Source: Catenuloplanes atrovinosus
Lineage (GTDB): Bacteria; Actinomycetota; Actinomycetes; Mycobacteriales; Micromonosporaceae
Assembly (NCBI RefSeq): GCF_031458235.1
Contig: NZ_JAVDYB010000001.1
Span: 5,628,001-5,692,000, forward strand
Reading direction: 5' to 3'
DNA length: 64,000 bases
Positions 1 to 64,000 of the stretch are shown piece by piece. The notes under the pieces were generated by a model. The model saw only the letters and a list, made by a program, of their open reading frames with translations. It was not told the origin of the DNA and searched no databases. The translations under genes were made by a program, and so were the position numbers. Numbering within the stretch: the stretch's first letter is position 1; each line of letters opens with the position of its first letter.

Positions 1-455
1 TTCGTGCTCAGCGCCGGGTCGGCACCGGCCGGGACCGGCGGGAACGGCACCGCGGGCGGCACCGACTGCTGCTCCTCGGCCGGCGCGGTCGGCGTGGCGG
101 CGGGCTCGGCCGACGGGTCGGTCCGGCGGCTGTCCGCGAACCACACCGCGCCGACGATCACCGCGACCACCGCGAGACCGATCACGGCCAGACCGAACGC
201 CTGCCGGCCGGCCTTGCGGGCGCGGGCACGCTGCGTCTCTATGCGCAGCAGCTCCCGCTTCTCCGCCTTGGTCAGCGGGCGGGCCTCCTCGGCCTTCTCC
301 GTCTCCTCGGCGGTGTCGCCGGCCTCCTCGGCCGTGGCCTCGTCCGCGCCCCCGGCGGCGGCCTCGTCCTGGTCCTTGTCCGCCGCCTCGTCGATGACGT
401 CCGCCTTCTTCGGCGCCGTCGTCTCGGACTTCTCCGTTCCGACCGGATCGCTCAT
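1..455 (-). CDS. Single-pass membrane protein, N-terminal part (runs off left edge)
   Basis: The reading frame starts MSDPVGTEKSE at position 455 and leaves the window at base 1, so only the first 151 residues are visible. A very acidic, Ala/Glu-rich cytoplasmic stretch (about residues 10-60) is followed by a basic segment (LTKAEKRELLR) and one hydrophobic helix (about residues 88-108, FGLAVIGLAVVAVIVGAVWF). A Pro/Ala/Thr-rich linker then follows, as in anchored extracytoplasmic domains. The folded domain lies outside the window, so no function is assigned. The opposite frame is also open, but only as a GC-rich shadow of this gene. Confidence 0.7.
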   Translation of the reverse strand, partial: MSDPVGTEKSETTAPKKADVIDEAADKDQDEAAAGGADEATAEEAGDTAEETEKAEEARPLTKAEKRELLRIETQRARARKAGRQAFGLAVIGLAVVAVIVGAVWFADSRRTDPSAEPAATPTAPAEEQQSVPPAVPFPPVPAGADPALST

Positions 456-591
456 CTGTCTGTCGACTCCCGATGGACAAGGGCCCGGCTCAGGCCCGTA
501 CGGCGAATAGCTTGAATTTCTCGGTACACCGTAATGCCTGAAGCTGGACGCGACCCACCCGGGAGCGAACGGATCGGTACCGTTGTCTGTC

Positions 592-891
592 ATGAGCGAG
601 CTCGCGAGCGAATCATGGGCTCAGCGCCGCCCACCACGGAACCGCAGCATGGAGGATTTTCCGGCATGAGCGAGCTCGCGAGCGAATCATCGGCTCAGCG
701 CCGCCCACCACGGAACCGCAGCATGGAGGATTTTCCGGCATGAGCGAGCTCGCGAGCGAATCATCGGCTCAGCGCCGCCCACCACCGAACCGCAGCATGG
801 AGGATTTTCCGGCATGAGCGAGCTCGCGAGCGAATCATCGGCTCAGCGCCGCCCACCACCGAACCGCAGCATGGAGGATTTCCCGGCATGA
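592..891 (+). repeat. Four tandem 74-bp repeats, each a 25-codon mini-ORF with ATGA overlaps
   Basis: Four direct repeats with an exact 74-bp period begin with ATG at 592, 666, 740 and 814; the next ATG, at 888, starts the downstream gene. Each unit reads as a 25-residue ORF (MSELASES...RSMEDFPA) ending in TGA, and its ATGA overlaps the ATG of the next unit. Each unit carries the palindrome GCGAGCTCGC and, before the next ATG, a GGAGGA-type ribosome binding site. Units differ by only a few substitutions. The array therefore multiplies the leader and ribosome binding site of the gene at 888. Whether the mini-ORFs are translated is not known. Confidence 0.9.
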
Positions 892-1475
892 GCGACCCGA
901 CCATGGTTGGCTTCGGTGCGAAACAGGCCTGGCTGGCCGTGCGCGACGCCGATCCCGCCGAGATCATCAAGGCGATGGAACTGCGGGACCTCGGCCCGGT
1001 CCCCTGGCGCGAGGGCATCGACCTCGCCTACCTCACGGACGACCGGCTGGTCCTCACGCCACCGCTGCCCGGCGCGGACACCGCCGCCTGGACGCTGGTG
1101 ACCGGACGCTGGCTGCTCACCCCGGCCGCCCGCGCGGAGCTGGACGTGGCGGACCTGTCCGAGTCGCTCGGCACCGAGGTGCAGTCCTTCGCCACGCACC
1201 GGGTCGGCGAGCTGCACTCCTGGCGCCGCGCGGTGAAGGGCACGCTGGTTCGCGCGTTCGGCTACATCGGCGAGAGCGGCGACGTCACGGCCTGGCACGG
1301 CGCGCCGGACGAGGCCGAGCGCGAGGCCGGCCTCCCGGCCGAGCTGGACGACGACACCACCGTGCTGATCTCCGAGCGGGACGTGCTGCGCGTCGCCGCC
1401 GCGTGGAGCGTGGACCCGACCCGCCTCGACGGCCGCCGCGCGCCCGGGCCGCTGCGCGCCGCCGCGGCGCCGTGA
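888..1475 (+). CDS. Conserved-type hypothetical protein, 195 aa
   Basis: I do not recognise a family. The product is soluble and of mixed composition (starts MSDPTMVGFGAKQAWLAVRD), with no signal peptide or membrane helix and a low-complexity Ala/Arg/Pro tail. The ATG at 888 is chosen because it directly follows ATGGAGGATTTCCCGGC, the repeated ribosome-binding leader, and overlaps the stop of the last upstream mini-ORF by ATGA. Its 3' end is 4 bp from the convergent threonine aldolase gene. Codon use matches the host. Confidence 0.75.
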   Translation: MSDPTMVGFGAKQAWLAVRDADPAEIIKAMELRDLGPVPWREGIDLAYLTDDRLVLTPPLPGADTAAWTLVTGRWLLTPAARAELDVADLSESLGTEVQSFATHRVGELHSWRRAVKGTLVRAFGYIGESGDVTAWHGAPDEAEREAGLPAELDDDTTVLISERDVLRVAAAWSVDPTRLDGRRAPGPLRAAAAP

Positions 1476-1479
1476 CCGC

Positions 1480-3904
<2,425 letters not shown>

Positions 3905-3984
3905 TCAACACTACGGAACCGGCCGCCGCCCCGGAAAAGAGGCCCGCACGTCCCATCCACCAGGACGTACGGGCCCCTCACCGG

Positions 3985-5172
<1,188 letters not shown>

Positions 5173-5492
5173 GACCTTTCCCGTTGTATTCGTAAATTGC
5201 ACCGGACGGCGAGCAGCAAAACGCGGGCGGACGCCACTCCGCGCCATTGACAATGGCATGACTCCGCGCCAGAACCGCGCGACGAAACCCCATGAGACTC
5301 CGGGGGTACGACGAGAGCACCCTCCTCCTCCGGTCCTGCTGGAACGGGAGAAGGGTCAGCTATCCAGTCGTCCGAGCATGACGGCGAGCGCGCCCACCCG
5401 GCCACCGCCGGTGCGCACCTCAAGCCCAGTCATGCCCAACATGGCGCCAAGAATAGTGCGGCGACCGGAAAGCCGCCACCCCATTGAATAGG
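5173..5492 (-). other. Upstream region of the EF-Tu gene
   Basis: About 320 bp between the EF-Tu start and the chitinase terminator. I see no convincing gene. A 28-codon ATG frame (5356-5442, minus strand) is present but lacks a ribosome binding site. The region probably holds the tuf promoter and leader, but no promoter boxes stand out. Confidence 0.35.
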
Positions 5493-5530
5493 CCTGCCCT
5501 CACCGCCGGGTGGACGGCGGTGAGGGCAGG
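5493..5530 (-). terminator. Perfect 15-bp stem-loop 3' of the chitinase gene
   Basis: Arms 5493-5507 and 5516-5530 are exact inverted complements (CCTGCCCTCACCGCC and partner) around an 8-nt loop, starting about 20 bp after the chitinase stop codon. There is no long T-run, as is common for actinomycete terminators. It would insulate chitinase transcription from the tuf gene, which lies in the same orientation. Confidence 0.75.
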
Positions 5531-5551
5531 TGTCCAGCGCGAAGGGATTAC

Positions 5552-7156
<1,605 letters not shown>

Positions 7157-7172
7157 GGCGTCTCCACATCGA

Positions 7173-7219
7173 TTAGGAAACTTTCCTAAGAGTGAAGGGC
7201 TACGTCACCACTTCGTCAA
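7173..7219 (-). promoter_or_regulatory. Chitinase promoter with palindromic operator TTAGGAAACTTTCCTAA
   Basis: A perfect 17-bp palindrome (8-bp arms, 7173-7189) lies 17 bp before the chitinase start codon. A possible -35 box TTGACG (7219-7214) and a weak -10 TTCACT (7196-7191), 17 bp apart, would place the transcription start inside the palindrome, the usual place for a repressor site. The sequence resembles inverted repeats bound by sugar-responsive repressors such as the ROK family. That attribution, and the promoter boxes, are inference. Confidence 0.6.
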
Positions 7220-7297
7220 GATGGCCATACATGGATTTATCAATTTCTTAGGGCAACGGACGATCCGGACACCTCACGGCGCGTAGTCTCCAGTCTC

Positions 7298-7786
7298 ATG
7301 ACCGTCTTCGACGTCGAGATCAACTCACTCACCGGCGCGCCCTTCGACCTGGCCCGATACCGCGGCAACGCGCTGCTCGTCGTGAACGTCGCCTCCAAGT
7401 GCGGCTCCACCCCGCAGTACACCGCGCTGGAGGCGCTCGCCGAGGAGTACGCCGACCGCGGCCTCGTGGTGCTCGGCGCGCCGTGCAACCAGTTCGGCAA
7501 CCAGGAGCCCGGCACCGCCGAGGAGATCGCCGAGTTCTGCGCCACCACCTACGGCGTCACGTTCCCGATGACGGAGAAGCTGGACGTCAACGGCCCCGGC
7601 CGGCACCCGCTCTTCGCCGCGCTGACCGACACGCCCGACACCGACGGCGAGGCCGGCGACGTCCGCTGGAACTTCGAGAAGTTCCTGGTCACCCCGGACG
7701 GCACCCCCACCGCCCGGTTCCGCACCCCGATCCGCCCCGACTCCCCCGAGGTCCGCACCGCCATCGAAAAAATCCTCCCGCACTGA
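7298..7786 (+). CDS. Glutathione peroxidase family thiol peroxidase
   Basis: Cytoplasmic peroxidase of 162 aa, about the usual length for the bacterial GPx/BtuE family. Motifs VNVASKCGSTPQY (peroxidatic Cys35), LGAPCNQFGNQEPG (Gln) and WNFEKFLV (Trp, Asn) complete the Cys/Gln/Trp/Asn active site. Cys replaces selenocysteine. Actinobacteria mostly lack glutathione, so the physiological reductant is more likely thioredoxin or mycothiol-linked (inference). The gene is divergent from the chitinase and monocistronic. Confidence 0.93.
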   Translation: MTVFDVEINSLTGAPFDLARYRGNALLVVNVASKCGSTPQYTALEALAEEYADRGLVVLGAPCNQFGNQEPGTAEEIAEFCATTYGVTFPMTEKLDVNGPGRHPLFAALTDTPDTDGEAGDVRWNFEKFLVTPDGTPTARFRTPIRPDSPEVRTAIEKILPH

Positions 7787-7873
7787 CCCTCACGCCCCTG
7801 CGGGTCGCGGCGATGCACGACGTCCGGGGTGGCGGGACGAGCGGCGGAAGTCATGGGACCGGCCGCGGGAGAG

Positions 7874-7928
7874 CAGGGAGGAGCGCCGGCGACGACCGGT
7901 GCCCGCGCCGGAACGGGTATATGAGAAT
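7874..7928 (-). repeat. Dispersed 3' element, copy 1
   Basis: Core CAGGGAGGAGCGCC...CGACGACCGGTGCCCGCG, followed by CCGGAACGGGTATATGAGAA. It lies just beyond the stop codon of the minus-strand DUF2203 gene. Its core is one or two mismatches from copies near 26.63, 46.5 and 63.15 kb, all in the same orientation relative to a minus-strand gene end. Confidence 0.85.
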
Positions 7929-7934
7929 TCCCGC

Positions 7935-8285
7935 TCAGGTCGGCCGGCGGCCGGCGAAGCCGCACTCCAGGCGGTGGTACCAGTCGATGCTGCGGTCGCC
8001 CTCGAGCCAGCACCAGAGGACCGGGCGGCCGTCGCGTTCGCCGGGGAAGTCGAGTGTGACCGGGGCCAGGTTCTTGATCTGGATGCCGTTCTGTTCGAGG
8101 AGCTCGACGGTGGCGTAGATCCGCGCGTCCAGCGCCTTGATCTCCGCGACGCCGCCGAACGCGCTCTCGATGCCGTCGGCCAGGTCGGCCTTCAGCTCCG
8201 CCAGGTCGGCGCGGAGCGTGATCAGCTCGTCGATGCGGGGACGCAGGGTCGCGATCAGCTGCCGGGCCTCGGCCAGTGTGAACAC
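7935..8285 (-). CDS. DUF2203 family protein
   Basis: Small cytoplasmic protein of 116 aa. It opens FTLAEARQLIATLRPRIDEL, continues with a helical segment (LRADLAELKADLADGIESA) and ends PVLWCWLEGDRSIDWYHRLECGFAGRRP, the pattern I associate with DUF2203. GTG at 8285 is chosen because the family begins at F-T-L-A-E-A and GAGGGTC precedes it; the frame stays open upstream but that part does not look like the family. Function unknown. It is divergent from the frameshifted gene that starts 34 bp away. Confidence 0.75.
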   Translation of the reverse strand: MFTLAEARQLIATLRPRIDELITLRADLAELKADLADGIESAFGGVAEIKALDARIYATVELLEQNGIQIKNLAPVTLDFPGERDGRPVLWCWLEGDRSIDWYHRLECGFAGRRPT

Positions 8286-8318
8286 GACCCTCAGTATGGT
8301 GCATTCGTTGATCAGGCC

Positions 8319-8719
8319 ATGCACCTGCCCGATCTGTCGCACTTCTTCCCCCATCGTGTCGTGGAGGGCGCGGACCTCGACGGGGTGCGCGTGCCGGGCC
8401 TGCGCGCCGAGTTCCACCGCCGCGCGAGCGCCGGCCGGACCGAGTCCGTCGGCGTCTACCGCTTCGCGGGCGAGGGATCTTCATGGCCTGGGGGTACGTC
8501 GGCGAGCAGCACTGCCGGTTCACCGCGCTCCGTGACGCGGCGGGCGGGTGGGGCGAGCCGGCGCCGGGATGCCCGCCGGTCCGCGAGGTACGGGACGGCG
8601 GGCGGGTCACTGCCCTCACGGTCGGGGATCACGTGCTCCCCATCGACCTCAGTGACCCACCCGCCGCCGACCCGTTCGGCTCCGGCCCGGACGTGCCGCC
8701 GCCGACCACAGAGGATTGA
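8319..8719 (+). pseudogene. Hypothetical gene split by a probable 1-bp frameshift
   Basis: From ATG 8319 the frame codes MHLPDLSHFFPHRVVEGADL... with strongly biased GC3 codons up to about 8475 (GVYRFAGEG), then loses codon bias. Coding character resumes in another frame at about 8476 (IFMAWGYVGEQHCRFTAL...) and runs to TGA 8719. Restoring one G in the GAGGGATC run at about 8474 joins the two parts into one protein of about 133 aa. It is either a recent pseudogene, a sequencing error, or two overlapping small genes with the second starting at ATG 8483. I recognise no family. Confidence 0.5.
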
Positions 8720-8802
8720 GACCAGCCGATGCCCAGGGACTGGCCCGGCCTCCGCAGCCGACAGCGGGGTCCACTCCGGGGCCCCCTGCCCCGGAAGTCG
8801 CC

Positions 8803-8834
8803 GGTGAGTGACCGGTGGCAGCCGGCCACTCACC
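8803..8834 (-). terminator. Stem-loop at the 3' end of the small membrane protein gene
   Basis: GGTGAGTG (8803-8810) pairs with CACTCACC (8827-8834), with an inner CCGG/CCGG stem. On the minus strand it starts inside the stop codon of the gene ending at 8830. Confidence 0.55.
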
Positions 8835-9222
8835 AACGGGGCGGTTCGAGCGCGGCCGCGGGGGAAGGGGCGGAACCGCGCACGAACCTGATGGAGCCGA
8901 TGGTGAGGCCGAGCGCCACGCCGAACAGCACGAGGTGCACGGCCGGCGGGACGATCGGCACGAAGGCGATGACGGCGACCGGGATCTGGATCAGTCCGAC
9001 CAGGGCCATCAGCAGGCCCCGGCGCCGGGCTCCCCAGAGGTACGCCGAGACGACGGGCGAGATGACGACGGCCAGGCTCAGCACGTCCAGGAGCGCGTGG
9101 AGGTAGGGGTTCGTGACCTTGTCGTGCGCGAACGCGGACGCCGGGCTCGCCACCCACAGCATCCCGGCCGTCGCGCCGAGCGTCGCCCCACCGAGGACCA
9201 GGGATCGTCCGGCTGCTCGCAT
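8830..9222 (-). CDS. Small integral membrane protein
   Basis: A 130-aa protein with four hydrophobic segments: an N-terminal one that may be a signal anchor (LVLGGATLGATAGMLWVASP), then roughly residues 45-60, 70-92 and 97-115. ATG at 9222 is preceded by GGGGAGGTGCACC, a strong ribosome binding site; the frame is open nine codons further upstream but without a site. No family recognised. It is transcribed alone between the frameshifted gene and proC. Confidence 0.7.
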   Translation of the reverse strand: MRAAGRSLVLGGATLGATAGMLWVASPASAFAHDKVTNPYLHALLDVLSLAVVISPVVSAYLWGARRRGLLMALVGLIQIPVAVIAFVPIVPPAVHLVLFGVALGLTIGSIRFVRGSAPSPAAALEPPRW

Positions 9223-9376
9223 GGTGCACCTCCCCAGATCGGCAGTCAATTACTCGCTGTCATTTGACCGTAACGGGGAGCAGTGAGGGGGCGGAAGACC
9301 CACCGGGATGAATGAATAAACGGCCGGGTGAATGGCCGTGCATCTTCCCCCCGTGGAGCTTCCACACACCCCCTGA

Positions 9377-10189
9377 TCAGGTGTTTTGCGCCGCGAGAGC
9401 GATCGCCCGATCGCGTGCGGCGGCAAGAGCATCCAGCACGGCGGCACGCAGTCCATGCCGCTCCAGTTCGGCCAGCGCGGCCGCGGTGGTGCCGGCCGGG
9501 GAGGTGACCGCCTCGCGCAGCGTGACCGGATGCTCACCGGAGTCGCGCAGCATGGTGGCGGAGCCGAGTGCGGTCTGCACGGCCAACTCGCGCGCGGTGC
9601 GCCGGGGCAGCCCGAGGTGCACGCCGGCCTCGATCATCGCCTCGACGAACAGGAAGACGTACGCGGGCCCGGAGCCGGAGACCGCGGTGACCGCGTCCTG
9701 CTGATTCTCCGGCACCCGGAGCACGGCGCCGAGCGGCCGGAACAGCTCCTCGGCCAGCGTCACGTGCTCGTCGGTGGCGTGCGCGCCCGGCGAGATCGCC
9801 GAGATCGCGGCGCCGGCCAGCGCGGGTGTATTGGTCATGACGCGCACCACGGGCGTGCCCTCGGGCAGCCGGCGCGCGAAGAACTCGGTGGTCAGGCCCG
9901 CGCAGAGCGAGACGACCAGCGTGCCGGGGCGCACGTGCGGGGCGGCCTCGCGCAGCAGCGCGTCCGCGTCCTGCGGCTTGACGCCGATCACCAGCACCTC
10001 GGCCTCGGCCGCGGCGGTCGCGTTGTCCACCACCCGGACGCCGTGCGCGGCGCGCAGTTCCTCCGCGCGGGCGGGGCGGCGCGCGGAGGCCAGCGCCCGG
10101 TCCGCCGGGTGCCCGCCGCGCAGCAGCCCGGCCAGTACCAGTTCGCCCATCGTGCCGGCGCCCAGGACCGCGACGATCCGCCCGCTCAC
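9377..10189 (-). CDS. proC: Pyrroline-5-carboxylate reductase
   Basis: Last step of proline synthesis: NAD(P)H-dependent reduction of pyrroline-5-carboxylate in the cytoplasm. 270 aa. The N-terminal Rossmann motif is AVLGAGTMGELVLAGLL; VIGVKPQD and the C-terminal signature (VSGSGPAYVFLFVEAM, then TVREAVTSPAGTT-like LREAVTSPAGTTAAAL) are diagnostic. GTG at 10189 follows GAGGGGGTACGC. It lies downstream of the phosphofructokinase gene but is separated from it by a strong hairpin, so it is probably transcribed independently. Confidence 0.95.
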   Translation of the reverse strand: MSGRIVAVLGAGTMGELVLAGLLRGGHPADRALASARRPARAEELRAAHGVRVVDNATAAAEAEVLVIGVKPQDADALLREAAPHVRPGTLVVSLCAGLTTEFFARRLPEGTPVVRVMTNTPALAGAAISAISPGAHATDEHVTLAEELFRPLGAVLRVPENQQDAVTAVSGSGPAYVFLFVEAMIEAGVHLGLPRRTARELAVQTALGSATMLRDSGEHPVTLREAVTSPAGTTAAALAELERHGLRAAVLDALAAARDRAIALAAQNT

Positions 10190-10215
10190 GCGTACCCCCT
10201 CGGGTGTGGAAACGG

Positions 10216-10253
10216 CCGTGGGGTGCGGTTCCGGACGGAACCACACCCCACGG
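10216..10253 (-). terminator. 17-bp stem-loop between pfk and proC
   Basis: Arms 10216-10232 and 10237-10253 pair along 17 bp, with a single position that becomes a G-U pair only on the minus-strand transcript, around a GGAC-type tetraloop. It begins 8 bp after the phosphofructokinase stop codon. Stem quality and position support a terminator. Confidence 0.75.
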
Positions 10254-10260
10254 CGGTAGA

Positions 10261-11289
10261 TCAGCTGCCGAAGAAGACCTCGGCCTCGGTGTACCGCTCC
10301 AGCGGCACGGTCTTGAGCTCGCCGGTGCCCTCGATCAGCGGGATGCGCACGATGTCGGTGCCGCGCAGCGCGACCATCTTGCCGAAGTCGCCGTCGTTGA
10401 CCGCGTCGATCGCCTGCAGGCCGAAGCGGGTGGAGAGCACCCGGTCGAACGCGGTCGGCGTGCCACCGCGCTGGATGTGGCCCAGCACGACCGTGCGGGC
10501 CTCCTTGCCGGTCTTCGCCGCCAGCTGCTCGGCGAGCCACTGGCCGATGCCGCCGAGGCGGACGTGGCCGAAGCTGTCCAGCTCCTGGTTCTGCAGGACC
10601 ATCTGGCCCTCCAGCGGCTGCGCGCCCTCGGCGACGACCACGATCGGCGCGTACTCGTGCTGGAACCGCTTCTCCACGTACGCCGCGACCTGGTCGACGT
10701 CGAACTCGCGCTCCGGCAGCAGGATGACGTTGGCGCCACCGGCGAGGCCGGCGTGCAGCGCGATCCAGCCCGCGTGGCGGCCCATGACCTCGACGATCAG
10801 CGTGCGGTGGTGGCTCTCGGCGGTGGTGTGCAGCCGGTCGATCGCCTCCATCGCGATGTTCACCGCGGTGTCGAAGCCGAACGTGTAGTCCGTGCCGTTC
10901 AGGTCGTTGTCGATCGTCTTCGGCACGCCGACGACGTTGACGCCCAGGTCGGCGAGCTTGGTGGCCACACCCAGCGTGTCCTCGCCGCCGATCGCGATCA
11001 GCGCGTCGACGCCGAGGTTGGCCAGGTTCTCCTTGACCCGCTCGACGCCGTTCTCGATCTTGAACAGGTTGGTCCGGGAGGAGCCGAGGATGGTGCCGCC
11101 GCGCGGCAGGATGCCGCGGACCTGCGGGATGCCGAGCGGCATGGTCAGACCCTCGAGCGGGCCCTTCCAACCGTCGCGGAAACCCACGAACTCGTGGCCG
11201 TAGACCGTGACACCCTTACGGACCACGCCGCGGATGACCGCGTTCAGACCAGGGCAGTCTCCGCCGCCGGTGAGCACGCCGATACGCAT
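10261..11289 (-). CDS. pfkA: 6-phosphofructokinase, predicted pyrophosphate-dependent
   Basis: Group A phosphofructokinase, 342 aa, phosphorylating fructose-6-phosphate. MRIGVLTGGGDCPGLNAVIR is the phosphate-donor loop; GGEDT places Asp at residue 104 and VPKTIDND places Lys at residue 124, with catalytic Asp127 conserved. In this family Gly104/Gly124 marks ATP enzymes, Gly104/Lys124 the Streptomyces ATP enzyme, and Asp104/Lys124 pyrophosphate-dependent enzymes such as that of Amycolatopsis methanolica. Donor assignment is therefore inference from two residues. The ATG at 11289 gives the exact family N-terminus. Confidence 0.93.
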   Translation of the reverse strand: MRIGVLTGGGDCPGLNAVIRGVVRKGVTVYGHEFVGFRDGWKGPLEGLTMPLGIPQVRGILPRGGTILGSSRTNLFKIENGVERVKENLANLGVDALIAIGGEDTLGVATKLADLGVNVVGVPKTIDNDLNGTDYTFGFDTAVNIAMEAIDRLHTTAESHHRTLIVEVMGRHAGWIALHAGLAGGANVILLPEREFDVDQVAAYVEKRFQHEYAPIVVVAEGAQPLEGQMVLQNQELDSFGHVRLGGIGQWLAEQLAAKTGKEARTVVLGHIQRGGTPTAFDRVLSTRFGLQAIDAVNDGDFGKMVALRGTDIVRIPLIEGTGELKTVPLERYTEAEVFFGS

Positions 11290-11508
11290 GTTGGCTCGTC
11301 CCTTCACAACACGTGCAAGCTTCTTCGGCACAGGGCCCCAGGGGCGACACTGCCGGCCCGGGGCGGGCCGCCATCGCAGACTGTAGTCGCCGTCACTAAG
11401 GCGCCCCCGGGCAGTCCCCGGCTACACCGCGATGTCAGCCGCGCTACATCTCGGTGACACTCCTCAGCCAAAACCCGGACGCCCGAAAAGCGGTGCCGCA
11501 CCCGGGCA

Positions 11509-12012
11509 TCACGTCCCGGGCCCCGTCATGGCCTTCCAGCGGGCCAGGTTGTGCCGCGCGTCGACCAGCGCGTCGTGCCGGTCGGCCTCGGCGTCGGGCA
11601 GCGGCGGGCGGCCCTTGTCGTCCCAGAGTTGGCGCAGGTCCTTGGTGAACCGCGGGATCGCCCGGGGCAGTGCCGGCATCGCGCCCCAGAGCTGCGCGAG
11701 CACCACGTGGTCGTACGCGGCGAACCAGGCCCACAGGTCGAGCTGCTCGCCGGTGCGGCCACGGATCGGCTCGACCAGGAACTCGTACAGCTCGTCGCGG
11801 ATTCGCTCGCGCGACCGCCACGCGGGATCACCCGGAGAGGGGAGGCGGTCGAGGACATTGCGGCGCACCCAGGGCGTGGCACGCGTACCGTCGAACTCCG
11901 TGGAGATCGCGTAGAACTCCCGGCCGTACTCGTCCACCACGCCGATCGAGACCAGGTCGATCGTTCGACCATCCTCGATGAACTCACAGTCATAGAAGTA
12001 GCGGTATGTCAT
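11509..12012 (-). CDS. Polyadenylate-specific 3'-exoribonuclease AS (DEDDh)
   Basis: A 167-aa member of the RNase AS family (M. tuberculosis Rv2179c type) that removes 3' poly(A)-rich tails. It opens MTYRYFYDCEFIEDG, carrying the first two acidic ligands (Asp8, Glu10). WAWFAAYDHVVLAQLWG supplies the third, and the C-terminal RHDALVDARHNLARW supplies the His and Asp of the DEDDh set. Length matches the family. It sits near the DAHP synthase gene, as in mycobacteria, but here five other genes lie between. The 176 bp upstream form a divergent promoter region. Confidence 0.9.
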   Translation of the reverse strand: MTYRYFYDCEFIEDGRTIDLVSIGVVDEYGREFYAISTEFDGTRATPWVRRNVLDRLPSPGDPAWRSRERIRDELYEFLVEPIRGRTGEQLDLWAWFAAYDHVVLAQLWGAMPALPRAIPRFTKDLRQLWDDKGRPPLPDAEADRHDALVDARHNLARWKAMTGPGT

Positions 12013-12188
12013 CGCGCACCATCCTCACCCATGCTGATGGTGGCTCCCCATCCAGGGGTGCGTGCGGCGACCCATGATCGGGTAAAACCGGGGCCGGTGG
12101 GTCGCGCACCTTAACCGGCCCGAAACGCAGTCGGCATGTGGCCTGGGAACAGTTCCCGGACAGTCGGCACCACGAGGTGGGAAAGAGA

Positions 12189-14777
12189 ATGGTCGATACT
12201 CCGCAAGACGCGACGACGCTCGCCCCGAAGGACCCGAAGCCGGGTCCGGCCGCGCTCACGCTGGGGGTGGAGGAGGAGTTCCACGTCATCGACCTGGACA
12301 CCCGGGAGCTGGTGCCACGCGCCGGTGAGCTGCTGGACCGGCTGCCACCGGACTCGTTCACGGCCGAGTTACAGCGCTCCGTGGTGGAGACGAACACCGC
12401 GGTCAGCCGCACGCTCGACGATCTCCGGGAGGACATCGTCCGGCTGCGGCGGCTGGCGGTCGGCGTGGCGGACGCGGCCGGACTGGGCATCGCCGCGGCC
12501 GGCACCGTGCCGCTGCTCAACGGCGAGGACCTGGCCATCACGCCCACCACCCGGTTCCGGCACATGCTGGACGAGTACCAGATGCTGGCGCGCGAGCAGC
12601 TGATCTGCGGCGCGCAGGTGCACGTCGGCATCGACGACCGGGACGTGGCGGTGGCGGTGGCCCAGCGGGTGCAGCCGGTGCTGCCCTCGCTGCTCGCGCT
12701 CTCCGCCAGCTCGCCGTACTGGATGGGCCAGGACAGCGGGTACGCCAGCGTGCGCTCGCTGGTCTGGCAGCGCTGGCCCACCGCCGGCGACCCCGGCCTG
12801 GTGACCAGTGCCGCCGACCACGACGCGCTGGTCCGCGAGCTGATCGCCACGGAGACGATCAGCGACCCCGCGATGATCTACTTCGACGTCCGGCCGTCCG
12901 CGCACGTGCCCACGGTGGAGCTGCGCATCACGGACGCCAGCTCGGACGTGGAGACCGTGGTGCTGCTGGCCGGGCTGTTCCGGGCCGTGGTCCGGCGCGA
13001 GATCGACCGGGTTCGGGCGGGCGAGGCGTACACGCCGGCCCGCCCGCCGGTGCTGCGCGCCGCGCTGTGGCGGGCCGCGCGCTCCGGCCTGGAGGGCGAC
13101 CTGATCGACCTGCCGCGCGGGCCGAAGCCGGTGCCCGCGGCCGAGGCGCTGCGCCGGCTCACCGCGGACCTGCGCCCGTTCCTGGAGGAGGCCGGCGACT
13201 GGGATCAGGTCACCGACCTGCTGGAACGCGCGTTGCGGCGGAGCAGCGCGGCGGCCCGGCAGCGGCGTGCGTACACCCGCCGGGGCCGGCTGGCCGACGT
13301 GGTGGACCTGATCCTGGCGGAGACGCGCGGCGGCGAGACGCCCCGGGAGGCGGCGGGGCCGTCCGGGCGGCGGCTGGCCGACTACGCCAGCGCGGCCGAC
13401 GAGATGTTCCCGGACACCGGGCCGCCGGAGGCGTACCGCGGGATCGTCGGCGCTTTGGACCAGATCGGCGCGCAGGAGCTGCGTCAGCGCGAGCAGTTGC
13501 GCGACGAGGAGCAGCGGGCGCGCGGCGTCACGTTCAGCGTGGCCGGCGAGGCGAGCACCCGGCTGTTCCCGTTCGACCTGGTGCCGCGGCTGGTCGACGC
13601 GCCCGACTGGGCCGCGCTGCGCGCCGGGCTCACCCAGCGGGCCCGCGCGCTGGACGCGTTCCTGCGCGACGTCTACGACGAGCGGTGGGTGGTCAAGGAC
13701 GGCGTGATCCCGGCCTGGGTGGTGGACGGCGCGCCCGGGCTCAAGCCGACCGGCGCGCTGATGCGGCGGCAGGCCACCCGCGTGCAGGTGGCCGGCATGG
13801 ACCTGGTCCGCGACCGGCAGACCGGCTGGCACGTGCTGGAGGACAACCTGCGCGTGCCGTCCGGCATCGGGTATGCGATCCAGAACCGCCGCCTGACGCT
13901 GTCCGTACTGCCGGAGCTGCCGCTGCCGGACAACCTGCTGCCGGTGGACGACACGCCCGCGATGCTGCGCCGCGCGCTGGTCGCGGCCGCGCCGCCGGCG
14001 GCCGGGGACGAGCCGTCGATCGTGGTACTGAGCCGCGGCAGCGACGACTCGGCCTGGTTCGAGCACCGGCTGCTCGCGCTGGAGATGGGCGTGCCCGCCG
14101 CGGTGAGCACGGACCTGCTGGTCGCGGACGGCACGGTCTTCCTGGTCCAGCAGGGCCGGCGGCAGCGGGTGGACGTGATCTACCTGCGGATGGACGAGGA
14201 CGAACTGCTGCACGCGCCGGGCGCGGACGGCATGCCGCTGGGCTGGCCGCTGCTGTCCGCGGTGCACACCGGGCGGCTCGCGGTGGCGAACGCGCTGGGC
14301 AACGGCGTCGGGGACGACAAGGCGGTCTACGCGTACGTGCCGAAGTTCATCGAGTACTACCTGAGCGAGAAGCCGCTGCTCGCGGACGTGCCCACCTACC
14401 TCGGCGGCGTGCCGGAGCAGCGCGAGGAGATCCTGCGCCGGCTCGGCGAGCTGGTGGTCAAGCCGGTCGACGGGTACGGCGGCGACCGCGTCGTGATCGG
14501 CCCGTACGCGTCCGAGGCCGAGCTCACCGCGCTGCGCAGCCAGGTCACGGCCGCGCCGCACCGGTGGATCGCCCAGGAGGTGGTCTCGCTCTCCACCCAC
14601 CCGGTCTTCGACGGCGAGCGGCTCACGCCGCGGCACGTGGACCTGCGCGCGTTCGTCTTCCTGGGCGACGGCGCGGAGGTCGCCTCGGCGGCGCTGACCC
14701 GCGTGGCACCGGCGGACAGCATGATCGTCAACTCGTCGCGCGGCGGCGGCGCCAAGGACACCTGGCTCCTCGGATAA
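12189..14777 (+). CDS. Fusion: glutamate-cysteine-ligase-type carboxylate-amine ligase plus circularly permuted ATP-grasp
   Basis: 862 aa in two enzymes. Residues about 15-380 form a GCS2/YbdK-type carboxylate-amine ligase (LTLGVEEEFHVIDLDTREL; CGAQVHVGI; VELRITDASSDVE). Residues about 430-862 form a circularly permuted type-2 ATP-grasp domain (ERWVVKDGVIP, LEDNLRVPSGIGYAIQNR, VVKPVDGYGG, HVDLRAFVF). Both activate carboxylates with ATP to make amide bonds. ATG 12189 has GTGGGAAAGAGA before it. The gene is followed by an AsnO-type amidotransferase and an S9 peptidase, so the product probably assembles a small peptide that the next enzyme amidates. Substrates are not known. Confidence 0.88.
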   Translation: MVDTPQDATTLAPKDPKPGPAALTLGVEEEFHVIDLDTRELVPRAGELLDRLPPDSFTAELQRSVVETNTAVSRTLDDLREDIVRLRRLAVGVADAAGLGIAAAGTVPLLNGEDLAITPTTRFRHMLDEYQMLAREQLICGAQVHVGIDDRDVAVAVAQRVQPVLPSLLALSASSPYWMGQDSGYASVRSLVWQRWPTAGDPGLVTSAADHDALVRELIATETISDPAMIYFDVRPSAHVPTVELRITDASSDVETVVLLAGLFRAVVRREIDRVRAGEAYTPARPPVLRAALWRAARSGLEGDLIDLPRGPKPVPAAEALRRLTADLRPFLEEAGDWDQVTDLLERALRRSSAAARQRRAYTRRGRLADVVDLILAETRGGETPREAAGPSGRRLADYASAADEMFPDTGPPEAYRGIVGALDQIGAQELRQREQLRDEEQRARGVTFSVAGEASTRLFPFDLVPRLVDAPDWAALRAGLTQRARALDAFLRDVYDERWVVKDGVIPAWVVDGAPGLKPTGALMRRQATRVQVAGMDLVRDRQTGWHVLEDNLRVPSGIGYAIQNRRLTLSVLPELPLPDNLLPVDDTPAMLRRALVAAAPPAAGDEPSIVVLSRGSDDSAWFEHRLLALEMGVPAAVSTDLLVADGTVFLVQQGRRQRVDVIYLRMDEDELLHAPGADGMPLGWPLLSAVHTGRLAVANALGNGVGDDKAVYAYVPKFIEYYLSEKPLLADVPTYLGGVPEQREEILRRLGELVVKPVDGYGGDRVVIGPYASEAELTALRSQVTAAPHRWIAQEVVSLSTHPVFDGERLTPRHVDLRAFVFLGDGAEVASAALTRVAPADSMIVNSSRGGGAKDTWLLG

Positions 14778-14794
14778 CCGAGGAACAGCTCACA

Positions 14795-14817
14795 CACCGG
14801 ACTGCCGGAGTCCGGTG
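14795..14817 (+). terminator. Hairpin in the 190-bp gap before the amidotransferase gene
   Basis: CACCGGACT (14795-14803) pairs exactly with AGTCCGGTG (14809-14817) around a 5-nt loop, 18 bp after the fusion gene's stop. It has no T-run. It could be a terminator or a processing/attenuation hairpin within the cluster. Confidence 0.4.
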
Positions 14818-14967
14818 ACGGGTACCCGGACCGTTCTGAGCAGCGGCTACATGACGCCGCGTGTTCGATCATTTACGGTGCCGTCACATCCCGGTAATGC
14901 GGTCTACGGAGGCTGGACAGGTCGGCCGCACGGTGGCGGTGCCCATCACCTGCATGGGAGGTCTGTC

Positions 14968-16740
14968 ATGTGCGGAATAGGTGGCGAGTTCAGGTTCGAC
15001 GGCACGGCGCCGGACCCGGAGGCGGTCCGGCGCATGCTGCCGTGCCTGGCGTCCCGGGGCCCGGACGGCGAGGGGCTCTGGACCGAGGGACCGGCCGCGC
15101 TCGGCCACCGCCGCCTGGCCATCATCGACCTGTCCGCCGAGGGCGCGCAGCCCATGGTCGACGACGAGCTCGGCCTGGCCATGGTCTTCAACGGCTGCGT
15201 CTACAACTACCGCGAGCTGCGCGAGGAGCTGTCCGCGGCCGGCTACCGGTTCCGCTCCACCTCGGACACCGAGGTGATCATGAAGGCGTACCACCGGTGG
15301 GGCGTGCGCTGCGTCGAGCGCTTCTACGGCATGTTCGCGTTCGCCATCGTGGAGCGCGGGTCCGGCACGCTGGTGCTCGGGCGCGACCGGCTCGGGATCA
15401 AGCCGCTCTACTACGCGGAGACCCCGCACGGGCTCCGGTTCTCCTCCACGCTGCCCGCGCTGCTCGCGGCCGGCGGCGTGGACACCGAGCTGGACCCGGT
15501 CGCGCTGCACCACTACATGACGTTCCACTCCGTGGTCCCGGCGCCGAGGACCATCCTGCGCGGCGTCCGGAAGCTGCCGCCGGCCACGGTCCGGGTGATC
15601 ACCGCGGACGGCCGGCACACGGACACGGTCTACTGGCGGCCGTCGCACACCCGGACCTCGGTGCTCACGCCGGAGGAGTGGCAGGGCGAGCTGATGACCC
15701 GGCTGCGCACCGCGGTCGCCCGGCGCATGGTCGCGGACGTGCCGGTCGGCGTGCTGCTCTCCGGCGGGCTGGACTCCAGCCTGATCGTGTCGCTGCTGGC
15801 CGAGCAGGGCCAGACCGGGCTGACCACGTTCAGCATCGGCTTCGAGTCGGCCGGCGGCGAGAGCGGCGACGAGTTCGCGTACTCCGACCTGATGGCGTCC
15901 CGGTTCGGCACCTCGCACCACAAGATCATGATCGGGGCGGACCGGTTCCTGCCCGCGGTGCACGACGCGATCGGCGCCATGAGCGAGCCGATGGTCAGCC
16001 ACGACTGCGTGGCGTTCTTCCTGCTCAGCCAGGAGGTCGCGCGGCACATCAAGGTGGTGCAGTCCGGGCAGGGCGCGGACGAGATCCTGGCCGGGTACGA
16101 CTGGTACCCGCCGCTGGCCGGCGTGCCGCGCGCGGACGCGGCCGAGGCGTACGCGCGGGTGTTCTTCGACCGCCGCCACGACGCGCTCCGCGACCAGCTC
16201 TCCCCCGAGTGGGCGCTCGACCGGGACGCCTCGTTCGAGTTCGTCGCCGCACACTTCGCCGCACCCGGCGCGGACACCGCGCTGGACGCCGCGCTGCGTC
16301 TGGACAGCACGGTCATGCTGGTCGACGACCCGGTCAAACGCGTCGACAACATGACTATGGCGTGGGGCCTGGAGGCCCGCGTACCCTTCCTGGATCACGA
16401 GGTGGTCGAGCTCGCGGCCGCCATGCCCCCGGAGATCAAACTCGCGGCCGGCGGCAAGGGCGTGCTCAAGGCCGCGGCCCGGGGCGTGGTGCCGGACGAG
16501 GTGATCGATCGGACCAAGGGCTACTTCCCGGTGCCGGCGATCCGCCACCTCTCGGGCCCCCTGCTCGACGACGTGCGGGACGCCCTGTCCTCGTCGGCCG
16601 CCCGCCGGCGCGGACTCTTCCGCAAGGAGTACGTGACCGACCTCCTGGACGCGCCGAACGCGACCCGGACGACGCTCGGCTCCAACGCACTGTGGCAACT
16701 GGGATTGCTGGAGCTGTGGCTCCAGCGGATCGGGGTGTAG
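14968..16740 (+). CDS. AsnO-type glutamine amidotransferase (N-acetylglutaminylglutamine amide synthase family)
   Basis: 590-aa asparagine-synthetase-like enzyme. The Ntn-type glutaminase domain begins at Cys2 (MCGIGGEFRFDG), which fixes ATG 14968 as the start, after GGGAGGTCTGTC. RGPDGEGLW, NGCVYNYRELREEL and FRSTSDTEVI follow. The synthetase domain has the PP-loop LLSGGLDSSLIV. The combination HRRLAIIDLSAEGAQPM / MTFHSVVPAPRTIL / YYAETPHGLRFSS resembles the amidotransferase of N-acetylglutaminylglutamine amide (NAGGN) synthesis more than AsnB. It is predicted to convert the terminal carboxylate of a small peptide to an amide. The next gene starts immediately after its stop. Confidence 0.85.
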   Translation: MCGIGGEFRFDGTAPDPEAVRRMLPCLASRGPDGEGLWTEGPAALGHRRLAIIDLSAEGAQPMVDDELGLAMVFNGCVYNYRELREELSAAGYRFRSTSDTEVIMKAYHRWGVRCVERFYGMFAFAIVERGSGTLVLGRDRLGIKPLYYAETPHGLRFSSTLPALLAAGGVDTELDPVALHHYMTFHSVVPAPRTILRGVRKLPPATVRVITADGRHTDTVYWRPSHTRTSVLTPEEWQGELMTRLRTAVARRMVADVPVGVLLSGGLDSSLIVSLLAEQGQTGLTTFSIGFESAGGESGDEFAYSDLMASRFGTSHHKIMIGADRFLPAVHDAIGAMSEPMVSHDCVAFFLLSQEVARHIKVVQSGQGADEILAGYDWYPPLAGVPRADAAEAYARVFFDRRHDALRDQLSPEWALDRDASFEFVAAHFAAPGADTALDAALRLDSTVMLVDDPVKRVDNMTMAWGLEARVPFLDHEVVELAAAMPPEIKLAAGGKGVLKAAARGVVPDEVIDRTKGYFPVPAIRHLSGPLLDDVRDALSSSAARRRGLFRKEYVTDLLDAPNATRTTLGSNALWQLGLLELWLQRIGV

Positions 16741-18624
16741 ATGACCGCTGAGCTCGGGGGCGCGGCGACGCTGCCCGGACCCGCCGTTCCCACGTTGGCC
16801 GTGCCGCCGCCCGGCGGCCCCGCGCCGACGCCGCCCGGATGGTCCCCGGCGACCTGCGCCAGTTGGTCACCGAGCCCGGCGCCGGACGGCGGCCGGGTGG
16901 CGTACGTCTCCGATCTCAGCGGTGCGCCACGCGCCTGGGTGCGGGATGCCCGGGAGGTCGGCGCGGCCCCGGTGCCGCTGCCCACCGGCGAGGAGCCGGT
17001 CACCCGCGTCACCTGGTCGCCGGACGGCAGCTGGCTCGTCTACCTGGTCGCGCCGGGCGGTGCGCCGCGCACCGAGGCGTGGGCGATCCGCCCGGACGGG
17101 ACGGACAACCACCAGATCGCCGGATTCGGCGGTACGACCGTGCTGCTCGGCGACTGGATCCCGGGCACCTCGCGGCTGGCCGTCACCGAGACCGGCACGA
17201 CCGCGTGCGCGTTGGTGCTGGACCTCGCCACCGGCGCGCGCCGGACGCTGGTCGAGGGCGACCTGCTCTGCCTGCTGGACGTCACCGCGGACGAGTCGCG
17301 CGCGCTGCTGCGGCGCGGCCCGCGCGGCGCCCGGTGGCTGGAGGTGCTGGACACCGGCACCGGCAAGAGCGAGCCGCTGCCGCTGGCCGGCGGCAACACC
17401 GACCGCGGATGGTTCGCCGACGGCGGCGCGACCGTGCTGGCCCGTACCGACGCGGGGTCGGATCTGGCCACGCTCGTGGCGGTGACCGGCGGCGACGTGC
17501 TGGAGCTGGCCCGCCGCCCGGACGCGGAGCTGGAGGACTTCGCGCCCACCCAGGACCGGCGCACGGTCGCGCTGCTCTGGAACCGGTACGGCGGCGTGAG
17601 CGAGCTGGGCCTGCTGGACCTGGAGTCGCGCGAGCAGCGCGCGCTGCCGCCGCCCGCGGGTGACGTCTTCGACGGCTGCGCGTTCGCCGCGGACGGCGGC
17701 CTGCTGGCGCTGGTGGTGCAGAGCGCGATCCAGCCCAGGACGATCTGGCTGATCGACCCGGCGCTGGGCGAGGGACGCGCGCTCGGCGACGACCCGACCG
17801 CGCCGGCCACGCCGGTGCCGGGCGAGCCGAGCTGGCCGGTGGTGATCGCGCCGCAGCTGTGCGACCTGCGCTCCGGCGACGGGCTGGCGATCTCCGGCTG
17901 GCTCTACCGGCCGGACGACGACCACGACGGGCCGTGGCCGACCGTGATCAGCCTGCACGGCGGGCCGGAGGCGCAGGAGCGGCCGGGGCACAACCCGCTG
18001 TTCCAGGCCCTGCTGGCGCGCGGGCTGGCCGTGTTCGCGCCGAACGTGCGTGGCTCGTCCGGCTTCGGGCGCAGCTTCGTCGACGCGGACAACCGGGCCG
18101 GACGGTACGGCGCGATCGCGGACGTGGCCGCCTGCGTGGAGTACCTGGTGAGCAGCGGCGTCGCGGACCCCGCCCGGATCGGGTGCATCGGCCGGTCGTA
18201 CGGCGGGTACCTCACGCTGACCGCGCTGGTGACGTTCCCCGAGCTGTTCGCGGCCGGGGTGAGCGAGTGCGGCATGTCCGACTTCGCCACCTTCTACGAG
18301 CGCACCGAGCCGTGGATCGCGGCCGCCGCGGTCAGCAAGTACGGACACCCCGAGCACGACCGCGAGCTGCTGCGCGACCTGTCACCGCTGCACCGGATGG
18401 ACCGGCTGACCGCGCCGCTGCTGCTGGTGCACGGCGCGAACGACACCAACGTGCCGGTGTACGAGTCCGAGCAGGTGCTGGAGGCGCTGCGCGGGCGGGA
18501 CGTGCCGCACGACTACCTGCTGCTGCCCGGGGAGGGCCACGACTTCCTGGCCCGCTCCTCCCGGCAGACCGCGATCACCGCGACGGCCCGGTGGCTGGCG
18601 ACGCACCTGGCGTCCCGCGGCTGA
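16741..18624 (+). CDS. S9 family (prolyl oligopeptidase-type) serine peptidase
   Basis: 627 aa. The N-terminal beta-propeller (about 40-370) has repeated TWSPDGSWL-type blades; the C-terminal alpha/beta-hydrolase domain (about 385-627) has VISLHGGPEAQ, the nucleophile elbow GRSYGGY (Ser486), HGANDTNVP (Asp) and GEGHDF (His), so the triad is complete. No signal peptide, hence cytoplasmic. ATG 16741 directly abuts the TAG of the amidotransferase gene, showing co-translation. In NAGGN loci a peptidase also accompanies the synthase genes, so it may recycle the peptide product (inference). Its 3' end overlaps the convergent gene by 50 bp. Confidence 0.9.
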   Translation: MTAELGGAATLPGPAVPTLAVPPPGGPAPTPPGWSPATCASWSPSPAPDGGRVAYVSDLSGAPRAWVRDAREVGAAPVPLPTGEEPVTRVTWSPDGSWLVYLVAPGGAPRTEAWAIRPDGTDNHQIAGFGGTTVLLGDWIPGTSRLAVTETGTTACALVLDLATGARRTLVEGDLLCLLDVTADESRALLRRGPRGARWLEVLDTGTGKSEPLPLAGGNTDRGWFADGGATVLARTDAGSDLATLVAVTGGDVLELARRPDAELEDFAPTQDRRTVALLWNRYGGVSELGLLDLESREQRALPPPAGDVFDGCAFAADGGLLALVVQSAIQPRTIWLIDPALGEGRALGDDPTAPATPVPGEPSWPVVIAPQLCDLRSGDGLAISGWLYRPDDDHDGPWPTVISLHGGPEAQERPGHNPLFQALLARGLAVFAPNVRGSSGFGRSFVDADNRAGRYGAIADVAACVEYLVSSGVADPARIGCIGRSYGGYLTLTALVTFPELFAAGVSECGMSDFATFYERTEPWIAAAAVSKYGHPEHDRELLRDLSPLHRMDRLTAPLLLVHGANDTNVPVYESEQVLEALRGRDVPHDYLLLPGEGHDFLARSSRQTAITATARWLATHLASRG

Positions 18625-19480
18625 CCGGGCGGCGGGCGGCCAGCGCGGCCCGGCGCAGCTCGATCAGCACCGGCAGCGCGGCCTCTATCTCGTCGCGCGG
18701 TACCGGGCCGGCCCGCGCGTACGCGTCGACCAGCTCCGCCTCGGCCTCCGCGCCGTCCGCGGCCAGCACCGCGGCGGCCAGGTCGTAGACGAGCGGGCCG
18801 GTGCCGGCCGGGCCCCAGCCGAGCAGGCCGGTCCGGCCGGTCGCCGGGTCGATCAGGAACAGCGGCGCCCACGGGTCGCGGTGCAACACGCCGTAGGTGA
18901 GCCGGTCGGTGACACACAATCGGGTGACGGCCGCGACCGCGCGGGCCACCGCGTCCCGAGTCTCCGCGGACAGGTGCGGCGCGTCCGGGTCCAGGCCGTG
19001 CCAGCTCGCGTTCGCCTGCAGGCCCGGGTGGAAGAACTCGTCCAGCGCGCGGTGCGCGGTGCCGAGCACCGCGCCCCACCAGCGCGCGTCGACCGGGTCG
19101 GCCGGGTCCAGCGGGCGGCCCTCGGCGCGGCGGCACAGCGCCAGCAGGCCGGTCCCGGTCTCCGTGTGCAGGCCGCCCTGCAGCGTGCGCTCCGCGGCAC
19201 CGGCCGCTATGCCGCTCGCCCCCAGCCGGTCCAGCGCGGCCAGACCCGCCTCCAGTGCCGCCCGGGCCGCGGCCGGGACCAGCGTGGCGGTGTAGCGGCG
19301 GCCGGCGGCGGTCAGCTCCCAGCGGCTCGCGTGCACGCCGCGGCAGATCGACCGGACGTCCTCCACCGAGTGGTGCCACGCACGGCGTACGGTCGCCGGA
19401 AGTCCGTCGATCGGCGCCCGGTTTCGGCATCGTTCTCCGGAGGGCTCGCCGTTGCCTGAAGAATGGTGGTCGTCGGCCAC
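18575..19480 (-). CDS. Phosphotransferase (APH/choline-kinase fold) with degraded catalytic motifs
   Basis: 301 aa. The C-terminal half follows the aminoglycoside phosphotransferase pattern, but the catalytic loop reads VLHRDPWAPLFLID and the metal motif LLGWGPAG. Compared with HGDxxxxN...IDW, the metal-binding Asn is Leu and the metal-binding Asp is Gly; only the catalytic-base Asp of HRD remains. Either the activity is lost (pseudokinase) or the alignment hides a shifted residue. GTG 19480 is the most plausible start but has no clear ribosome binding site; the frame is open to 19642. It is convergent with the S9 gene (50-bp overlap). Confidence 0.6.
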   Translation of the reverse strand: MADDHHSSGNGEPSGERCRNRAPIDGLPATVRRAWHHSVEDVRSICRGVHASRWELTAAGRRYTATLVPAAARAALEAGLAALDRLGASGIAAGAAERTLQGGLHTETGTGLLALCRRAEGRPLDPADPVDARWWGAVLGTAHRALDEFFHPGLQANASWHGLDPDAPHLSAETRDAVARAVAAVTRLCVTDRLTYGVLHRDPWAPLFLIDPATGRTGLLGWGPAGTGPLVYDLAAAVLAADGAEAEAELVDAYARAGPVPRDEIEAALPVLIELRRAALAARRPVSRGTPGASPATGPSR

Positions 19481-19586
19481 GGCGCGATTGTGTCCGGCGG
19501 CCGGATGCCACGCCCGGAGTTCGCCGCGCGTTCCCCCAAAGGGGTCGTCACCCACGGCGACTATCGGGCGTATACCATCCGGCGTC

Positions 19587-19604
19587 GACTGTGACAGCAC
19601 AGTC
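19587..19604. promoter_or_regulatory. Inverted repeat GACTGTG-n4-CACAGTC upstream of the Crp-type gene
   Basis: Perfect 7-bp arms around ACAG lie in the 275-bp divergent region between the kinase-like gene and the Crp/Fnr regulator gene. It contains GTGAC-n6-GTCAC, similar to Crp-family half-sites, but the spacing differs from TGTGA-n6-TCACA. A role as an autoregulatory site is inference. Confidence 0.4.
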
Positions 19605-19755
19605 ACGAACACGGGCACAGGGGTGTACAGAGCGCGACACACAGGCCATGATCTGGGTGGCAGCGCAGCGGAAGCGTTGACCAGTTGATGTCACGTCGGT
19701 CCGGCCGAGCGCGGGGTGGGCGCGACGCCGGTGCCGACCGGGGAGGGGTTGGACC

Positions 19756-20448
19756 GTGGAGGTTCGCCTGCCGGATCCCGGCGATGCGCTCACGGGCGTC
19801 GAGATGTTCGCCGGCCTGGAGCAGGAGGTACGGCAGCGGGTGATCGCCGCGGCGGTCCCGCGCACGTACCGTAAGGGTCAGATTCTGTTCGTGGAGAACG
19901 ATCCCGGAGAGTCACTCATAGTGCTCAAGCGGGGCGCCGTCGCGGTCTTCCGGACCGCACCGACCGGCGAGCGGGCCGTGCTGACCGTGGTGCGGCCGCC
20001 CGACGTGCTCGGGGAGCTGTCGCTGCTGGACGGCTCCGGGCGCTCCGCCTCCGCGGAGGCGATCGAGGACTGCACCGCGCTGGCGCTGTCCCGGGCCGCC
20101 TTCATGGAACTGGTGCACTCCAATCCACGAATCCTGGACGCGGTGATGCGGGCGCTGGGGGCGTTGATCCGCCGGCTCACCGAGCAGAACGCGGACCACG
20201 TCTTCCTGGACCTGCCCGGGCGGGTGGCGAAGACGCTGGTCCGGCTGGCCGGCGAGAGCCAGGCACCGATGATCACGATCGAGCTCAACCAGAGCCAGCT
20301 GGCCGAGATGGCCGGCGGGTCGCGGCAGAGCGTGAACCAGGCGATCGGGTCCTTCGCCAGCCGGGGGTGGCTGCGCACCGAGGGGCGCCGGATCGTGGTG
20401 ACCGACGTGGCCGCGCTGCGCCGCCGCGCCGGCATGGTCGACAAGTAG
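19756..20448 (+). CDS. Crp/Fnr family transcriptional regulator
   Basis: 230 aa. The cyclic-nucleotide-binding beta-roll (about 15-125) contains LFVENDPGESLIVLKRGAVAVF and DVLGELSLLDGSGRSASAEA (the GELSLLDG...R.A phosphate cassette, consistent with ligand binding). A long dimer helix follows. The C-terminal winged helix (about 155-225) reads ELNQSQLAEMAGGSRQSVNQAI. GTG 19756 has GGGGAGGGG upstream. It is monocistronic, ending at a strong bidirectional terminator. Whether it binds cAMP is not certain, but a cyclase gene lies 0.5 kb downstream. Confidence 0.92.
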   Translation: MEVRLPDPGDALTGVEMFAGLEQEVRQRVIAAAVPRTYRKGQILFVENDPGESLIVLKRGAVAVFRTAPTGERAVLTVVRPPDVLGELSLLDGSGRSASAEAIEDCTALALSRAAFMELVHSNPRILDAVMRALGALIRRLTEQNADHVFLDLPGRVAKTLVRLAGESQAPMITIELNQSQLAEMAGGSRQSVNQAIGSFASRGWLRTEGRRIVVTDVAALRRRAGMVDK

Positions 20449-20459
20449 GTTTCATGATC

Positions 20460-20493
20460 GTGGCCCCCGCACCGGCGTCGGTGCGGGGGCCAC
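20460..20493. terminator. Bidirectional 15-bp stem-loop between convergent genes
   Basis: GTGGCCCCCGCACCG (20460-20474) and its exact complement (20479-20493) flank a GCGT loop, 11 bp after the regulator stop and 14 bp from the end of the convergent repeat-protein gene. It serves both. Confidence 0.85.
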
Positions 20494-20507
20494 GGCGTCT
20501 CGCGGGA

Positions 20508-20816
20508 CTACTCGACCTTGCCGGGGCCGATGTAGCCCTCTTCCTTGGTCGCGCCCTTGCCGGTGCCGACGTGACCGTCCTCGGCCTGCTCGACCTTGCC
20601 GGGACCGATGTAGCCGGCCTCCGCCTGCTCCACCTTGCCGGGACCGATGTAGCCGTCCTGCTTCGTCGCGCCCTTGCCGTCCGTCGTCTGCTCCGGGTCC
20701 ACCATCTGGTGCTCCTCCAGCTCGGCGAGCGTGATCGGGTCGACGTCGACGACATCGCCGGCTCTGTGCCGTACCCCCGCTCGATCGACCCATGCGACCG
20801 CCAGCTTCACATCCAC
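20508..20816 (-). CDS. Small protein with C-terminal 13-residue repeats
   Basis: 102 aa. The N-terminal 45 residues (MDVKLAVAWVDRAGVRHRAG...ITLAELEEHQMV) look like a small beta domain. Residues about 53-102 consist of repeats of the form GYIGPGKVEQAE: three copies with GYIGPGK and a variant GHVGTGKGATKE. The repeat is visible in the DNA as 39-bp units with few changes. I recognise no family. No signal peptide or membrane helix. It is transcribed toward the regulator gene, with a shared terminator. Confidence 0.7.
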   Translation of the reverse strand: MDVKLAVAWVDRAGVRHRAGDVVDVDPITLAELEEHQMVDPEQTTDGKGATKQDGYIGPGKVEQAEAGYIGPGKVEQAEDGHVGTGKGATKEEGYIGPGKVE

Positions 20817-20980
20817 CGTCGGTCCTCCACTCGCGTCCGTATGACTGGCAGCGACTCTATCCGTTCATCGAGTCCTGTCAGGACACTTGTCGCCATCTGT
20901 ACAGGTCGGACAAACCCCAGGTGACGACCGCGGATGACGGCCGGTCAGGGGTCACGTGAGGCACGGCATCCGTCACGCCC

Positions 20981-23900
20981 TTGCACCCCTGGACGACCGT
21001 CCGTGACGATGGGTTGCGTCAATTGCCGGACGCGCTCACCCGGGAGCATCCCATCGGACCCGTATGCCTCGCCTGTGGACGGGCCGCCGCGCCCGACGAT
21101 CGATTCTGTGGCGGCTGCGGGACGAGCCTTCAGACCTCCTGCGTCCACTGCGGGCGGGCACACCAGGCCGGCGTGCTGTACTGCACCGGCTGCGGACGGC
21201 CGCTGACCGACGCGCAGCCGGTGGTGCAGGAGGAGCGGCGGCGGATCAGCGTGCTCTTCATCGACGTGGTCGGGTTCACGCCGTACACGGAGCGGATCGA
21301 CCCGGAGCAGGTCCGGCTGCTGCAGAACGACTACTTCAGCGCCGTGCGGCGCATCGTCCGGCAATACGGCGGCGTGGTGGAGAAGTACATCGGCGACGCC
21401 GTCATGGTGCTGTTCGGCGCGCCGGTCGCCACCGAGGCCGACCCGCTGCGCAGCGTGCGTGCCGGGCTGGAACTGCAGCGCGTGCTCCCCCGGCAGGGCC
21501 GCGCGCGCGAGGCCGGGCTGCGCTTCCGGGTCGGCATAGCCACCGGCGAGGCGCTGGTCAACCTCACCGCCGCGCACGACGGCGGCCAGGCCATCGTCGC
21601 CGGCGACCTGGTCAACACCGCGTCCCGGCTCCAGTCCGCCGCGCCCATCGACGGCGTGCTGACGGACGAGGCGACGTACCAGGCCACCAAGAGCGAGATC
21701 GAGTACGTGGCGCAGCCGACCACCACGCTGCGCGGCCGCTCCCGGCCCAGTGACGTGTGGCTGGCCGTGGCGCCGCGCCCGCCCCGCCCGGCCGGCGCGG
21801 AACGCGAGCAGACGCCGATGGTCGACCGCGAGCACGAGCTGGCGCTGCTGGTCAACGCGCTGCGCCGGACCGTGAGCAGCCGGACGCCGCAGCTCGTGAC
21901 GATCTTCGGGTCGGCCGGCATCGGCAAGTCCCGGCTGCTGCGCGAGCTGGCCCGGCACGCCGGGCGGATCACCGGCGAGCAGGTGTGCTGGCGGGTCGGC
22001 CAGTGCCGGCCGTTCGGCGAGAACGTCACCTACGCCGCGCTCGCCGACATCGTCAAGGCCCAGGCCGGCATCCTCGACACCGACGACGAGGCGACCGCGC
22101 GCCGCCGCCTGGACCAGGCGCTGCACGGCCTGACCAGCGCGGAGGACGCGGAACGGCTCGCCGACGCGCTCGGCCCACTGCTCGGCCTGCCCGGCGCGCG
22201 GCTCACCCCCGGCGAGTCCGAGTCCGCGTGGCGGCGGTTCATCGTCCGGTTCAGCTCCGGCCAGGCCACCGTGCTGGTCTTCGAGGACCTGCACTGGGCG
22301 GACGCGCCGATGCTGCGCTTCATCGAGTCGCTCGGCGCGGCCACCCGGCGCATCCCGCTGCTGATCGTCTGCACCGCCCGGCCCGAGCTGCGCGAGCGGT
22401 ACCCGCAGTGGACCAGCGCGATGACCGGCACCACGTCGATCTCGCTGCCGCCGATGCGGGAGAGCGACATCAGCACCATGTACTCGCTGATGTTCGGCAA
22501 GGCCGCCTTCACACCGGACCTGCTGGCCCCGCTGGTCGAGCTGGCCGACGGCAACCCGCTCTACGCGCACGAGTACGTGCGGATGCTGGTCGACCGCGGC
22601 AGCCTGCGCCCCACCGGCGGCCCCGGCTGGCGGCTCGACGAGCACGAGGCGCCGCCGATGCCGGACAACGTGCGCGCCGTCATCGCGAACCGGCTCGACC
22701 TGCTCGACCCCGCGGACCGGGCCGTGCTCCAGGCCGCGGCCGTGGTCGGCATGCAATTCTGGCCGGGCGCGGTCGCCACCGCGGTCAACCAGCCGGTCGA
22801 GGAGGTCGAACGCACGCTGCTGCGGCTGGAGCAGCGCGACCTGGTCGAGGAGCGCGGCAACTCCAGCATGGCCGGGCAGCTGGAGTACGCGTTCCGCCAC
22901 GTGCTCGTCCGCGACGTCTGCTACCAGCGGCTGCCCCGGGCCGAGCGGGTCGCGCGGCACGAGCGCACCGCGGACTGGCTGGAGCGGGTGTCGTCCGGCC
23001 GGCAGACCGACCTGGCCGAGGTGCTGGCCAACCACCGGTGGGCCGCGCACGAGATCGCGCGGACGCTCGGGCTGGACCCCGGGCCGTACGCCAGCCCCGC
23101 CCGGGAGGCGCTGTTGCGGGCCGCGCGCCGGGCGTACTCGCTGCACGCGCTGGACGCCGCGCAGGAATTGGTCCGGCGGGCGAGCACGCTGCTCGCCGCC
23201 CCCGACCCGAGCGTCGAGCTGTTCGCGTCCGAGCTGGCCTTCTTCCGCGACGCGGACGCGTTCCTGGACGGCGGCGGCGAAGAACGGCTCACCGGCCTGG
23301 CGCACGCGCTCCAGGACTCCGGCCGGCTGGACGGCGCCGGGCGCGCCTGGACGCTGCTCGGCAGCGCGGCGCTGGCCCGCGCGGACCGGCCGGCCTGCCT
23401 GGCGTACCTGGCCCGGGCGATCGCGCTGTACGAGAAGCTGCCGCCGAGCGAGGAGGCCGCGCTCGCGCTGCTCGAATACGCCCGCGTCCACATGATCGAC
23501 TACGAGACCGCGACCGCGATCGCCGCGGCCGACACCGCCGCCGAGGCAGCCAACCGGCTCGGCCTCACCGAGGTCCGGGCCAGCGCGCTCATCACCTCCG
23601 CGGTCGCGCAATACCTCCAGGGCGACGAGGAAGGCCTGCCGCGACTGAAGGAGATCACCCGGCACTGCCGCGAGCAGCAGCTCACCAGCCTCCGGCGGGC
23701 GATCCACAACCTCGGCTTCGCGATGCAGGAGGAGGGCGACATCACCGGCTCGCAGAAGCTGATCGACGAGTTCACCCCGCTGGAGACCGCCAGCGGCCTC
23801 ACGCTCGCCACCAACTTCGTCGACGGCGCCGCCCGAGCCTACTTCGCCGGCGACTGGGCCGCGATGCTGCGCGACGCCGACGACCACATGCGCCTGCCCA

Positions 23901-24487
23901 CCATCGAATGGGACCTGCACTGGGTCGCCCAGACCAGCTGGATGGGCCTGCTCCGCGACGAGTCCCCGCCCGTCCAGGACCCGGTCGAGGCCGCCGTCCG
24001 CACCGCCCGCCGCAGCGGCTTCCACAAGGTCCTGCGCTCCACGCTCGCGCACGCCGCCCTCTGCCGCGCCCTCCAGAGCCGCGACGCGGAGGCGGGCGCG
24101 CTGCTCGACGAGTTGGCGGCGGACTACGGCGACTCCCGCACGCTGGCGTTCGCGGAGTGGGTGGTCGCGGCCGCGTACGCGGCCTGGCTCCTCGGCCCGG
24201 ACCGCGCCCGCCAGATCCGCACGCTGCTGGAACGCTCCCCGAGGCGCACGCCATGGGTCGACGCGGCGATCCTGACCTGCACGGGTACGTCGGCCGGGCA
24301 TCGCGGCGCGCTGGACATCTTCGACCGGATCGGGGCGGTGAGCGACCAGGCGCTGGCGCGGGCGGCGCTGGTGCGGAGCCTGCGGGCGGAGGGGGACGCG
24401 GCGGGGGCGGAGCAGGCGCTGGAGGCGTTGACGTCGTTCAGCGAACGGAACAGCGCACCGGGACTGCTTCGACTCGCGTATCCGTGA
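20981..24487 (+). CDS. Multidomain signalling protein: zinc ribbon, class III cyclase, AAA ATPase, TPR-like
   Basis: About 1168 aa. A double zinc ribbon (about 29-78) has CLACG...FCGGCG and CVHCG...YCTGCG. A class III nucleotide cyclase (about 85-255) has ISVLFIDVVGFT and EKYIGDAVMVLFG (both metal Asp and an ATP-type Lys) and DLVNTASRL (transition-state Asn/Arg), so it should be active and ATP-specific. An ATPase (about 280-560) has FGSAGIGKSRLL and VLVFEDLHWAD, and a long helical repeat region follows. This is the architecture of cyclase-linked LuxR/STAND-type regulators, here without a DNA-binding domain. The TTG start at 20981 is uncertain; starts near 21026 are possible. It ends at a strong terminator. 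Confidence 0.85.
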   Translation: MHPWTTVRDDGLRQLPDALTREHPIGPVCLACGRAAAPDDRFCGGCGTSLQTSCVHCGRAHQAGVLYCTGCGRPLTDAQPVVQEERRRISVLFIDVVGFTPYTERIDPEQVRLLQNDYFSAVRRIVRQYGGVVEKYIGDAVMVLFGAPVATEADPLRSVRAGLELQRVLPRQGRAREAGLRFRVGIATGEALVNLTAAHDGGQAIVAGDLVNTASRLQSAAPIDGVLTDEATYQATKSEIEYVAQPTTTLRGRSRPSDVWLAVAPRPPRPAGAEREQTPMVDREHELALLVNALRRTVSSRTPQLVTIFGSAGIGKSRLLRELARHAGRITGEQVCWRVGQCRPFGENVTYAALADIVKAQAGILDTDDEATARRRLDQALHGLTSAEDAERLADALGPLLGLPGARLTPGESESAWRRFIVRFSSGQATVLVFEDLHWADAPMLRFIESLGAATRRIPLLIVCTARPELRERYPQWTSAMTGTTSISLPPMRESDISTMYSLMFGKAAFTPDLLAPLVELADGNPLYAHEYVRMLVDRGSLRPTGGPGWRLDEHEAPPMPDNVRAVIANRLDLLDPADRAVLQAAAVVGMQFWPGAVATAVNQPVEEVERTLLRLEQRDLVEERGNSSMAGQLEYAFRHVLVRDVCYQRLPRAERVARHERTADWLERVSSGRQTDLAEVLANHRWAAHEIARTLGLDPGPYASPAREALLRAARRAYSLHALDAAQELVRRASTLLAAPDPSVELFASELAFFRDADAFLDGGGEERLTGLAHALQDSGRLDGAGRAWTLLGSAALARADRPACLAYLARAIALYEKLPPSEEAALALLEYARVHMIDYETATAIAAADTAAEAANRLGLTEVRASALITSAVAQYLQGDEEGLPRLKEITRHCREQQLTSLRRAIHNLGFAMQEEGDITGSQKLIDEFTPLETASGLTLATNFVDGAARAYFAGDWAAMLRDADDHMRLPTIEWDLHWVAQTSWMGLLRDESPPVQDPVEAAVRTARRSGFHKVLRSTLAHAALCRALQSRDAEAGALLDELAADYGDSRTLAFAEWVVAAAYAAWLLGPDRARQIRTLLERSPRRTPWVDAAILTCTGTSAGHRGALDIFDRIGAVSDQALARAALVRSLRAEGDAAGAEQALEALTSFSERNSAPGLLRLAYP

Positions 24488-24536
24488 GACGCCCCGGGGG
24501 CGAGGACCGCCGCGACAACGCGGCCGGACAGGGGAA

Positions 24537-24568
24537 TTCGTCGCGTCATGCACGCACGACGCGACGAA
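24537..24568. terminator. Bidirectional stem-loop between convergent genes
   Basis: TTCGTCGCGTC (24537-24547) pairs perfectly with GACGCGACGAA (24558-24568), flanked by GGGG/CCCC that extend the stem. It lies between the cyclase gene stop (24487) and the convergent membrane-protein gene end (24593). Confidence 0.8.
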
Positions 24569-24592
24569 GCCCCTCCGGGTTGCGCGAGAACG

Positions 24593-25834
24593 TCAGCCGC
24601 CGATCTTCACCGTCGTCAGGGTGGTGCCGTCCACGGCGACGACGGTGAGGACGTACCGGTGCGGCCCGCTGACGCCGGGCAGGACGAACATGCCGTCGGT
24701 GACCGTGGCGTCGATCGGCTGGTCGCCGCCCGTCAGGACGACCCTGGCGACGCGATCGTCGGTGGCCAGGCCCGCGATGAACTCCGTGTCGCTGCTCAGA
24801 TCGCCCTGTTCGTTCGGGACGAAGTGATAGAACGCGCCGTTGACGATCACGTACGGATTGGCCTCTGCCACCCTCCCCACGGGGTACGCCGGGGTGCTCC
24901 CGTCCGTGACGTCCAGCCGGGCGGTCTCCCTCTCGTCGTCGACCAGGCAGAAGGCGAGCAGACCGGCATAGCGGGCGGTCCGCACCCGCTCGGTGGCGGT
25001 GAGCGCGACGGGCGCGCCGGGCTGCCAGGCGTGCGCGTCGATCAGCGGCGTGCCGTCCGGCCGGGCCGCGCAGTCCGTCAGGCCCGCCCGGTCCGGCTGC
25101 GGGCGGTCCTTGTGCGGGGTCGCCGGGGCGGGCAGGGACGTCACCTCCGTGGGGGTGAGATTCCAGCCGCTCAGCAGGGTCAGCGACTTCGGGCTCGCGG
25201 TCACGCTGTTGGGGGCGATGAAGACGCCGTCGCGGATCTCCGCGGCGGCCTCTCCGAAGTCCTCCGACATCGCCGGATCCTTGATGGACAGGTATTCCTC
25301 GTCGTCCGCGACGGTGCCGGCGACGGTGCCGGTGGGCGACACGTAGGTGATCCGGGTGGCGGTGGGGGTCTTGTCCGCCGGGGCGGACAGGGCGACCGTC
25401 TCGGGGGTCAGCTCGCAGAACCGCACCTTGTCGCCGGAGCTCAGCGTGATGAGGGTGACGCCGTTGGCCGAGGCGGTGAAGGCGGGCTTCCAGCCGTCGG
25501 CCGCGCAGCGCTTCGTGTCGTCGGCGGTCGCGCCGTCGCGCAGGTTGAAGCGGGGCTCCGGGGCGGTCGAGGCATCCGGGTCGGGTTCCACGATCGGCGG
25601 GCCGCTGGAGATCGGGCTCGCACCGACGCCCTGCGGGCCGGGGCCGTTGGCGAGGATCGGGACGCCCACCGCCGTGACACCGACCGCGGCCGCCGTCACG
25701 GCGATGGCCAGGCCGGTACGAGCCGGGCGGGCGGGACGGCCCGCGATCCCCTCCCCCAGCCGCTGCCGGGCCTGGCCCCGGACGCCGGGAGGAAGCTCAC
25801 GCGCGGGCGGAAGGTCGTTGTCGTCGAACATCAT
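24593..25834 (-). CDS. Membrane-anchored partner protein of the adjacent ECF sigma factor
   Basis: 413 aa. A short cytoplasmic N-terminus (about 1-40) is followed by one hydrophobic helix (about 43-65, TGLAIAVTAAAVGVTAVGVP) and a large extracytoplasmic domain with an acidic Pro/Ser linker (PIVEPDPDASTAPEP), no recognised fold and four or five Cys. Its ATG overlaps the sigma factor stop as ATGA, so the two are coupled, which is how anti-sigma factors are encoded. No zinc-binding anti-sigma motif is visible in the N-terminus, so anti-sigma activity is inference. Confidence 0.7.
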   Translation of the reverse strand: MMFDDNDLPPARELPPGVRGQARQRLGEGIAGRPARPARTGLAIAVTAAAVGVTAVGVPILANGPGPQGVGASPISSGPPIVEPDPDASTAPEPRFNLRDGATADDTKRCAADGWKPAFTASANGVTLITLSSGDKVRFCELTPETVALSAPADKTPTATRITYVSPTGTVAGTVADDEEYLSIKDPAMSEDFGEAAAEIRDGVFIAPNSVTASPKSLTLLSGWNLTPTEVTSLPAPATPHKDRPQPDRAGLTDCAARPDGTPLIDAHAWQPGAPVALTATERVRTARYAGLLAFCLVDDERETARLDVTDGSTPAYPVGRVAEANPYVIVNGAFYHFVPNEQGDLSSDTEFIAGLATDDRVARVVLTGGDQPIDATVTDGMFVLPGVSGPHRYVLTVVAVDGTTLTTVKIGG

Positions 25835-26418
25835 TCCTCCGGAACACTCTGGTGCAGGCGCGCCCGCGCCCGGCTGAGCCGGGACTGAACGCTGTGGACG
25901 GTGATCCCGAGGATCTGCGCGGCGTCCTCGGCGGAGGCGCCGCCGAGCAGGCACAACTGGACGGCCTCCCGCAACGCGCGCGGCAGCCGGTCGACCGCGG
26001 CGAGAACCTGTGCCAGGCGGGCCGCGGCGGCGTCGCGCTCCACGACCCGGTCGGCGTGGTCGGGGGCCGCCGGGGTGAGCAGCCGCAGCCTGGCCTTGAG
26101 AAACCGGGCCATCCCGCGGCGCTCGCGCCGGCAGACGTTGCCGGTGACGACGTAGAGCCACGGCAGGGCGCTGCCGCCGACCAGCCGCAGGTCCCGCCGG
26201 CGGCGCCACGCGGTGAGGAAGACGACGGAGAGCAGGTCGTCGGCCTGGGACCACGAGCCGGTCAGCCGGTAGGCGTAGTTCCAGACCTTCTCCGCGTGCT
26301 GCTCGTACAGCTCGGTGAAGGCGGCCCGGTCACCGGCGAGGATCGCGTCGCGCAGCTCCGCCTCGGCCGGGGTCGTGTCGGCGGCGGGCGGCGCGCCTGG
26401 TTCGGACATCACGTCCAC
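25831..26418 (-). CDS. ECF (SigE-like) RNA polymerase sigma factor
   Basis: 195 aa. Region 2 (about 38-100) reads AFTELYEQHAEKVWNYAYRLTGSWSQADDLLSVVFLTAW; region 4 (about 128-190) reads VDRLPRALREAVQLCLLGGASAEDAAQILGITVHSVQSRLSRARARL. Region 3 is absent, as in the extracytoplasmic-function group (SigE/SigM type). The GTG start at 26418 has GCGGAAATAA before it; ATG 26409 is the alternative. It is the first gene of a two-gene unit with its membrane partner. The signal it responds to cannot be inferred. Confidence 0.93.
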   Translation of the reverse strand: MDVMSEPGAPPAADTTPAEAELRDAILAGDRAAFTELYEQHAEKVWNYAYRLTGSWSQADDLLSVVFLTAWRRRRDLRLVGGSALPWLYVVTGNVCRRERRGMARFLKARLRLLTPAAPDHADRVVERDAAAARLAQVLAAVDRLPRALREAVQLCLLGGASAEDAAQILGITVHSVQSRLSRARARLHQSVPEE

Positions 26419-26615
26419 TTATTTCCGCGGCGGCCGCCCCGTCGCCGCCCATCGCAGTGACCCAGGACACACTTACCCGCTCGTCGAGTCATCCTGAACC
26501 ACCGACAAGGCGCACCAAAGGCGCTCGAGGCAGCATCCGGACACCCTGTCCCACGGCAGCTCGCCCGACAGGTGCGGCGCGCGGAGGCCGCAGGCGAGGG
26601 CACGGCGGGAGTGGA

Positions 26616-26690
26616 AGGGAGGAGCGCCAGCGACGACCGGTGCCCGCGGGAGCATGCGGATCCCGGGCGGCCGGGAGCGGGTTAATAAGA
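26616..26690 (-). repeat. Dispersed 3' element, copy 2
   Basis: The core AGGGAGGAGCGCCAGCGAC...CCGGTGCCCGCGGGAGCATGCGGA is followed by GGCCGGGAGCGGGTTAATAAGAA, ending at the stop codon of the minus-strand acyltransferase gene. It matches copies at 46.5 and 63.15 kb almost base for base over the core. Confidence 0.88.
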
Positions 26691-26691
26691 A

Positions 26692-27387
26692 TCAGGATGT
26701 GGGTTCTGAGGGCGCCGGCGCGGTTTTCAGTTTTGAGGCGTAGACGTCGACGTATTCGCGGCCGCCGAGTTCCATGATGCGGTACATGATCTGGTCGGTG
26801 ATGGCGCGTTCGACGTAGCGGTCGCCGGCCATGCCGGCGTAGCGGGAGAATTCGAGGGGCTCGCCGAAGCGGATGCGGACGCGGCGGATCTTCCAGATGA
26901 GGGCGCCGGTGGGCTGGATCTCGTCGGTGTTGAGCATGGCGACCGGGACGACGGGGGCGCCGCTCTCCAGGGCCAGTCTGGCGACGCCGGTCTTGCCGCG
27001 GTAGAGGCGGCCGTCGGGGGAACGGGTGCCCTCGGGGTAGATGCCGGCGATGTTGCCGGCGCGGAGCACGCGGAGCTGGGTCTCCAGGGCGGCGCGGGCG
27101 GCGCGTCCGCCGGAGCGGTCGACCGGGATGGTGCCGGTGCCGGCGAAGAACATCTTCATGAAGCGGCCCTTGATGCCCTTGCCGGTGAAGTACTCGGCCT
27201 TGGCGACGAAGGTCACCTTCCGCCGGATGACCAGCGGCATGAAGATCGAGTCGGAGAAGGAGAGGTGATTGCTCGCCAGGATGACGGGACCGGAGGCGGG
27301 CACGTTGGCCAGGCCCTCGACGCGCGGGCGGTACACGACCCGCAACAGTGGGCCGAGGAAGACCCATTTGAGCAGCCAGTAGAGCAC
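26692..27387 (-). CDS. plsC: 1-acyl-sn-glycerol-3-phosphate acyltransferase
   Basis: 231-aa membrane-associated acyltransferase of phospholipid synthesis. The catalytic NHxxxxD motif is NHLSFSD, followed by KAEYF, the glycerophosphate-binding motif GIYPEGTRSPDG, and VPVAMLNT. A hydrophobic N-terminus (LLKWVFLGPLLRVV) anchors it. GTG 27387 is chosen because GGAAGGACCTCG precedes it and residues upstream of it are unrelated. It corresponds in position and family to M. tuberculosis Rv2182c in the conserved gene block. Acyl specificity is unknown. Confidence 0.93.
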   Translation of the reverse strand: MLYWLLKWVFLGPLLRVVYRPRVEGLANVPASGPVILASNHLSFSDSIFMPLVIRRKVTFVAKAEYFTGKGIKGRFMKMFFAGTGTIPVDRSGGRAARAALETQLRVLRAGNIAGIYPEGTRSPDGRLYRGKTGVARLALESGAPVVPVAMLNTDEIQPTGALIWKIRRVRIRFGEPLEFSRYAGMAGDRYVERAITDQIMYRIMELGGREYVDVYASKLKTAPAPSEPTS

Positions 27388-27533
27388 CGAGGTCCTTCCG
27401 AGGGGTGCCGGGCGCCGACGATCGGTGCCGGTGCAGAGCCTACGAAGCGCGAGTGGCGCGCCACAACGCACTCCCCGAACCGGCCTGGGTCGTGTCACCA
27501 TTCAGAGCACGGTGGAAACAGGGGGTGAGTCTA

Positions 27534-28379
27534 ATGTCAGCGGGTGGGGCCCGTCGCGGGCGGCGGGACAACGGACTGCACGTGGCGGATTACGCCGTCG
27601 CGGGCGATGTCGACCCTCGGGTCGGCGAGCACCTGCTCGACGTTCTCGCCGCCGGTGGCATCGCCGCCTACCTGCAGCCCTCTGCCGATCTTGATCCGGT
27701 GACGCGCACCACGAACCTGCCGGCCCGGCCGACCGACCGGCTCTTCGTGGACCGGGCGCACCTGGACCTCGCGCGGGAGTACCTGGCGAAGCTGTCCGCG
27801 GAGGCGGGCGGTGAGTCGATCACCCCGGAGGAGCCGGTCAAGAAGAAGGAGCCGGACGTCGAGGCGGAGTGGGCGCGGATCGTGGCCGGCTTCGACACGG
27901 ACGTGGATCCCACGTCCACGCCGTGGCCGGACTCGGAGAACGTCACGGACAAGCCGCAGGAGCACAACCGCCGGAAGACGGACAAGGTCAACGGGCACGA
28001 CCCGATGGCGCCGCCGGAGAAGCGGCGCGGGCTCGCCTCGGCGACGGAGTTCAGCGGCGTCACGGTGCCGCGCGAGGAGCCGTCGCTGCTGGACGGGCTG
28101 GACACGTTCGGTGCGGACCTGCCGGGCGACGAGGACGACGACGAGCGGTACGTGCCGCCGCCCCCGCCGCCGATCCCGCGCATCTCGACGCCGGCGCTGC
28201 TCGGCGTGCTCGGGGTGTTCGCCGGATTCATCCTGTTCCTCTTCCCGAGCGTGCTGCCGATCCAGCGCAACTACGCGATGCTGCTCGGCTTCGCCGGGAT
28301 CATCGCGGGGTTCGTGACGCTGGTGTGGCGGCTGCGCACCGGCGACGACGACGAGCCGGGTGACGGCGCGGTCGTCTGA
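27534..28379 (+). CDS. Actinobacterial membrane protein with disordered middle
   Basis: 281 aa. The N-terminal domain (about 1-90: LHVADYAVAGDVDPRVGEHLLDVLAAGGIAAYLQPS...) resembles small ligand-binding or DUF2007-like folds that assess paralogue position. The charged middle (about 95-205) is low complexity; two membrane helices close the protein (TPALLGVLGVFAGFILFLFP and YAMLLGFAGIIAGFVTLVW). ATG 27534 follows AGGGGGTGAGTCTA. I do not know its function. It is divergent from plsC. Confidence 0.75.
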   Translation: MSAGGARRGRRDNGLHVADYAVAGDVDPRVGEHLLDVLAAGGIAAYLQPSADLDPVTRTTNLPARPTDRLFVDRAHLDLAREYLAKLSAEAGGESITPEEPVKKKEPDVEAEWARIVAGFDTDVDPTSTPWPDSENVTDKPQEHNRRKTDKVNGHDPMAPPEKRRGLASATEFSGVTVPREEPSLLDGLDTFGADLPGDEDDDERYVPPPPPPIPRISTPALLGVLGVFAGFILFLFPSVLPIQRNYAMLLGFAGIIAGFVTLVWRLRTGDDDEPGDGAVV

Positions 28380-28485
28380 CGCCGCCGAGTGACGCACCTC
28401 ACCAGCCGGAGCCGGGTATTTTGCCCGGGATTCGGCGGAACGCCCATCGACGCGAGTCAGCGGCCGGTAATAGACATGTAACCTT

Positions 28486-28507
28486 GCGTCAGTAGAAATA
28501 CTGACGC
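28486..28507. promoter_or_regulatory. GAAA-tetraloop hairpin upstream of otsA
   Basis: GCGTCAGTA, a GAAA loop, and TACTGACGC form a perfect 9-bp stem 68 bp before otsA. The GNRA-type loop suggests an RNA structure. It could be the terminator of the preceding gene (stop at 28379, 106 bp away) or a leader element of otsA. No T-run follows. Confidence 0.45.
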
Positions 28508-28575
28508 CCCTAGATCCCTGCGCACAATCCGCACAGCTCCCTCCCCGCGACCGTGAACGCGAAACGAGGCTCCGG

Positions 28576-29988
28576 ATGCGTCAAAGCTCGCTCGTGGTGG
28601 TGGCCAACCGGCTGCCGGTCGACGACAACATCGCCCCGGACGGGGCCTGCGAGTGGCGGCGAAGTCCGGGCGGACTGGTCAGCGCGCTGCACGCGATCCT
28701 GGAGCACACCACCGCGACCTGGGTCGGCTGGTCCGGCGCCACCGGCCCGGCCGTGCCGCTGCCGGCCATCGGCGGCATCAGCCTGCGCCCGGTCTCGTTC
28801 TCGGACGCCGACTTCGCGCACTACTACGAGGGCTTCGCGAACTCGACGCTCTGGCCGCTCTACCACGACGCGGTGGAGCAGCCGACCTACCACCGCAGCT
28901 GGTGGGACGCGTACCAGCGGGTCAATCAGCGGTTCGCGGAGGCCGCCGCGGAGGTGGCGGCGGAGAACGCGGTGGTCTGGGTGCAGGACTACCACCTCCA
29001 GCTGGTGCCGGCGCTGCTCCGCGAGATGCGCCCGGACCTGCTGATCGGCTTCTTCATGCACGTGCCGTTCCCGCCGCCGGAGCTGTTCATGCAGTTGCCG
29101 CGCCGCGCGGAGCTGCTGCGCGGGTTGCTCGGCGCGGACCTGGTCGGCTTCCAGCGCGCGCAGGCCGCGCACAACTTCGCGCAGCTCTGCACGAAGGTGC
29201 TGGGCCTGACCGCGACCGACCGGCGGATCGCGGTCGACGACCGGTTCGTCCGGACCGGCGCGTTCCCGGTCTCGATCGACGTGGCCGAGATGGAGGCGCT
29301 GTCCGGGCGGCCGGACGTGCAGGCCCGCGCCCGGCAGATCCGCACCGACCTGGGCGAGCCGAGGCACGTGCTGCTCAGCGTGGACCGGCTGGACTACACC
29401 AAGGGCATCGAGCACCGGCTGAAGGCGTACAGCGAGCTGCTGGAGGACGGCCTGGTCAAGGTGCGCGACACCGTGATGGTGCAGGTCGCGGTGCCGAGCC
29501 GGGAGCGGGTCGAGCACTACGCGATCCTGCGCGACCGGGTGGAGCGCGAGGTCGGCCGGATCAACGGCGAGTTCGGCCGGGTCGGCGAGCCCGCGATCCA
29601 CTACCTCAACCAGCCGTTCGACCGCGCCGAGCTGGCCGCGCTCTACCAGGCCGCGGACGTGATGGTGGTGACGCCGCTGCGCGACGGGATGAACCTGGTG
29701 GCGAAGGAGTACGTGGCCGCGCGGGTGGACGGCGCCGGCGTGCTGGTGCTCTCCGAGTTCGCCGGTGCCGCCGCCGAGCTGGATCGGTCGTTCCTGGTCA
29801 ACCCGCACGACCTGGAGGGCCTGAAGCGGTCGCTGATCGACGCGATCGACTGCCCCAAGGCCGAGCGGGTGGAGCGGATGGGCGCGATGCGTGCGCACCT
29901 GCGCCAGCACGACATCCGCGACTGGGCCCGCAACTACCTGACCGCGCTGGACGACTCCGGCACGCTGGCGGAGCGGCTGACCGCCTAG
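28576..29988 (+). CDS. otsA: Alpha,alpha-trehalose-6-phosphate synthase
   Basis: 470-aa GT20 glycosyltransferase joining glucose-6-phosphate and a nucleotide-glucose donor to trehalose-6-phosphate, a stress and osmoprotectant route. Signatures: VVVANRLPVD, GGLVSALHAIL, WVQDYHLQLVPALLR, FMHVPFPPPELF, SVDRLDYTKGIEHRL, PLRDGMNLVAKEY. The donor-loop start reads SPGGLVSAL. No trehalose-6-phosphate phosphatase gene adjoins. ATG 28576 is preceded by ACGAGGCTCCGG. It overlaps the convergent hydrolase gene by 4 bp. Confidence 0.96.
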   Translation: MRQSSLVVVANRLPVDDNIAPDGACEWRRSPGGLVSALHAILEHTTATWVGWSGATGPAVPLPAIGGISLRPVSFSDADFAHYYEGFANSTLWPLYHDAVEQPTYHRSWWDAYQRVNQRFAEAAAEVAAENAVVWVQDYHLQLVPALLREMRPDLLIGFFMHVPFPPPELFMQLPRRAELLRGLLGADLVGFQRAQAAHNFAQLCTKVLGLTATDRRIAVDDRFVRTGAFPVSIDVAEMEALSGRPDVQARARQIRTDLGEPRHVLLSVDRLDYTKGIEHRLKAYSELLEDGLVKVRDTVMVQVAVPSRERVEHYAILRDRVEREVGRINGEFGRVGEPAIHYLNQPFDRAELAALYQAADVMVVTPLRDGMNLVAKEYVAARVDGAGVLVLSEFAGAAAELDRSFLVNPHDLEGLKRSLIDAIDCPKAERVERMGAMRAHLRQHDIRDWARNYLTALDDSGTLAERLTA

Positions 29989-30779
29989 TTCTTCTTCTCC
30001 AGCCAGTCCAGGATCGCGTCGATCGGCTCGCGCCAGCGGGTGTCCAGCATCAGGTCGTGGCCCATGCCGGGGAAGAGCAGCGGCGCGCCGCCGAACCGCC
30101 GGGCCGCCTTGGTCAGCGCGGACGGGGAGACGATCCGGTCGTGCTGGCTGCCGATCACCAGCACCGGCGGCGCGCCGACCGGCGGCTCCGGCGCGCGGTG
30201 CGTGATCAGCTGGTACTGCGCGCGGCGGCTGGCGTGCCGGACCCGGGACGCGTACGCCCGGGCCTGGTCCTCCGGCAGCTCGCGGCCGAAGAGCTGGCGG
30301 CGGCTGATCCGCAGCGGCGCGCCGGCCAGGGCGGGGATGGTGCCGGCCGGGTTGCGGCGCAGCGCCACGCCGAGCGTCTCCCAGCCGCCCAGCACCGGCG
30401 AGACCAGCACCGCGGCCCGCGCCGCGTAACGGGCCAGCGCGTGCGCGACGACCAGCGCGCCGGCGCCGTGCCCGATCAGCACGGCCTGGCGTGGCAGCGA
30501 GGCCGCGGCCTGCACCACGTCGTGCGCGTACGCCCGGAGGCCGGCGCCGGGCGCGTTGCCGGAGCCGCCGTGCCCGCGCAGACTGACCGCGTGCGCCGGG
30601 AAGCCGCGCCCGGCCGCGTGCTCCAGCCAGTGCTCGGCGAACAGCCAGGCGCCGTGGCCGAACCCGGGGACGAACAGCAGCGGCGGCCGGCCCTCGTCGA
30701 CCTCGGGCGTGGCGCTGAGCACCTCGCGCCGTACCGGCGGGATCGGGTTAGCCCAGTCCGCCGAACGGTCGATCCTCAC
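29985..30779 (-). CDS. Alpha/beta-hydrolase fold protein lacking the nucleophilic serine
   Basis: 264 aa. Oxyanion region LLFVPGFGHGAW; acid VIGSQHDRIVSP; His FPGMGHDLM. The nucleophile elbow, usually GxSxG, reads LIGHGAGALV, with Gly105 where Ser should be (codon GGC). It overlaps the upstream monooxygenase gene by GTGA, so the two are translated together. It may be a non-catalytic member, an enzyme using a different mechanism, or a lipase-like partner of the monooxygenase. Fold assignment is firm, function is not. Confidence 0.85.
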   Translation of the reverse strand: MRIDRSADWANPIPPVRREVLSATPEVDEGRPPLLFVPGFGHGAWLFAEHWLEHAAGRGFPAHAVSLRGHGGSGNAPGAGLRAYAHDVVQAAASLPRQAVLIGHGAGALVVAHALARYAARAAVLVSPVLGGWETLGVALRRNPAGTIPALAGAPLRISRRQLFGRELPEDQARAYASRVRHASRRAQYQLITHRAPEPPVGAPPVLVIGSQHDRIVSPSALTKAARRFGGAPLLFPGMGHDLMLDTRWREPIDAILDWLEKKN

Positions 30780-32164
30780 GCCGGCACCTCCGTCTCGTCC
30801 AGCAACCGTTGCAGGGCCTTCAGGTAGTTGCGGTAGCCGACCTCGAACCAGTGCCGCGGCGACCGGGCCACCCGGCCCTGCTCGAGCGGGCGGCCGGCCT
30901 CGGACCGCAGCCGCTCCCACACGCGCGCGGCCCGGTCCGGGTCGGCGGCGCGCAGCCGCAGCCAGCGGGCGAACGCCACGGCCTGCCAGTGCACCATCAT
31001 GCCCATGCCGGAGTCCGGCTGCAGCAGGCCGGTGACCGCGAGCGTCGGGTGCCGCGGCGCGAACGCGTGCAGCATCAGGTGCGGGCGGCCGTCGGAGTCG
31101 GTGCCGGTCAGCGACGGGTCCAGGAACTCGAAGCGCGGCTCGTACCCGGTGGCGAGCACCACCAGGTCCGGGTCGATCGTGCTGCCGTCGGCCAGCTCCA
31201 CCTCGGTGCGGTGGAAGCGGGTCACGTCCGGCACCGGCGTGAGGTCGCCGTGCCCGATGCTGTACAGCAGCTGACTGTTGATCACCGGATGCGTCTCGTA
31301 CGGCCGGTGGTCCGGCCGGGCCAGCCCGAAGCGGGCCGGGTCACCGATGGTGTTGGTGATCAGGAACTGGTGCAGCCGCTGCCGCACCGCCAGCGGCAGG
31401 CGCTGCGCGCGCATGCTGAGCTGGTCGGACGGCCGGCCGAGCAGGTACTTCGGCGTGTACCAGTAACCGCGCCGGGTGGAGTGCCACGCCCTCGCCGCCT
31501 GCTGGCCCGCCTCGACCGCGATGTCACAGCCGGTGTTGCCGCCGCCGACCACCAGCACCCGGCGGCCGCGCAGCTCCGCCGGGTCCTTGTAGGCGGACGC
31601 GTGGATCACCTTGCCGCGGTAGTCCTCCATGCCCTCGATCCGCGGCATGCGGGGCGCCCAGTTGTGCCCGTTCGCTACCACCACCGCGAGGTAGCGGTGG
31701 GTGCGGGTGCCGCCGGCCCGGCCGGTGCTCTGCGTGGTCACGTCCCAGCGGCCGGCCTCGTCCGCCGGCTCCACGGAGACGACCTCGGTGCCGAACCAGA
31801 CGTGCGGGCGCAGGTCGAAGTGGTCCGCGTACCGCTCCAGGTAGCTCAGGAACCGGGCGTGGTCCGGGTAGTCCGGCCAGGAGTCCGGCATCGGGAAGTC
31901 GGGAAACTCCGAGGTCGGCTTCGACGAGATCAGGTGCGTGCTCGAATACATCGGGCTGCGGTCGTTCCGCCAGTTCCACGCGCCGCCGACGCTGGTCTCC
32001 CGCTCGTAGCAGTCGACGCCGAAACCGTGCTCCTTGAGGTTCTTCACGGCCGCGAGCCCGCTCATGCCGGCGCCGATCACACAGACCGTGTCGTCGCCTC
32101 GGTCGTAGACGGGCCGGCCGTCCCGCCAGTGGGTCGCGCTGTCGAATTCGGTGGAGCTGGACAC
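30776..32164 (-). CDS. Flavin-containing monooxygenase
   Basis: 462-aa FAD/NADPH class B monooxygenase. The FAD Rossmann motif is VCVIGAGMSGLAAVKNL; the NADPH motif is VLVVGGGNTGCDIAVEA; the FMO identifying region is near FLSYLERYADHFDL and the C-terminal LVVLATGYEP motif is present. GTG 32164 is preceded by GAGAGGATTTCGCG; a start 12 codons earlier is less likely. It overlaps the following hydrolase gene by 4 bp (GTGA), suggesting a two-step oxidation/hydrolysis unit. The substrate is unknown. Confidence 0.9.
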   Translation of the reverse strand: MSSSTEFDSATHWRDGRPVYDRGDDTVCVIGAGMSGLAAVKNLKEHGFGVDCYERETSVGGAWNWRNDRSPMYSSTHLISSKPTSEFPDFPMPDSWPDYPDHARFLSYLERYADHFDLRPHVWFGTEVVSVEPADEAGRWDVTTQSTGRAGGTRTHRYLAVVVANGHNWAPRMPRIEGMEDYRGKVIHASAYKDPAELRGRRVLVVGGGNTGCDIAVEAGQQAARAWHSTRRGYWYTPKYLLGRPSDQLSMRAQRLPLAVRQRLHQFLITNTIGDPARFGLARPDHRPYETHPVINSQLLYSIGHGDLTPVPDVTRFHRTEVELADGSTIDPDLVVLATGYEPRFEFLDPSLTGTDSDGRPHLMLHAFAPRHPTLAVTGLLQPDSGMGMMVHWQAVAFARWLRLRAADPDRAARVWERLRSEAGRPLEQGRVARSPRHWFEVGYRNYLKALQRLLDETEVPA

Positions 32165-32313
32165 CGCGAAATCCTCTCGATTTCCGCCATACCTGTCCAC
32201 CCCAGGAGCAAAAAATCAAAACCATCAGCGGGTACGTCCAGGGTCTCCCAGGATGCGCGGGGCGCGGCTGCGCCGCGTTCCGGGCGCGACCCGCTTGTGG
32301 AGGCGGGCGGGAC

Positions 32314-33003
32314 TTACTCGGGGAGGACGAGGTCCGCGATCACCGGGAAGTGGTCGCTGGCGCGCTTGGCGAGCGGGGTGTCCACCACGTCGTAGCGGAC
32401 CACCTGGATGCGCGGGTCCACGAACAGCCCGTCGATCCGCGCCTGCGGTCCGAGCAGCGGGAACGTGCAGCGGTCCGCCGCGCCCGCGGACACCGCCGCG
32501 TCCGTCAGGCCGTCCGCGATCGTGCGCCAGGCCGCGCCGCCGGACGTCTCGTTCACGTCCGCGCCGATCACGACCGGCGTCTCCACCGCGGACAGCTCCT
32601 TCCGCAGCAGCTCGGCCTGGCTCGCCCGCTCCGTCGCGTCCAGCGACAGGTGCGTGCCGGCCACCGTGAACCGGCGCCGGCCCACAGAGCACTCCGCGAA
32701 CGCGGCGCCGCGCATGTGCCGGCCCGGCGTCAGCGGGAACTGCGTGGTCCAGGTGTGGTGCACGCGGACCCGCAGGTCGGTCAGGATCAGGTTGCCCAGC
32801 GACGGCAGCCCGCCCACGGCCAGCACCGCGCCGAACGCGCGAGCCAGGTTGGCGGTGCGGTTGCGCCAGCCGAACCGGCGCGGGCCCTCCTGCACGATCA
32901 CCACGTCCGCGGCCACGCCGCGCACCACCTCGGCCAGCGCGGCCCGGTCGTCCCGCTGTCCGTGCACGTTGTAGCTGAGCACCCGCAGTGCGCCCTCGGT
33001 CAC
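32314..33003 (-). CDS. Endonuclease/exonuclease/phosphatase family protein
   Basis: 229 aa with the motif set of the DNase I-like superfamily: VLSYNVHG (Asn), VVIVQEG (Glu metal ligand), GTHLSLD (His), IGADVNE (Asp, Asn) and SDHFPVIADL (Asp-His). No signal peptide. Substrate may be nucleic acid or a phospho-compound. GTG 33003 has GAGAGGGGCCGGGC upstream; GTG 33024 is an alternative. It follows the ROK kinase gene by 27 bp on the same strand and is probably co-transcribed. Confidence 0.88.
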   Translation of the reverse strand: MTEGALRVLSYNVHGQRDDRAALAEVVRGVAADVVIVQEGPRRFGWRNRTANLARAFGAVLAVGGLPSLGNLILTDLRVRVHHTWTTQFPLTPGRHMRGAAFAECSVGRRRFTVAGTHLSLDATERASQAELLRKELSAVETPVVIGADVNETSGGAAWRTIADGLTDAAVSAGAADRCTFPLLGPQARIDGLFVDPRIQVVRYDVVDTPLAKRASDHFPVIADLVLPE

Positions 33004-33030
33004 GCCCGGCCCCTCTCTCGTCACCCGCGC

Positions 33031-33981
33031 CTAGTCGGCCAGGCGGGCCAGGTCGGCCGCCCCGATAACGCCCGCGGTGTTGCCCATCTCGGCCGCGCGC
33101 AGCTCCGCCACCGGGAACCGGCCGCGCTGGCCGAGCGACTCCGCGTATGCCTTGCGGACCGGCTCCATCAGCAGGTCACCGGCGTCCACCACGCCGCCGC
33201 CGACCACCAGCACCTGCGGGTCCAGCACCTGCACCAGATCGGTCATCGCGGTGCCGAGCCAGAAGCCGATCTGGCCGAACGCCTCGCACGCGACCGCGTC
33301 GCCGCCGCGCGCCGCCTCGGTCACCATCGGGCCGCTGATCAGGTCCGCGTCGCCGCCGGCCAGCGCCAGCAGCGTCTCCGCGCGGTGCGGGTCCTGGCGC
33401 GCGCCGGCCCGGGCGAACCGGACCAGCGCCTTGCCGCTCGCGTACTGCTCGATGCAGCCGAGCCGGCCGCAGCCGCACGGGTGGCCGTCCGGCACCGCGG
33501 TCAGGTGGCCCAGCTCGGCCGCGATGCCGTGCGTGCCGCGCACCAGCCGGCCGCCGGTGACCAGGCCGCCGCCGATGCCGGTGCCGACCGTGAACATGAC
33601 CATCGAGGCGTCCGCGTGCCGGGCCGCGCCGAACCGGAACTCGGCCCAGGCCGCCACGTTCGCGTCGTTCTCCACCACCACGGGCAGGCCGGTGGCGTCC
33701 GAGATGTACTTCTGCAGCGGCTCGTCGCGCCAGGCCAGGTTCGGCGCGAACAGCACGGTCGAGCGGCCGGCGTCCACGAAGCCGGCCGCGCCGATGCCGA
33801 CGGCCGCGATCTCCCGGCCGATGGCCAGCTCCTGCACCACGTCGATGATCACGTCGCGGGTCGCGGCGACGTCGTCCGCGGGCGTGCCGCGACGCGTCTG
33901 GGCCAGCACCTCACCGTGGGGATCGACGACCCCACCGGCCACCTTCGTGCCGCCGATGTCGACTCCGATGGTCAGCGTCAC
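33031..33981 (-). CDS. glk: ROK family glucokinase
   Basis: 316 aa, cytoplasmic ATP-dependent glucose kinase. ATP motif IGVDIGGTKVAGGVVD; phosphate-2 region VGTGIGGGLV; the ROK zinc motif HLTAVPDGHPCGCGRLGCIEQYASG with CxCGxxGCxE; catalytic Asp in VVENDANVAA. No DNA-binding domain, so kinase rather than repressor. GTG 33981 is chosen from AGGGGAG upstream. As in Streptomyces glkA loci, an SRPBCC gene and an acyl-CoA ligase gene lie nearby. Confidence 0.93.
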   Translation of the reverse strand: MTLTIGVDIGGTKVAGGVVDPHGEVLAQTRRGTPADDVAATRDVIIDVVQELAIGREIAAVGIGAAGFVDAGRSTVLFAPNLAWRDEPLQKYISDATGLPVVVENDANVAAWAEFRFGAARHADASMVMFTVGTGIGGGLVTGGRLVRGTHGIAAELGHLTAVPDGHPCGCGRLGCIEQYASGKALVRFARAGARQDPHRAETLLALAGGDADLISGPMVTEAARGGDAVACEAFGQIGFWLGTAMTDLVQVLDPQVLVVGGGVVDAGDLLMEPVRKAYAESLGQRGRFPVAELRAAEMGNTAGVIGAADLARLAD

Positions 33982-34143
33982 CGCCGCCGCTCCCCTCATC
34001 ACCATGCGTGCTGGGTTTGGTACCCAGTCCCCGCCCGTGCCATCCCGGACGGGTATGACCGGCGGCCGACCGCCCGCTTGATCAATACCCGACCCCGTCG
34101 CCCGCCCGCGCGTGGCGCGCCGGACGACGGCCGCGGCATCCCG

Positions 34144-35262
34144 TCAGGCGGTGTCGCGCGGCTCCCGCTCATGATCGCCGGTGGCCGGCGCGCCGCTGCT
34201 GCCGGGGTGGCCACCGCTCCCCCCGGCCCGCGTGGCCGCCGCCCACGGGTCCCCGGCCGGGGCCGCGTCCGCGCCCGCCCGGGTCGCGGCCGCCCACGGA
34301 TCCACCCCCGGCCACCCGGTCCCGGACTCCTCGTGCGGCGCCTTCTCGCCGGTGCCCGCCGCCGTGCTCGCGCCACCGGACGCGCTGCTCCCGCCGGTCG
34401 GCGACACGCCGCCGGCGCCGGCGGGTGACGCGGTGCTCGCCTGGCCGGTCGATGCGGTTCCGGCGCCACCGGCCCACCCGGTGCTCGCGCCGGTGGTCCG
34501 GGTGGTCGTGGTGGCGGTGGGCGGGCCGGCCCAGGAGCTGGTGTCGGCGGCGGCGGTGGAGAAGGCCCGGAGCAGGCCCGCGACGCCCGCGGCCAGATCC
34601 CCCGCGCTGGTGGCGAGCTGCTCGGCGAACTCCGGCGTGGGGTTGCGGACCATGGTGATCGCGCGGCAGACCGGGCAGACGCAGCACTCCGCGCTGCCGG
34701 TGGCCCACCCGCCGGCCGTGCCGCCCACGTGCCCGGGCTCATCGCGCACGGCGCCGTGCGCACCCCACGCCGCACCGTGCGCATCCCGCGCGGTGCCGGC
34801 CGCGTCCCGCGCGGCGCCATCCGCGTCCCGCGCGGTGCCGGCCGCGTCCCGCGCGGCGCCATCCGCGGCCCGGGCGGTGCCGGCCGCGTCCCGCGTGCTG
34901 CCCGGCTCGTCGGGGTCCGCGGGCTTCGGCGGCGTGCCGGGAGCCGCCGGCTCGGCCGGCCGGGCGGCCGCCGCCTCCGGGGCCGGCGCGCGGCGCTCCT
35001 CCGTACCCCCGGCGTGTTTGTGCAGGTCCTCGCTGAATCCGGAGGCGGTCTTCGCGACGCCGCGCAGTGCGTCGCCGAGCAGGCCGAGGCCCGCGCTGGT
35101 CGTCTCGTGGCCGGAGGCTCGCGCGGCGAACCGCGCGCCCTGCGCCATCCACGCGGCCTGGCTCGCCCCCTGTGACGCGCGCGCGAGGACGGCCGCGACC
35201 AGGCGCTCCGCCTCCTCACGCGCCGAACCGGTGCCGCCGGCGGAAGAGTCCGGAGTCGCCAT
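34144..35262 (-). CDS. Low-complexity protein with CxxC centre and 14-residue repeats
   Basis: 372 aa. An N-terminal helical region (about 15-90: EEAERLVAAVLARASQGASQ...) is followed by repeats of about 14 residues (RDAAGTARDADGAA, about 3.5 copies), then a short conserved-looking domain (about 190-235) with CCVCPVCRAITMVRNPTPE and FAEQLATSAGDLAAGVAGLLRAF. The tail is Gly/Ala/Thr/Ser-rich. I recall comparable actinobacterial proteins next to SRPBCC genes but know no function. ATG 35262 follows GGGGGCTTTGACC. Confidence 0.7.
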   Translation of the reverse strand: MATPDSSAGGTGSAREEAERLVAAVLARASQGASQAAWMAQGARFAARASGHETTSAGLGLLGDALRGVAKTASGFSEDLHKHAGGTEERRAPAPEAAAARPAEPAAPGTPPKPADPDEPGSTRDAAGTARAADGAARDAAGTARDADGAARDAAGTARDAHGAAWGAHGAVRDEPGHVGGTAGGWATGSAECCVCPVCRAITMVRNPTPEFAEQLATSAGDLAAGVAGLLRAFSTAAADTSSWAGPPTATTTTRTTGASTGWAGGAGTASTGQASTASPAGAGGVSPTGGSSASGGASTAAGTGEKAPHEESGTGWPGVDPWAAATRAGADAAPAGDPWAAATRAGGSGGHPGSSGAPATGDHEREPRDTA

Positions 35263-35286
35263 GGTCAAAGCCCCCTGTGCGGTGTG

Positions 35287-35739
35287 TCAGCCGGCGGGCA
35301 GGCTCTCCACCCGCCGCTTGAGCTCCTTGAGCGCCGTATCCATGATGCGCTTCTCGGCCTTGCGCCGGATCATGCCGATCGTGGTGATCGACAGGTCGAC
35401 CTCCAGCGTGTACGTCACGGTGGTGCCGCCGTCCGCGTTCGCCTCGATGTCGTAGGACCCGCGCTGCGCCCGCTGCATCTTCGACGGCGCGACGAGCTGC
35501 CACTCGATGCGGGAGAGGTCCTCGGCGTACTCGTACCGCAGGGTGTACTCATCCGCCAGCACGCCCGCGTCGATGACGAACCGGACCTGGCTGGCATATC
35601 CGTCCTCGTACTCCTCGAGGACCTCGACCTGCTTGAACGCGTCGGCCCACTCGGGGTACGCACCGAAGTCGGCGACGACCTCGGCCACGCGCTCGGCCGG
35701 TGCGGCGATAACGATCGACTGGGTGGAGGAGTCCGCCAT
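35287..35739 (-). CDS. SRPBCC (START-like, polyketide cyclase/dehydrase) family protein
   Basis: 150 aa. The START-fold pattern is IVIAAPAERVAEVVADFGAYPEWADAF at the N-terminus and a C-terminal amphipathic helix, AEKRIMDTALKELKRRVESL. It should bind a hydrophobic ligand in a cavity. Position (between the CxxC protein gene and fadD) and family match M. tuberculosis Rv2185c in the conserved block. It is divergent from fadD with 170 bp between. Confidence 0.85.
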   Translation of the reverse strand: MADSSTQSIVIAAPAERVAEVVADFGAYPEWADAFKQVEVLEEYEDGYASQVRFVIDAGVLADEYTLRYEYAEDLSRIEWQLVAPSKMQRAQRGSYDIEANADGGTTVTYTLEVDLSITTIGMIRRKAEKRIMDTALKELKRRVESLPAG

Positions 35740-35910
35740 GCGGGCAGGCTACCGTGCGCCGGTGACACTTCCGGACCGGCCGGGACGACACGTCCCCCGC
35801 GACCGGCCGTACCGCGGCGGGCGGATGTGTCGGATCACCGTCTCGGACGGTACGTTTCTGCTGTATCAGGGCCGCCACGCGAGGCCCCCGTCGTCGAGGA
35901 GCTGTCCAAG

Positions 35911-37716
35911 GTGCGCGAGTTCTCCGTCCCTCCGGTCGTCACGATCGCCGACACCACGACCCTTACCGACGCGATCTGGGACAACGCGCGCGTGGCGCCC
36001 GAAACCGTCTCCTTCCTGCGGCGCACGGACCCCTCCTCGGAGCAGTGGTCGCCGATCACCGCGGCCGAGTTCCACGCCGACGTGGTCGCGGTGGCCCGCG
36101 GCCTGATCGCGGCCGGCGTGCGCGCCGGTGACCGCGTCGCGCTGATGAGCCGCACCCGGTACGAGTGGACGCTGATCGACTACGCCATCTGGGCGGCCGG
36201 CGCGGTGACCGTGCCGATCTACGAGACCTCCAGCGCGGAGCAGGCCTCCTGGATCCTCGCCGACTCCGGCGCGGTCGCGGCCTTCGTGGAGACGAACGCG
36301 CACGAGCTGCTGGTCTCCGGGCTGCGCGACGACCTGCCGGACCTGCGTGAGGTGTGGCAGCTCGACGCCGGCGGGCTGGACGCGGTGCGCGCCGGCGGCG
36401 AGCGGGTGCCGGCCGAGGCGGTCGAGGAGCGGCGGCGGCAGGCCCGCGCCGGCGACCTCGCCACGATCATCTACACCAGCGGCACCACCGGCCGTCCCAA
36501 GGGCTGCGAGCTGACCCACCGCAACCTGCTGGCCGAGGTGCTCAACGCGGTGGTCGCGTTCGGCCACCTGTTCAGCGGCGCCGAGTCCCGCACGCTGCTG
36601 TTCCTGCCGCTGGCGCACGCGTTCGCGCGACTGGTGCAGATCGGCGTGGTGACCGCGCGCGGCACGCTGGCGCACACGCCGGACACCCGGACGCTGCTGC
36701 CCGACCTGGCCGCCGTGAAGCCGACGTTCCTGCTCTCGGTGCCGCGCGTGTTCGAGAAGGTCTACACGGGCGCGAAGCAGAAGGCGGAGGCCGGCGGCAA
36801 GGGCGGGATCTTCGCGCGGGCCGAGGCCACCGCGATCGCGTACAGCGAGGCGCTGGACTCCGGCGGCCCCGGGCTGATGCTGCGCGCCCAGCACGCGATC
36901 TTCGACCGGCTGGTCTACAACAAGCTCCGCGACGCGATGGGCGGCAAGTGCACGGACGCGGTCTCCGGCGGCGCGCCGCTCGGCGGCCGGCTGGCGCACT
37001 TCTTCCGCGGCGTGGGCGTGGTGGTGATGGAGGGCTACGGCCTGACCGAGACCTCGCCGGCCGTGGCCGCGAACGTGCCGAGCGCGATCCGGATCGGCAC
37101 GGTCGGCCGCCCGCTGCCCGGCGTCACGCTGCGCATCGCGGACGACGGCGAGATCCTGGTGCGCGGCGACATCGTCTTCGGTGCGTACCGGAACAACCCG
37201 GACGCCACCCGCGAGGTGCTGGACTCCGACGGCTGGTTCCACACCGGCGACCTCGGCGCGCTGGACGACGACGGCTACCTGAGCATCACCGGCCGGAAGA
37301 AGGAGATCATCGTGACCGCGGGTGGCAAGAACGTCGCCCCGGCCGTGCTCGAGGACCGGCTCCGCGCGCACCCGCTGATCAGCCAGAGCGTGCTGGTCGG
37401 CGACCGGCAGCCGTTCATCGCCGCGCTGATCACGATCGACGAGGAGGCCTGGCCGGGCTGGCTCGCCGCGAACGGGCGGGACGCCGGCAGCACGGTCGCG
37501 GACCTGGCCGGCGACCCGGCGCTGCGGGCCGAGATCCAGAAGGCGGTGGACGAGGCGAACAAGGCCGTGTCGGGCGCGGAGGCCATCAAGGTGTTCCGGA
37601 TCCTGGGCCGCGACTTCACCGAGGCGACCGGCGAGCTGACCCCGTCGCTCAAGGTCAAGCGCGGCGTGGTGCACAAGACGTACGCGGACGACATCGCCGC
37701 CATCTACACCAAGTGA
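35911..37716 (+). CDS. fadD: Long-chain fatty acid-CoA ligase
   Basis: 601-aa ANL-superfamily adenylating enzyme: ATP motif TIIYTSGTTGRPKGCELTH, A5 motif GYGLTETSP, WFHTGDLG, and A8-A10 ITGRKKEIIVTAGGKNVAP plus LKVKRG. It activates fatty acids to acyl-adenylate and then acyl-CoA at the membrane face. GTG 35911 is preceded by GAGGAGCTGTCCAAG. It matches fadD15 (Rv2187) of the mycobacterial gene block in family and position. Its stop is 34 bp before a two-component operon on the same strand. Confidence 0.95.
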   Translation: MREFSVPPVVTIADTTTLTDAIWDNARVAPETVSFLRRTDPSSEQWSPITAAEFHADVVAVARGLIAAGVRAGDRVALMSRTRYEWTLIDYAIWAAGAVTVPIYETSSAEQASWILADSGAVAAFVETNAHELLVSGLRDDLPDLREVWQLDAGGLDAVRAGGERVPAEAVEERRRQARAGDLATIIYTSGTTGRPKGCELTHRNLLAEVLNAVVAFGHLFSGAESRTLLFLPLAHAFARLVQIGVVTARGTLAHTPDTRTLLPDLAAVKPTFLLSVPRVFEKVYTGAKQKAEAGGKGGIFARAEATAIAYSEALDSGGPGLMLRAQHAIFDRLVYNKLRDAMGGKCTDAVSGGAPLGGRLAHFFRGVGVVVMEGYGLTETSPAVAANVPSAIRIGTVGRPLPGVTLRIADDGEILVRGDIVFGAYRNNPDATREVLDSDGWFHTGDLGALDDDGYLSITGRKKEIIVTAGGKNVAPAVLEDRLRAHPLISQSVLVGDRQPFIAALITIDEEAWPGWLAANGRDAGSTVADLAGDPALRAEIQKAVDEANKAVSGAEAIKVFRILGRDFTEATGELTPSLKVKRGVVHKTYADDIAAIYTK

Positions 37717-37750
37717 CGGCAGGACTCCGGGCAGGCGATAGCATCCCGGA

Positions 37751-39442
37751 GTGGCCGCCTCACCCCCCGTCGCACCACGTCCGCATCCTCTGGCGGTCGC
37801 GGCTCGCTTCGTGATGCTGGCGCTCGTCGCGCTGCTCACGCTCATCACGACCCGGGACCCCGACCGCCTCTGGTGGATCGTGGCGCTGCTGATCCTCAGC
37901 GTTCCCGGCGTGATCGCGCCGCGACACCGCATCCTCGCGCCCGCGGCGCGGTTCGCCGAGGTCGTCGTCGTCGGCCTGGCGGCCAGCGACGTGGCCGGCG
38001 CGGCCAGCGCGGTGGGCAGCCTCGGGCCGGGCGTCGGCGCGGAGGTGATCCTGCCGTACCTGGCGGTCCCGCTCACCGTGGCGGCGCTGCAACGCCGGTC
38101 CCGGGAGGGCGCGGTGCTGCTCGGCGCGGCCGCGGGCACGCTGCTGGCCAGCGGCGCGGTCAACATGACGCCGACCGGCCCGCAGATCGCGCAGATCGGC
38201 TACATGGCGGTCTGCGCGCAGTGGCTGATCCTCGGCGGGCTGGGCACGTTCGCGGCGGACACGCTGCGCCGCTGGATGCTGGTCCGGGAGACCAAGCCCC
38301 AGCCGTACGCGGAGGCGACGCGCCTGCTCACCCAGCTCCGCAGCGTGGCACGTCAGCTGCCCGGCGCCACGCTGGACCCGGGCGGCATCGCCGAGCACCT
38401 GCTGGAGGAGCTGCGCGCGGTCGCGCCCGCGGACCGCGCCGCCGTGCTCACGGCCAGCGGCGGCGGACGTCTGGTGGTGCTGGCCCAGTCCGCGATGGAG
38501 CGCGTCGACTGGGAAACCACACTGGACGCGGACTCCGCGATCGCGGACGCGTGGGCCAGCCAGCAGCCGGCCACGGCGAGCCGGTCGCAGTCCCGCTCGC
38601 ACCGCGGCGCGGAGGTGTCCGCGCTGGTGGTGCCGCTGGTCGCGGGCGTGCGGTCGATCGGGCTGGTGGTGGTGGAGAGCAACACCAGCCTGGCGTACCC
38701 GGCGCCGGTGGTGGCGCGGGTGACGTCGGTGACCGGCCCGGCCGCGCTGCGCCTGGAGGCCGCGCTGCTCTTCGACGAGGTGCGCTCGCTGGCCACCAAC
38801 GAGGAGCGGCAGCGCCTGGCCCGGGAGATCCACGACGGCGTGGCGCAGGAGCTGGTGATGGTCGGCTACGGCATCGACAACGCGCTGGCCACGCTGCCGG
38901 AGGACGCCAAGGAGACCGCGGAGGAGCTGCGCACGCTGCGCGGCGAGGTCACCCGCGTGATCACCGAGCTACGGTTGTCCCTGTTCGAGCTGCGTTCCGA
39001 GGTCGACCGGCACGGTGGCCTGGCGGGCGCGATCGCGGAGTACGCGCGCACCGTGGGCTCCGCGGCGGGCCTGCGCGTGCACTACACGCTGGACGAGTCC
39101 ACGGCCCGGCTGCCGGCCGCGACCGAGGCGGAGCTGCTGCGGATCGCGCAGGAGGCGATCACGAACGCGCGCAAGCACGCGGGCGCGTCGAACCTGTGGG
39201 TCACCTGCGAGGTGGACCCCCCTTACGCCCGCATCGAAGTGTCGGACGATGGACAGGGAATGGCGGATAAGCGACCGGATGGCCGGTACGGTCTTGCGAT
39301 CATGAATGAGAGAGCGGAACGTATCCGTGGCCGCCTGGAGATTAGGCCGCGGAATCCGAGTGGAACGACGGTGGCGGTGGTGCTCGGAACCTCGCCCCGA
39401 CGCGATAGCGTGCGTGATAATAACGCTCCAGAAGGGGAGTAA
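37751..39442 (+). CDS. NarL-type sensor histidine kinase
   Basis: 563 aa. Four to five N-terminal membrane helices (about 15-170), a GAF-like domain (about 195-345), a HisKA_3 dimerisation/phosphoacceptor motif (LAREIHDGVAQELVMVGYG, His361) and an HATPase domain with AQEAITNARKHA, VSDDGQGM and GRYGLAIMNERAERI. It phosphorylates the response regulator encoded 7 bp downstream. The membrane part has no large extracytoplasmic loop, so the stimulus is probably within or near the membrane, or sensed by the GAF domain. GTG 37751 is the start. Confidence 0.93.
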   Translation: MAASPPVAPRPHPLAVAARFVMLALVALLTLITTRDPDRLWWIVALLILSVPGVIAPRHRILAPAARFAEVVVVGLAASDVAGAASAVGSLGPGVGAEVILPYLAVPLTVAALQRRSREGAVLLGAAAGTLLASGAVNMTPTGPQIAQIGYMAVCAQWLILGGLGTFAADTLRRWMLVRETKPQPYAEATRLLTQLRSVARQLPGATLDPGGIAEHLLEELRAVAPADRAAVLTASGGGRLVVLAQSAMERVDWETTLDADSAIADAWASQQPATASRSQSRSHRGAEVSALVVPLVAGVRSIGLVVVESNTSLAYPAPVVARVTSVTGPAALRLEAALLFDEVRSLATNEERQRLAREIHDGVAQELVMVGYGIDNALATLPEDAKETAEELRTLRGEVTRVITELRLSLFELRSEVDRHGGLAGAIAEYARTVGSAAGLRVHYTLDESTARLPAATEAELLRIAQEAITNARKHAGASNLWVTCEVDPPYARIEVSDDGQGMADKRPDGRYGLAIMNERAERIRGRLEIRPRNPSGTTVAVVLGTSPRRDSVRDNNAPEGE

Positions 39443-39449
39443 ACCGAGC

Positions 39450-40118
39450 ATGTCGACCAGCCCTGCGCCGACGACGCGTACCAAGGTCCTTCTCGTCGAC
39501 GATCACGACCTGATCCGAAAGGGACTTCGGCACGCATTCGAGCGCGACCGGCAATTCGAGGTGGTCGGTGAGGCCGCCACCGCCGCCGAGGCGGTCCGCC
39601 AGGCCGGCGCGCTCCAGCCCGACGTGGTCATCATGGACCTTCGCCTGCCCGACGGCAGCGGCCTGGAGGCCACCCGGGCGCTGCGGAAGAACAGCTCCAC
39701 CATGGGCATCGTGGTCCTGACCATGTACGCGGGCGACGACCAGCTCTTCGGCGCGCTGGAGGCGGGCGCCTCCGCGTTCGTGCCGAAGACCGCGCCGGCC
39801 GACGAGGTGGTGGCCGCCGCGCGGCACGCCGCCTCCGCGCCCAGCGCGTTCACCGCGGCCGATCTGGCCGAGGCGATGAAGCGGCGGCTCGCGCCGTCCG
39901 GTCCGCAACTGTCCCCGCGCGAGGGTCAGGTGCTGCGCCTCCTCGCCGACGGCATGAGCGTGGCCGGCATCGCGAAACAGCTCTTCGTCAGCGAGTCGAC
40001 GGCCAAGACGCACATTTCCAAGCTGTACGAGAAGCTCGGCGCCGCTAATCGCGCGCAGGCGCTGATGACCGCGCTCCGGCTCGGTCTTCTCGAGGCGCCG
40101 GACGCGCCGAAGTTCTGA
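39450..40118 (+). CDS. LuxR/NarL family response regulator
   Basis: 222 aa. Receiver domain (about 10-130) has VLLVDDHDLIRKGL and phosphoacceptor Asp63 in VVIMDLRLPDGSG, with Thr and Lys of the active site (VVLTMYA; VPKTAPAD). The C-terminal helix-turn-helix reads LSPREGQVLRLLADGMSVAGIAKQLFVSESTAKTHISKLYEKLGA. ATG 39450 has AGGGGAG before it and lies 7 bp after the kinase stop. A T-tailed terminator follows at 40.17 kb. Confidence 0.95.
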   Translation: MSTSPAPTTRTKVLLVDDHDLIRKGLRHAFERDRQFEVVGEAATAAEAVRQAGALQPDVVIMDLRLPDGSGLEATRALRKNSSTMGIVVLTMYAGDDQLFGALEAGASAFVPKTAPADEVVAAARHAASAPSAFTAADLAEAMKRRLAPSGPQLSPREGQVLRLLADGMSVAGIAKQLFVSESTAKTHISKLYEKLGAANRAQALMTALRLGLLEAPDAPKF

Positions 40119-40171
40119 ACGATTCCATTTCTTCGCTGGAGTCCCACTACGGCGGGCGCACCTTTCTTCCG

Positions 40172-40189
40172 AGGCGCGCTCGCCTTTTT
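40172..40189 (+). terminator. Rho-independent terminator after the response regulator gene
   Basis: AGGCG-CGCT-CGCCT followed by TTTTT. Short stem with a true T-tract, unusual in this GC-rich window, 54 bp after the stop codon. Confidence 0.6.
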
Positions 40190-40369
40190 GGTGCCGCCCG
40201 GTGCCCGATCGGTGGATGTCCTTTGTGACGCCCGGCCGGGCGCGCCCCGCCGGGCCCCGGGGCGGATCATCGACCGGAGGGGATATTCGGTACGGTCTGG
40301 ATAGCCGGGCACGGACCGGGCAGAATAGCACCGGCCTCGATCCAGATTCCGTCATTGAGGGGCGCGACC

Positions 40370-41179
40370 ATGCATCGGCCCGAGTGGGCACCGGAGAGCA
40401 TCGACATCGAGCGGCCCAGCGTCGCCCGGATGTACGACTACTACCTCGGCGGATCACACAACTTCGCGGTGGACCGCGCCGCCGCGCAAGCGATGATCGC
40501 GGCTGTCCCCGAGGCGCCGCTGATGGCGCAGGCCAACCGCGCGTTCATGCGCCGTGCCGTGCGCTACCTCGCCTCGCAGGGGGTGCGGCAGTTCCTCGAC
40601 ATCGGCTCCGGCATCCCCACCGTGGGCAACGTGCACGAGATCGCCCAGCAGGTGCGGCCGGGGGCCCGCGTGGCGTACGCGGACATCGACCCGATCGCGG
40701 TCGCGCACGCGCGGGAGATCCTGGCCGGTGACGACCACACCGTGGTCATCCAGGCCGACCTGCGCGACCCGGAGTCCATCGTGCACCATCCGGACGTGCG
40801 CGCGCTGCTCGACTTCGACGAGCCGATCGCGGTGCTGGTCGTGGCCGTCACACACTTCATCCCGGACTCCGACGACCCGGCCGGGCTGATCGCGCGCCTG
40901 CGCGACACGCTCGCGCCCGGCAGTTACCTGGTGCTCTCCCAGGCCAGCGACGAGGGCCGCACGGACGAGGAGCGCGCCGAGGGCCAGGCGGTCTACCGGC
41001 AGACCGACAACCCGTTGCGGGCCCGCGACCGCGCCACGCTGCTGCCCTGGTTCGACGGCTTCGAGCTGCTGGAGCCCGGGCTGGTGTGGGTGCCGCTGTG
41101 GCGCCCGGACCCGACGGACAACACCGAGGACGCGGAGCGCGTGGTCTTCCTCGGCGGCGTGGGCAGGCTTGGTGGCTGA
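40370..41179 (+). CDS. SAM-dependent methyltransferase, actinobacterial PF04672 type
   Basis: 269 aa. It opens with the family signature SVARMYDYYLGGSHNFAVDR, followed by the SAM-binding motif FLDIGSGIPTVGNVHEIA, VAYADIDPIAVAHA and VVAVTHFIPD. The family is expanded in actinomycetes and its substrates are mostly unknown. ATG 40370 follows GAGGGGCGCGACC. It overlaps the GGDEF-EAL gene by 8 bp, so the two are co-translated. Confidence 0.9.
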   Translation: MHRPEWAPESIDIERPSVARMYDYYLGGSHNFAVDRAAAQAMIAAVPEAPLMAQANRAFMRRAVRYLASQGVRQFLDIGSGIPTVGNVHEIAQQVRPGARVAYADIDPIAVAHAREILAGDDHTVVIQADLRDPESIVHHPDVRALLDFDEPIAVLVVAVTHFIPDSDDPAGLIARLRDTLAPGSYLVLSQASDEGRTDEERAEGQAVYRQTDNPLRARDRATLLPWFDGFELLEPGLVWVPLWRPDPTDNTEDAERVVFLGGVGRLGG

Positions 41180-42890
41180 GGACGAGGCGGGGATCGCCGC
41201 GTTCGCGCGCGCCTGGGCCAAGGCGATCTCCGGAACCAGCTACATCCCGATGAGCCAGGGCGAACTGGAGGAGCGGCTGCGCGCGCTCACCGGCGAGTTG
41301 CGGGACGCGCTGCTGGCCGAGCCGTTCAGCCTGCGGCGCGGCTACCGCGTGGGCGGCGCGCTGGTCCGGGCGCACGTGGTCTCCGCGGAAGGGCTCGGCC
41401 GTACCATCGAGATCCTCGACCAGCGGCTGGTGCGCGACCTGGGCCTGCCGGACGCCGGCGGCCGGATGGCCCGGCTGCTCGGCACGGTCGCCACCGGCTA
41501 CGCCCGCGCGCTGCGCGACCGCACGCTCGACGAGCAGGAGTCGATACGGCGCGCCGCGATGGTCGCCCGCGAGGAGGCGGAGAGCGCACTGCGGGAGAGC
41601 GAGTCGCGGTTCCGGCACCAGGCCACCCACGACTCGCTGACCGGCCTGCCGAACCGGGCGCTGTTCACCGACCGGCTGCGGGCCGCGTTCGCCGGCCCGC
41701 CGCGCCGGCTCGCGGTCTGCTTCCTCGACCTCGACGGCTTCAAGATGGTCAACGACTCGCTCGGCCACCACGCCGGTGACCTGCTGCTGGTGGAGGTGGC
41801 CCGGCGGCTGGCCCGCAGCGTCGGCGAGCACCTGGTGGCGCGGCTCGGCGGCGACGAGTTCGTGATCCTGATCGAGGGCACCACCTGCACCGAGGACGCG
41901 GTGAAGGTGGCGGACGCGGCGCTCGCCGCGATCAACGAGCCGGTCGAGGTGGACGGCCAGCGGCTGGAGGTCTCCGCCAGCATCGGCATCGTGGAGCGGG
42001 AGACCGGCGGCTCCTCCCCCAGCGACGTGATGCGCGCGGCCGACATCACGCTGCACTGGGCCAAGGAGGCCGGCAAGGGGCGCTGGGCGCTGTTCGACCC
42101 GGACCGCAACGAGCGGGAGATCGCGCGGTACACGCTGTCCTCGTCCATGCCGGCGGCGCTGGAGCGCGGCGAGTTCTTCGTCGACTACCAGCCGCTGGTC
42201 GCGCTGGACGGCGGCCGGCTGCGCGGCGTGGAGGCGCTGGTCCGCTGGCGGCACCCGACGCTCGGCGTGCTGCGGCCGGACCGGTTCGTCGGACTGGCCG
42301 AGGAGACCGGCCTGATCGTCCGGCTCGGCGCGTGGGTGCTCGGCGAGGCGTGCGCGCAGGCCCGCCGCTGGCTGGACGCCAGCCCGGACGCGCCGTTCGT
42401 CAGCGTCAACCTGGCGGTCCGGCAGATCGGCGACCCCGGGCTGATCGCCGAGGTGACCGAGGTGCTGGCCCGCACCGGCCTGCCGCCGGACCGGCTCCAA
42501 CTCGAGATCACCGAGAGCGACGCGATGGCCGGCGTGGACCTCGGCGTGCTGGACGCGCTCGCCTCGATGGGCGTGCGGCTGGCGATCGACGACTTCGGCA
42601 CCGGCTACTCGAACCTGGCGTACCTGCGGCACCTGCCGGTCCGCGAACTGAAGGTGGCCGGCGCGTTCGTGGAGGGCCTGCGCACCGGCGACTCCCCGGT
42701 CGACGAGAAGATCATGGCGACGCTGGTGGCGCTGGCGCACACGCTCGACCTGACCGTCACCGCGGAGAACGTGGAGACCGCGGGCCAGGCCGCCCGGCTG
42801 CGCGCGATCGGCTGCGACTCCGCGCAGGGCTGGCACTTCGGCCACCCCGGCCCGCCGTCCGCGATCGACGACCAGCTAGGAGCTGCGTGA
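41172..42890 (+). CDS. GGDEF-EAL protein (diguanylate cyclase/phosphodiesterase)
   Basis: 572 aa. The N-terminal helical sensor-like region (about 1-145) is of unknown type and has no membrane helix. The GGDEF domain (about 150-315) has the intact active site RLGGDEFVIL. The EAL domain (about 325-565) has EALVRW, SVNLAVRQ, QLEITES, AIDDFGTGYS, VTAENVET and QGWHFGHP, so the catalytic residues are present, although the LKID motif reads LKVAGAF. It both makes and degrades cyclic di-GMP in principle. It overlaps the methyltransferase gene upstream (8 bp) and the convergent ABC gene (15 bp). Confidence 0.93.
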   Translation: MAEDEAGIAAFARAWAKAISGTSYIPMSQGELEERLRALTGELRDALLAEPFSLRRGYRVGGALVRAHVVSAEGLGRTIEILDQRLVRDLGLPDAGGRMARLLGTVATGYARALRDRTLDEQESIRRAAMVAREEAESALRESESRFRHQATHDSLTGLPNRALFTDRLRAAFAGPPRRLAVCFLDLDGFKMVNDSLGHHAGDLLLVEVARRLARSVGEHLVARLGGDEFVILIEGTTCTEDAVKVADAALAAINEPVEVDGQRLEVSASIGIVERETGGSSPSDVMRAADITLHWAKEAGKGRWALFDPDRNEREIARYTLSSSMPAALERGEFFVDYQPLVALDGGRLRGVEALVRWRHPTLGVLRPDRFVGLAEETGLIVRLGAWVLGEACAQARRWLDASPDAPFVSVNLAVRQIGDPGLIAEVTEVLARTGLPPDRLQLEITESDAMAGVDLGVLDALASMGVRLAIDDFGTGYSNLAYLRHLPVRELKVAGAFVEGLRTGDSPVDEKIMATLVALAHTLDLTVTAENVETAGQAARLRAIGCDSAQGWHFGHPGPPSAIDDQLGAA

Positions 42891-44765
42891 GTACGCCTCC
42901 GCCTGCAGCGTGAACAGCTCCGCGTAGAGGCCGCCGCGCGCCATCAGCGTGTCGTGGTCGCCCTGCTCGGCCAGCGCGCCGTGGTCGAACACCAGGATCA
43001 GGTCCGCGGTGCGTACGCTGGCCAGGTGGTGCGTGATCAGCACGACCGTGCGCCCCTCGGCCAGCTCCCGCAGCCGCTGGTAGACGTCGTGCTCGGCCCG
43101 GGCGTCCAGGTTCGCGGTCGGCTCGTCGCAGATCAGCAGCGCGGCGTCGCGGAAGAACGCGCGGCTGACCGCGAGCCGCTGCCACTGGCCACCGGACAGG
43201 TCCGCGCCGTCGGTGAAGTGCCGGGACAGCAGCGTCTCGTACTTCCGCGGCAGCTCCACGATGAAGTCGTGCGCGTCGCCGGCGCGGGCCGCGTGCTCCA
43301 CGTCGTCCTGACCGGCCGCCCGGTCGTACCGTCCGATGGTGATGTTGTCCCTCGCGGTCAGCGGCCAGTGCGTCGGCTCCTGCATCACCACCGCCACGCC
43401 CTCCCGCACACTGTCCGGCCGGTAGTCGTCCAGCACCACGCCGTCCCAGCTCACCGTGCCGCTCTCCGGCCGGTACAGCCCCGCGAGGATCTTCGCGAGC
43501 GTCGACTTGCCGGACCCGTTCTCGCCGACCAGCGCGACCGTCTGCCCCCGGCGCAGCGTCAGACTGACCCCGTCCACCGCGAGCTTCTCCGCGCCCGGAT
43601 AGCGGAAGCTCACCCGATCGAGCCGCATCTCCTCGAACGTCCGCGGCGCCGTCCCGGCCGTGTCCGGCTCCGCGTGCTGCCGCGCCAGCGCGCAGAACGC
43701 CTGGTAGTCCGCGAAGTACAGGCCCTCCTCGTACAGGTGCCGGATGGTGAACGCCACCTGCGACAGCGCCCCGATCCCAGTACCGATCGCGTAGGCCGCC
43801 GCGCCGCCGACGGCCAACTCCATCCGCCCGGTCATCAGAAGCCAGATCATCACGGCGTACGTCAGCCCGGTCGCCGCCGCACCGAGCGCGGTCCCGGCCA
43901 GCGTGGTCCACACCTGTCGTTCCATCACCCGGATGTGCGCCCGCGTCTCCGTGTCCAGCAGCCGCCGCACCTCGGCAAGCAGAAACTCCCGCAGCGTGAA
44001 CGCCCTCAGCTCCGGCGCCGCGTCCCGGTCGGCGAGCAGGTCGGACAGCATGTAGCGGCGGCGGTACAGCGACGTCAGCCGCAGCCGCTGCCGGTAGTCC
44101 AGCCGCGCGGACCGTACCGCCGCCCACGCGGTCGGCACCACGGCCAGCACCAGCAGCGGCAGCAGGACCGGATGCAGCACGGCCAGCACCCCACCGGCCG
44201 CCACCAGCGCGATCACGTTGGTCCCCAACTCGATCGCCTGATCCACCAGCGACTGCGACGCGAACGTGCCACGGTCGCGGGCCCGGTACATGGTGTCGCG
44301 CCAGGCCGCGTCGTCGAAGACCGCCAGGTCGGCCCGGGTGGTCAACTCCAGCAGCCGCAACTCGGCCGCGCGGCTCACCAGCGGCGACAGCCGGCCATGG
44401 GCCGCGGTGGCGGCGGACGACAGCAGCGTCCGAACGGCGCTGGCCGCCGCGAAGATCAGGACGGACGGGATGGCGGCCCTGACCCGCTCCGGCGTCGGCC
44501 CCTCGGCCAGCAGCCCATCGAGCACCCCCACTACGCTGACCAGGCCGATCGCCCCGACCGCGCCGCCGGCAAGCTGAAGGAGGACGACGGCGAGGGTGAT
44601 GCGAGGGCTGCTCTCCCAGGCCAGGCGCCACGCCTGAGCCAGAAGTCTGGGCAGGCGGCGCAGCATCCGCCAAAATCCGGCGCTGGCCGCCTCGGCACTG
44701 CTCTTCAGCCAGTAGGGAACCTCGAGTTCGGGTTCGTCATCACGCTCATCGACCGCGGTCGTCAC
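42876..44765 (-). CDS. ABC transporter, fused permease and ATP-binding protein
   Basis: 629-aa half-transporter exporter. Six membrane helices lie within about 50-350; the ATPase (about 375-620) has VALVGENGSGKSTLAKIL (Walker A), a Q-loop at VVMQEPTHWP, the signature LSGGQWQRLAVSRAF, Walker B ALLICDEPTANLD and the switch His in VLITHHLA. It must dimerise to work. Substrate unknown. GTG 44765 fits the GGAA site; ATG 44786 lacks one. The gene-free repeat island starts about 120 bp upstream. Confidence 0.92.
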   Translation of the reverse strand: MTTAVDERDDEPELEVPYWLKSSAEAASAGFWRMLRRLPRLLAQAWRLAWESSPRITLAVVLLQLAGGAVGAIGLVSVVGVLDGLLAEGPTPERVRAAIPSVLIFAAASAVRTLLSSAATAAHGRLSPLVSRAAELRLLELTTRADLAVFDDAAWRDTMYRARDRGTFASQSLVDQAIELGTNVIALVAAGGVLAVLHPVLLPLLVLAVVPTAWAAVRSARLDYRQRLRLTSLYRRRYMLSDLLADRDAAPELRAFTLREFLLAEVRRLLDTETRAHIRVMERQVWTTLAGTALGAAATGLTYAVMIWLLMTGRMELAVGGAAAYAIGTGIGALSQVAFTIRHLYEEGLYFADYQAFCALARQHAEPDTAGTAPRTFEEMRLDRVSFRYPGAEKLAVDGVSLTLRRGQTVALVGENGSGKSTLAKILAGLYRPESGTVSWDGVVLDDYRPDSVREGVAVVMQEPTHWPLTARDNITIGRYDRAAGQDDVEHAARAGDAHDFIVELPRKYETLLSRHFTDGADLSGGQWQRLAVSRAFFRDAALLICDEPTANLDARAEHDVYQRLRELAEGRTVVLITHHLASVRTADLILVFDHGALAEQGDHDTLMARGGLYAELFTLQAEAYSRSS

Positions 44766-44887
44766 CACACTTCCAGTACGGCACATGTCGATGCGTTGTG
44801 CGAAGAGGGCGGGGCTACTCAATCACGCAGCTTGCGCTGCGTGGGAGGGCGCGCATGGCGGGCGCAGCTCCGTTCTCGGGTGCGCGA

Positions 44888-45525
44888 CTGGTCCGCGTCG
44901 CGGCGGGCGGCCAGCCCGCGTCACGGCGGACGGCCGGCCCGCGTCACGGCGGACGGCCGGCCGGCGTCACGGCGGGCGGCCGGCCCGCGTCACGGCGGGC
45001 GGCCGGCCGGCGTCACGGCGGGCGGCCGGCCCGCGTCACGGCGGGCGGCCGGCCCGCGTCACGGCGGGCGGCCGGCCCGCGTCACGGCGGGCGGCCGGCC
45101 CGCGTCACGGCGGGCGGCCGGCCCGCGTCACGGCGGGCGGCCGGCCCGCGTCACGGCGGGCGGCCGGCCCGCGTCACGGCGGGCGGCCGGCCCGCGTCAC
45201 GGCGGGCGGCCGGCCCGCGTCACAGCGGGCGGCCGGCCCGCGTCGCGACGCACGGCCGGCCCGCGTCACGGCGCACGGCCGGCCCGCGTCACGGCGCACG
45301 GCTGGCCCGCGTCACAGCAGGCGACTGGCCCGCGTCACAGCGGGCGACTGGCCCGCGTCACAGCGGGCGGCCGGCCCGCGGCGCCACGGCGGGCGACTGG
45401 CCCGCGCCACGGCGGCGGCCGGCCCGCGCCACGGCGCACGGCTGGCCCGCGTCACAGCAGGCGGCTGGCCCGCGTCACAGTGGGCGGCCGGCCCGCGCCA
45501 CGGCGGGCGGCTAGCCTGCCTCGCG
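44888..45525. repeat. 23-bp GC-rich minisatellite, about 28 copies
   Basis: Direct repeats with a 23-bp period, each with GGCCGGCC and CCCGCGTCACGG. Central units (about 44985-45235) are identical or nearly so; units at the right end diverge (GCGCACGG, GCGACTGG variants, and small indels after 45375). Because 23 is not a multiple of 3, all frames cycle through the same three peptides and remain open for over 200 codons; these are not genes. There are no unique spacers, so it is not a CRISPR array. Confidence 0.92.
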
Positions 45526-45571
45526 GTGCGCGGCGGGTCTTTCCTTATCGGTTCTCCACCGGCCGTCCATG

Positions 45572-45598
45572 AATATCGGGCGCTTCGCGCCCGATATT
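45572..45598. repeat. 12-bp hairpin with ATATCGGGCGC arms
   Basis: AATATCGGGCGC and its exact complement around TTC. The right half plus the following TTTCGTGTTAT recurs as a direct copy at 46278-46299, and CCGATATTTCG recurs again near 46430. It may be a terminator hairpin or a mobile-repeat end. Confidence 0.65.
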
Positions 45599-45640
45599 TC
45601 GTGTTATTGGTGCGGTTGGTCGAGGCATGCGGATAAGGCA

Positions 45641-45858
45641 GCCTCCGGCGGGCCTCTGGCTCCGGGGCATGGGCGTGCGTTGCCTGGTCACGGCGGGTTT
45701 CGTCGGCCCCGTTGTCTTTTCGTGGGTGGTATGGGTTGCGTGTCGTGTGCCTGGCTGCCCCGTCACCGTCTCCCGGGCGAAGCCGAGCAGATCATCGGCA
45801 GGGCCGCCAGCTTTGGTCTCGTCGGTTGTGGTGTCGTCGTTGGTGGCGGCCCTGCCGA
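45641..45858 (+). repeat. Interspersed repeat, copy A (copy B inverted at 62751-62930)
   Basis: From CCTCCGGCGGGCC through GGGGCATGGGCGTGCGT, TGGTCACGGCGGGT, GTGGTATGGGT and CTCCCGGGCGAAGCCG to GGTGGCGGCCCTGC, this region matches the reverse complement of 62751-62930 with moderate divergence. It overlaps the long palindrome at 45750-45903. Confidence 0.8.
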
Positions 45859-45903
45859 TGATCTGCACCCCAAGGGCAGGTCGACGGCGACGGGGCAGCC
45901 AGG
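45750..45903. repeat. 154-bp imperfect palindrome (MITE-like hairpin)
   Basis: Inner arms 45787-45809 and 45844-45866 are perfect 23-bp inverted repeats with a 34-nt centre. Outer arms 45750-45770 and 45883-45903 match at 20 of 21 positions. The arms are separated by 16 nt on both sides, so the whole forms one symmetrical hairpin. No transposase gene is nearby. Confidence 0.85.
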
Positions 45904-45915
45904 CGGTGGCGGTTT

Positions 45916-46100
45916 GCGCTGACGCGCCAACCATTCGCAGTCGCGACTCGCGCTGACCCGCCAACCACCCACCGTCGCGACTCCCGCTGACCCGCCAACC
46001 ACCACAGTCGCCGCTCGCGCTGACCCGCCAACCACCCACAGTCGCGACTCCCGCTGACACGCCAACCACCACAGTCGCCGCTCGCGCTGACGCGCCAAGC
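45916..46100. repeat. Tandem repeats of about 33-35 bp, five to six copies
   Basis: Units begin GCGCTGACNCGCCAACCA and end CAGTCGCGACTC or CAGTCGCCGCTC. The two unit variants alternate, giving a higher-order period near 68 bp. They are non-coding as far as can be seen. Confidence 0.8.
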
Positions 46101-46326
46101 GCCGGCGGTGGCGCCCGCCGCCGGCCACCGGCGGCTTCTGCCGGCACGCCAGCATCGGGGGTTGCGTTCGCACGCGGGCCACCGGTGGCTCGCACTGGTG
46201 GACCGAGCGCCGGTGGTCCGCTTGCCAGATCCGGCGCGGAGCCCGACCCGGGGCTCCGGCGCCCGATCTAGCGGATCGGCGCCCGATATTTCGTGTTATC
46301 GCGCCATGCCGCTGAGGGGCGACGAC

Positions 46327-46387
46327 GGCTATGTATACGTCATCAACGTTATGAGGCCCTCATAACGTTGATGACGTATACATAGCC
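46327..46387. repeat. Perfect 61-bp palindrome, AT-rich
   Basis: Arms 46327-46356 and 46358-46387 are exact 30-bp inverted complements around a single C. The arm starts GGCTATGTATACGTCATC and is about 43 % GC, in strong contrast with the surrounding DNA. It would form a 30-bp cruciform or RNA hairpin. Confidence 0.95.
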
Positions 46388-46486
46388 ACTGGATCTCCCG
46401 CGCGGTGGCCAGCCATCGACCCGACCTGTCCGATATTTCGGCATATCGCGGCGGGGTGCGACAGCGAGGGGGCACGGCGGGACTGG

Positions 46487-46566
46487 CAGGGAGGAGCGCC
46501 AGCGACGACCGGTGCCCGCGGGAGCACCGGGAGGCGGCCACGCCGGGAGTGGGAAAAGGAAAAAGG
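46487..46566 (-). repeat. Dispersed 3' element, copy 3
   Basis: CAGGGAGGAGCGCCAGCGAC...CCGGTGCCCGCGGGAGCA followed by CACGCCGGGAGTGGGAAAAGG, adjoining the 3' end of pimB. The core is identical to copies 2 and 4 at nearly every position. Confidence 0.88.
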
Positions 46567-46596
46567 TCTTCAGGCTGACAGCAGGGCTGTCAGCCT
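46555..46596 (-). terminator. Rho-independent terminator overlapping the end of pimB
   Basis: AGGCTGACAGC and its complement (46586-46596 and 46572-46582) form an 11-bp stem with a 3-nt loop that includes the last codons and part of the stop of pimB. On the minus strand it is followed by GAAGACCTTTTTCCTTTT. Stem plus T-rich tail support termination. Confidence 0.75.
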
Positions 46597-47694
46597 GGCC
46601 GCCTGCTGGTCCCAGCGCCATTCCTTCGCGACCCACTCGCGGCCCGCGGTGCCCAGGCGCCGGGCGAGGGTGGGGTCGGAGAGGAGGGAGACGGCGTGGT
46701 CGGTCAGGGAGGGGAGGTCGCGGCCGCCGACGACGTAGCCGGTTTCGCCGTTCAGTACGGCGTCGGGGGCGCCGCCGGAGTCGCCGGCGATGACGGGGAG
46801 GCCGGTGGCGGAGGCTTCGAGGTAGACGATGCCGAGGCCCTCGACGTCGAGGCCGCGGTTGCGGGTGCGGCAGGGCATGGCGTAGACGTCGCCGGCGGCG
46901 TAGTGGGCGGGGAGCTCGGGCCAGGGGACGCTGCCGGTGAAGATGACGTCGCGGTCGATGCCGTGGTCGCGGGCGAGGCGTTCGAGCGTGGGGCGGTACG
47001 GGCCGCCGCCGACCAGCAGGAGGGCGGCGTCGGGGACGCGGCGGCGGATCTCGGGGAATGCGCGGATCAGCGTGTCCTGGCCCTTGCGGGCGACGAGGCG
47101 GGAGACGCAGACGAGGACGGGGCGGCCGGTGAGCCCGTGCCGGGCGCGGATCTCGTCGCCGCCGGCGTCGGGGTGGTACGTGTCGGCGTCCACGCCGGGG
47201 GCCAGGCGTTGCAGGTCGGTGAGGCCGTGCAGCGCGCGGTCCAGCCGGGTGCGGGTGTACTCCCCCAGGTACGTGATGACGTCGGTGTGGCGGGCGATGC
47301 GGCGCAGCAGGTTGCGGGCGCCGGGGAGCGCGGCCCAGCCGACCTCGTGGCCGTGGGTGAGCGCGACCGCGCGCCGGATGCCGCCGCGGCGGCGCAGCGT
47401 GTCGGCGAGCAGGCCGAGCGGGGCGGCGGCGCCGAACCAGACGGTGTCGCAGTCGTGCGCGCGGGCGAGCTCGGCGGCGCGGCGGGCGACCGCGGGCGTG
47501 GGGACGAGGACGGACGTGTCCTCGCGGACGACCTCGAACGGCTGGGCGGCGTCGAACTCGTCCGCGCCCTTCCAGCGGGACGCGTAGACGACCACGCTGC
47601 CGGCGGGCTGGCGGACCGCGAGGTTGTGCACGAACGACTGGATGCCGCCGGGGCGGGGCGGGAAGTCGTTCGTGACCAGCAGGGTCTTGGTCAC
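46570..47694 (-). CDS. pimB: GT4 mannosyltransferase, PimB-type
   Basis: 374-aa GT-B glycosyltransferase, predicted to transfer mannose from GDP-mannose to phosphatidylinositol mannoside at the cytoplasmic membrane face. TLLVTNDFPPRPGGIQSFV is the N-terminal acceptor-domain start; RLVARKGQDTLIRAFPEI and EGLGIVYLEASATGLPVIAGDSGGAPDAV form the donor site. GTG 47694 is 4 bp after the M48 peptidase stop, so the two are co-transcribed. It matches Rv2188c of the conserved block. The exact lipid acceptor is inferred from family and synteny. Confidence 0.9.
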   Translation of the reverse strand: MTKTLLVTNDFPPRPGGIQSFVHNLAVRQPAGSVVVYASRWKGADEFDAAQPFEVVREDTSVLVPTPAVARRAAELARAHDCDTVWFGAAAPLGLLADTLRRRGGIRRAVALTHGHEVGWAALPGARNLLRRIARHTDVITYLGEYTRTRLDRALHGLTDLQRLAPGVDADTYHPDAGGDEIRARHGLTGRPVLVCVSRLVARKGQDTLIRAFPEIRRRVPDAALLLVGGGPYRPTLERLARDHGIDRDVIFTGSVPWPELPAHYAAGDVYAMPCRTRNRGLDVEGLGIVYLEASATGLPVIAGDSGGAPDAVLNGETGYVVGGRDLPSLTDHAVSLLSDPTLARRLGTAGREWVAKEWRWDQQAARLTALLSA

Positions 47695-47698
47695 GCGG

Positions 47699-48955
47699 TC
47701 AGCGCTCCCCTCGGGCGTAGGCGCGGGCCGCGGCCATCCGCTCCACGGTGGACGGGTGGGTGGCACCGTACAGGTACTCCCAGCGGGGCGGGTCGGGGTC
47801 GCCGAGGTTGACCGTGGACAGCCGCGCCTGCATGGACTCGAACGTGGCGGGGTCGCCGGTGAGCGCCAGCGCGTGCGCGTCCGCCCGGGCCTCGACGCGG
47901 CGGCTGACGAACGCCTGGGCCGGGGACGAGAGCAGGCCGGCGACCGTGACGACCGCGAGGACCAGCGCGATCGCGCGGGGCTCGCCGATGTCCTGCGCGC
48001 CGGCCGCGCGGAGCAGGGCCGGCCAGGAGCCGAGCAGGTAGAGCGCGACGACCGCGGCGGCGGCGCCGAGCGCGCCGAGGAGCGTGCCGATGAGGACGTC
48101 GTCGTCCCGGGCGTGGCCGAGCTCGTGCGCGACGACGGAGGTGACCTCCTCGGGCGTGGCCTCCTTCAGCAGCGTGTCGTAGACGACGATGCGGCGGGTG
48201 GGGCCGAGCCCGGATACGTACGCGTTGACCGCGCGGGTGCGCCGGGACGCGTCCGCGACCAGCACCTCGCGGACCGGGACGCCGTCGCGCTCGGCCAGCC
48301 GCATCAGCTCGGTGCGCAGCGGGCCGTCGGCCATCGGCGTGAACCGGTTGAAGACCGGCTCGACCAGCACCGGCACCACGAACGAGAGCAGCGCGACCAG
48401 CGTGGCGGCACCGGCGGCGCCGAACGCCCACCACCACCGCGGTGCGAACCGGGTGAGCGCGTAGAACCCGAGCAGGACCACGCCGCCGATCACGGCGCCG
48501 ACCGCCCAGGACCGGAGCAGGTCGGCCACCCAGCCGCCCCAGCCCTGGGTGGAGAGGCCGTAGCGGACCAGCACGGTGTGCCGCCAGGCGCCGATCGGCA
48601 GCGTGAGCAGGTCGGCGAGCAGCACCACGGCGAAGCCGCCGAGCAGCGCCTGCGCGACCCAGTGACCGCCGAACGGGCGGCCGCTCAGCTCGACCAGGCG
48701 GGCGCCGAGCGGGGTCAGGCCGAGGACCAGCGCCACCACCAGACCGAGGGCGAGACCGCCCCAGGTGGCCGGGCGCAGCGTGGAGCGGAACTCACGGGCG
48801 CGGTCGACCCGGTCCTGCGGCAGCGTGGCCAGCGCCGCGACCTGGTCGGCGCGCGGCGCGGGCGGGCGCTGCCACGGGATCAGCAACAGCGCCGCGACGA
48901 GCAGCGCGGCGGCGAGGACGCCGAGCGTGAGCACCGCCCACCAGCGAGGGGTCAT
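47699..48955 (-). CDS. M48 family (Ste24/HtpX-like) membrane metallopeptidase
   Basis: 418 aa with about seven membrane helices. The zinc motif is VVAHELGHARDDD (HExxH), with the third ligand Glu in SRRVEARADAHAL. Resembles CAAX prenyl protease 1 in layout; in bacteria such enzymes take part in membrane protein quality control. ATG 48955 starts MTPRWWAVLTLGVLAAALL. It is followed after 4 bp by pimB. Substrates unknown. Confidence 0.9.
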   Translation of the reverse strand: MTPRWWAVLTLGVLAAALLVAALLLIPWQRPPAPRADQVAALATLPQDRVDRAREFRSTLRPATWGGLALGLVVALVLGLTPLGARLVELSGRPFGGHWVAQALLGGFAVVLLADLLTLPIGAWRHTVLVRYGLSTQGWGGWVADLLRSWAVGAVIGGVVLLGFYALTRFAPRWWWAFGAAGAATLVALLSFVVPVLVEPVFNRFTPMADGPLRTELMRLAERDGVPVREVLVADASRRTRAVNAYVSGLGPTRRIVVYDTLLKEATPEEVTSVVAHELGHARDDDVLIGTLLGALGAAAAVVALYLLGSWPALLRAAGAQDIGEPRAIALVLAVVTVAGLLSSPAQAFVSRRVEARADAHALALTGDPATFESMQARLSTVNLGDPDPPRWEYLYGATHPSTVERMAAARAYARGER

Positions 48956-48980
48956 GGCGACCCATCCTAGGCCGGGGTGC

Positions 48981-49211
48981 TCAGGCCACGTCGCGGCGGA
49001 GCGGGACCAGCCGCAGCGGCGTGCGTGGGACGGACTCGTCGGGCACCTCGACGATCTCCGGGTCGAGGCCGGCGCGGGCGAGCACCTCGATGGCCTGGAT
49101 CTCGTCGGGGGTGAGTCGCTCGATCTCGGGTGGGGTGTGGAACAGGGCGTGGATGGCGCAGCCGGCGCAGCCGGTGCCACGGACGGCACAGGTGTCGCAG
49201 TCGACGATCAT
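48981..49211 (-). CDS. Small cysteine-rich protein
   Basis: 76 aa, opening MIVDCDTCAVRGTGCAGCAI with four Cys in the first 18 residues (CxxC-x6-CxxC), a likely metal site, then a short helical and acidic region. ATG 49211 is preceded by GTGAGGAGGAGCG, an excellent ribosome binding site. Similar short proteins are common in actinobacteria beside this peptidase/NYN region as far as I recall; function unknown. Confidence 0.75.
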   Translation of the reverse strand: MIVDCDTCAVRGTGCAGCAIHALFHTPPEIERLTPDEIQAIEVLARAGLDPEIVEVPDESVPRTPLRLVPLRRDVA

Positions 49212-49270
49212 CGCTCCTCCTCACGGGTACGACGTACACGCTAGGTGAGGGGTATGACAAAAAACGGTGT

Positions 49271-50680
49271 CTATGCGCGGGAGAGGCGTCTCAGCAGCGA
49301 ATCCGCAGCCAGCGGGTACGCACCGTGCCGGCGCACGCCGTCCGCGACCTCCCGGTCGGAGGACACGACGATCACGGGGCGTCCCGACGGCTCCGCGCGC
49401 ACCAGCCGGCGGATCACCTCGTCCGCCGTCTCGCCCTTGCGGGAGAACAGCACGCGCACACCGCGCGGTGCCGGCGGCAGCCCGTGCTGCCGCTCCGCGC
49501 CGTCGAAGACCACCGTGACCTCGTCGCCGGTCTGCGCCGCGATCCCGCCCAGCCCGGTGATCAGGCGTTTGCGCTGGTGCTCGAGCGACATCTCGGACCA
49601 GCCGCGCTTGGTGACGTTGTAGCCGTCCACGATCAGGTGCGCCTTCGGCAGCGCGAGCAGCTGGTCGAGGCGGGCCGGGTCGTCGTTGTCGGTGGCGCGG
49701 GCCTGCACCCGGTCCGGCGCGTCCGGACGGTCCGCGGTGGCGTCCGCGACCAGGTCGGCGGGGAGCCGGTCGGCCGGTCCGAGCGCCAGCTCGCGGCGCA
49801 GCCCGTTGGCGGCCTGGCCGATCGTCTCCAGCAGCAGCCAGAGCCGGGCGTCGTCCGCGGTGCGCGAGTCGCGGACCGCGGCCCGGGCGCCGCTGGCCGC
49901 GGCCTCCGCGTCGGCCAGCTTGGAGCGGAGTTTGCGCAGCTCCTGGTCTTGCCGGTCGGCCGCGCTCTTGGCCCGGCCCTTCTCGGTGGCGAGCATCTCC
50001 GCGGCCTTGCGCTCGCGCGCCTGGGTCTCGCGCAGCGTGCGGGCCGTGGCGCGGTGCTCCTCGCGCAGCTGGTTCAGCTCCTCGCGGACGCGGGCCAGCT
50101 CGTCGCGGAGCTTGTCGGCCTCGACGCGGGCGACCGCGCGGTCGTGCTCGGCGCGCGTGGCCCGCTGCTCGGCGGCGCGCACGGCCTCGCTGACCGCGGC
50201 GCTGTCCGCCTCCGCGCGGACCGCGTCGCCCGCGGCCGCGACCAGGTCGAACCAGCCGGCCGGGCGTACCAGGTATGCCAGGGCGGCGACGTCGACCGGG
50301 TCGGCCGCGCCGACCGGCGTGCCCTCGGCGATGGCGGTGCCGAGGTCGCCGGCCTCGCTGGTGGCCCGGCGGCCGATCCGCTGCCGGAACAGCGGGTCCG
50401 CGGCGAGCTGGGTGGCGATGGCGGTGCCGCCGAGGCGCGCCCGCCGGTTCGGCGCGAAGCGGGCGACCTTGCGCAACGTGTCCGGGATCTCGTCGAACGG
50501 CAGGCCGGGCAGGAGCGTGGCGGTGAGCGCGATCACCCGCTGGCGGACCTGCTCGGGCAGCATCGGCTCGGCGGACTCACCCGGGTCGTGCGACTCGGCG
50601 GACTCGGGGACCCGGATGATCGCAGGGTACGGCGCCGCTTCCCCGGGGGAGCGGTCGTCGGGCGGCGCCGGTACGGACAT
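49271..50680 (-). CDS. NYN/PIN-like RNA-binding nuclease with coiled coil (YacP-type)
   Basis: 469 aa. The C-terminal NYN domain (about 325-469) opens HLIVDGYNVTKRGW, then VTVVFDGAE and SSDREVADGVRRHGA, giving the acidic residues of a YacP/Rae1-like endoribonuclease. A long coiled coil (about 170-275: AEHDRAVARVEADKLRDEL...) precedes it; the N-terminal part is a helical domain (FDEIPDTLRKVARFAPNRRAR). ATG 50680. It is divergent from the DEDDh/GIY-YIG gene. Nuclease activity is from the family. Confidence 0.85.
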   Translation of the reverse strand: MSVPAPPDDRSPGEAAPYPAIIRVPESAESHDPGESAEPMLPEQVRQRVIALTATLLPGLPFDEIPDTLRKVARFAPNRRARLGGTAIATQLAADPLFRQRIGRRATSEAGDLGTAIAEGTPVGAADPVDVAALAYLVRPAGWFDLVAAAGDAVRAEADSAAVSEAVRAAEQRATRAEHDRAVARVEADKLRDELARVREELNQLREEHRATARTLRETQARERKAAEMLATEKGRAKSAADRQDQELRKLRSKLADAEAAASGARAAVRDSRTADDARLWLLLETIGQAANGLRRELALGPADRLPADLVADATADRPDAPDRVQARATDNDDPARLDQLLALPKAHLIVDGYNVTKRGWSEMSLEHQRKRLITGLGGIAAQTGDEVTVVFDGAERQHGLPPAPRGVRVLFSRKGETADEVIRRLVRAEPSGRPVIVVSSDREVADGVRRHGAYPLAADSLLRRLSRA

Positions 50681-50806
50681 ACGACAAGTCTCCCACCGTG
50701 CGGCCCCCGACCGCGCGACAGCGGCTATTGATCTCTCCTGGTCCGCCAAGGCTACTCCTGGGTCACCCGGTGCAGAAGTGTCGGACCCTGCGCCTACCGT
50801 GCCCTG

Positions 50807-52564
50807 GTGGCACAAACCGAAAACTTCGTCCAGGGCCTGCTGCTCGACGACGACCCCGGGTCGGTGCCGCTGTCCGGGGTGACGTTCGTGGTGGTGGACC
50901 TGGAGACGACCGGCGGCGCCCCGGCCAAACCGGACGGCAGCAACGGTTGCGGGATCACCGAGATCGGCGCGGTCAAGGTGCGCGGCGGCGAGGAGCTGGG
51001 CGTGCTGGGCACGCTGGTCAACCCGGGCGAGGCGATCCCGCCGTTCATCACGGTGCTGACCGGCATCACCGAGGCGATGCTGGCGCCGGCGCCGCCGATC
51101 GAGGAGGTGCTGCCCGCGTTCCTGGAGTTCATCCGCGGCGCCGTGCTGGTCGCGCACAACGCGCCGTACGACGTGGGTTTCCTGAAGGCGGCCTGCGCCC
51201 GGCACGGCTACGACTGGCCGAATCCGAAGGTGCTGGACACCGCGGCGCTGGCCCGGCGCGCGCTGACCCGCGACGAGGTGCCGAACCGGAAGCTCGGCAC
51301 GCTGGCCGCGTTCTTCCGCACGCCGACCCAGCCGACACACCGCGCGCTGGACGACGCACGGGCCACGGTGGACGTGCTGCACGGCCTGTTCGACCGGCTG
51401 GGCAGCCACAACGTGTCCACACTCGGCGAGGCGATCGAGTTCGCGAAGGCGGTGACGCCCACCCAGCGCCGTAAGAAGCACCTGGCCGAAGGGCTGCCCA
51501 AGGTGCCGGGGGTGTACGTGTTCCGCGCCGCCGACGACCGTCCGCTCTACGTCGGCACCTCGGTGGACATCGCCACGCGGGTGCGCAGCTACTTCACGGC
51601 CGCGGAGAAGCGCGCGCGGATGTCCGAGATGCTCAACGCGGCGGTCCGGGTGGAGGCGATCGAGTGCGCGCACGGGCTGGAGGCGGAGGTGCGCGAGCTG
51701 CGGCTGATCGCGGCGCACTCCCCGCCGTACAACCGCAGGTCGAAGTTCCCCGATCGGGTGGTCTGGCTGAAGCTGACCACGGAGCCGTACCCGCGGCTGT
51801 CCATGGTCCGGGCGCTGGCCGACGACGGCGGGACGTACCTCGGGCCGTTCTCGTCGAAACGGGCGGCGGAGCTGGCCGCGGCCGGCGTCTACGACGCGAT
51901 CCCGATCCGGCAGTGCGGGCACAAGCTCTCGGTGCGCATCCCGATGCCCGCGTGCGCGCTGGCCGAGCTGGGCAAGTGCCCGGCGCCGTGCGAGCACCGG
52001 ATCACCGTGGACGATTACGACGCGCTCGCCGCCGCGCCGTTCCGGACCGCGGTCACCGGCGATCCCGGACCGCTGATCACCGCGCTGATGGCCAGGATCG
52101 ACACCCTTTCCACAGCCCAGCGGTACGAGGAGGCCGCCGTGCTCCGGGGCCGGATGGCCGCGGTGCTGCGCGCGCTGATCCGCATGCAGCGGCTGACCGG
52201 AATCACCGCGCTGGCCGAGCTGGTCGCGGCGCGCCCGCACCCGGGCGGCGGCTGGGACCTGGCGATCGTCCGGCACGGACGGCTGGCCGCGGCCGGCGTG
52301 TCGCCGCCGCGGGTGCACCCGCGCCCGACCATCGAGACGCTGCGGCTGACCGCGGAGACCGTGCTGCCCGGCCCGGGGCCGACCCCGGCCGCGACCGCGG
52401 AGGAGACGGAGCGCATCCTGGCCTGGGTGGAACGACCGGAGACCCGCCTGGTGGAGATGACCGACGGGTGGGCGTCACCCGTTCAGGGTGCCGCGCGCTT
52501 CGGCGAGCTTCTGGCCAGGGCGGAAGGGGCCTACTCGGCAAATAACTCAGCCGTTCGGTCATAG
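50807..52564 (+). CDS. DEDDh exonuclease fused to a GIY-YIG (UvrC-N/Cho-like) nuclease
   Basis: 585 aa. Residues about 25-195 form a DnaQ-like 3'-5' exonuclease (VVVDLETTGG; VAHNAPYDVGFL; HRALDDARAT). Residues about 230-310 form a GIY-YIG domain (GVYVFRAADDRPLYVGTSVDIATRVRSYF), followed by a Cys-containing region (RQCGHKL...CPAPCEH) and a UvrB-contact-like segment. It matches the Rv2191-type protein in the conserved block; a role in DNA repair is inferred. GTG 50807 lacks a clear ribosome binding site, so it may be leaderless. Confidence 0.92.
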   Translation: MAQTENFVQGLLLDDDPGSVPLSGVTFVVVDLETTGGAPAKPDGSNGCGITEIGAVKVRGGEELGVLGTLVNPGEAIPPFITVLTGITEAMLAPAPPIEEVLPAFLEFIRGAVLVAHNAPYDVGFLKAACARHGYDWPNPKVLDTAALARRALTRDEVPNRKLGTLAAFFRTPTQPTHRALDDARATVDVLHGLFDRLGSHNVSTLGEAIEFAKAVTPTQRRKKHLAEGLPKVPGVYVFRAADDRPLYVGTSVDIATRVRSYFTAAEKRARMSEMLNAAVRVEAIECAHGLEAEVRELRLIAAHSPPYNRRSKFPDRVVWLKLTTEPYPRLSMVRALADDGGTYLGPFSSKRAAELAAAGVYDAIPIRQCGHKLSVRIPMPACALAELGKCPAPCEHRITVDDYDALAAAPFRTAVTGDPGPLITALMARIDTLSTAQRYEEAAVLRGRMAAVLRALIRMQRLTGITALAELVAARPHPGGGWDLAIVRHGRLAAAGVSPPRVHPRPTIETLRLTAETVLPGPGPTPAATAEETERILAWVERPETRLVEMTDGWASPVQGAARFGELLARAEGAYSANNSAVRS

Positions 52565-52669
52565 GCAAGTAACCATTCGCATGACGAAGCCTCGCATAGG
52601 CTGTAGGGCAACACTGTTCCGGGCCGCGCTCGTTTCACCGCAGAAGCGGCTTATTGAGGAGGTGTCCGG

Positions 52670-54454
52670 GTGGACGTCGACGCCGGCCACGGCGCCGCAC
52701 TGGGACGTGCACTGCCCTCCCCCGACGTGCCCTTGGCCCGGCGGCTGCGCTCGCTGCTCTCCTGGCAGCCACCGGAGAACGACCCGGTCACCAAGCTGGT
52801 CAAGATGCACAGGTCGGTCCACCCCTCCGGAGACATCGCGGTGCTGCGGCATGCGTACCGGGTCGCGGACAACTGTCACCGGGGGCAGATGCGCAAGAGC
52901 GGCGATCCGTACATCACGCATCCGCTCGCGGTCGCGGAGATCCTCGCCGAGATGGGCATGGACACGACCACGCTGATCGCGGCGCTGCTGCACGACACGG
53001 TCGAGGACACGTCGTACACGCTGGACGCCCTCCGCGGCGACTTCGGCGACGAGGTGGCCCACCTGGTCGACGGCGTGACCAAGTTCGACAAGGCGTTCTA
53101 CGGCAAGGCCGCGGAGTCCGAGACGATCCGCAAGATGATCGTGGCGGCCGGCAAGGACGTGCGCGTCCTGATCATCAAGCTCGCCGACCGGGTGCACAAC
53201 ATGCGCACGCTGGACGCCCGGTCCGCCGCCTCCCGCGAGCGGATCGCCAAGGCCACGCTGGACGTGCTGGTCCCGCTCTGCGACAAGCTCGGCATCCAGT
53301 GGCTCAAGCGCGAACTGGACGACGTGGTGCTGCTGCACCTGCACCCGGAGGCGCACGAGCGGATCTCCTCCCACGTGGCGAACCGGCCCGGCTGGGACGA
53401 ATACCTCGACGACGTGGTGCGCCAGTCCAAGGCCGCGCTGCGGCGCCAGCGGGTGACCGCGTCCGTGACGCCCCGGCCGCGGCACCTCTACTCGATCTGG
53501 AAGGACACGGTCCGCGGGGAGTACAGCACGCCGTTCGACCTGCCCCGGATCGCGATCGTGGTCGACGGCACGGACACGGACTGCTACATGGCGCTCGGCG
53601 CGATCCACACCCGGTGGCGCCCGGTCGCCGGACGGTTCAAGGACTTCATCGCCTCGCCGAAGAACAACCTCTACCGCTCGCTGCACACCACGGTCACCGG
53701 GCCGGAGGGGCGCACGGTCGAGGTGCTGATCCGCACGGAGGCGATGCACCGCCTCGCGGAGTTCGGCGTGGCCGCGCCGTACCGGTTCCCCAAGCTGGTC
53801 GCCCGCGGCGAGGGCGCGGACCAGCTGGACTGGCTGCACCGCGTGCTCGACTGGGAGCCGGAGGCGAAGGACGCGGCGGTCTTCCTCAACTCCCTCCGAT
53901 GTGAACTCGCCGAGTCACAGATCCAGGTTTTCTGCGAGGGGCGGCCGGTGGTGCTGCCCCTCGGTGCTACCTCCGTCGACCTCGCCTACGAGGTGGGAAC
54001 GGACGCCGGCGACCGCTGCGTGGCCGTGACGGTCAACGGGCGGGCCGCGCCGATGCTCTCCGAGCTGTCCGAGGGCGACGTGGTGGAGCTGTTCCTGGAC
54101 GACGACGGCGGCACCGACCTGCTCGGCCGCACCGAGCACCGGGGCCCGGACCGCGCCTGGCTGAAGTACGTCAAGACCTCGCACGCGCAGTTGCAGCTCA
54201 ACCGCCGGTTCGCGGAGGAGGACGCGCCCGGCATGACCATCACCGACAAGGTACGGCTCGGGCGTGCCACGATCGGCCTGACGCTGCTGCGCAAGCACAA
54301 CCGCGGGCTGGCCAGCGAGCGCCCGCTGATGCGGCTCGCCGAGCAGCTCGGCTACCCGGACCTGGAGACGCTGCTGGTGGCCGTGTTCGACCGCACGCTC
54401 GACCCGGACGACCTCGCGCAGAAGCTGGTCGCCTCCGTGGATCACCCGGACTGA
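52670..54454 (+). CDS. Rel/SpoT-family (p)ppGpp enzyme lacking the ACT domain
   Basis: 594 aa, shorter than bifunctional Rel (about 750-790). The HD hydrolase domain (about 60-210) has THP, LLHDTVEDT and KLADRVHNMRTL, so the metal site is intact. The synthetase domain (about 240-370) has FDLPRIAIV, RFKDFIASPK (the RxKD motif of bifunctional enzymes) and EVLIRTEAMH. The ATP motif is altered: PRPRHLYSIWKD instead of GRPKHxYSIxxK. A TGS-like domain (about 410-475) follows; no ACT domain is present. Probably a second, RshA-like homologue acting mainly as hydrolase (inference). GTG 52670 has GAGGAGGTG upstream. Confidence 0.9.
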   Translation: MDVDAGHGAALGRALPSPDVPLARRLRSLLSWQPPENDPVTKLVKMHRSVHPSGDIAVLRHAYRVADNCHRGQMRKSGDPYITHPLAVAEILAEMGMDTTTLIAALLHDTVEDTSYTLDALRGDFGDEVAHLVDGVTKFDKAFYGKAAESETIRKMIVAAGKDVRVLIIKLADRVHNMRTLDARSAASRERIAKATLDVLVPLCDKLGIQWLKRELDDVVLLHLHPEAHERISSHVANRPGWDEYLDDVVRQSKAALRRQRVTASVTPRPRHLYSIWKDTVRGEYSTPFDLPRIAIVVDGTDTDCYMALGAIHTRWRPVAGRFKDFIASPKNNLYRSLHTTVTGPEGRTVEVLIRTEAMHRLAEFGVAAPYRFPKLVARGEGADQLDWLHRVLDWEPEAKDAAVFLNSLRCELAESQIQVFCEGRPVVLPLGATSVDLAYEVGTDAGDRCVAVTVNGRAAPMLSELSEGDVVELFLDDDGGTDLLGRTEHRGPDRAWLKYVKTSHAQLQLNRRFAEEDAPGMTITDKVRLGRATIGLTLLRKHNRGLASERPLMRLAEQLGYPDLETLLVAVFDRTLDPDDLAQKLVASVDHPD

Positions 54455-54478
54455 CGCCGACCCACTAGCCTTGCAAAT

Positions 54479-55021
54479 GTGAATCTCCGCCACTCCACCG
54501 CGCTGCGGGCCGTCGCGTACGGCACCTTCTACCGGTTGCCGCTGGTCCTCCGCCGTCGCATAGTCCGCGCGGTCGTGCCGAAGTACGTCGTCGGGGCCGT
54601 GGTGTTCGTGCACGACTCCGAGGCACCCGCGCCCGGCCGCATGCTGCTGCTCCGCCAGCCCCCGGGCGTGAGCTGGACGCTCCCCGCGGGCCTGCTCCAG
54701 CGGAAGGAGGCCCCGATCGACGGCGCGCGGCGCGAGCTGCACGAGGAGACCGGGTTGCACCTCAGCCGCGAGCAGCTGATCCCGGCCACGCCCAACGCGA
54801 TCGTGCACGCGAAGGGCTGGGTGGACATGTGCTACCACGCGTTCGTACCCGCGTCGACCGCGCCGGTCCGCGCGGACGGCGCCGAGGTGCTGGAGCTGCG
54901 CTGGTTCGCGCTGGACGACCTGCCGCGGCTCTCCCCCGCCACCGGCCGGCTGCTCGGCATGTTCGGCATCGGCCCGTCCGCCGCGCCCGGCAGCACGCCC
55001 TCGATCCCGACCCGCCGATGA
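54479..55021 (+). CDS. Nudix hydrolase
   Basis: 180 aa. A complete Nudix box occurs as GLLQRKEAPIDGARRELHEE followed by TGL, with the REL/HEE metal-binding residues. An N-terminal basic segment (LPLVLRRRIVRAVVPKYV) may be amphipathic. GTG 54479 follows AAAT and has no ribosome binding site, so it may be leaderless or coupled to the Rel gene 24 bp upstream. It overlaps the nucleotidyltransferase gene by ATGA. The substrate is a nucleoside diphosphate derivative of unknown identity. Confidence 0.9.
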   Translation: MNLRHSTALRAVAYGTFYRLPLVLRRRIVRAVVPKYVVGAVVFVHDSEAPAPGRMLLLRQPPGVSWTLPAGLLQRKEAPIDGARRELHEETGLHLSREQLIPATPNAIVHAKGWVDMCYHAFVPASTAPVRADGAEVLELRWFALDDLPRLSPATGRLLGMFGIGPSAAPGSTPSIPTRR

Positions 55022-55857
55022 GCGACATCGCCGCGGTCGTCCTGGCCGCCGGAGAGGGGCAGCGGCTGCGCCCGCTCACGCTGACCGTGCCGAAGGCGCT
55101 GTGCCCGGTCGGCAACGTCCCGCTGCTGGACCGCGCGCTGGACCGGGTCGAGGCGCTCGGGCTGCCCGCCGCCGTGAACGCCGCCTACCTGGGCGAGGCC
55201 GTGGCCCGGCACGCGGAGGGGCGCGCGCACGTCTCCGTGGAGCCGGACGGGCCGCTGGGCACCGGCGGTGGGCTGGCCCGGCTCCGGTCCTGGGTGGACG
55301 GGCGCGGCGTGCTGCTCGGCAACGCGGACGCGTACCTCCATGATCCTGATCGTGATCCGGGCGCGGACATCGCCGCACTGATCGACGGCTGGGACGGCAC
55401 CTCCGTCCGCATGCTCGGCCGGCCCGCCGCCGATGGCCGCGGCGAGTTCGGCGAACACGACTTCGCCGGCTTCTCGCTCATCCCGTGGCGGTACGTGGCG
55501 TCGCTGCCCGACGAGAAGCACGAGGTGGTGCGCTCCGTGTGGCGCCCGGCCGAACGGGAGGGCGCGCTCACCGTCGTGCCCTATCAGGGCACCTACCTCG
55601 ACACCGGTACGCCGTCGCTGTACCTGGCCGCGAACCTGCACGCCGCCGCCGGTACGCCGCTGATCGCCGCCGGCGCCGCCGTCGCCCCCGGCGCCACCGT
55701 GCGGAACGCGGTGATCGGCGCCGGCGCCCGCGTCGACGGCGACGTCCACGACGCCGTGGTCTGGCCCGGCGGGCGGGTCCACGCCGGCGAGACGCTCACC
55801 GCCGCGATCCGGGTCGGCGACGACCTCACGGTCCCGGCCGCGCTGCCGCTAGCATGA
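55018..55857 (+). CDS. Sugar-phosphate nucleotidyltransferase-like protein
   Basis: 279 aa. It has the nucleotidyltransferase signature AAVVLAAGEGQRLRPLTLTV followed by PKALCPVGN, then GPLGTGGGLARL and LLGNADAYL. The C-terminus has a few left-handed beta-helix hexapeptide turns (GAAVAPGATVRNAVIGAGARV). This is the pattern of glucose-1-phosphate or mannose-1-phosphate nucleotidyltransferases. ATG overlaps the Nudix stop, so they are co-translated. Sugar specificity is unknown. Confidence 0.9.
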   Translation: MSDIAAVVLAAGEGQRLRPLTLTVPKALCPVGNVPLLDRALDRVEALGLPAAVNAAYLGEAVARHAEGRAHVSVEPDGPLGTGGGLARLRSWVDGRGVLLGNADAYLHDPDRDPGADIAALIDGWDGTSVRMLGRPAADGRGEFGEHDFAGFSLIPWRYVASLPDEKHEVVRSVWRPAEREGALTVVPYQGTYLDTGTPSLYLAANLHAAAGTPLIAAGAAVAPGATVRNAVIGAGARVDGDVHDAVVWPGGRVHAGETLTAAIRVGDDLTVPAALPLA

Positions 55858-55893
55858 GCTGATCCGAGTCCTGCTGATCAAGGGAGCCCTCCG

Positions 55894-56181
55894 GTGATCA
55901 CCGCGATCGTCCTCATCGACTGTGCCACCGACTCCATCCCGGAGGTGGCGGAGAAACTGGCCGCACTCCCCGGCGTCAGCGAGGTCTACTCCACCGCCGG
56001 CCACGTCGACCTGATCGCGATCATCCGCGTCCGGCAGTTCGAGCAGATCGCCGAGGTCATCGCGGGCGGCATCTCCAAGGTCCCCGGCGTGATCAACACG
56101 GAGTCGCACATCGCGTTCCGCGCCTACTCCCAGCACGACCTGGAGGAGGCGTTCGCGATCGGCCTGCCGGAGACGGACTGA
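55894..56181 (+). CDS. Stand-alone Lrp/AsnC ligand-binding (RAM) domain protein
   Basis: 95 aa. The whole protein is one RAM domain: ITAIVLIDCATDSIPEVAEKL, SEVYSTAGHVDLIAIIRV, ISKVPGVINTESHIAFRAYS. No DNA-binding helix-turn-helix is present. Such proteins form oligomers that bind amino acids and may modulate full-length Lrp proteins. GTG 55894 has AAGGGAG upstream. The next gene starts 1 bp after its stop. Confidence 0.88.
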   Translation: MITAIVLIDCATDSIPEVAEKLAALPGVSEVYSTAGHVDLIAIIRVRQFEQIAEVIAGGISKVPGVINTESHIAFRAYSQHDLEEAFAIGLPETD

Positions 56182-56182
56182 C

Positions 56183-56995
56183 TTGCTGATCCTCGACCGC
56201 AGCGCCGACCGCATCGCCGTGCGGGTGTATCCATCCCCGTCACCCACCGCCCCCGCCGTGGTGATCCTGCCCGCCATGGGCGTACCGGCCGCTTACTACC
56301 GCCGGTTCGCCGAGGCGCTGCACGACGCCGGCCTCCTGGTCGCCGTCGCCGACCTGCGCGGCACCGGAGCCAGCACCCCACCCACCTCCGCCGGCTCCGC
56401 ACACGGCTACGCCGAGCTGGTCGACGACGTCGCCGCGGTCCTCCACGCCCTCGCACCCCAGCTCACCGGCCGCCGCCGAATCCTGCTCGGACACTCACTC
56501 GGCGGCCAGCTCGCCGTACTCCACCTGGCACTGCGCCCGGACACCGCCGTGGACGCACTCGTCCTGGTCGCCGCCGGCCTCCCCCACTGGCGCAACTTCC
56601 GCGGCACCCTCCGCCACGGCATCCGCCCCTTCGCCCACATCATGAACGCCACCGCCACCATCGCCCGCTTCTGGCCCGGCTGGGGCTTCGGCGGCCGCCA
56701 GCCCCGCCGCGTCATCCGCGACTGGTCCCACGTGGTCCGCACCGGCCATTTCCCACCGATCAACGGCACCACACCGGCGCTGGAGTCCATCACCCGGCCG
56801 GTGCTAGCGGTCTCCGTCGACGGCGACACCCTCATGCCACCACCCACGGTCGACGACCTCTGTGGTCGCCTGACCTCCGCCCCGGTGACCCGCCTCCACT
56901 ACGACCCCAGCACCTCCGGCGCGCCGATGAACCACTTCACCTGGGTCAAGGCCGCGGCGCCACTGGCCGCCCGGGTGGCATCCTTCGCCGCGTGA
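56183..56995 (+). CDS. Alpha/beta-hydrolase fold protein
   Basis: 270 aa. Oxyanion-type VVILPAMGVPAAYY, nucleophile elbow LLGHSLGGQLAV (Ser intact), acid near VSVDGDTLMPP, and His in APMNHFTWV. The order is that of serine esterases/lipases. A TTG start at 56183, 1 bp after the RAM gene stop, implies co-translation. Substrate unknown. It is the last gene before the lower-GC region that precedes the protease/STAND system. Confidence 0.85.
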   Translation: MLILDRSADRIAVRVYPSPSPTAPAVVILPAMGVPAAYYRRFAEALHDAGLLVAVADLRGTGASTPPTSAGSAHGYAELVDDVAAVLHALAPQLTGRRRILLGHSLGGQLAVLHLALRPDTAVDALVLVAAGLPHWRNFRGTLRHGIRPFAHIMNATATIARFWPGWGFGGRQPRRVIRDWSHVVRTGHFPPINGTTPALESITRPVLAVSVDGDTLMPPPTVDDLCGRLTSAPVTRLHYDPSTSGAPMNHFTWVKAAAPLAARVASFAA

Positions 56996-57300
56996 CGCCC
57001 GCGGATGGCCACACGCGCCGGCGTACGGCTTGACGTACACAGCCGCTATCGACATCTGTGAACTCGACCGCGGGCTCGCAGCCGAGTCGGCTCAGCAACG
57101 GTCGACTACAGCCGCGTCGGATCTGCCGAATTGCGGATGTCTGATCTTTCCGTCGTAGGTCGTTGTTGATCGCCGATTGGTCCAAGTGGATATTGCGGTT
57201 GGATCGGTGCTGGCGGAATGCGGGGGCCGTTCGGTGGGCGCGGTTGGCTGGATGTGTGGTGGCTGGTGTCTGGTTTGCGGCTGTTTGCTGGTAGCGGATT
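56996..57300 (+). other. Lower-GC spacer before the protease-STAND system
   Basis: About 300 bp without a credible gene. It is visibly less GC-rich than its surroundings (for example GGATATTGCGGTTGGATCGG and GTCGTAGGTCGTTGTTGATC), which suggests acquired DNA at the left edge of the conflict locus. It probably holds the promoter, but I cannot fix boxes. Confidence 0.45.
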
Positions 57301-57318
57301 GTGCCATGGTTCGGGGCT

Positions 57319-57642
57319 ATGGGTGATGGGGTGGCGGTCGCGGTTCCGGTGCGCTTCGGTGGGGTCGCGGTGCTGGCTGAGGCTATGCCGGTGTCGCGGC
57401 CGGCGGGGTCGGAGGAGACTTCGGTTGCGTCGCAGGTGATCGCCGCGTACGTGCGGGCCGAACAGACGGTGCTGGGTGTGGCGGGGACGGTCGTGCGGTT
57501 GGGGCGTGCGGTGGCGTCGCCGTCACAGGTGCAGGTGCAGTTCGGGGTGAGTGTGGCCGTGGAGGGCAGTGTGCTGGTCATGAAGGGCACGGCGGGTGCC
57601 ACGCTGGCGATCACGCTGACTTATGACGTCCCCGCCGCCTGA
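57319..57642 (+). CDS. Trypco1-like (CU044_2847-type) small protein
   Basis: 107 aa from ATG 57319 (GTG 57301 is an alternative). The C-terminal half, VQVQFGVSVAVEGSVLVMKG followed by LAITLTYDV, matches the pattern I know for the trypsin-co-occurring domain 1 proteins: an EVEFG-like strand, a small-residue helix and a KVTLTW-like strand. Such proteins are encoded beside trypsin-like peptidases in STAND-type conflict systems. It overlaps the next gene by 20 bp, so the two are translated together. It may regulate or be cleaved by the protease (inference). Confidence 0.7.
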   Translation: MGDGVAVAVPVRFGGVAVLAEAMPVSRPAGSEETSVASQVIAAYVRAEQTVLGVAGTVVRLGRAVASPSQVQVQFGVSVAVEGSVLVMKGTAGATLAITLTYDVPAA

Positions 57643-60600
57643 TATTCCGGGGTTCCTGGGCCGTGTCGTCGACGCCGGCGGTACGGCGGTGGGGACCTGT
57701 TTCCAGGTGTCTGCGGGTGTGCTGGCGACGGCGTGGCACGTGGTCAGGGACCTGGGTTCGGATGCGCCGGGTGCGCGGGTGTTGGTGGGGCAGTTGGCCG
57801 GCGGTGAGGTGTGGCCGGCGGTGGTACACGCGGTGGATTCGATGCGTGACCTGGCGGTGCTACGCGCCGACCGCCCGTTGGCCGCCTCGGTGCCCGGGCT
57901 CGTCGCGGTGGCTGCGGTGAAGCCGGCGGAGATGATGGCCGTGCAGGGCGTGTCCGAGTTCGAGAACGACAGGCCGTTCGCGGTGTCGGCGACGACCGGC
58001 GTGTGGCAGGGCTCGGCGCTGCGCGAAGACGGTGTGGCCGTCGGGCAGATGGATGCGGCCGGCCTGGTGCTGGGGATGTCGGGTGGTCCGGTCCGCCGGA
58101 TCAGTGACGGCATGGTCGCCGGTGTGGTCTCGGCACGCTACATCCCGGCGGCGGGTTCAAGCCGGTTGCGCGACGCGGTGTGGGTGGCTCGGGCGGATGA
58201 CCTGCGGGTGTTGCTCGCCGATGTGGCCGACGTCCGTCTGCGGCAGGCTCCCGCCGGTGAGCTTGTCGAGGTCACCGTGACGGTCAGCGACACGGAGGTG
58301 TCGGTGGTCGGTGGTGGCCGGTCGGAGTCCCGGGCGCACGACGGTGTGCCGGTGGCGTTGAAGATGGCGTGGGAGGCGCTGACCCGCGCTCGTGCGGGAC
58401 TCGGCGGTCAGCGGCATGTCGCTGCGGACACCGGTATCGCGGGGCCGGTGCAGGCGGCGACCGCGGAGGTGGGCCGGCTCTTGACCGAGGCGTTCTTCGC
58501 TGAAGGCCCCGGCAGGCTGCTGGCGAGGATTCTGGAGGATGCGCGGTCGGCCCACCGGCCGGTCCTGATCGGGTTGCGGGTGCCGGGCCCGCTGGCGGCG
58601 CTGCCGTGGGAGACCGTCCGGCCGTCCGGCTCGGAGCGGCCGCTGGCGTTGGACCCGCTGGTGCGGGTCTTCCGCCAGGTGGACGCTGCCGGTTCGCCGC
58701 CGTCGTTGCCCGGCCCGCTACGGATCCTGGTGGCGATCGCGTCGCCGCTGGCGGGCGGGGGTCAGGTGCTCGGCTATGAGCGGGAGCTGCGGAATGTGCT
58801 GACCGCGGTCCGCGCCGCGCGTGCCGATGCCGCTGATGTGCGGGTGGTGCCGTTCGCCACGACCGCGGAGATCCGGGCCGCGCTGGAGCGGTATCCGGCG
58901 CACGTGCTGCACCTGTCCGGCCACGGCGGGCCCGGCCGGCTGGAACTTGAGGACGCGGAGGGAAACGCCCGCTCTGTGACCGCCGCCGAGTTGATCGACG
59001 AGGCGGTGCCGGCCGGCCGGATGCCCGTGGTGTTCGGCCTGGCCGCCTGTCACACCGGACGGGAATCGGCCGCCGGGGACCCGTCGTTCGCGGCCGGGCT
59101 GATCGCCCGCGGTGCCGGTGTCGTGATCGGGACCGAGACCTCGATCTCCGACGGGTACGCCACGACGCTGTTCGCCCGCATCTACGGGCGCCTCGCCGCG
59201 TCCAGCGCCGCCGGCCAGGCGGCTGACGTGGTCACCGCGGTCGCCGAGGCCCGCATCGAGGTCCAGCAGACCCTGACCGGCTCCGGCGACGTGCGCCGGC
59301 AGACCCTCGCCGGGTTGCAGGAGTGGGCGACGGTCTCGGTCACCGCCCCCGCCGGGACGGTGCCGTTGATCGACACCGGCCGGCCCCCTGAGCCGCTGCC
59401 CCCTGTGGAGCGTGCCGGCGTGTTGCGGCGGGAGGTCGGCGAGGTCGTCGGCCGCCGCCGGGAGCAGCGCCTGTGGCCCGCCGAACTCCTCCAGGATGCA
59501 CGGGCCGGGCTCGTGATCCACGGGCTGGGTGGGGTCGGGAAGACCACGCTCGCGGACGAGTTGGTCGCCCGGGTGCGGGAGCGGGAGCCGGAACGGATTC
59601 CGGTGGTCGTGACCGGGCAGATCAGCGGCGAAAGCCTGCTCGCGTCCCTCACCACCCCCCTCGCTGAAGCGCTGCGCGGTACCCCGGCGACTCATCCGGT
59701 CTGGACGGTGCTCGCGCGGGTCGCCGCCACCGAGCAGCCTTTGGCGGTACGGATGACCGCGCTGCTGGAAGCGCTGCTGCCGGCCGTGCCGGTGCTGCTC
59801 GTGCTGGACAACTTCGAGGACAACCTCGACGGCACCGGGCAGCGGCCGGTGCACGACCCGTCCTTGGCCGCCGTGCTGTCTGCCATCGCGACCCAGCCTG
59901 GCCGGTGCCGGATGCTGATCACCAGCCGGTACCGATTCACCCTGCCCGGCCGCGCGCACCGGCTGCTGGCCTTCCACCAGTTGGGGCCGCTATCGCTGGC
60001 CGAGACCCTCAAACTCGTCTGGGTGCTCCCGGCCCTCGACCGGCTCGCCCCGGCCGACATCGAGCAGGTCTGGCGTGCCGTCGGCGGCCACCCCCGCTGT
60101 CTGGAATACCTGGACGCGCTCCTGGCCAAAGGCACCGCCCGCTACACCGACGTCACCACCCGCCTGCTGGCCGGCGTCGAAACCCGGCTGCGCACCGCCG
60201 GGACCGCCGACGACGCGGACGTCACCGATGAGGCGATCGACGACTACCTGTCGGCCCACAGCACCCTCGACACCGCCCTCGCCGAGGCCGCCACCCTGGC
60301 CGCCGACGACATCCTCCTCGACCAACTCCTCACCGCCCTCGCCGACACCCCCGACGCGGCCCGGCTACTGCTCGGCGCCTCCGTCTACCGCCACCCCGTC
60401 GGCCACGCCGCGCTCGCCTTCCAACTCGGCCGGCCGGACCCCACCATCGAGCCCGCCGCCCACATTCCCGGTATCGACCAGCAGATCAGCGAGCTACTCA
60501 CCTCAGCTGGTGTTGACCTCACCCAGCCGCTGGATGTCGACGGCCTGTCCGCCATGGTGCGCATGGGTCTCGACCAGCTGCTGGACCAACGGTTGCCCGT

Positions 60601-62716
60601 ACCGCCCGTCCGAGTCGAGGCCGACCTCGGCACGCTGCTGCGCCGGTGCGCCGACGCCAGCCTCATCACCGTCATCGACCCCCGCAAAGCTGGTGGCGGC
60701 CCGCACGTGTTCGTCCACAGGTGGACCGCCACCGAACTCACCCGCCGTGCCATCGGCGACCACCGCCAAAAAGACCTGGCCACCGCACACCGCAACGCCG
60801 CCGCCTACTGGCAATGGTGCGTCGACCACTGGCCCCAACCACCCGCCGCCGACGCCGACGACCTCCGCGAAGCCCACCACCACCTCCACATCGCCAACAC
60901 CCTCACCACAGCACCCGACCACGACACCATCGCCACCACCGCTCAACGTCTCCAGTACCTCCTCGGCCAGCTCGGGCAACGCCACGAAGCCGCCACATAC
61001 GCCCACGAACACCTCACCCACCGCCGCCACCTCCACACCCTCCAACCCACACCACAACGAACAGCCGACCTCGCCGGCGCCCTCAACGACCTCGGCATCC
61101 GGCTGTCGGCGCTGGGGCGGCGGGAGGAGGCGCTGGCCGCCACGGAAGAGGCGGTCGAGGTGAATCGGCGGCTGGCCGCCGCGAACCCGGCCGCGTTCGA
61201 GCCCGACCTCGCCGCGTCGCTGAACAACCTCGGCGCCGATCTGTCGGGGCTGGGGCGGCGGGAGGAGGCGCTGGCCGCCACGGAAGAGGCGGTCGAGGTG
61301 CGGCGGCGGCTGGCCGCGGCGAACCCGGCCGCGTTCGAGCCCGACCTCGCCGCGTCGCTGAACAACCTCGGCGCCGATCTGTCGGGGCTGGGGCGGCGGG
61401 AGGAGGCGCTGGCCGCCACGGAAGAGGCGGTCGAGGTGCGGCGGCGGCTGGCCGCGGCGAACCCGGCCGCGTTCGAGCCCGACCTCGCCGGGTCGCTGAA
61501 CAATCTCGGCATCCGGCTGTCGGGGCTGGGGCGGCGGGAGGAGGCGCTGGCCGCCACGGAAGAGGCGGTCGAGGTGTATCGGCGGCTGGCCGCCGCGAAC
61601 CCGGCCGCGTTCGAGCCCGACCTCGCCGGGTCGCTGACCAACCTCGGCATCCGGCTGTCGGGGCTGGGGCGGCGGGAGGAGGCGCTGGCCGCCACGGACG
61701 AGGCGGTCGAGGTGCGGCGGCGGCTGGCCGCGGCGAACCCGGCCGCGTTCGAGCCCGACCTCGCCGCGTCGCTGAACAACCTCGGCGCGATGCTGTCGGA
61801 GCTGGGGCGGCGGGAGGAGGCGCTGGCCGCCACGGAAGAGGCGGTCGAGGTGCGGCGGCGGCTGGCCGCGGCGAACCCGGCCGCGTTCGAGCCCGACCTC
61901 GCCAGGTCGCTGACCAACCTCGGCGCGATGCTGTCGGCGCTGGGGCGGCGGGAGGAGGCGCTGGCCGCCACGGAAGAGGCGGTCGAGGTGTATCGGCGGC
62001 TGGCCGCCGCGAACCCGGCCGCGTTCGAGCCCCATCTCGCCGCGTCGCTGAACAACCTCGGCGCGATGCTGTCGGAGCTGGGGCGGCGGGAGGAGGCGCT
62101 GGCCGCCACGGAAGAGGCGGTCGAGGTGCGGCGGCGGCTGGCCGCGGCGAACCCGGCCGCGTTCGAGCCCCATCTCGCCGGGTCGCTGACCAACCTCGGC
62201 GCCGATCTGTCGGCGCTGGGGCGGCGGGAGGAGGCGCTGGCCGCCACGGAAGAGGCGGTCGAGGTGTATCGGCGGCTGGCCGCGGCGAACCCGGCCGCGT
62301 TCGAGCCCGACCTCGCCAGGTCGCTGAACAACCTCGGCAATGGGCTGTCGGCGCTGGGGCGGCGGGAGGAAGCGCTGGCCGCCACGGAAGAGGCGGTCGA
62401 GGTGTATCGGCGCCTGGCCGCGGCGAACCCGGCCGCGTTCGAGCCCAACCTCGCCAGGTCGCTGTGGGCGTTCGCGTGGGTATGTGTGAAATCGAAAGCC
62501 AATTGGATAGAAGCCAGGGAGTTGGTCACCGAGGCCATCAACCTCTACGAGCGGCTGATACAACGATTCCCGCAAACGTTCGCCGGAGAGCTGCTATCCG
62601 CATACCGGACGCTGGCGGACGTGCTGGACGGCCTCGGCCAGGCAGACGAGGCTGCCGACTTGCGCCGTCAGCTCAACAAGGCAGCCGGCGGAAGCAGCCC
62701 GGACCGAACTGACTGA
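57623..62716 (+). CDS. Trypsin-CHAT-NB-ARC-TPR protein (NLR-like conflict system effector)
   Basis: 1697 aa. Trypsin-like protease (about 1-205): TAWHVV (His39), SMRDLAVL (Asp76), GMSGGPV (Ser153), triad complete. CHAT caspase-like protease (about 280-580): LHLSGHGG (His434) and GLAACHTG (Cys476), dyad complete. NB-ARC/STAND NTPase (about 600-950): GLGGVGKTT (634-642), VLLVLDNFEDN, LITSRYRF. A winged-helix-like and helical part follows, then ten near-identical 46-residue TPRs (about 1155-1615) and a diverged C-terminal TPR. Expected model: ligand sensing by TPRs, NTP-driven oligomerisation, protease activation, and cell-suicide or cleavage output. Antiphage function is inference. ATG 57623 overlaps the Trypco1 gene. 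Confidence 0.9.
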   Translation: MTSPPPDIPGFLGRVVDAGGTAVGTCFQVSAGVLATAWHVVRDLGSDAPGARVLVGQLAGGEVWPAVVHAVDSMRDLAVLRADRPLAASVPGLVAVAAVKPAEMMAVQGVSEFENDRPFAVSATTGVWQGSALREDGVAVGQMDAAGLVLGMSGGPVRRISDGMVAGVVSARYIPAAGSSRLRDAVWVARADDLRVLLADVADVRLRQAPAGELVEVTVTVSDTEVSVVGGGRSESRAHDGVPVALKMAWEALTRARAGLGGQRHVAADTGIAGPVQAATAEVGRLLTEAFFAEGPGRLLARILEDARSAHRPVLIGLRVPGPLAALPWETVRPSGSERPLALDPLVRVFRQVDAAGSPPSLPGPLRILVAIASPLAGGGQVLGYERELRNVLTAVRAARADAADVRVVPFATTAEIRAALERYPAHVLHLSGHGGPGRLELEDAEGNARSVTAAELIDEAVPAGRMPVVFGLAACHTGRESAAGDPSFAAGLIARGAGVVIGTETSISDGYATTLFARIYGRLAASSAAGQAADVVTAVAEARIEVQQTLTGSGDVRRQTLAGLQEWATVSVTAPAGTVPLIDTGRPPEPLPPVERAGVLRREVGEVVGRRREQRLWPAELLQDARAGLVIHGLGGVGKTTLADELVARVREREPERIPVVVTGQISGESLLASLTTPLAEALRGTPATHPVWTVLARVAATEQPLAVRMTALLEALLPAVPVLLVLDNFEDNLDGTGQRPVHDPSLAAVLSAIATQPGRCRMLITSRYRFTLPGRAHRLLAFHQLGPLSLAETLKLVWVLPALDRLAPADIEQVWRAVGGHPRCLEYLDALLAKGTARYTDVTTRLLAGVETRLRTAGTADDADVTDEAIDDYLSAHSTLDTALAEAATLAADDILLDQLLTALADTPDAARLLLGASVYRHPVGHAALAFQLGRPDPTIEPAAHIPGIDQQISELLTSAGVDLTQPLDVDGLSAMVRMGLDQLLDQRLPVPPVRVEADLGTLLRRCADASLITVIDPRKAGGGPHVFVHRWTATELTRRAIGDHRQKDLATAHRNAAAYWQWCVDHWPQPPAADADDLREAHHHLHIANTLTTAPDHDTIATTAQRLQYLLGQLGQRHEAATYAHEHLTHRRHLHTLQPTPQRTADLAGALNDLGIRLSALGRREEALAATEEAVEVNRRLAAANPAAFEPDLAASLNNLGADLSGLGRREEALAATEEAVEVRRRLAAANPAAFEPDLAASLNNLGADLSGLGRREEALAATEEAVEVRRRLAAANPAAFEPDLAGSLNNLGIRLSGLGRREEALAATEEAVEVYRRLAAANPAAFEPDLAGSLTNLGIRLSGLGRREEALAATDEAVEVRRRLAAANPAAFEPDLAASLNNLGAMLSELGRREEALAATEEAVEVRRRLAAANPAAFEPDLARSLTNLGAMLSALGRREEALAATEEAVEVYRRLAAANPAAFEPHLAASLNNLGAMLSELGRREEALAATEEAVEVRRRLAAANPAAFEPHLAGSLTNLGADLSALGRREEALAATEEAVEVYRRLAAANPAAFEPDLARSLNNLGNGLSALGRREEALAATEEAVEVYRRLAAANPAAFEPNLARSLWAFAWVCVKSKANWIEARELVTEAINLYERLIQRFPQTFAGELLSAYRTLADVLDGLGQADEAADLRRQLNKAAGGSSPDRTD
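61085..62470 (+). repeat. Ten tandem 138-bp repeats encoding TPRs
   Basis: The motif TGGGGCGGCGGGAGGA recurs at exact 138-bp spacing from 61113 to 62355, ten times. Outside a few short blocks the copies are identical at the DNA level, including third codon positions, which indicates recent expansion or gene conversion. Confidence 0.95.
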
Positions 62717-62750
62717 CCCGCCTACGCCACCGAGGCGGCCATTGTGCACC

Positions 62751-62930
62751 TCGCAGGGCCGCCACCAACGATGCCACCGCAGCCGATGGGACCAATGCTG
62801 GCGGCACGGCCGATGATCAGCCCGGCTTCGCCCGGGAGACCCATACCACCACGAAAAAGAACGGGTCGACGGGACCCGCCGTGACCAGGGAACGCACGCC
62901 CATGCCCCGGAGCTGGGGCCCGCCGGAGGC
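62751..62930 (-). repeat. Interspersed repeat, copy B
   Basis: Reverse-oriented relative of 45641-45858. Shared blocks include GCAGGGCCGCCACCAACGA, GGCTTCGCCCGGGAG, ACCCATACCACCACGAAAA, ACCCGCCGTGACCAGG and ACGCACGCCCATGCCCC. It starts 35 bp after the STAND gene stop. Confidence 0.8.
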
Positions 62931-63127
62931 GGATCTTAAAGCCGCGCCGAGGCCGATCATGGCGACCAGCCCCAGGTCCATGCCCACCTGAATCCGAACC
63001 CGAGCACCAGGTAAGGCTGGCGATGTCGTCCCAGCCGCGACCGACGGGCAGAGGCGGTCGAGTGGCTCACGATCCGGCGCACAGCGCCGCATCCGCCGGG
63101 ACCCGCATTGAGCCCGGCCGGAACCGG

Positions 63128-63208
63128 CAGGGAGGAGCGCCAGCGACGACCGGTGCCCGCGGGAGCATGCGGACCGCAACCACGCCGGAAGCGGGCACAT
63201 AAAAAGAA
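63128..63208 (-). repeat. Dispersed 3' element, copy 4
   Basis: CAGGGAGGAGCGCCAGCGAC...CCGGTGCCCGCGGGAGCATGCGGA, then CACGCCGGAAGCGGGCACATAAAAAGAA, running directly into the T-tract of the qcrB terminator on the minus strand. Confidence 0.88.
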
Positions 63209-63239
63209 CCCGCCGGCCTCGGAAGAGACCGGCGGGTTC
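63201..63239 (-). terminator. Rho-independent terminator of qcrB
   Basis: A 15-bp stem (63206-63220 with 63225-63239, GAACCCGCCGG arms) around TTCC, followed on the minus strand by TTTTTAT. One position pairs as G-U only on the minus strand, fixing the direction. It starts 18 bp after the qcrB stop. Confidence 0.9.
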
Positions 63240-63257
63240 GGGAGAACGACACAAGCG

Positions 63258-64000
63258 TCAGTGACGCCCGCTACCGACTTCCTCGCGCTTCGCGGAGGGG
63301 TCGACCGGTGGGTGTCCCGGTGAGACGGGAGCCTCGACCGGCTTCTCGATCGGGAAGAAGAAGCCCTTGATCGCCGGGCCGAGGGCGCCGACGCGGTTCA
63401 TCTTCTTCGGTACGACCCAGCCGGTGTATTCGAGGTGGGTGTGGCCGTGCTCGTCGGGGGCGGCCAGGGGCTGGTGCACCTCGACGAAGCGGCCGTCGGG
63501 GAGGCGGCGGATGATGCCGGTCTCCACGCCGTGGGCCAGGACCTCGCGGTCGTGCTGCTGGAGGCCGAGGCAGATGCGGTAGGTGATCCAGTAGGCGATC
63601 GGCGGGACGATCAGCAGGCCGATGCGGCCGGCCCAGGTCATCGCGTTCAGGCTGATGTGGAACTTGTCCGCGACCACGTCGTTGCCGCCGGAGATGGTGG
63701 CGATGATGTAGAAGGAGACGGCCATCATGCCGAGCGCGGTGCGGTGCGGGTTGTCGCGCGGGCGCTCCAGCAGGTTGTGGATGCGCTTGTCGCCGGTGAG
63801 GCGCGCCTCGATCGCCGGGTACAGCATCGGGAGGACGATCAGCACGCCGAGCAGGACGCCGGCGGGCCAGAACATCGGCGGGATGACGTAGCCGTCGCCG
63901 ATCGGGAGGTAGATGTCCCAGTCGGGCATGAGGCGGACCAGGCCGTCCATGAACATGACGTACCAGTCGGGCTGGGAGGCCGAGGAGACCTCGGACGCCC
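63258..64000 (-). CDS. qcrB: Cytochrome bc1 complex cytochrome b subunit, C-terminal part (runs off right edge)
   Basis: The last 247 residues are visible. QPDWYVMFMDGLVRLMPDW is the conserved Qo-site-side loop and helix start of actinobacterial QcrB; hydrophobic helices follow (PPMFWPAGVLLGVLIVLPML, LGMMAVSFYIIATISGGND, WAGRIGLLIVPPIAYWITYR), then the long cytoplasmic tail typical of actinobacteria (LPDGRFVEVHQPLAAPDEHG...). The protein oxidises menaquinol in the bc1-aa3 supercomplex. Upstream qcrA and qcrC are expected beyond the window. A strong terminator follows. Confidence 0.95.
   Translation of the reverse strand, partial: ASEVSSASQPDWYVMFMDGLVRLMPDWDIYLPIGDGYVIPPMFWPAGVLLGVLIVLPMLYPAIEARLTGDKRIHNLLERPRDNPHRTALGMMAVSFYIIATISGGNDVVADKFHISLNAMTWAGRIGLLIVPPIAYWITYRICLGLQQHDREVLAHGVETGIIRRLPDGRFVEVHQPLAAPDEHGHTHLEYTGWVVPKKMNRVGALGPAIKGFFFPIEKPVEAPVSPGHPPVDPSAKREEVGSGRH

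Follow-up and report, generated by a model that had tools for sequence, protein, structure and literature searches.

Proteins of the STAND class exchange nucleotide and oligomerise upon ligand binding, and some members from actinomycetes regulate transcription. Several described conflict systems combine such switches with proteases. In the peptidase-bearing NTPase systems of Kaur et al. 2020 (VMAP/iSTAND ternary systems; PMC7159879), the switch component carries an N-terminal trypsin, Trypco1 and Trypco2 occur as mutually exclusive neighbours, and effectors displace each other in a constant frame. In Avs1a, Hachiman and Lamassu, which pair a nuclease with a protease, and in Canu, an oligomerising defence enzyme bears an N-terminal trypsin and has a partner gene just upstream (PMC12799240). 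In CARD-NLR and LypABC systems, trypsin-like proteases work with an NLR-like protein, and the catalytic serines of LypA and LypC are both required (PMC13236601), while a CHAT protease is found within the defence protein SAVED-CHAT (PDB 8tl0; PMC11417357). Fungal NLRs with highly internally conserved (HIC) repeats show near-identical TPR units, diversified predicted interaction positions and unit turnover (PMC4986451).

Here we report the analysis of a two-gene locus within a 64,000-nucleotide stretch of Catenuloplanes atrovinosus DNA (the window), which has an NLR-like layout and looks like a rare variant of the known bacterial conflict systems. We propose, with confidence evenly divided, that it is a diversifying NLR-like conflict receptor made of the following parts.

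57301..57642, + strand, gene of Trypco1 (trypsin-co-occurring domain 1), GTG start; PF19493 E 5.1e-11, NCBIfam NF041216 E 5.9e-10
57623..62716, + strand, trypsin-CHAT-STAND-TPR gene, ATG start, 1697 aa
57692..58126, + strand, Trypsin_2 (HtrA-like) domain, residues 24-168, with H39, D76 and S153; Pfam E 1.9e-10
58235..58402, + strand, short segment forming the first part of the CHAT chassis, about residues 205-260
58583..59272, + strand, CHAT (caspase-fold) domain, about residues 321-550, with H434 and C476; Pfam E 1.8e-12
59435..60202, + strand, STAND NTPase, about residues 605-860; Walker A GLGGVGKTT 634-642, Walker B LLVLDNF 725-731
61079..62458, + strand, TPR array of ten 46-aa (138-bp) units
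62459..62713, + strand, divergent TPR-like C-terminal end, residues 1613-1697

The upstream reading frame has an alternative ATG at 57319, taken as its start in the preliminary description, and its 3' end has 20 bp in common with the start of the large gene. Its domain scores 43.5 bits against a Pfam cut-off of 24.6 and the trypsin gene adjoins it, which together identify it as a predicted Trypco1 member; Pfam finds no catalytic domain in it. In the large protein, Trypsin_2 reaches 42.1 bits (cut-off 27.6) with the triad in place, as expected of a putative S1 peptidase, and HtrA proteases are the solved structures closest to it in sequence. The predicted CHAT protease scores 47.8 bits (cut-off 24) with its His-Cys dyad in place, in a scan of residues 201-592 alone (it is not among the 25 families listed for the whole protein), and the best solved match of this part is 8tl0, a SAVED-CHAT protein (E 3.1e-8). 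AAA_16 covers the P-loop at 39.1 bits (cut-off 32.6), between the N-terminal domains and a C-terminal array with ten TPR_10 stretches in Pfam, an arrangement typical of a STAND, NLR-like protein. The NB-ARC model (PF00931) scores 20.6 bits on the fragment and 18.3 on the whole protein, below its curated cut-off of 23.5, so that STAND NTPase is the supported name, with NB-ARC no more than a suggestion. All five active-site residues align with identical residues in relatives, as do Walker A, Walker B and a GGHPR motif; the trypsin triad is conserved in 16 of 16 aligned chains, the window's included. The preliminary description, made before any profile search, had named an intact triad and dyad in one chain with STAND and TPR regions, an NLR-like layout and a Trypco1-like gene overlapping by 20 bp. 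The residues lie where it put them, and the profiles and reading frames bear it out, with the reservation on NB-ARC given above. Chance is ruled out by the profile E-values and the conservation across genomes.

Membership in established families was also considered. NACHT scores 19.9 bits against a Pfam cut-off of 26.7, and PADLOC gave only partial matches, to six models at E 3.7e-7 or worse, none of them Avs or NACHT by name, so neither search matches the protein to a profile of the Avs/bNACHT family. A literature search, with most subscription journals and supplements outside its reach, returned no paper naming the trypsin-CHAT-STAND-TPR architecture.

The locus lies in a variable gap between conserved genes.

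55894..56181, + strand, left flank, gene of an Lrp/AsnC ligand-binding domain; Pfam AsnC_trans_reg E 2e-16, 95-98% identity in four of four congeners
56183..56995, + strand, alpha/beta hydrolase gene in the same gap; Pfam Hydrolase_4 E 3e-20, left outside the proposed system
63258..63998, - strand, right flank, C-terminal part of QcrB, cut by the end of the window; NCBIfam bc1_QcrB_actin E 4.2e-69, partial

In all four congeners the site is bordered by HD/RelA_SpoT, NUDIX, nucleotidyltransferase and Lrp/AsnC-type genes (Pfam) and by QcrB (NCBIfam; 93-96% identity), and it holds 0.7-3.4 kb of other sequence. Residues 1-1126 have no match in three of these genomes, and the fourth has a single 34% match to query residues 281-1092, of the TIR type and at another site. 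The hydrolase has homologues near the corresponding gap in two other loci (L079 and L082) and is absent from the four congener stretches. The GC content of the intergenic DNA before Trypco1 (56996-57300) is 0.626 versus 0.729 for the window. Hence the lower-GC upstream DNA and the otherwise conserved core block noted earlier are both recovered, and the suspected acquisition holds in the form that the neighbourhoods indicate: the trypsin-CHAT-STAND-TPR gene is an accessory insertion. Its trypsin-CHAT form is patchy, occurring in at least 7 of 200 family genomes, a lower bound like all our rarity counts, as the large genome searches scored two to three candidates per genome. A tblastn search of plasmid and phage collections (from which records near the own genome were possibly excluded) gave no match to residues 1-1126 at E 1e-5, and the interval between the conserved flanks showed no known defence gene, so that a role in defence is suggested by analogy.

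Another role would be the regulation of development or secondary metabolism, unrelated to conflict, a part that certain other STAND-TPR proteins of actinomycetes play. The control of transcription by some actinomycete STAND proteins points that way, as does similarity to the FxSxx_TPR model of NCBIfam; the score of 147 bits is far under that model's cut-off (300), and we rejected an FxSxx-type system. No DNA-binding domain exceeds its Pfam cut-off (HTH_63 appears only at E 0.27), and the patchy presence, together with the N-terminal exchange and sensor diversification described below, bears the marks of a conflict system; we regard a purely regulatory role as improbable.

Comparison with relatives separates a constant part of the protein from an exchanged one. 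The chassis references were chosen as loci matching as far as the CHAT part, after those of the trypsin type had been separated off, and L024 and other matches to STAND alone were excluded. Identity to the window's CHAT-STAND chassis is 31-39% in 36 of the 37 references and 25% in the remaining one. Removal of two duplicates (L031 and L035) and a 28-residue fragment left 34 non-trypsin proteins, among which TIR_2 matches 22 and SEFIR 12 (the counts may overlap) and trypsin none; six have an N-terminus too short for any slot domain. By eye, the stretch before CHAT in TIR-type relatives looks similar to the window's segment 205-260. In a tree of 19 rows, from which L021 1-2136 was excluded, CHAT-STAND sequences of the trypsin type group together in a single ten-member clade (100/100). 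As judged from these comparisons, CHAT-STAND-TPR is a constant chassis with an exchanged N-terminal slot, filled by TIR or SEFIR in many relatives and by trypsin in one clade.

This division bears on how the two proteases relate. Of 10 trypsin-type chains, 9 retain the CHAT dyad, as do all 34 other chassis relatives, for a total of 43 of 44 (L021 2740-6108 excluded); the exception is L019, from Nocardia, which has lost the dyad and retains an intact trypsin triad. In the three closest pairs, which involve three sequences, dN/dS is 0.17-0.35 for trypsin, 0.13-0.20 for CHAT and 0.34-0.36 for STAND, with CHAT the lowest of the three domains in two pairs. Both predicted proteases are under purifying selection in these closest relatives; the window's own pairs give 0.44-1.26, near saturation, so that the statement applies to the relatives and not to the window's gene. 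The preliminary description had taken two proteases in series to suggest an internal cascade. In its obligatory form, STAND oligomerisation would lead CHAT to cut the linker before about residue 210, freeing or maturing the trypsin as executor, or the order would be reversed. Both active sites persist in nine of ten trypsin-type chains; for EACC1 systems, constant caspases have been proposed to free, by autoproteolysis, a variable effector fused to them (PMC7159879), and pro-nucleases activated by caspases and trypsins have been demonstrated in other defence systems (PMC12799240). Against this, CHAT is just as constant with TIR or SEFIR in the slot, and the dead CHAT of L019 beside a retained trypsin leaves a strict cascade unproven. 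We favour a constant chassis with a swappable trypsin slot, take a cascade as one of several readings and consider an obligatory one rather unlikely. The same loss in L019 would fit a purely structural CHAT with trypsin as sole effector, which we doubt strongly, given the dyad in 43 of 44 chassis relatives and the low dN/dS of CHAT.

The small upstream gene follows the trypsin. Among 20 loci with the window's type of trypsin, on several C-terminal chassis, Trypco1 lies immediately upstream above cut-off in 15; it does not adjoin the trypsin in four (L061, L019, G048 and G160) and is apparently truncated in L060. The two genes overlap by 1-20 bp in 11 of 13 pairs, the other two not having been judged. 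None of the three genomes scanned for it (G163, G004 and G151) has Trypco1 next to a TIR/SEFIR-type gene. L056 falls inside the chassis clade to which the window's protein belongs (100/99), yet has a divergent trypsin and Trypco2 (E 7e-24). The Trypco gene, to judge from these neighbourhoods, goes with the trypsin and not with the chassis, and L056 appears to have changed both at once. Trypco1 might be a pro-effector that the trypsin cleaves once clustered, in the manner of the gated nucleases whose genes precede protease-fused Avs1a, HamA and LmuA (PMC12799240); the shared gene order, the overlapping genes and the presence of Trypco1 next to this trypsin in 15 of 20 loci speak for it. As a Pfam catalytic domain is missing from Trypco1 and PMC10907252 terms it an adaptor, we think a role as substrate unlikely, somewhat more so than the cascade.

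The sensor end of the chassis appears to be the part that diversifies. The ten TPR units have a mean identity of 92% in DNA and 89% in protein (0.83-0.98), the unit at residue 1613 being excluded from the repeat statistics. The mean protein identity of 0.89 qualifies them as HIC repeats under the identity threshold taken from PMC4986451 (above 85% between units, across no fewer than 100 aa), and the range implies that single unit pairs fall below 0.85. Seven codons per unit are recurrently variable ("hot"): pN is 0.44 there, at columns picked after inspection of this array, versus 0.007 at the remaining codons, where pS is 0.041; pS is raised at the hot codons too (0.27). In five of five other arrays, which are mutually related, mean pN at the window's six hot TPR-core positions exceeds that at the remaining positions (permutation p 0.0001-0.0045), while the published TPR position set alone gives p of only 0.022-0.053. 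Four hot positions (2, 5, 9 and 13) are among the seven concave ligand positions of Magliery and Regan (PMC1261162). Repeat turnover is counted with this evidence for a changing sensor. A 46-aa TPR protein (L105) is also encoded elsewhere in the own genome.

The reverse transcriptase profile RVT_1 found no match in the complete own genome, whereas the control matched in 3 of 14 genomes, so no diversity-generating retroelement (DGR) is seen; since the variable codons are also not confined to changes at A, we rejected the idea that such an element generates the TPR variation. The literature that we found on hypervariable near-identical NLR repeats deals with fungi or DGRs. We tentatively suggest that filamentous-type bacteria have a fungal-like repeat-diversifying receptor, in which a constant CHAT-STAND chassis carries an exchanged output slot (TIR/SEFIR, trypsin with Trypco1, or trypsin with Trypco2) and near-identical TPR units are continually homogenised while a few ligand-face codons diversify without a DGR, so that the recognition array keeps evolving. 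What such an array reads could be a variable cellular partner in kin or self/non-self recognition, instead of a phage, as for fungal incompatibility NLRs, whose near-identical repeats, binding-face variation and repeat turnover are paralleled here (PMC4986451). A sensor of phage proteins would give the same pattern, and no sign of cell contact or fusion was seen in the locus; kin recognition is, to us, a doubtful alternative to defence, and less credible than Trypco1 as substrate.

The sequences show how the protein is built, that its active sites are intact, that the gene is an accessory insertion, that the slot is swapped and Trypco goes with the trypsin, that both proteases evolve under purifying selection among the closest relatives, and that TPR variation is concentrated at few positions; for the proposed conflict receptor, the order of events, the ligand, the substrate and a defensive role are inferred. 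The location of the variable codons suggests that the concave face of the TPR array would hold the ligand, whose binding may cause the STAND NTPase to swap nucleotide and oligomerise. Clustering would then activate the constant CHAT protease and expose or activate the trypsin-like domain in the N-terminal slot, presumably the exchangeable output of the chain. Trypco1, probably produced by translational coupling, would be its dedicated partner, as adaptor, inhibitor or substrate, and the likely outcome is local proteolysis that halts the cell or the invader. If this is true, the locus represents a clean natural experiment on how NLR-like proteins of bacteria are assembled: they would keep their chassis and exchange the N-terminal domain, the trypsin bringing its small partner gene along. 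Repeat sensors in bacteria would then seem to diversify as in fungi, through turnover of units combined with selection at binding positions, and the question of what the arrays recognise would become directly testable via single-repeat swaps.

Compared with the systems of Kaur et al. 2020, the locus shares the trypsin-bearing switch, the Trypco neighbour and the effector displacement, but STAND-TPR lies in the same chain, with CHAT between trypsin and STAND. Membership in the VMAP/iSTAND ternary was rejected: neither domain is among the Pfam families (which we take to include both) for residues 1-200, 201-592 and 577-1159, and neither MoxR AAA nor vWA genes are among the tested reading frames between the conserved flanks. 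In the Avs1a, Hachiman and Lamassu pairs, which have the same N-terminal trypsin and upstream partner, that partner is an MBL-fold nuclease and not Trypco1, and the second protease (CHAT) is a feature of our chain. CARD-NLR and LypABC likewise join trypsin-like proteases to an NLR-like protein, as separate genes with a CARD adaptor, in contrast to our single chain, in which Pfam finds no CARD. SAVED-CHAT has its CHAT protease with a SAVED domain that senses cOA, where our protein has STAND-TPR. The fungal HIC NLRs show the same repeat pattern, whereas the window's protein is bacterial and carries trypsin-CHAT domains. The TIR/SEFIR-CHAT-STAND proteins found here, mostly in actinomycetes and several with TPR arrays, have the same CHAT-STAND chassis with TIR or SEFIR in the slot, which in the window is occupied by trypsin, accompanied by Trypco1.

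The locus consists of two overlapping genes, the longer of which encodes a single 1697-residue chain:

57301..57642, plus strand: Trypco1 ORF, 113 codons with a GTG start (Pfam Trypco1, E 5.1e-11)
57623..62716, plus strand: trypsin-CHAT-STAND-TPR ORF, 1697 codons
residues 24-168 of the chain: Trypsin_2 (Pfam, E 1.9e-10)
residues ~321-550: CHAT (Pfam, E 1.8e-12, with residues 201-592 scanned alone)
over the P-loop: AAA_16 (Pfam, 39.1 bits against a cut-off of 32.6)
ten stretches of the chain: TPR_10 (Pfam)

The Pfam profile search thus recovered the trypsin, CHAT, TPR and Trypco1 domains named in the preliminary description, and the ORF coordinates bear out its 20-bp overlap between the end of the Trypco1 ORF and the start of the longer one. 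Its NB-ARC assignment holds as far as a STAND-type NTPase is concerned, on the AAA_16 match; NB-ARC itself scored 20.6 bits, below the cut-off of 23.5, and the NTPase is therefore named STAND with no subclass assigned. The trypsin triad (H39, D76, S153) and the CHAT dyad (H434, C476), described as intact, are indeed all present and aligned with the corresponding residues of relatives. Among solved structures, the trypsin part is closest in sequence to HtrA proteases, and the CHAT part to the SAVED-CHAT protein 8tl0.

Both proteases are well kept among relatives. The trypsin triad is intact in all 16 aligned chains, and the CHAT dyad in 9 of 10 trypsin-type chains and in all 34 other proteins sharing the CHAT-STAND part. 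In a chain from Nocardia tenerifensis (L019, 7848-12428), Tyr and Arg replace the CHAT His and Cys and the trypsin triad is intact. For the three closest pairs (among loci L059, L060, and L055), dN/dS in the trypsin domain was 0.17-0.35, in CHAT 0.13-0.20 and in STAND 0.34-0.36, with CHAT lowest in two of the three; these low values indicate purifying selection on the coding sequences of both protease domains in those relatives. Five more distant pairs, including the window's three, gave 0.44-1.26, near saturation.

In a 19-row tree of the CHAT-STAND region, the ten trypsin-type chains form one clade (support 100/100), within which the window clusters with L054, L053, and L056 (100/99). Among the 34 non-trypsin proteins, TIR_2 was matched in 22 and SEFIR in 12, two counts that may overlap, trypsin in none, and six start too near the CHAT-STAND part for an N-terminal domain. 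The window's type of trypsin also occurs on chains with NB-ARC (L061), nSTAND1-WD40 (L066), or nSTAND3 (L069), and on two with no recognised C-terminal domain (L065, L068). By these domain combinations, CHAT-STAND is a chassis with a swappable N-terminal slot. L066 (5691-9947) is trypsin-nSTAND1-WD40 by Pfam, the trypsin by alignment, and L067 (4623-8879) resembles it by alignment; in both, Trypco1 overlaps the trypsin gene by 11 bp. Judged by sequence, the two carry the window's trypsin module on a different sensor. In L054 (8169-11486), the translation is arginine-rich past the STAND region and the DNA keeps about four 138-bp repeats; the copy may be disrupted, or the assembly wrong at this point. 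L063 (1-9217) holds two adjoining CHAT-STAND genes and L021 (1-10657) three, with at least one TIR gene per locus (Pfam) and some genes in opposite orientation; these groups are possibly paired receptors.

Among 20 loci carrying the window's type of trypsin (18 places in the genome search plus L061 and L019), Trypco1 lies above cut-off immediately upstream on the same strand in 15, and it does not adjoin trypsin in four (L061, L019, and those of genomes G048 and G160); L019 has one 2.2 kb downstream. No Trypco1 was found beside the CHAT gene in the three TIR/SEFIR-type genomes scanned (G163, G004, G151). The Trypco gene thus goes with the trypsin, not with the chassis. In L056, the chassis belongs to the window's clade, yet the trypsin, a Trypsin_2 by Pfam, is unlinked to the window's by BLAST, and the upstream gene is Trypco2 (E 7e-24); protease and partner therefore seem to have been exchanged together. 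With each ORF read from its earliest potential start, Trypco1 and trypsin ORFs overlap by 1-20 bp in 11 of 13 loci measured, and a 3-bp gap separates the Trypco2 and trypsin ORFs of L056; in the other two of the 13, L053 and L059, the frame extends too far upstream for overlap to be assessed. In the last of the 20 loci, L060, the third copy of the window's genome, Trypco1 (7721-8104) is apparently truncated C-terminally (Pfam E 0.045), and the trypsin-CHAT-STAND-TPR gene downstream is open. The Trypco1 of L059 (7413-7784) has a weak, below-cut-off match to Pepco (Pfam, E 0.0013), a hint that these small families may be related.

The TPR array comprises ten 138-bp units with mean identities of 0.92 in DNA (0.88-0.99) and 0.89 in protein (0.83-0.98). 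Ten of 46 columns per unit vary, seven recurrently, and codons often change by two or three bases together (e.g. CGG, TAT, AAT). These seven hot codons have pN 0.44 and pS 0.27, versus 0.007 and 0.041 for the remaining codons; in TPR numbering they fall at 2, 5, 9, 10, 13, and 31, plus one in an extra loop. Magliery and Regan describe positions 2, 5, 9, 12, 13, 33, and 34 as most variable, on the concave ligand face (PMC1261162). Since the window's positions were chosen post hoc, the six core ones were tested by permutation and rotation on arrays L056, L057, L059, L060, and L063. Mean pN was higher inside the set than outside in 5/5 arrays (permutation p 0.0001-0.0045, uncorrected), which are not fully independent, four being of one 40-aa type and L056 of the window's type, and no rotation beat the set. 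Across these five arrays and the window's own, p for the Magliery-Regan set was 0.022-0.053, and between 1 and 3 of the 34 rotations did equally well.

Synonymous divergence between L059 and L060, the two paralogues in the window's genome, is 0.37 for the chassis; for the units it is 0.24 at the same rank and 0.26 at any rank, hardly apart, and units within the L060 array differ by only 0.11. This argues for unit turnover since the duplication, and the value of 0.28 within L059 indicates that homogenisation is uneven. Reverse transcriptase (RVT_1) was not matched in the window's complete genome, and thus no diversity-generating retroelement was seen.

The window's genome is a single 8.9-Mb contig, with two paralogues each ~45% identical to the chain. 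Residues 1-1126 had no match in three of four congeners; the fourth has a single match of 34%, which begins at residue 281, is of TIR type and lies at another site. The flanking genes are 82-98% identical in all four, where the gap from the Lrp-type gene to QcrB is 0.7-3.4 kb. Neither Trypco1 nor trypsin-CHAT-STAND was found at E 1e-4 in 11 stretches, four from the congeners and seven from further members of the family. Conserved flanks, differing gap content, and this absence support the proposed accessory insertion in a conserved block, at a variable spot, and speak against ubiquitous vertical presence. Three congeners carry a TAP-like alpha/beta hydrolase in the same gap (Pfam), which marks it as variable within the core block; the fourth shows nothing clear:

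L073, 10472-12040: hydrolase gene
L074, 10687-12279: hydrolase gene
L075, 1732-3285 and 3363-4943: hydrolase gene, two copies

Residues 1-1126 were matched in at least 46 of 200 family genomes, and the trypsin-CHAT form in at least seven (G000, the window's own, G146, G046, G126, G007, G023, and G029). At class level, at least 17 of 296 genomes matched, and the trypsin-CHAT form was observed in G000 and G007 alone, both already counted; these are lower bounds because 2-3 candidates were scored per genome. L019, on a Nocardia tenerifensis contig, is a further such chain. None of 72,556 plasmid records matched, nor did any of 50,697 phage records.

We read the locus as an NLR-like receptor. A ligand would be bound on the TPR face, STAND oligomerisation would follow, and the constant CHAT would be activated; output would pass, presumably after CHAT, via the exchangeable slot, which in this chain holds trypsin, partnered by Trypco1. 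In related studies, trypsin fused to oligomerising defence proteins activates a partner encoded directly upstream (PMC12799240), two trypsin-like proteases are jointly required with an NLR-like protein (PMC13236601), and constant caspases are proposed releasers of variable effectors (PMC7159879). Phage defence may be suggested as a role by analogy only.

A literature search, limited for subscription journals and supplements, returned no paper describing a trypsin-CHAT-STAND-TPR chain, nor near-identical hot-codon repeats in bacterial NLR-like proteins. Further study would be best spent on the pattern in the sensor and on the combined exchange of protease and partner. Kaur et al. define Trypco1 and Trypco2 as mutually exclusive trypsin neighbours in VMAP systems (PMC7159879); Pfam showed no VMAP or iSTAND domain in the window's chain, and neither a MoxR nor a vWA gene was seen between the conserved flanks. 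Some fungal NLRs have been described with near-identical repeats whose predicted interaction positions are under diversifying selection (PMC4986451).
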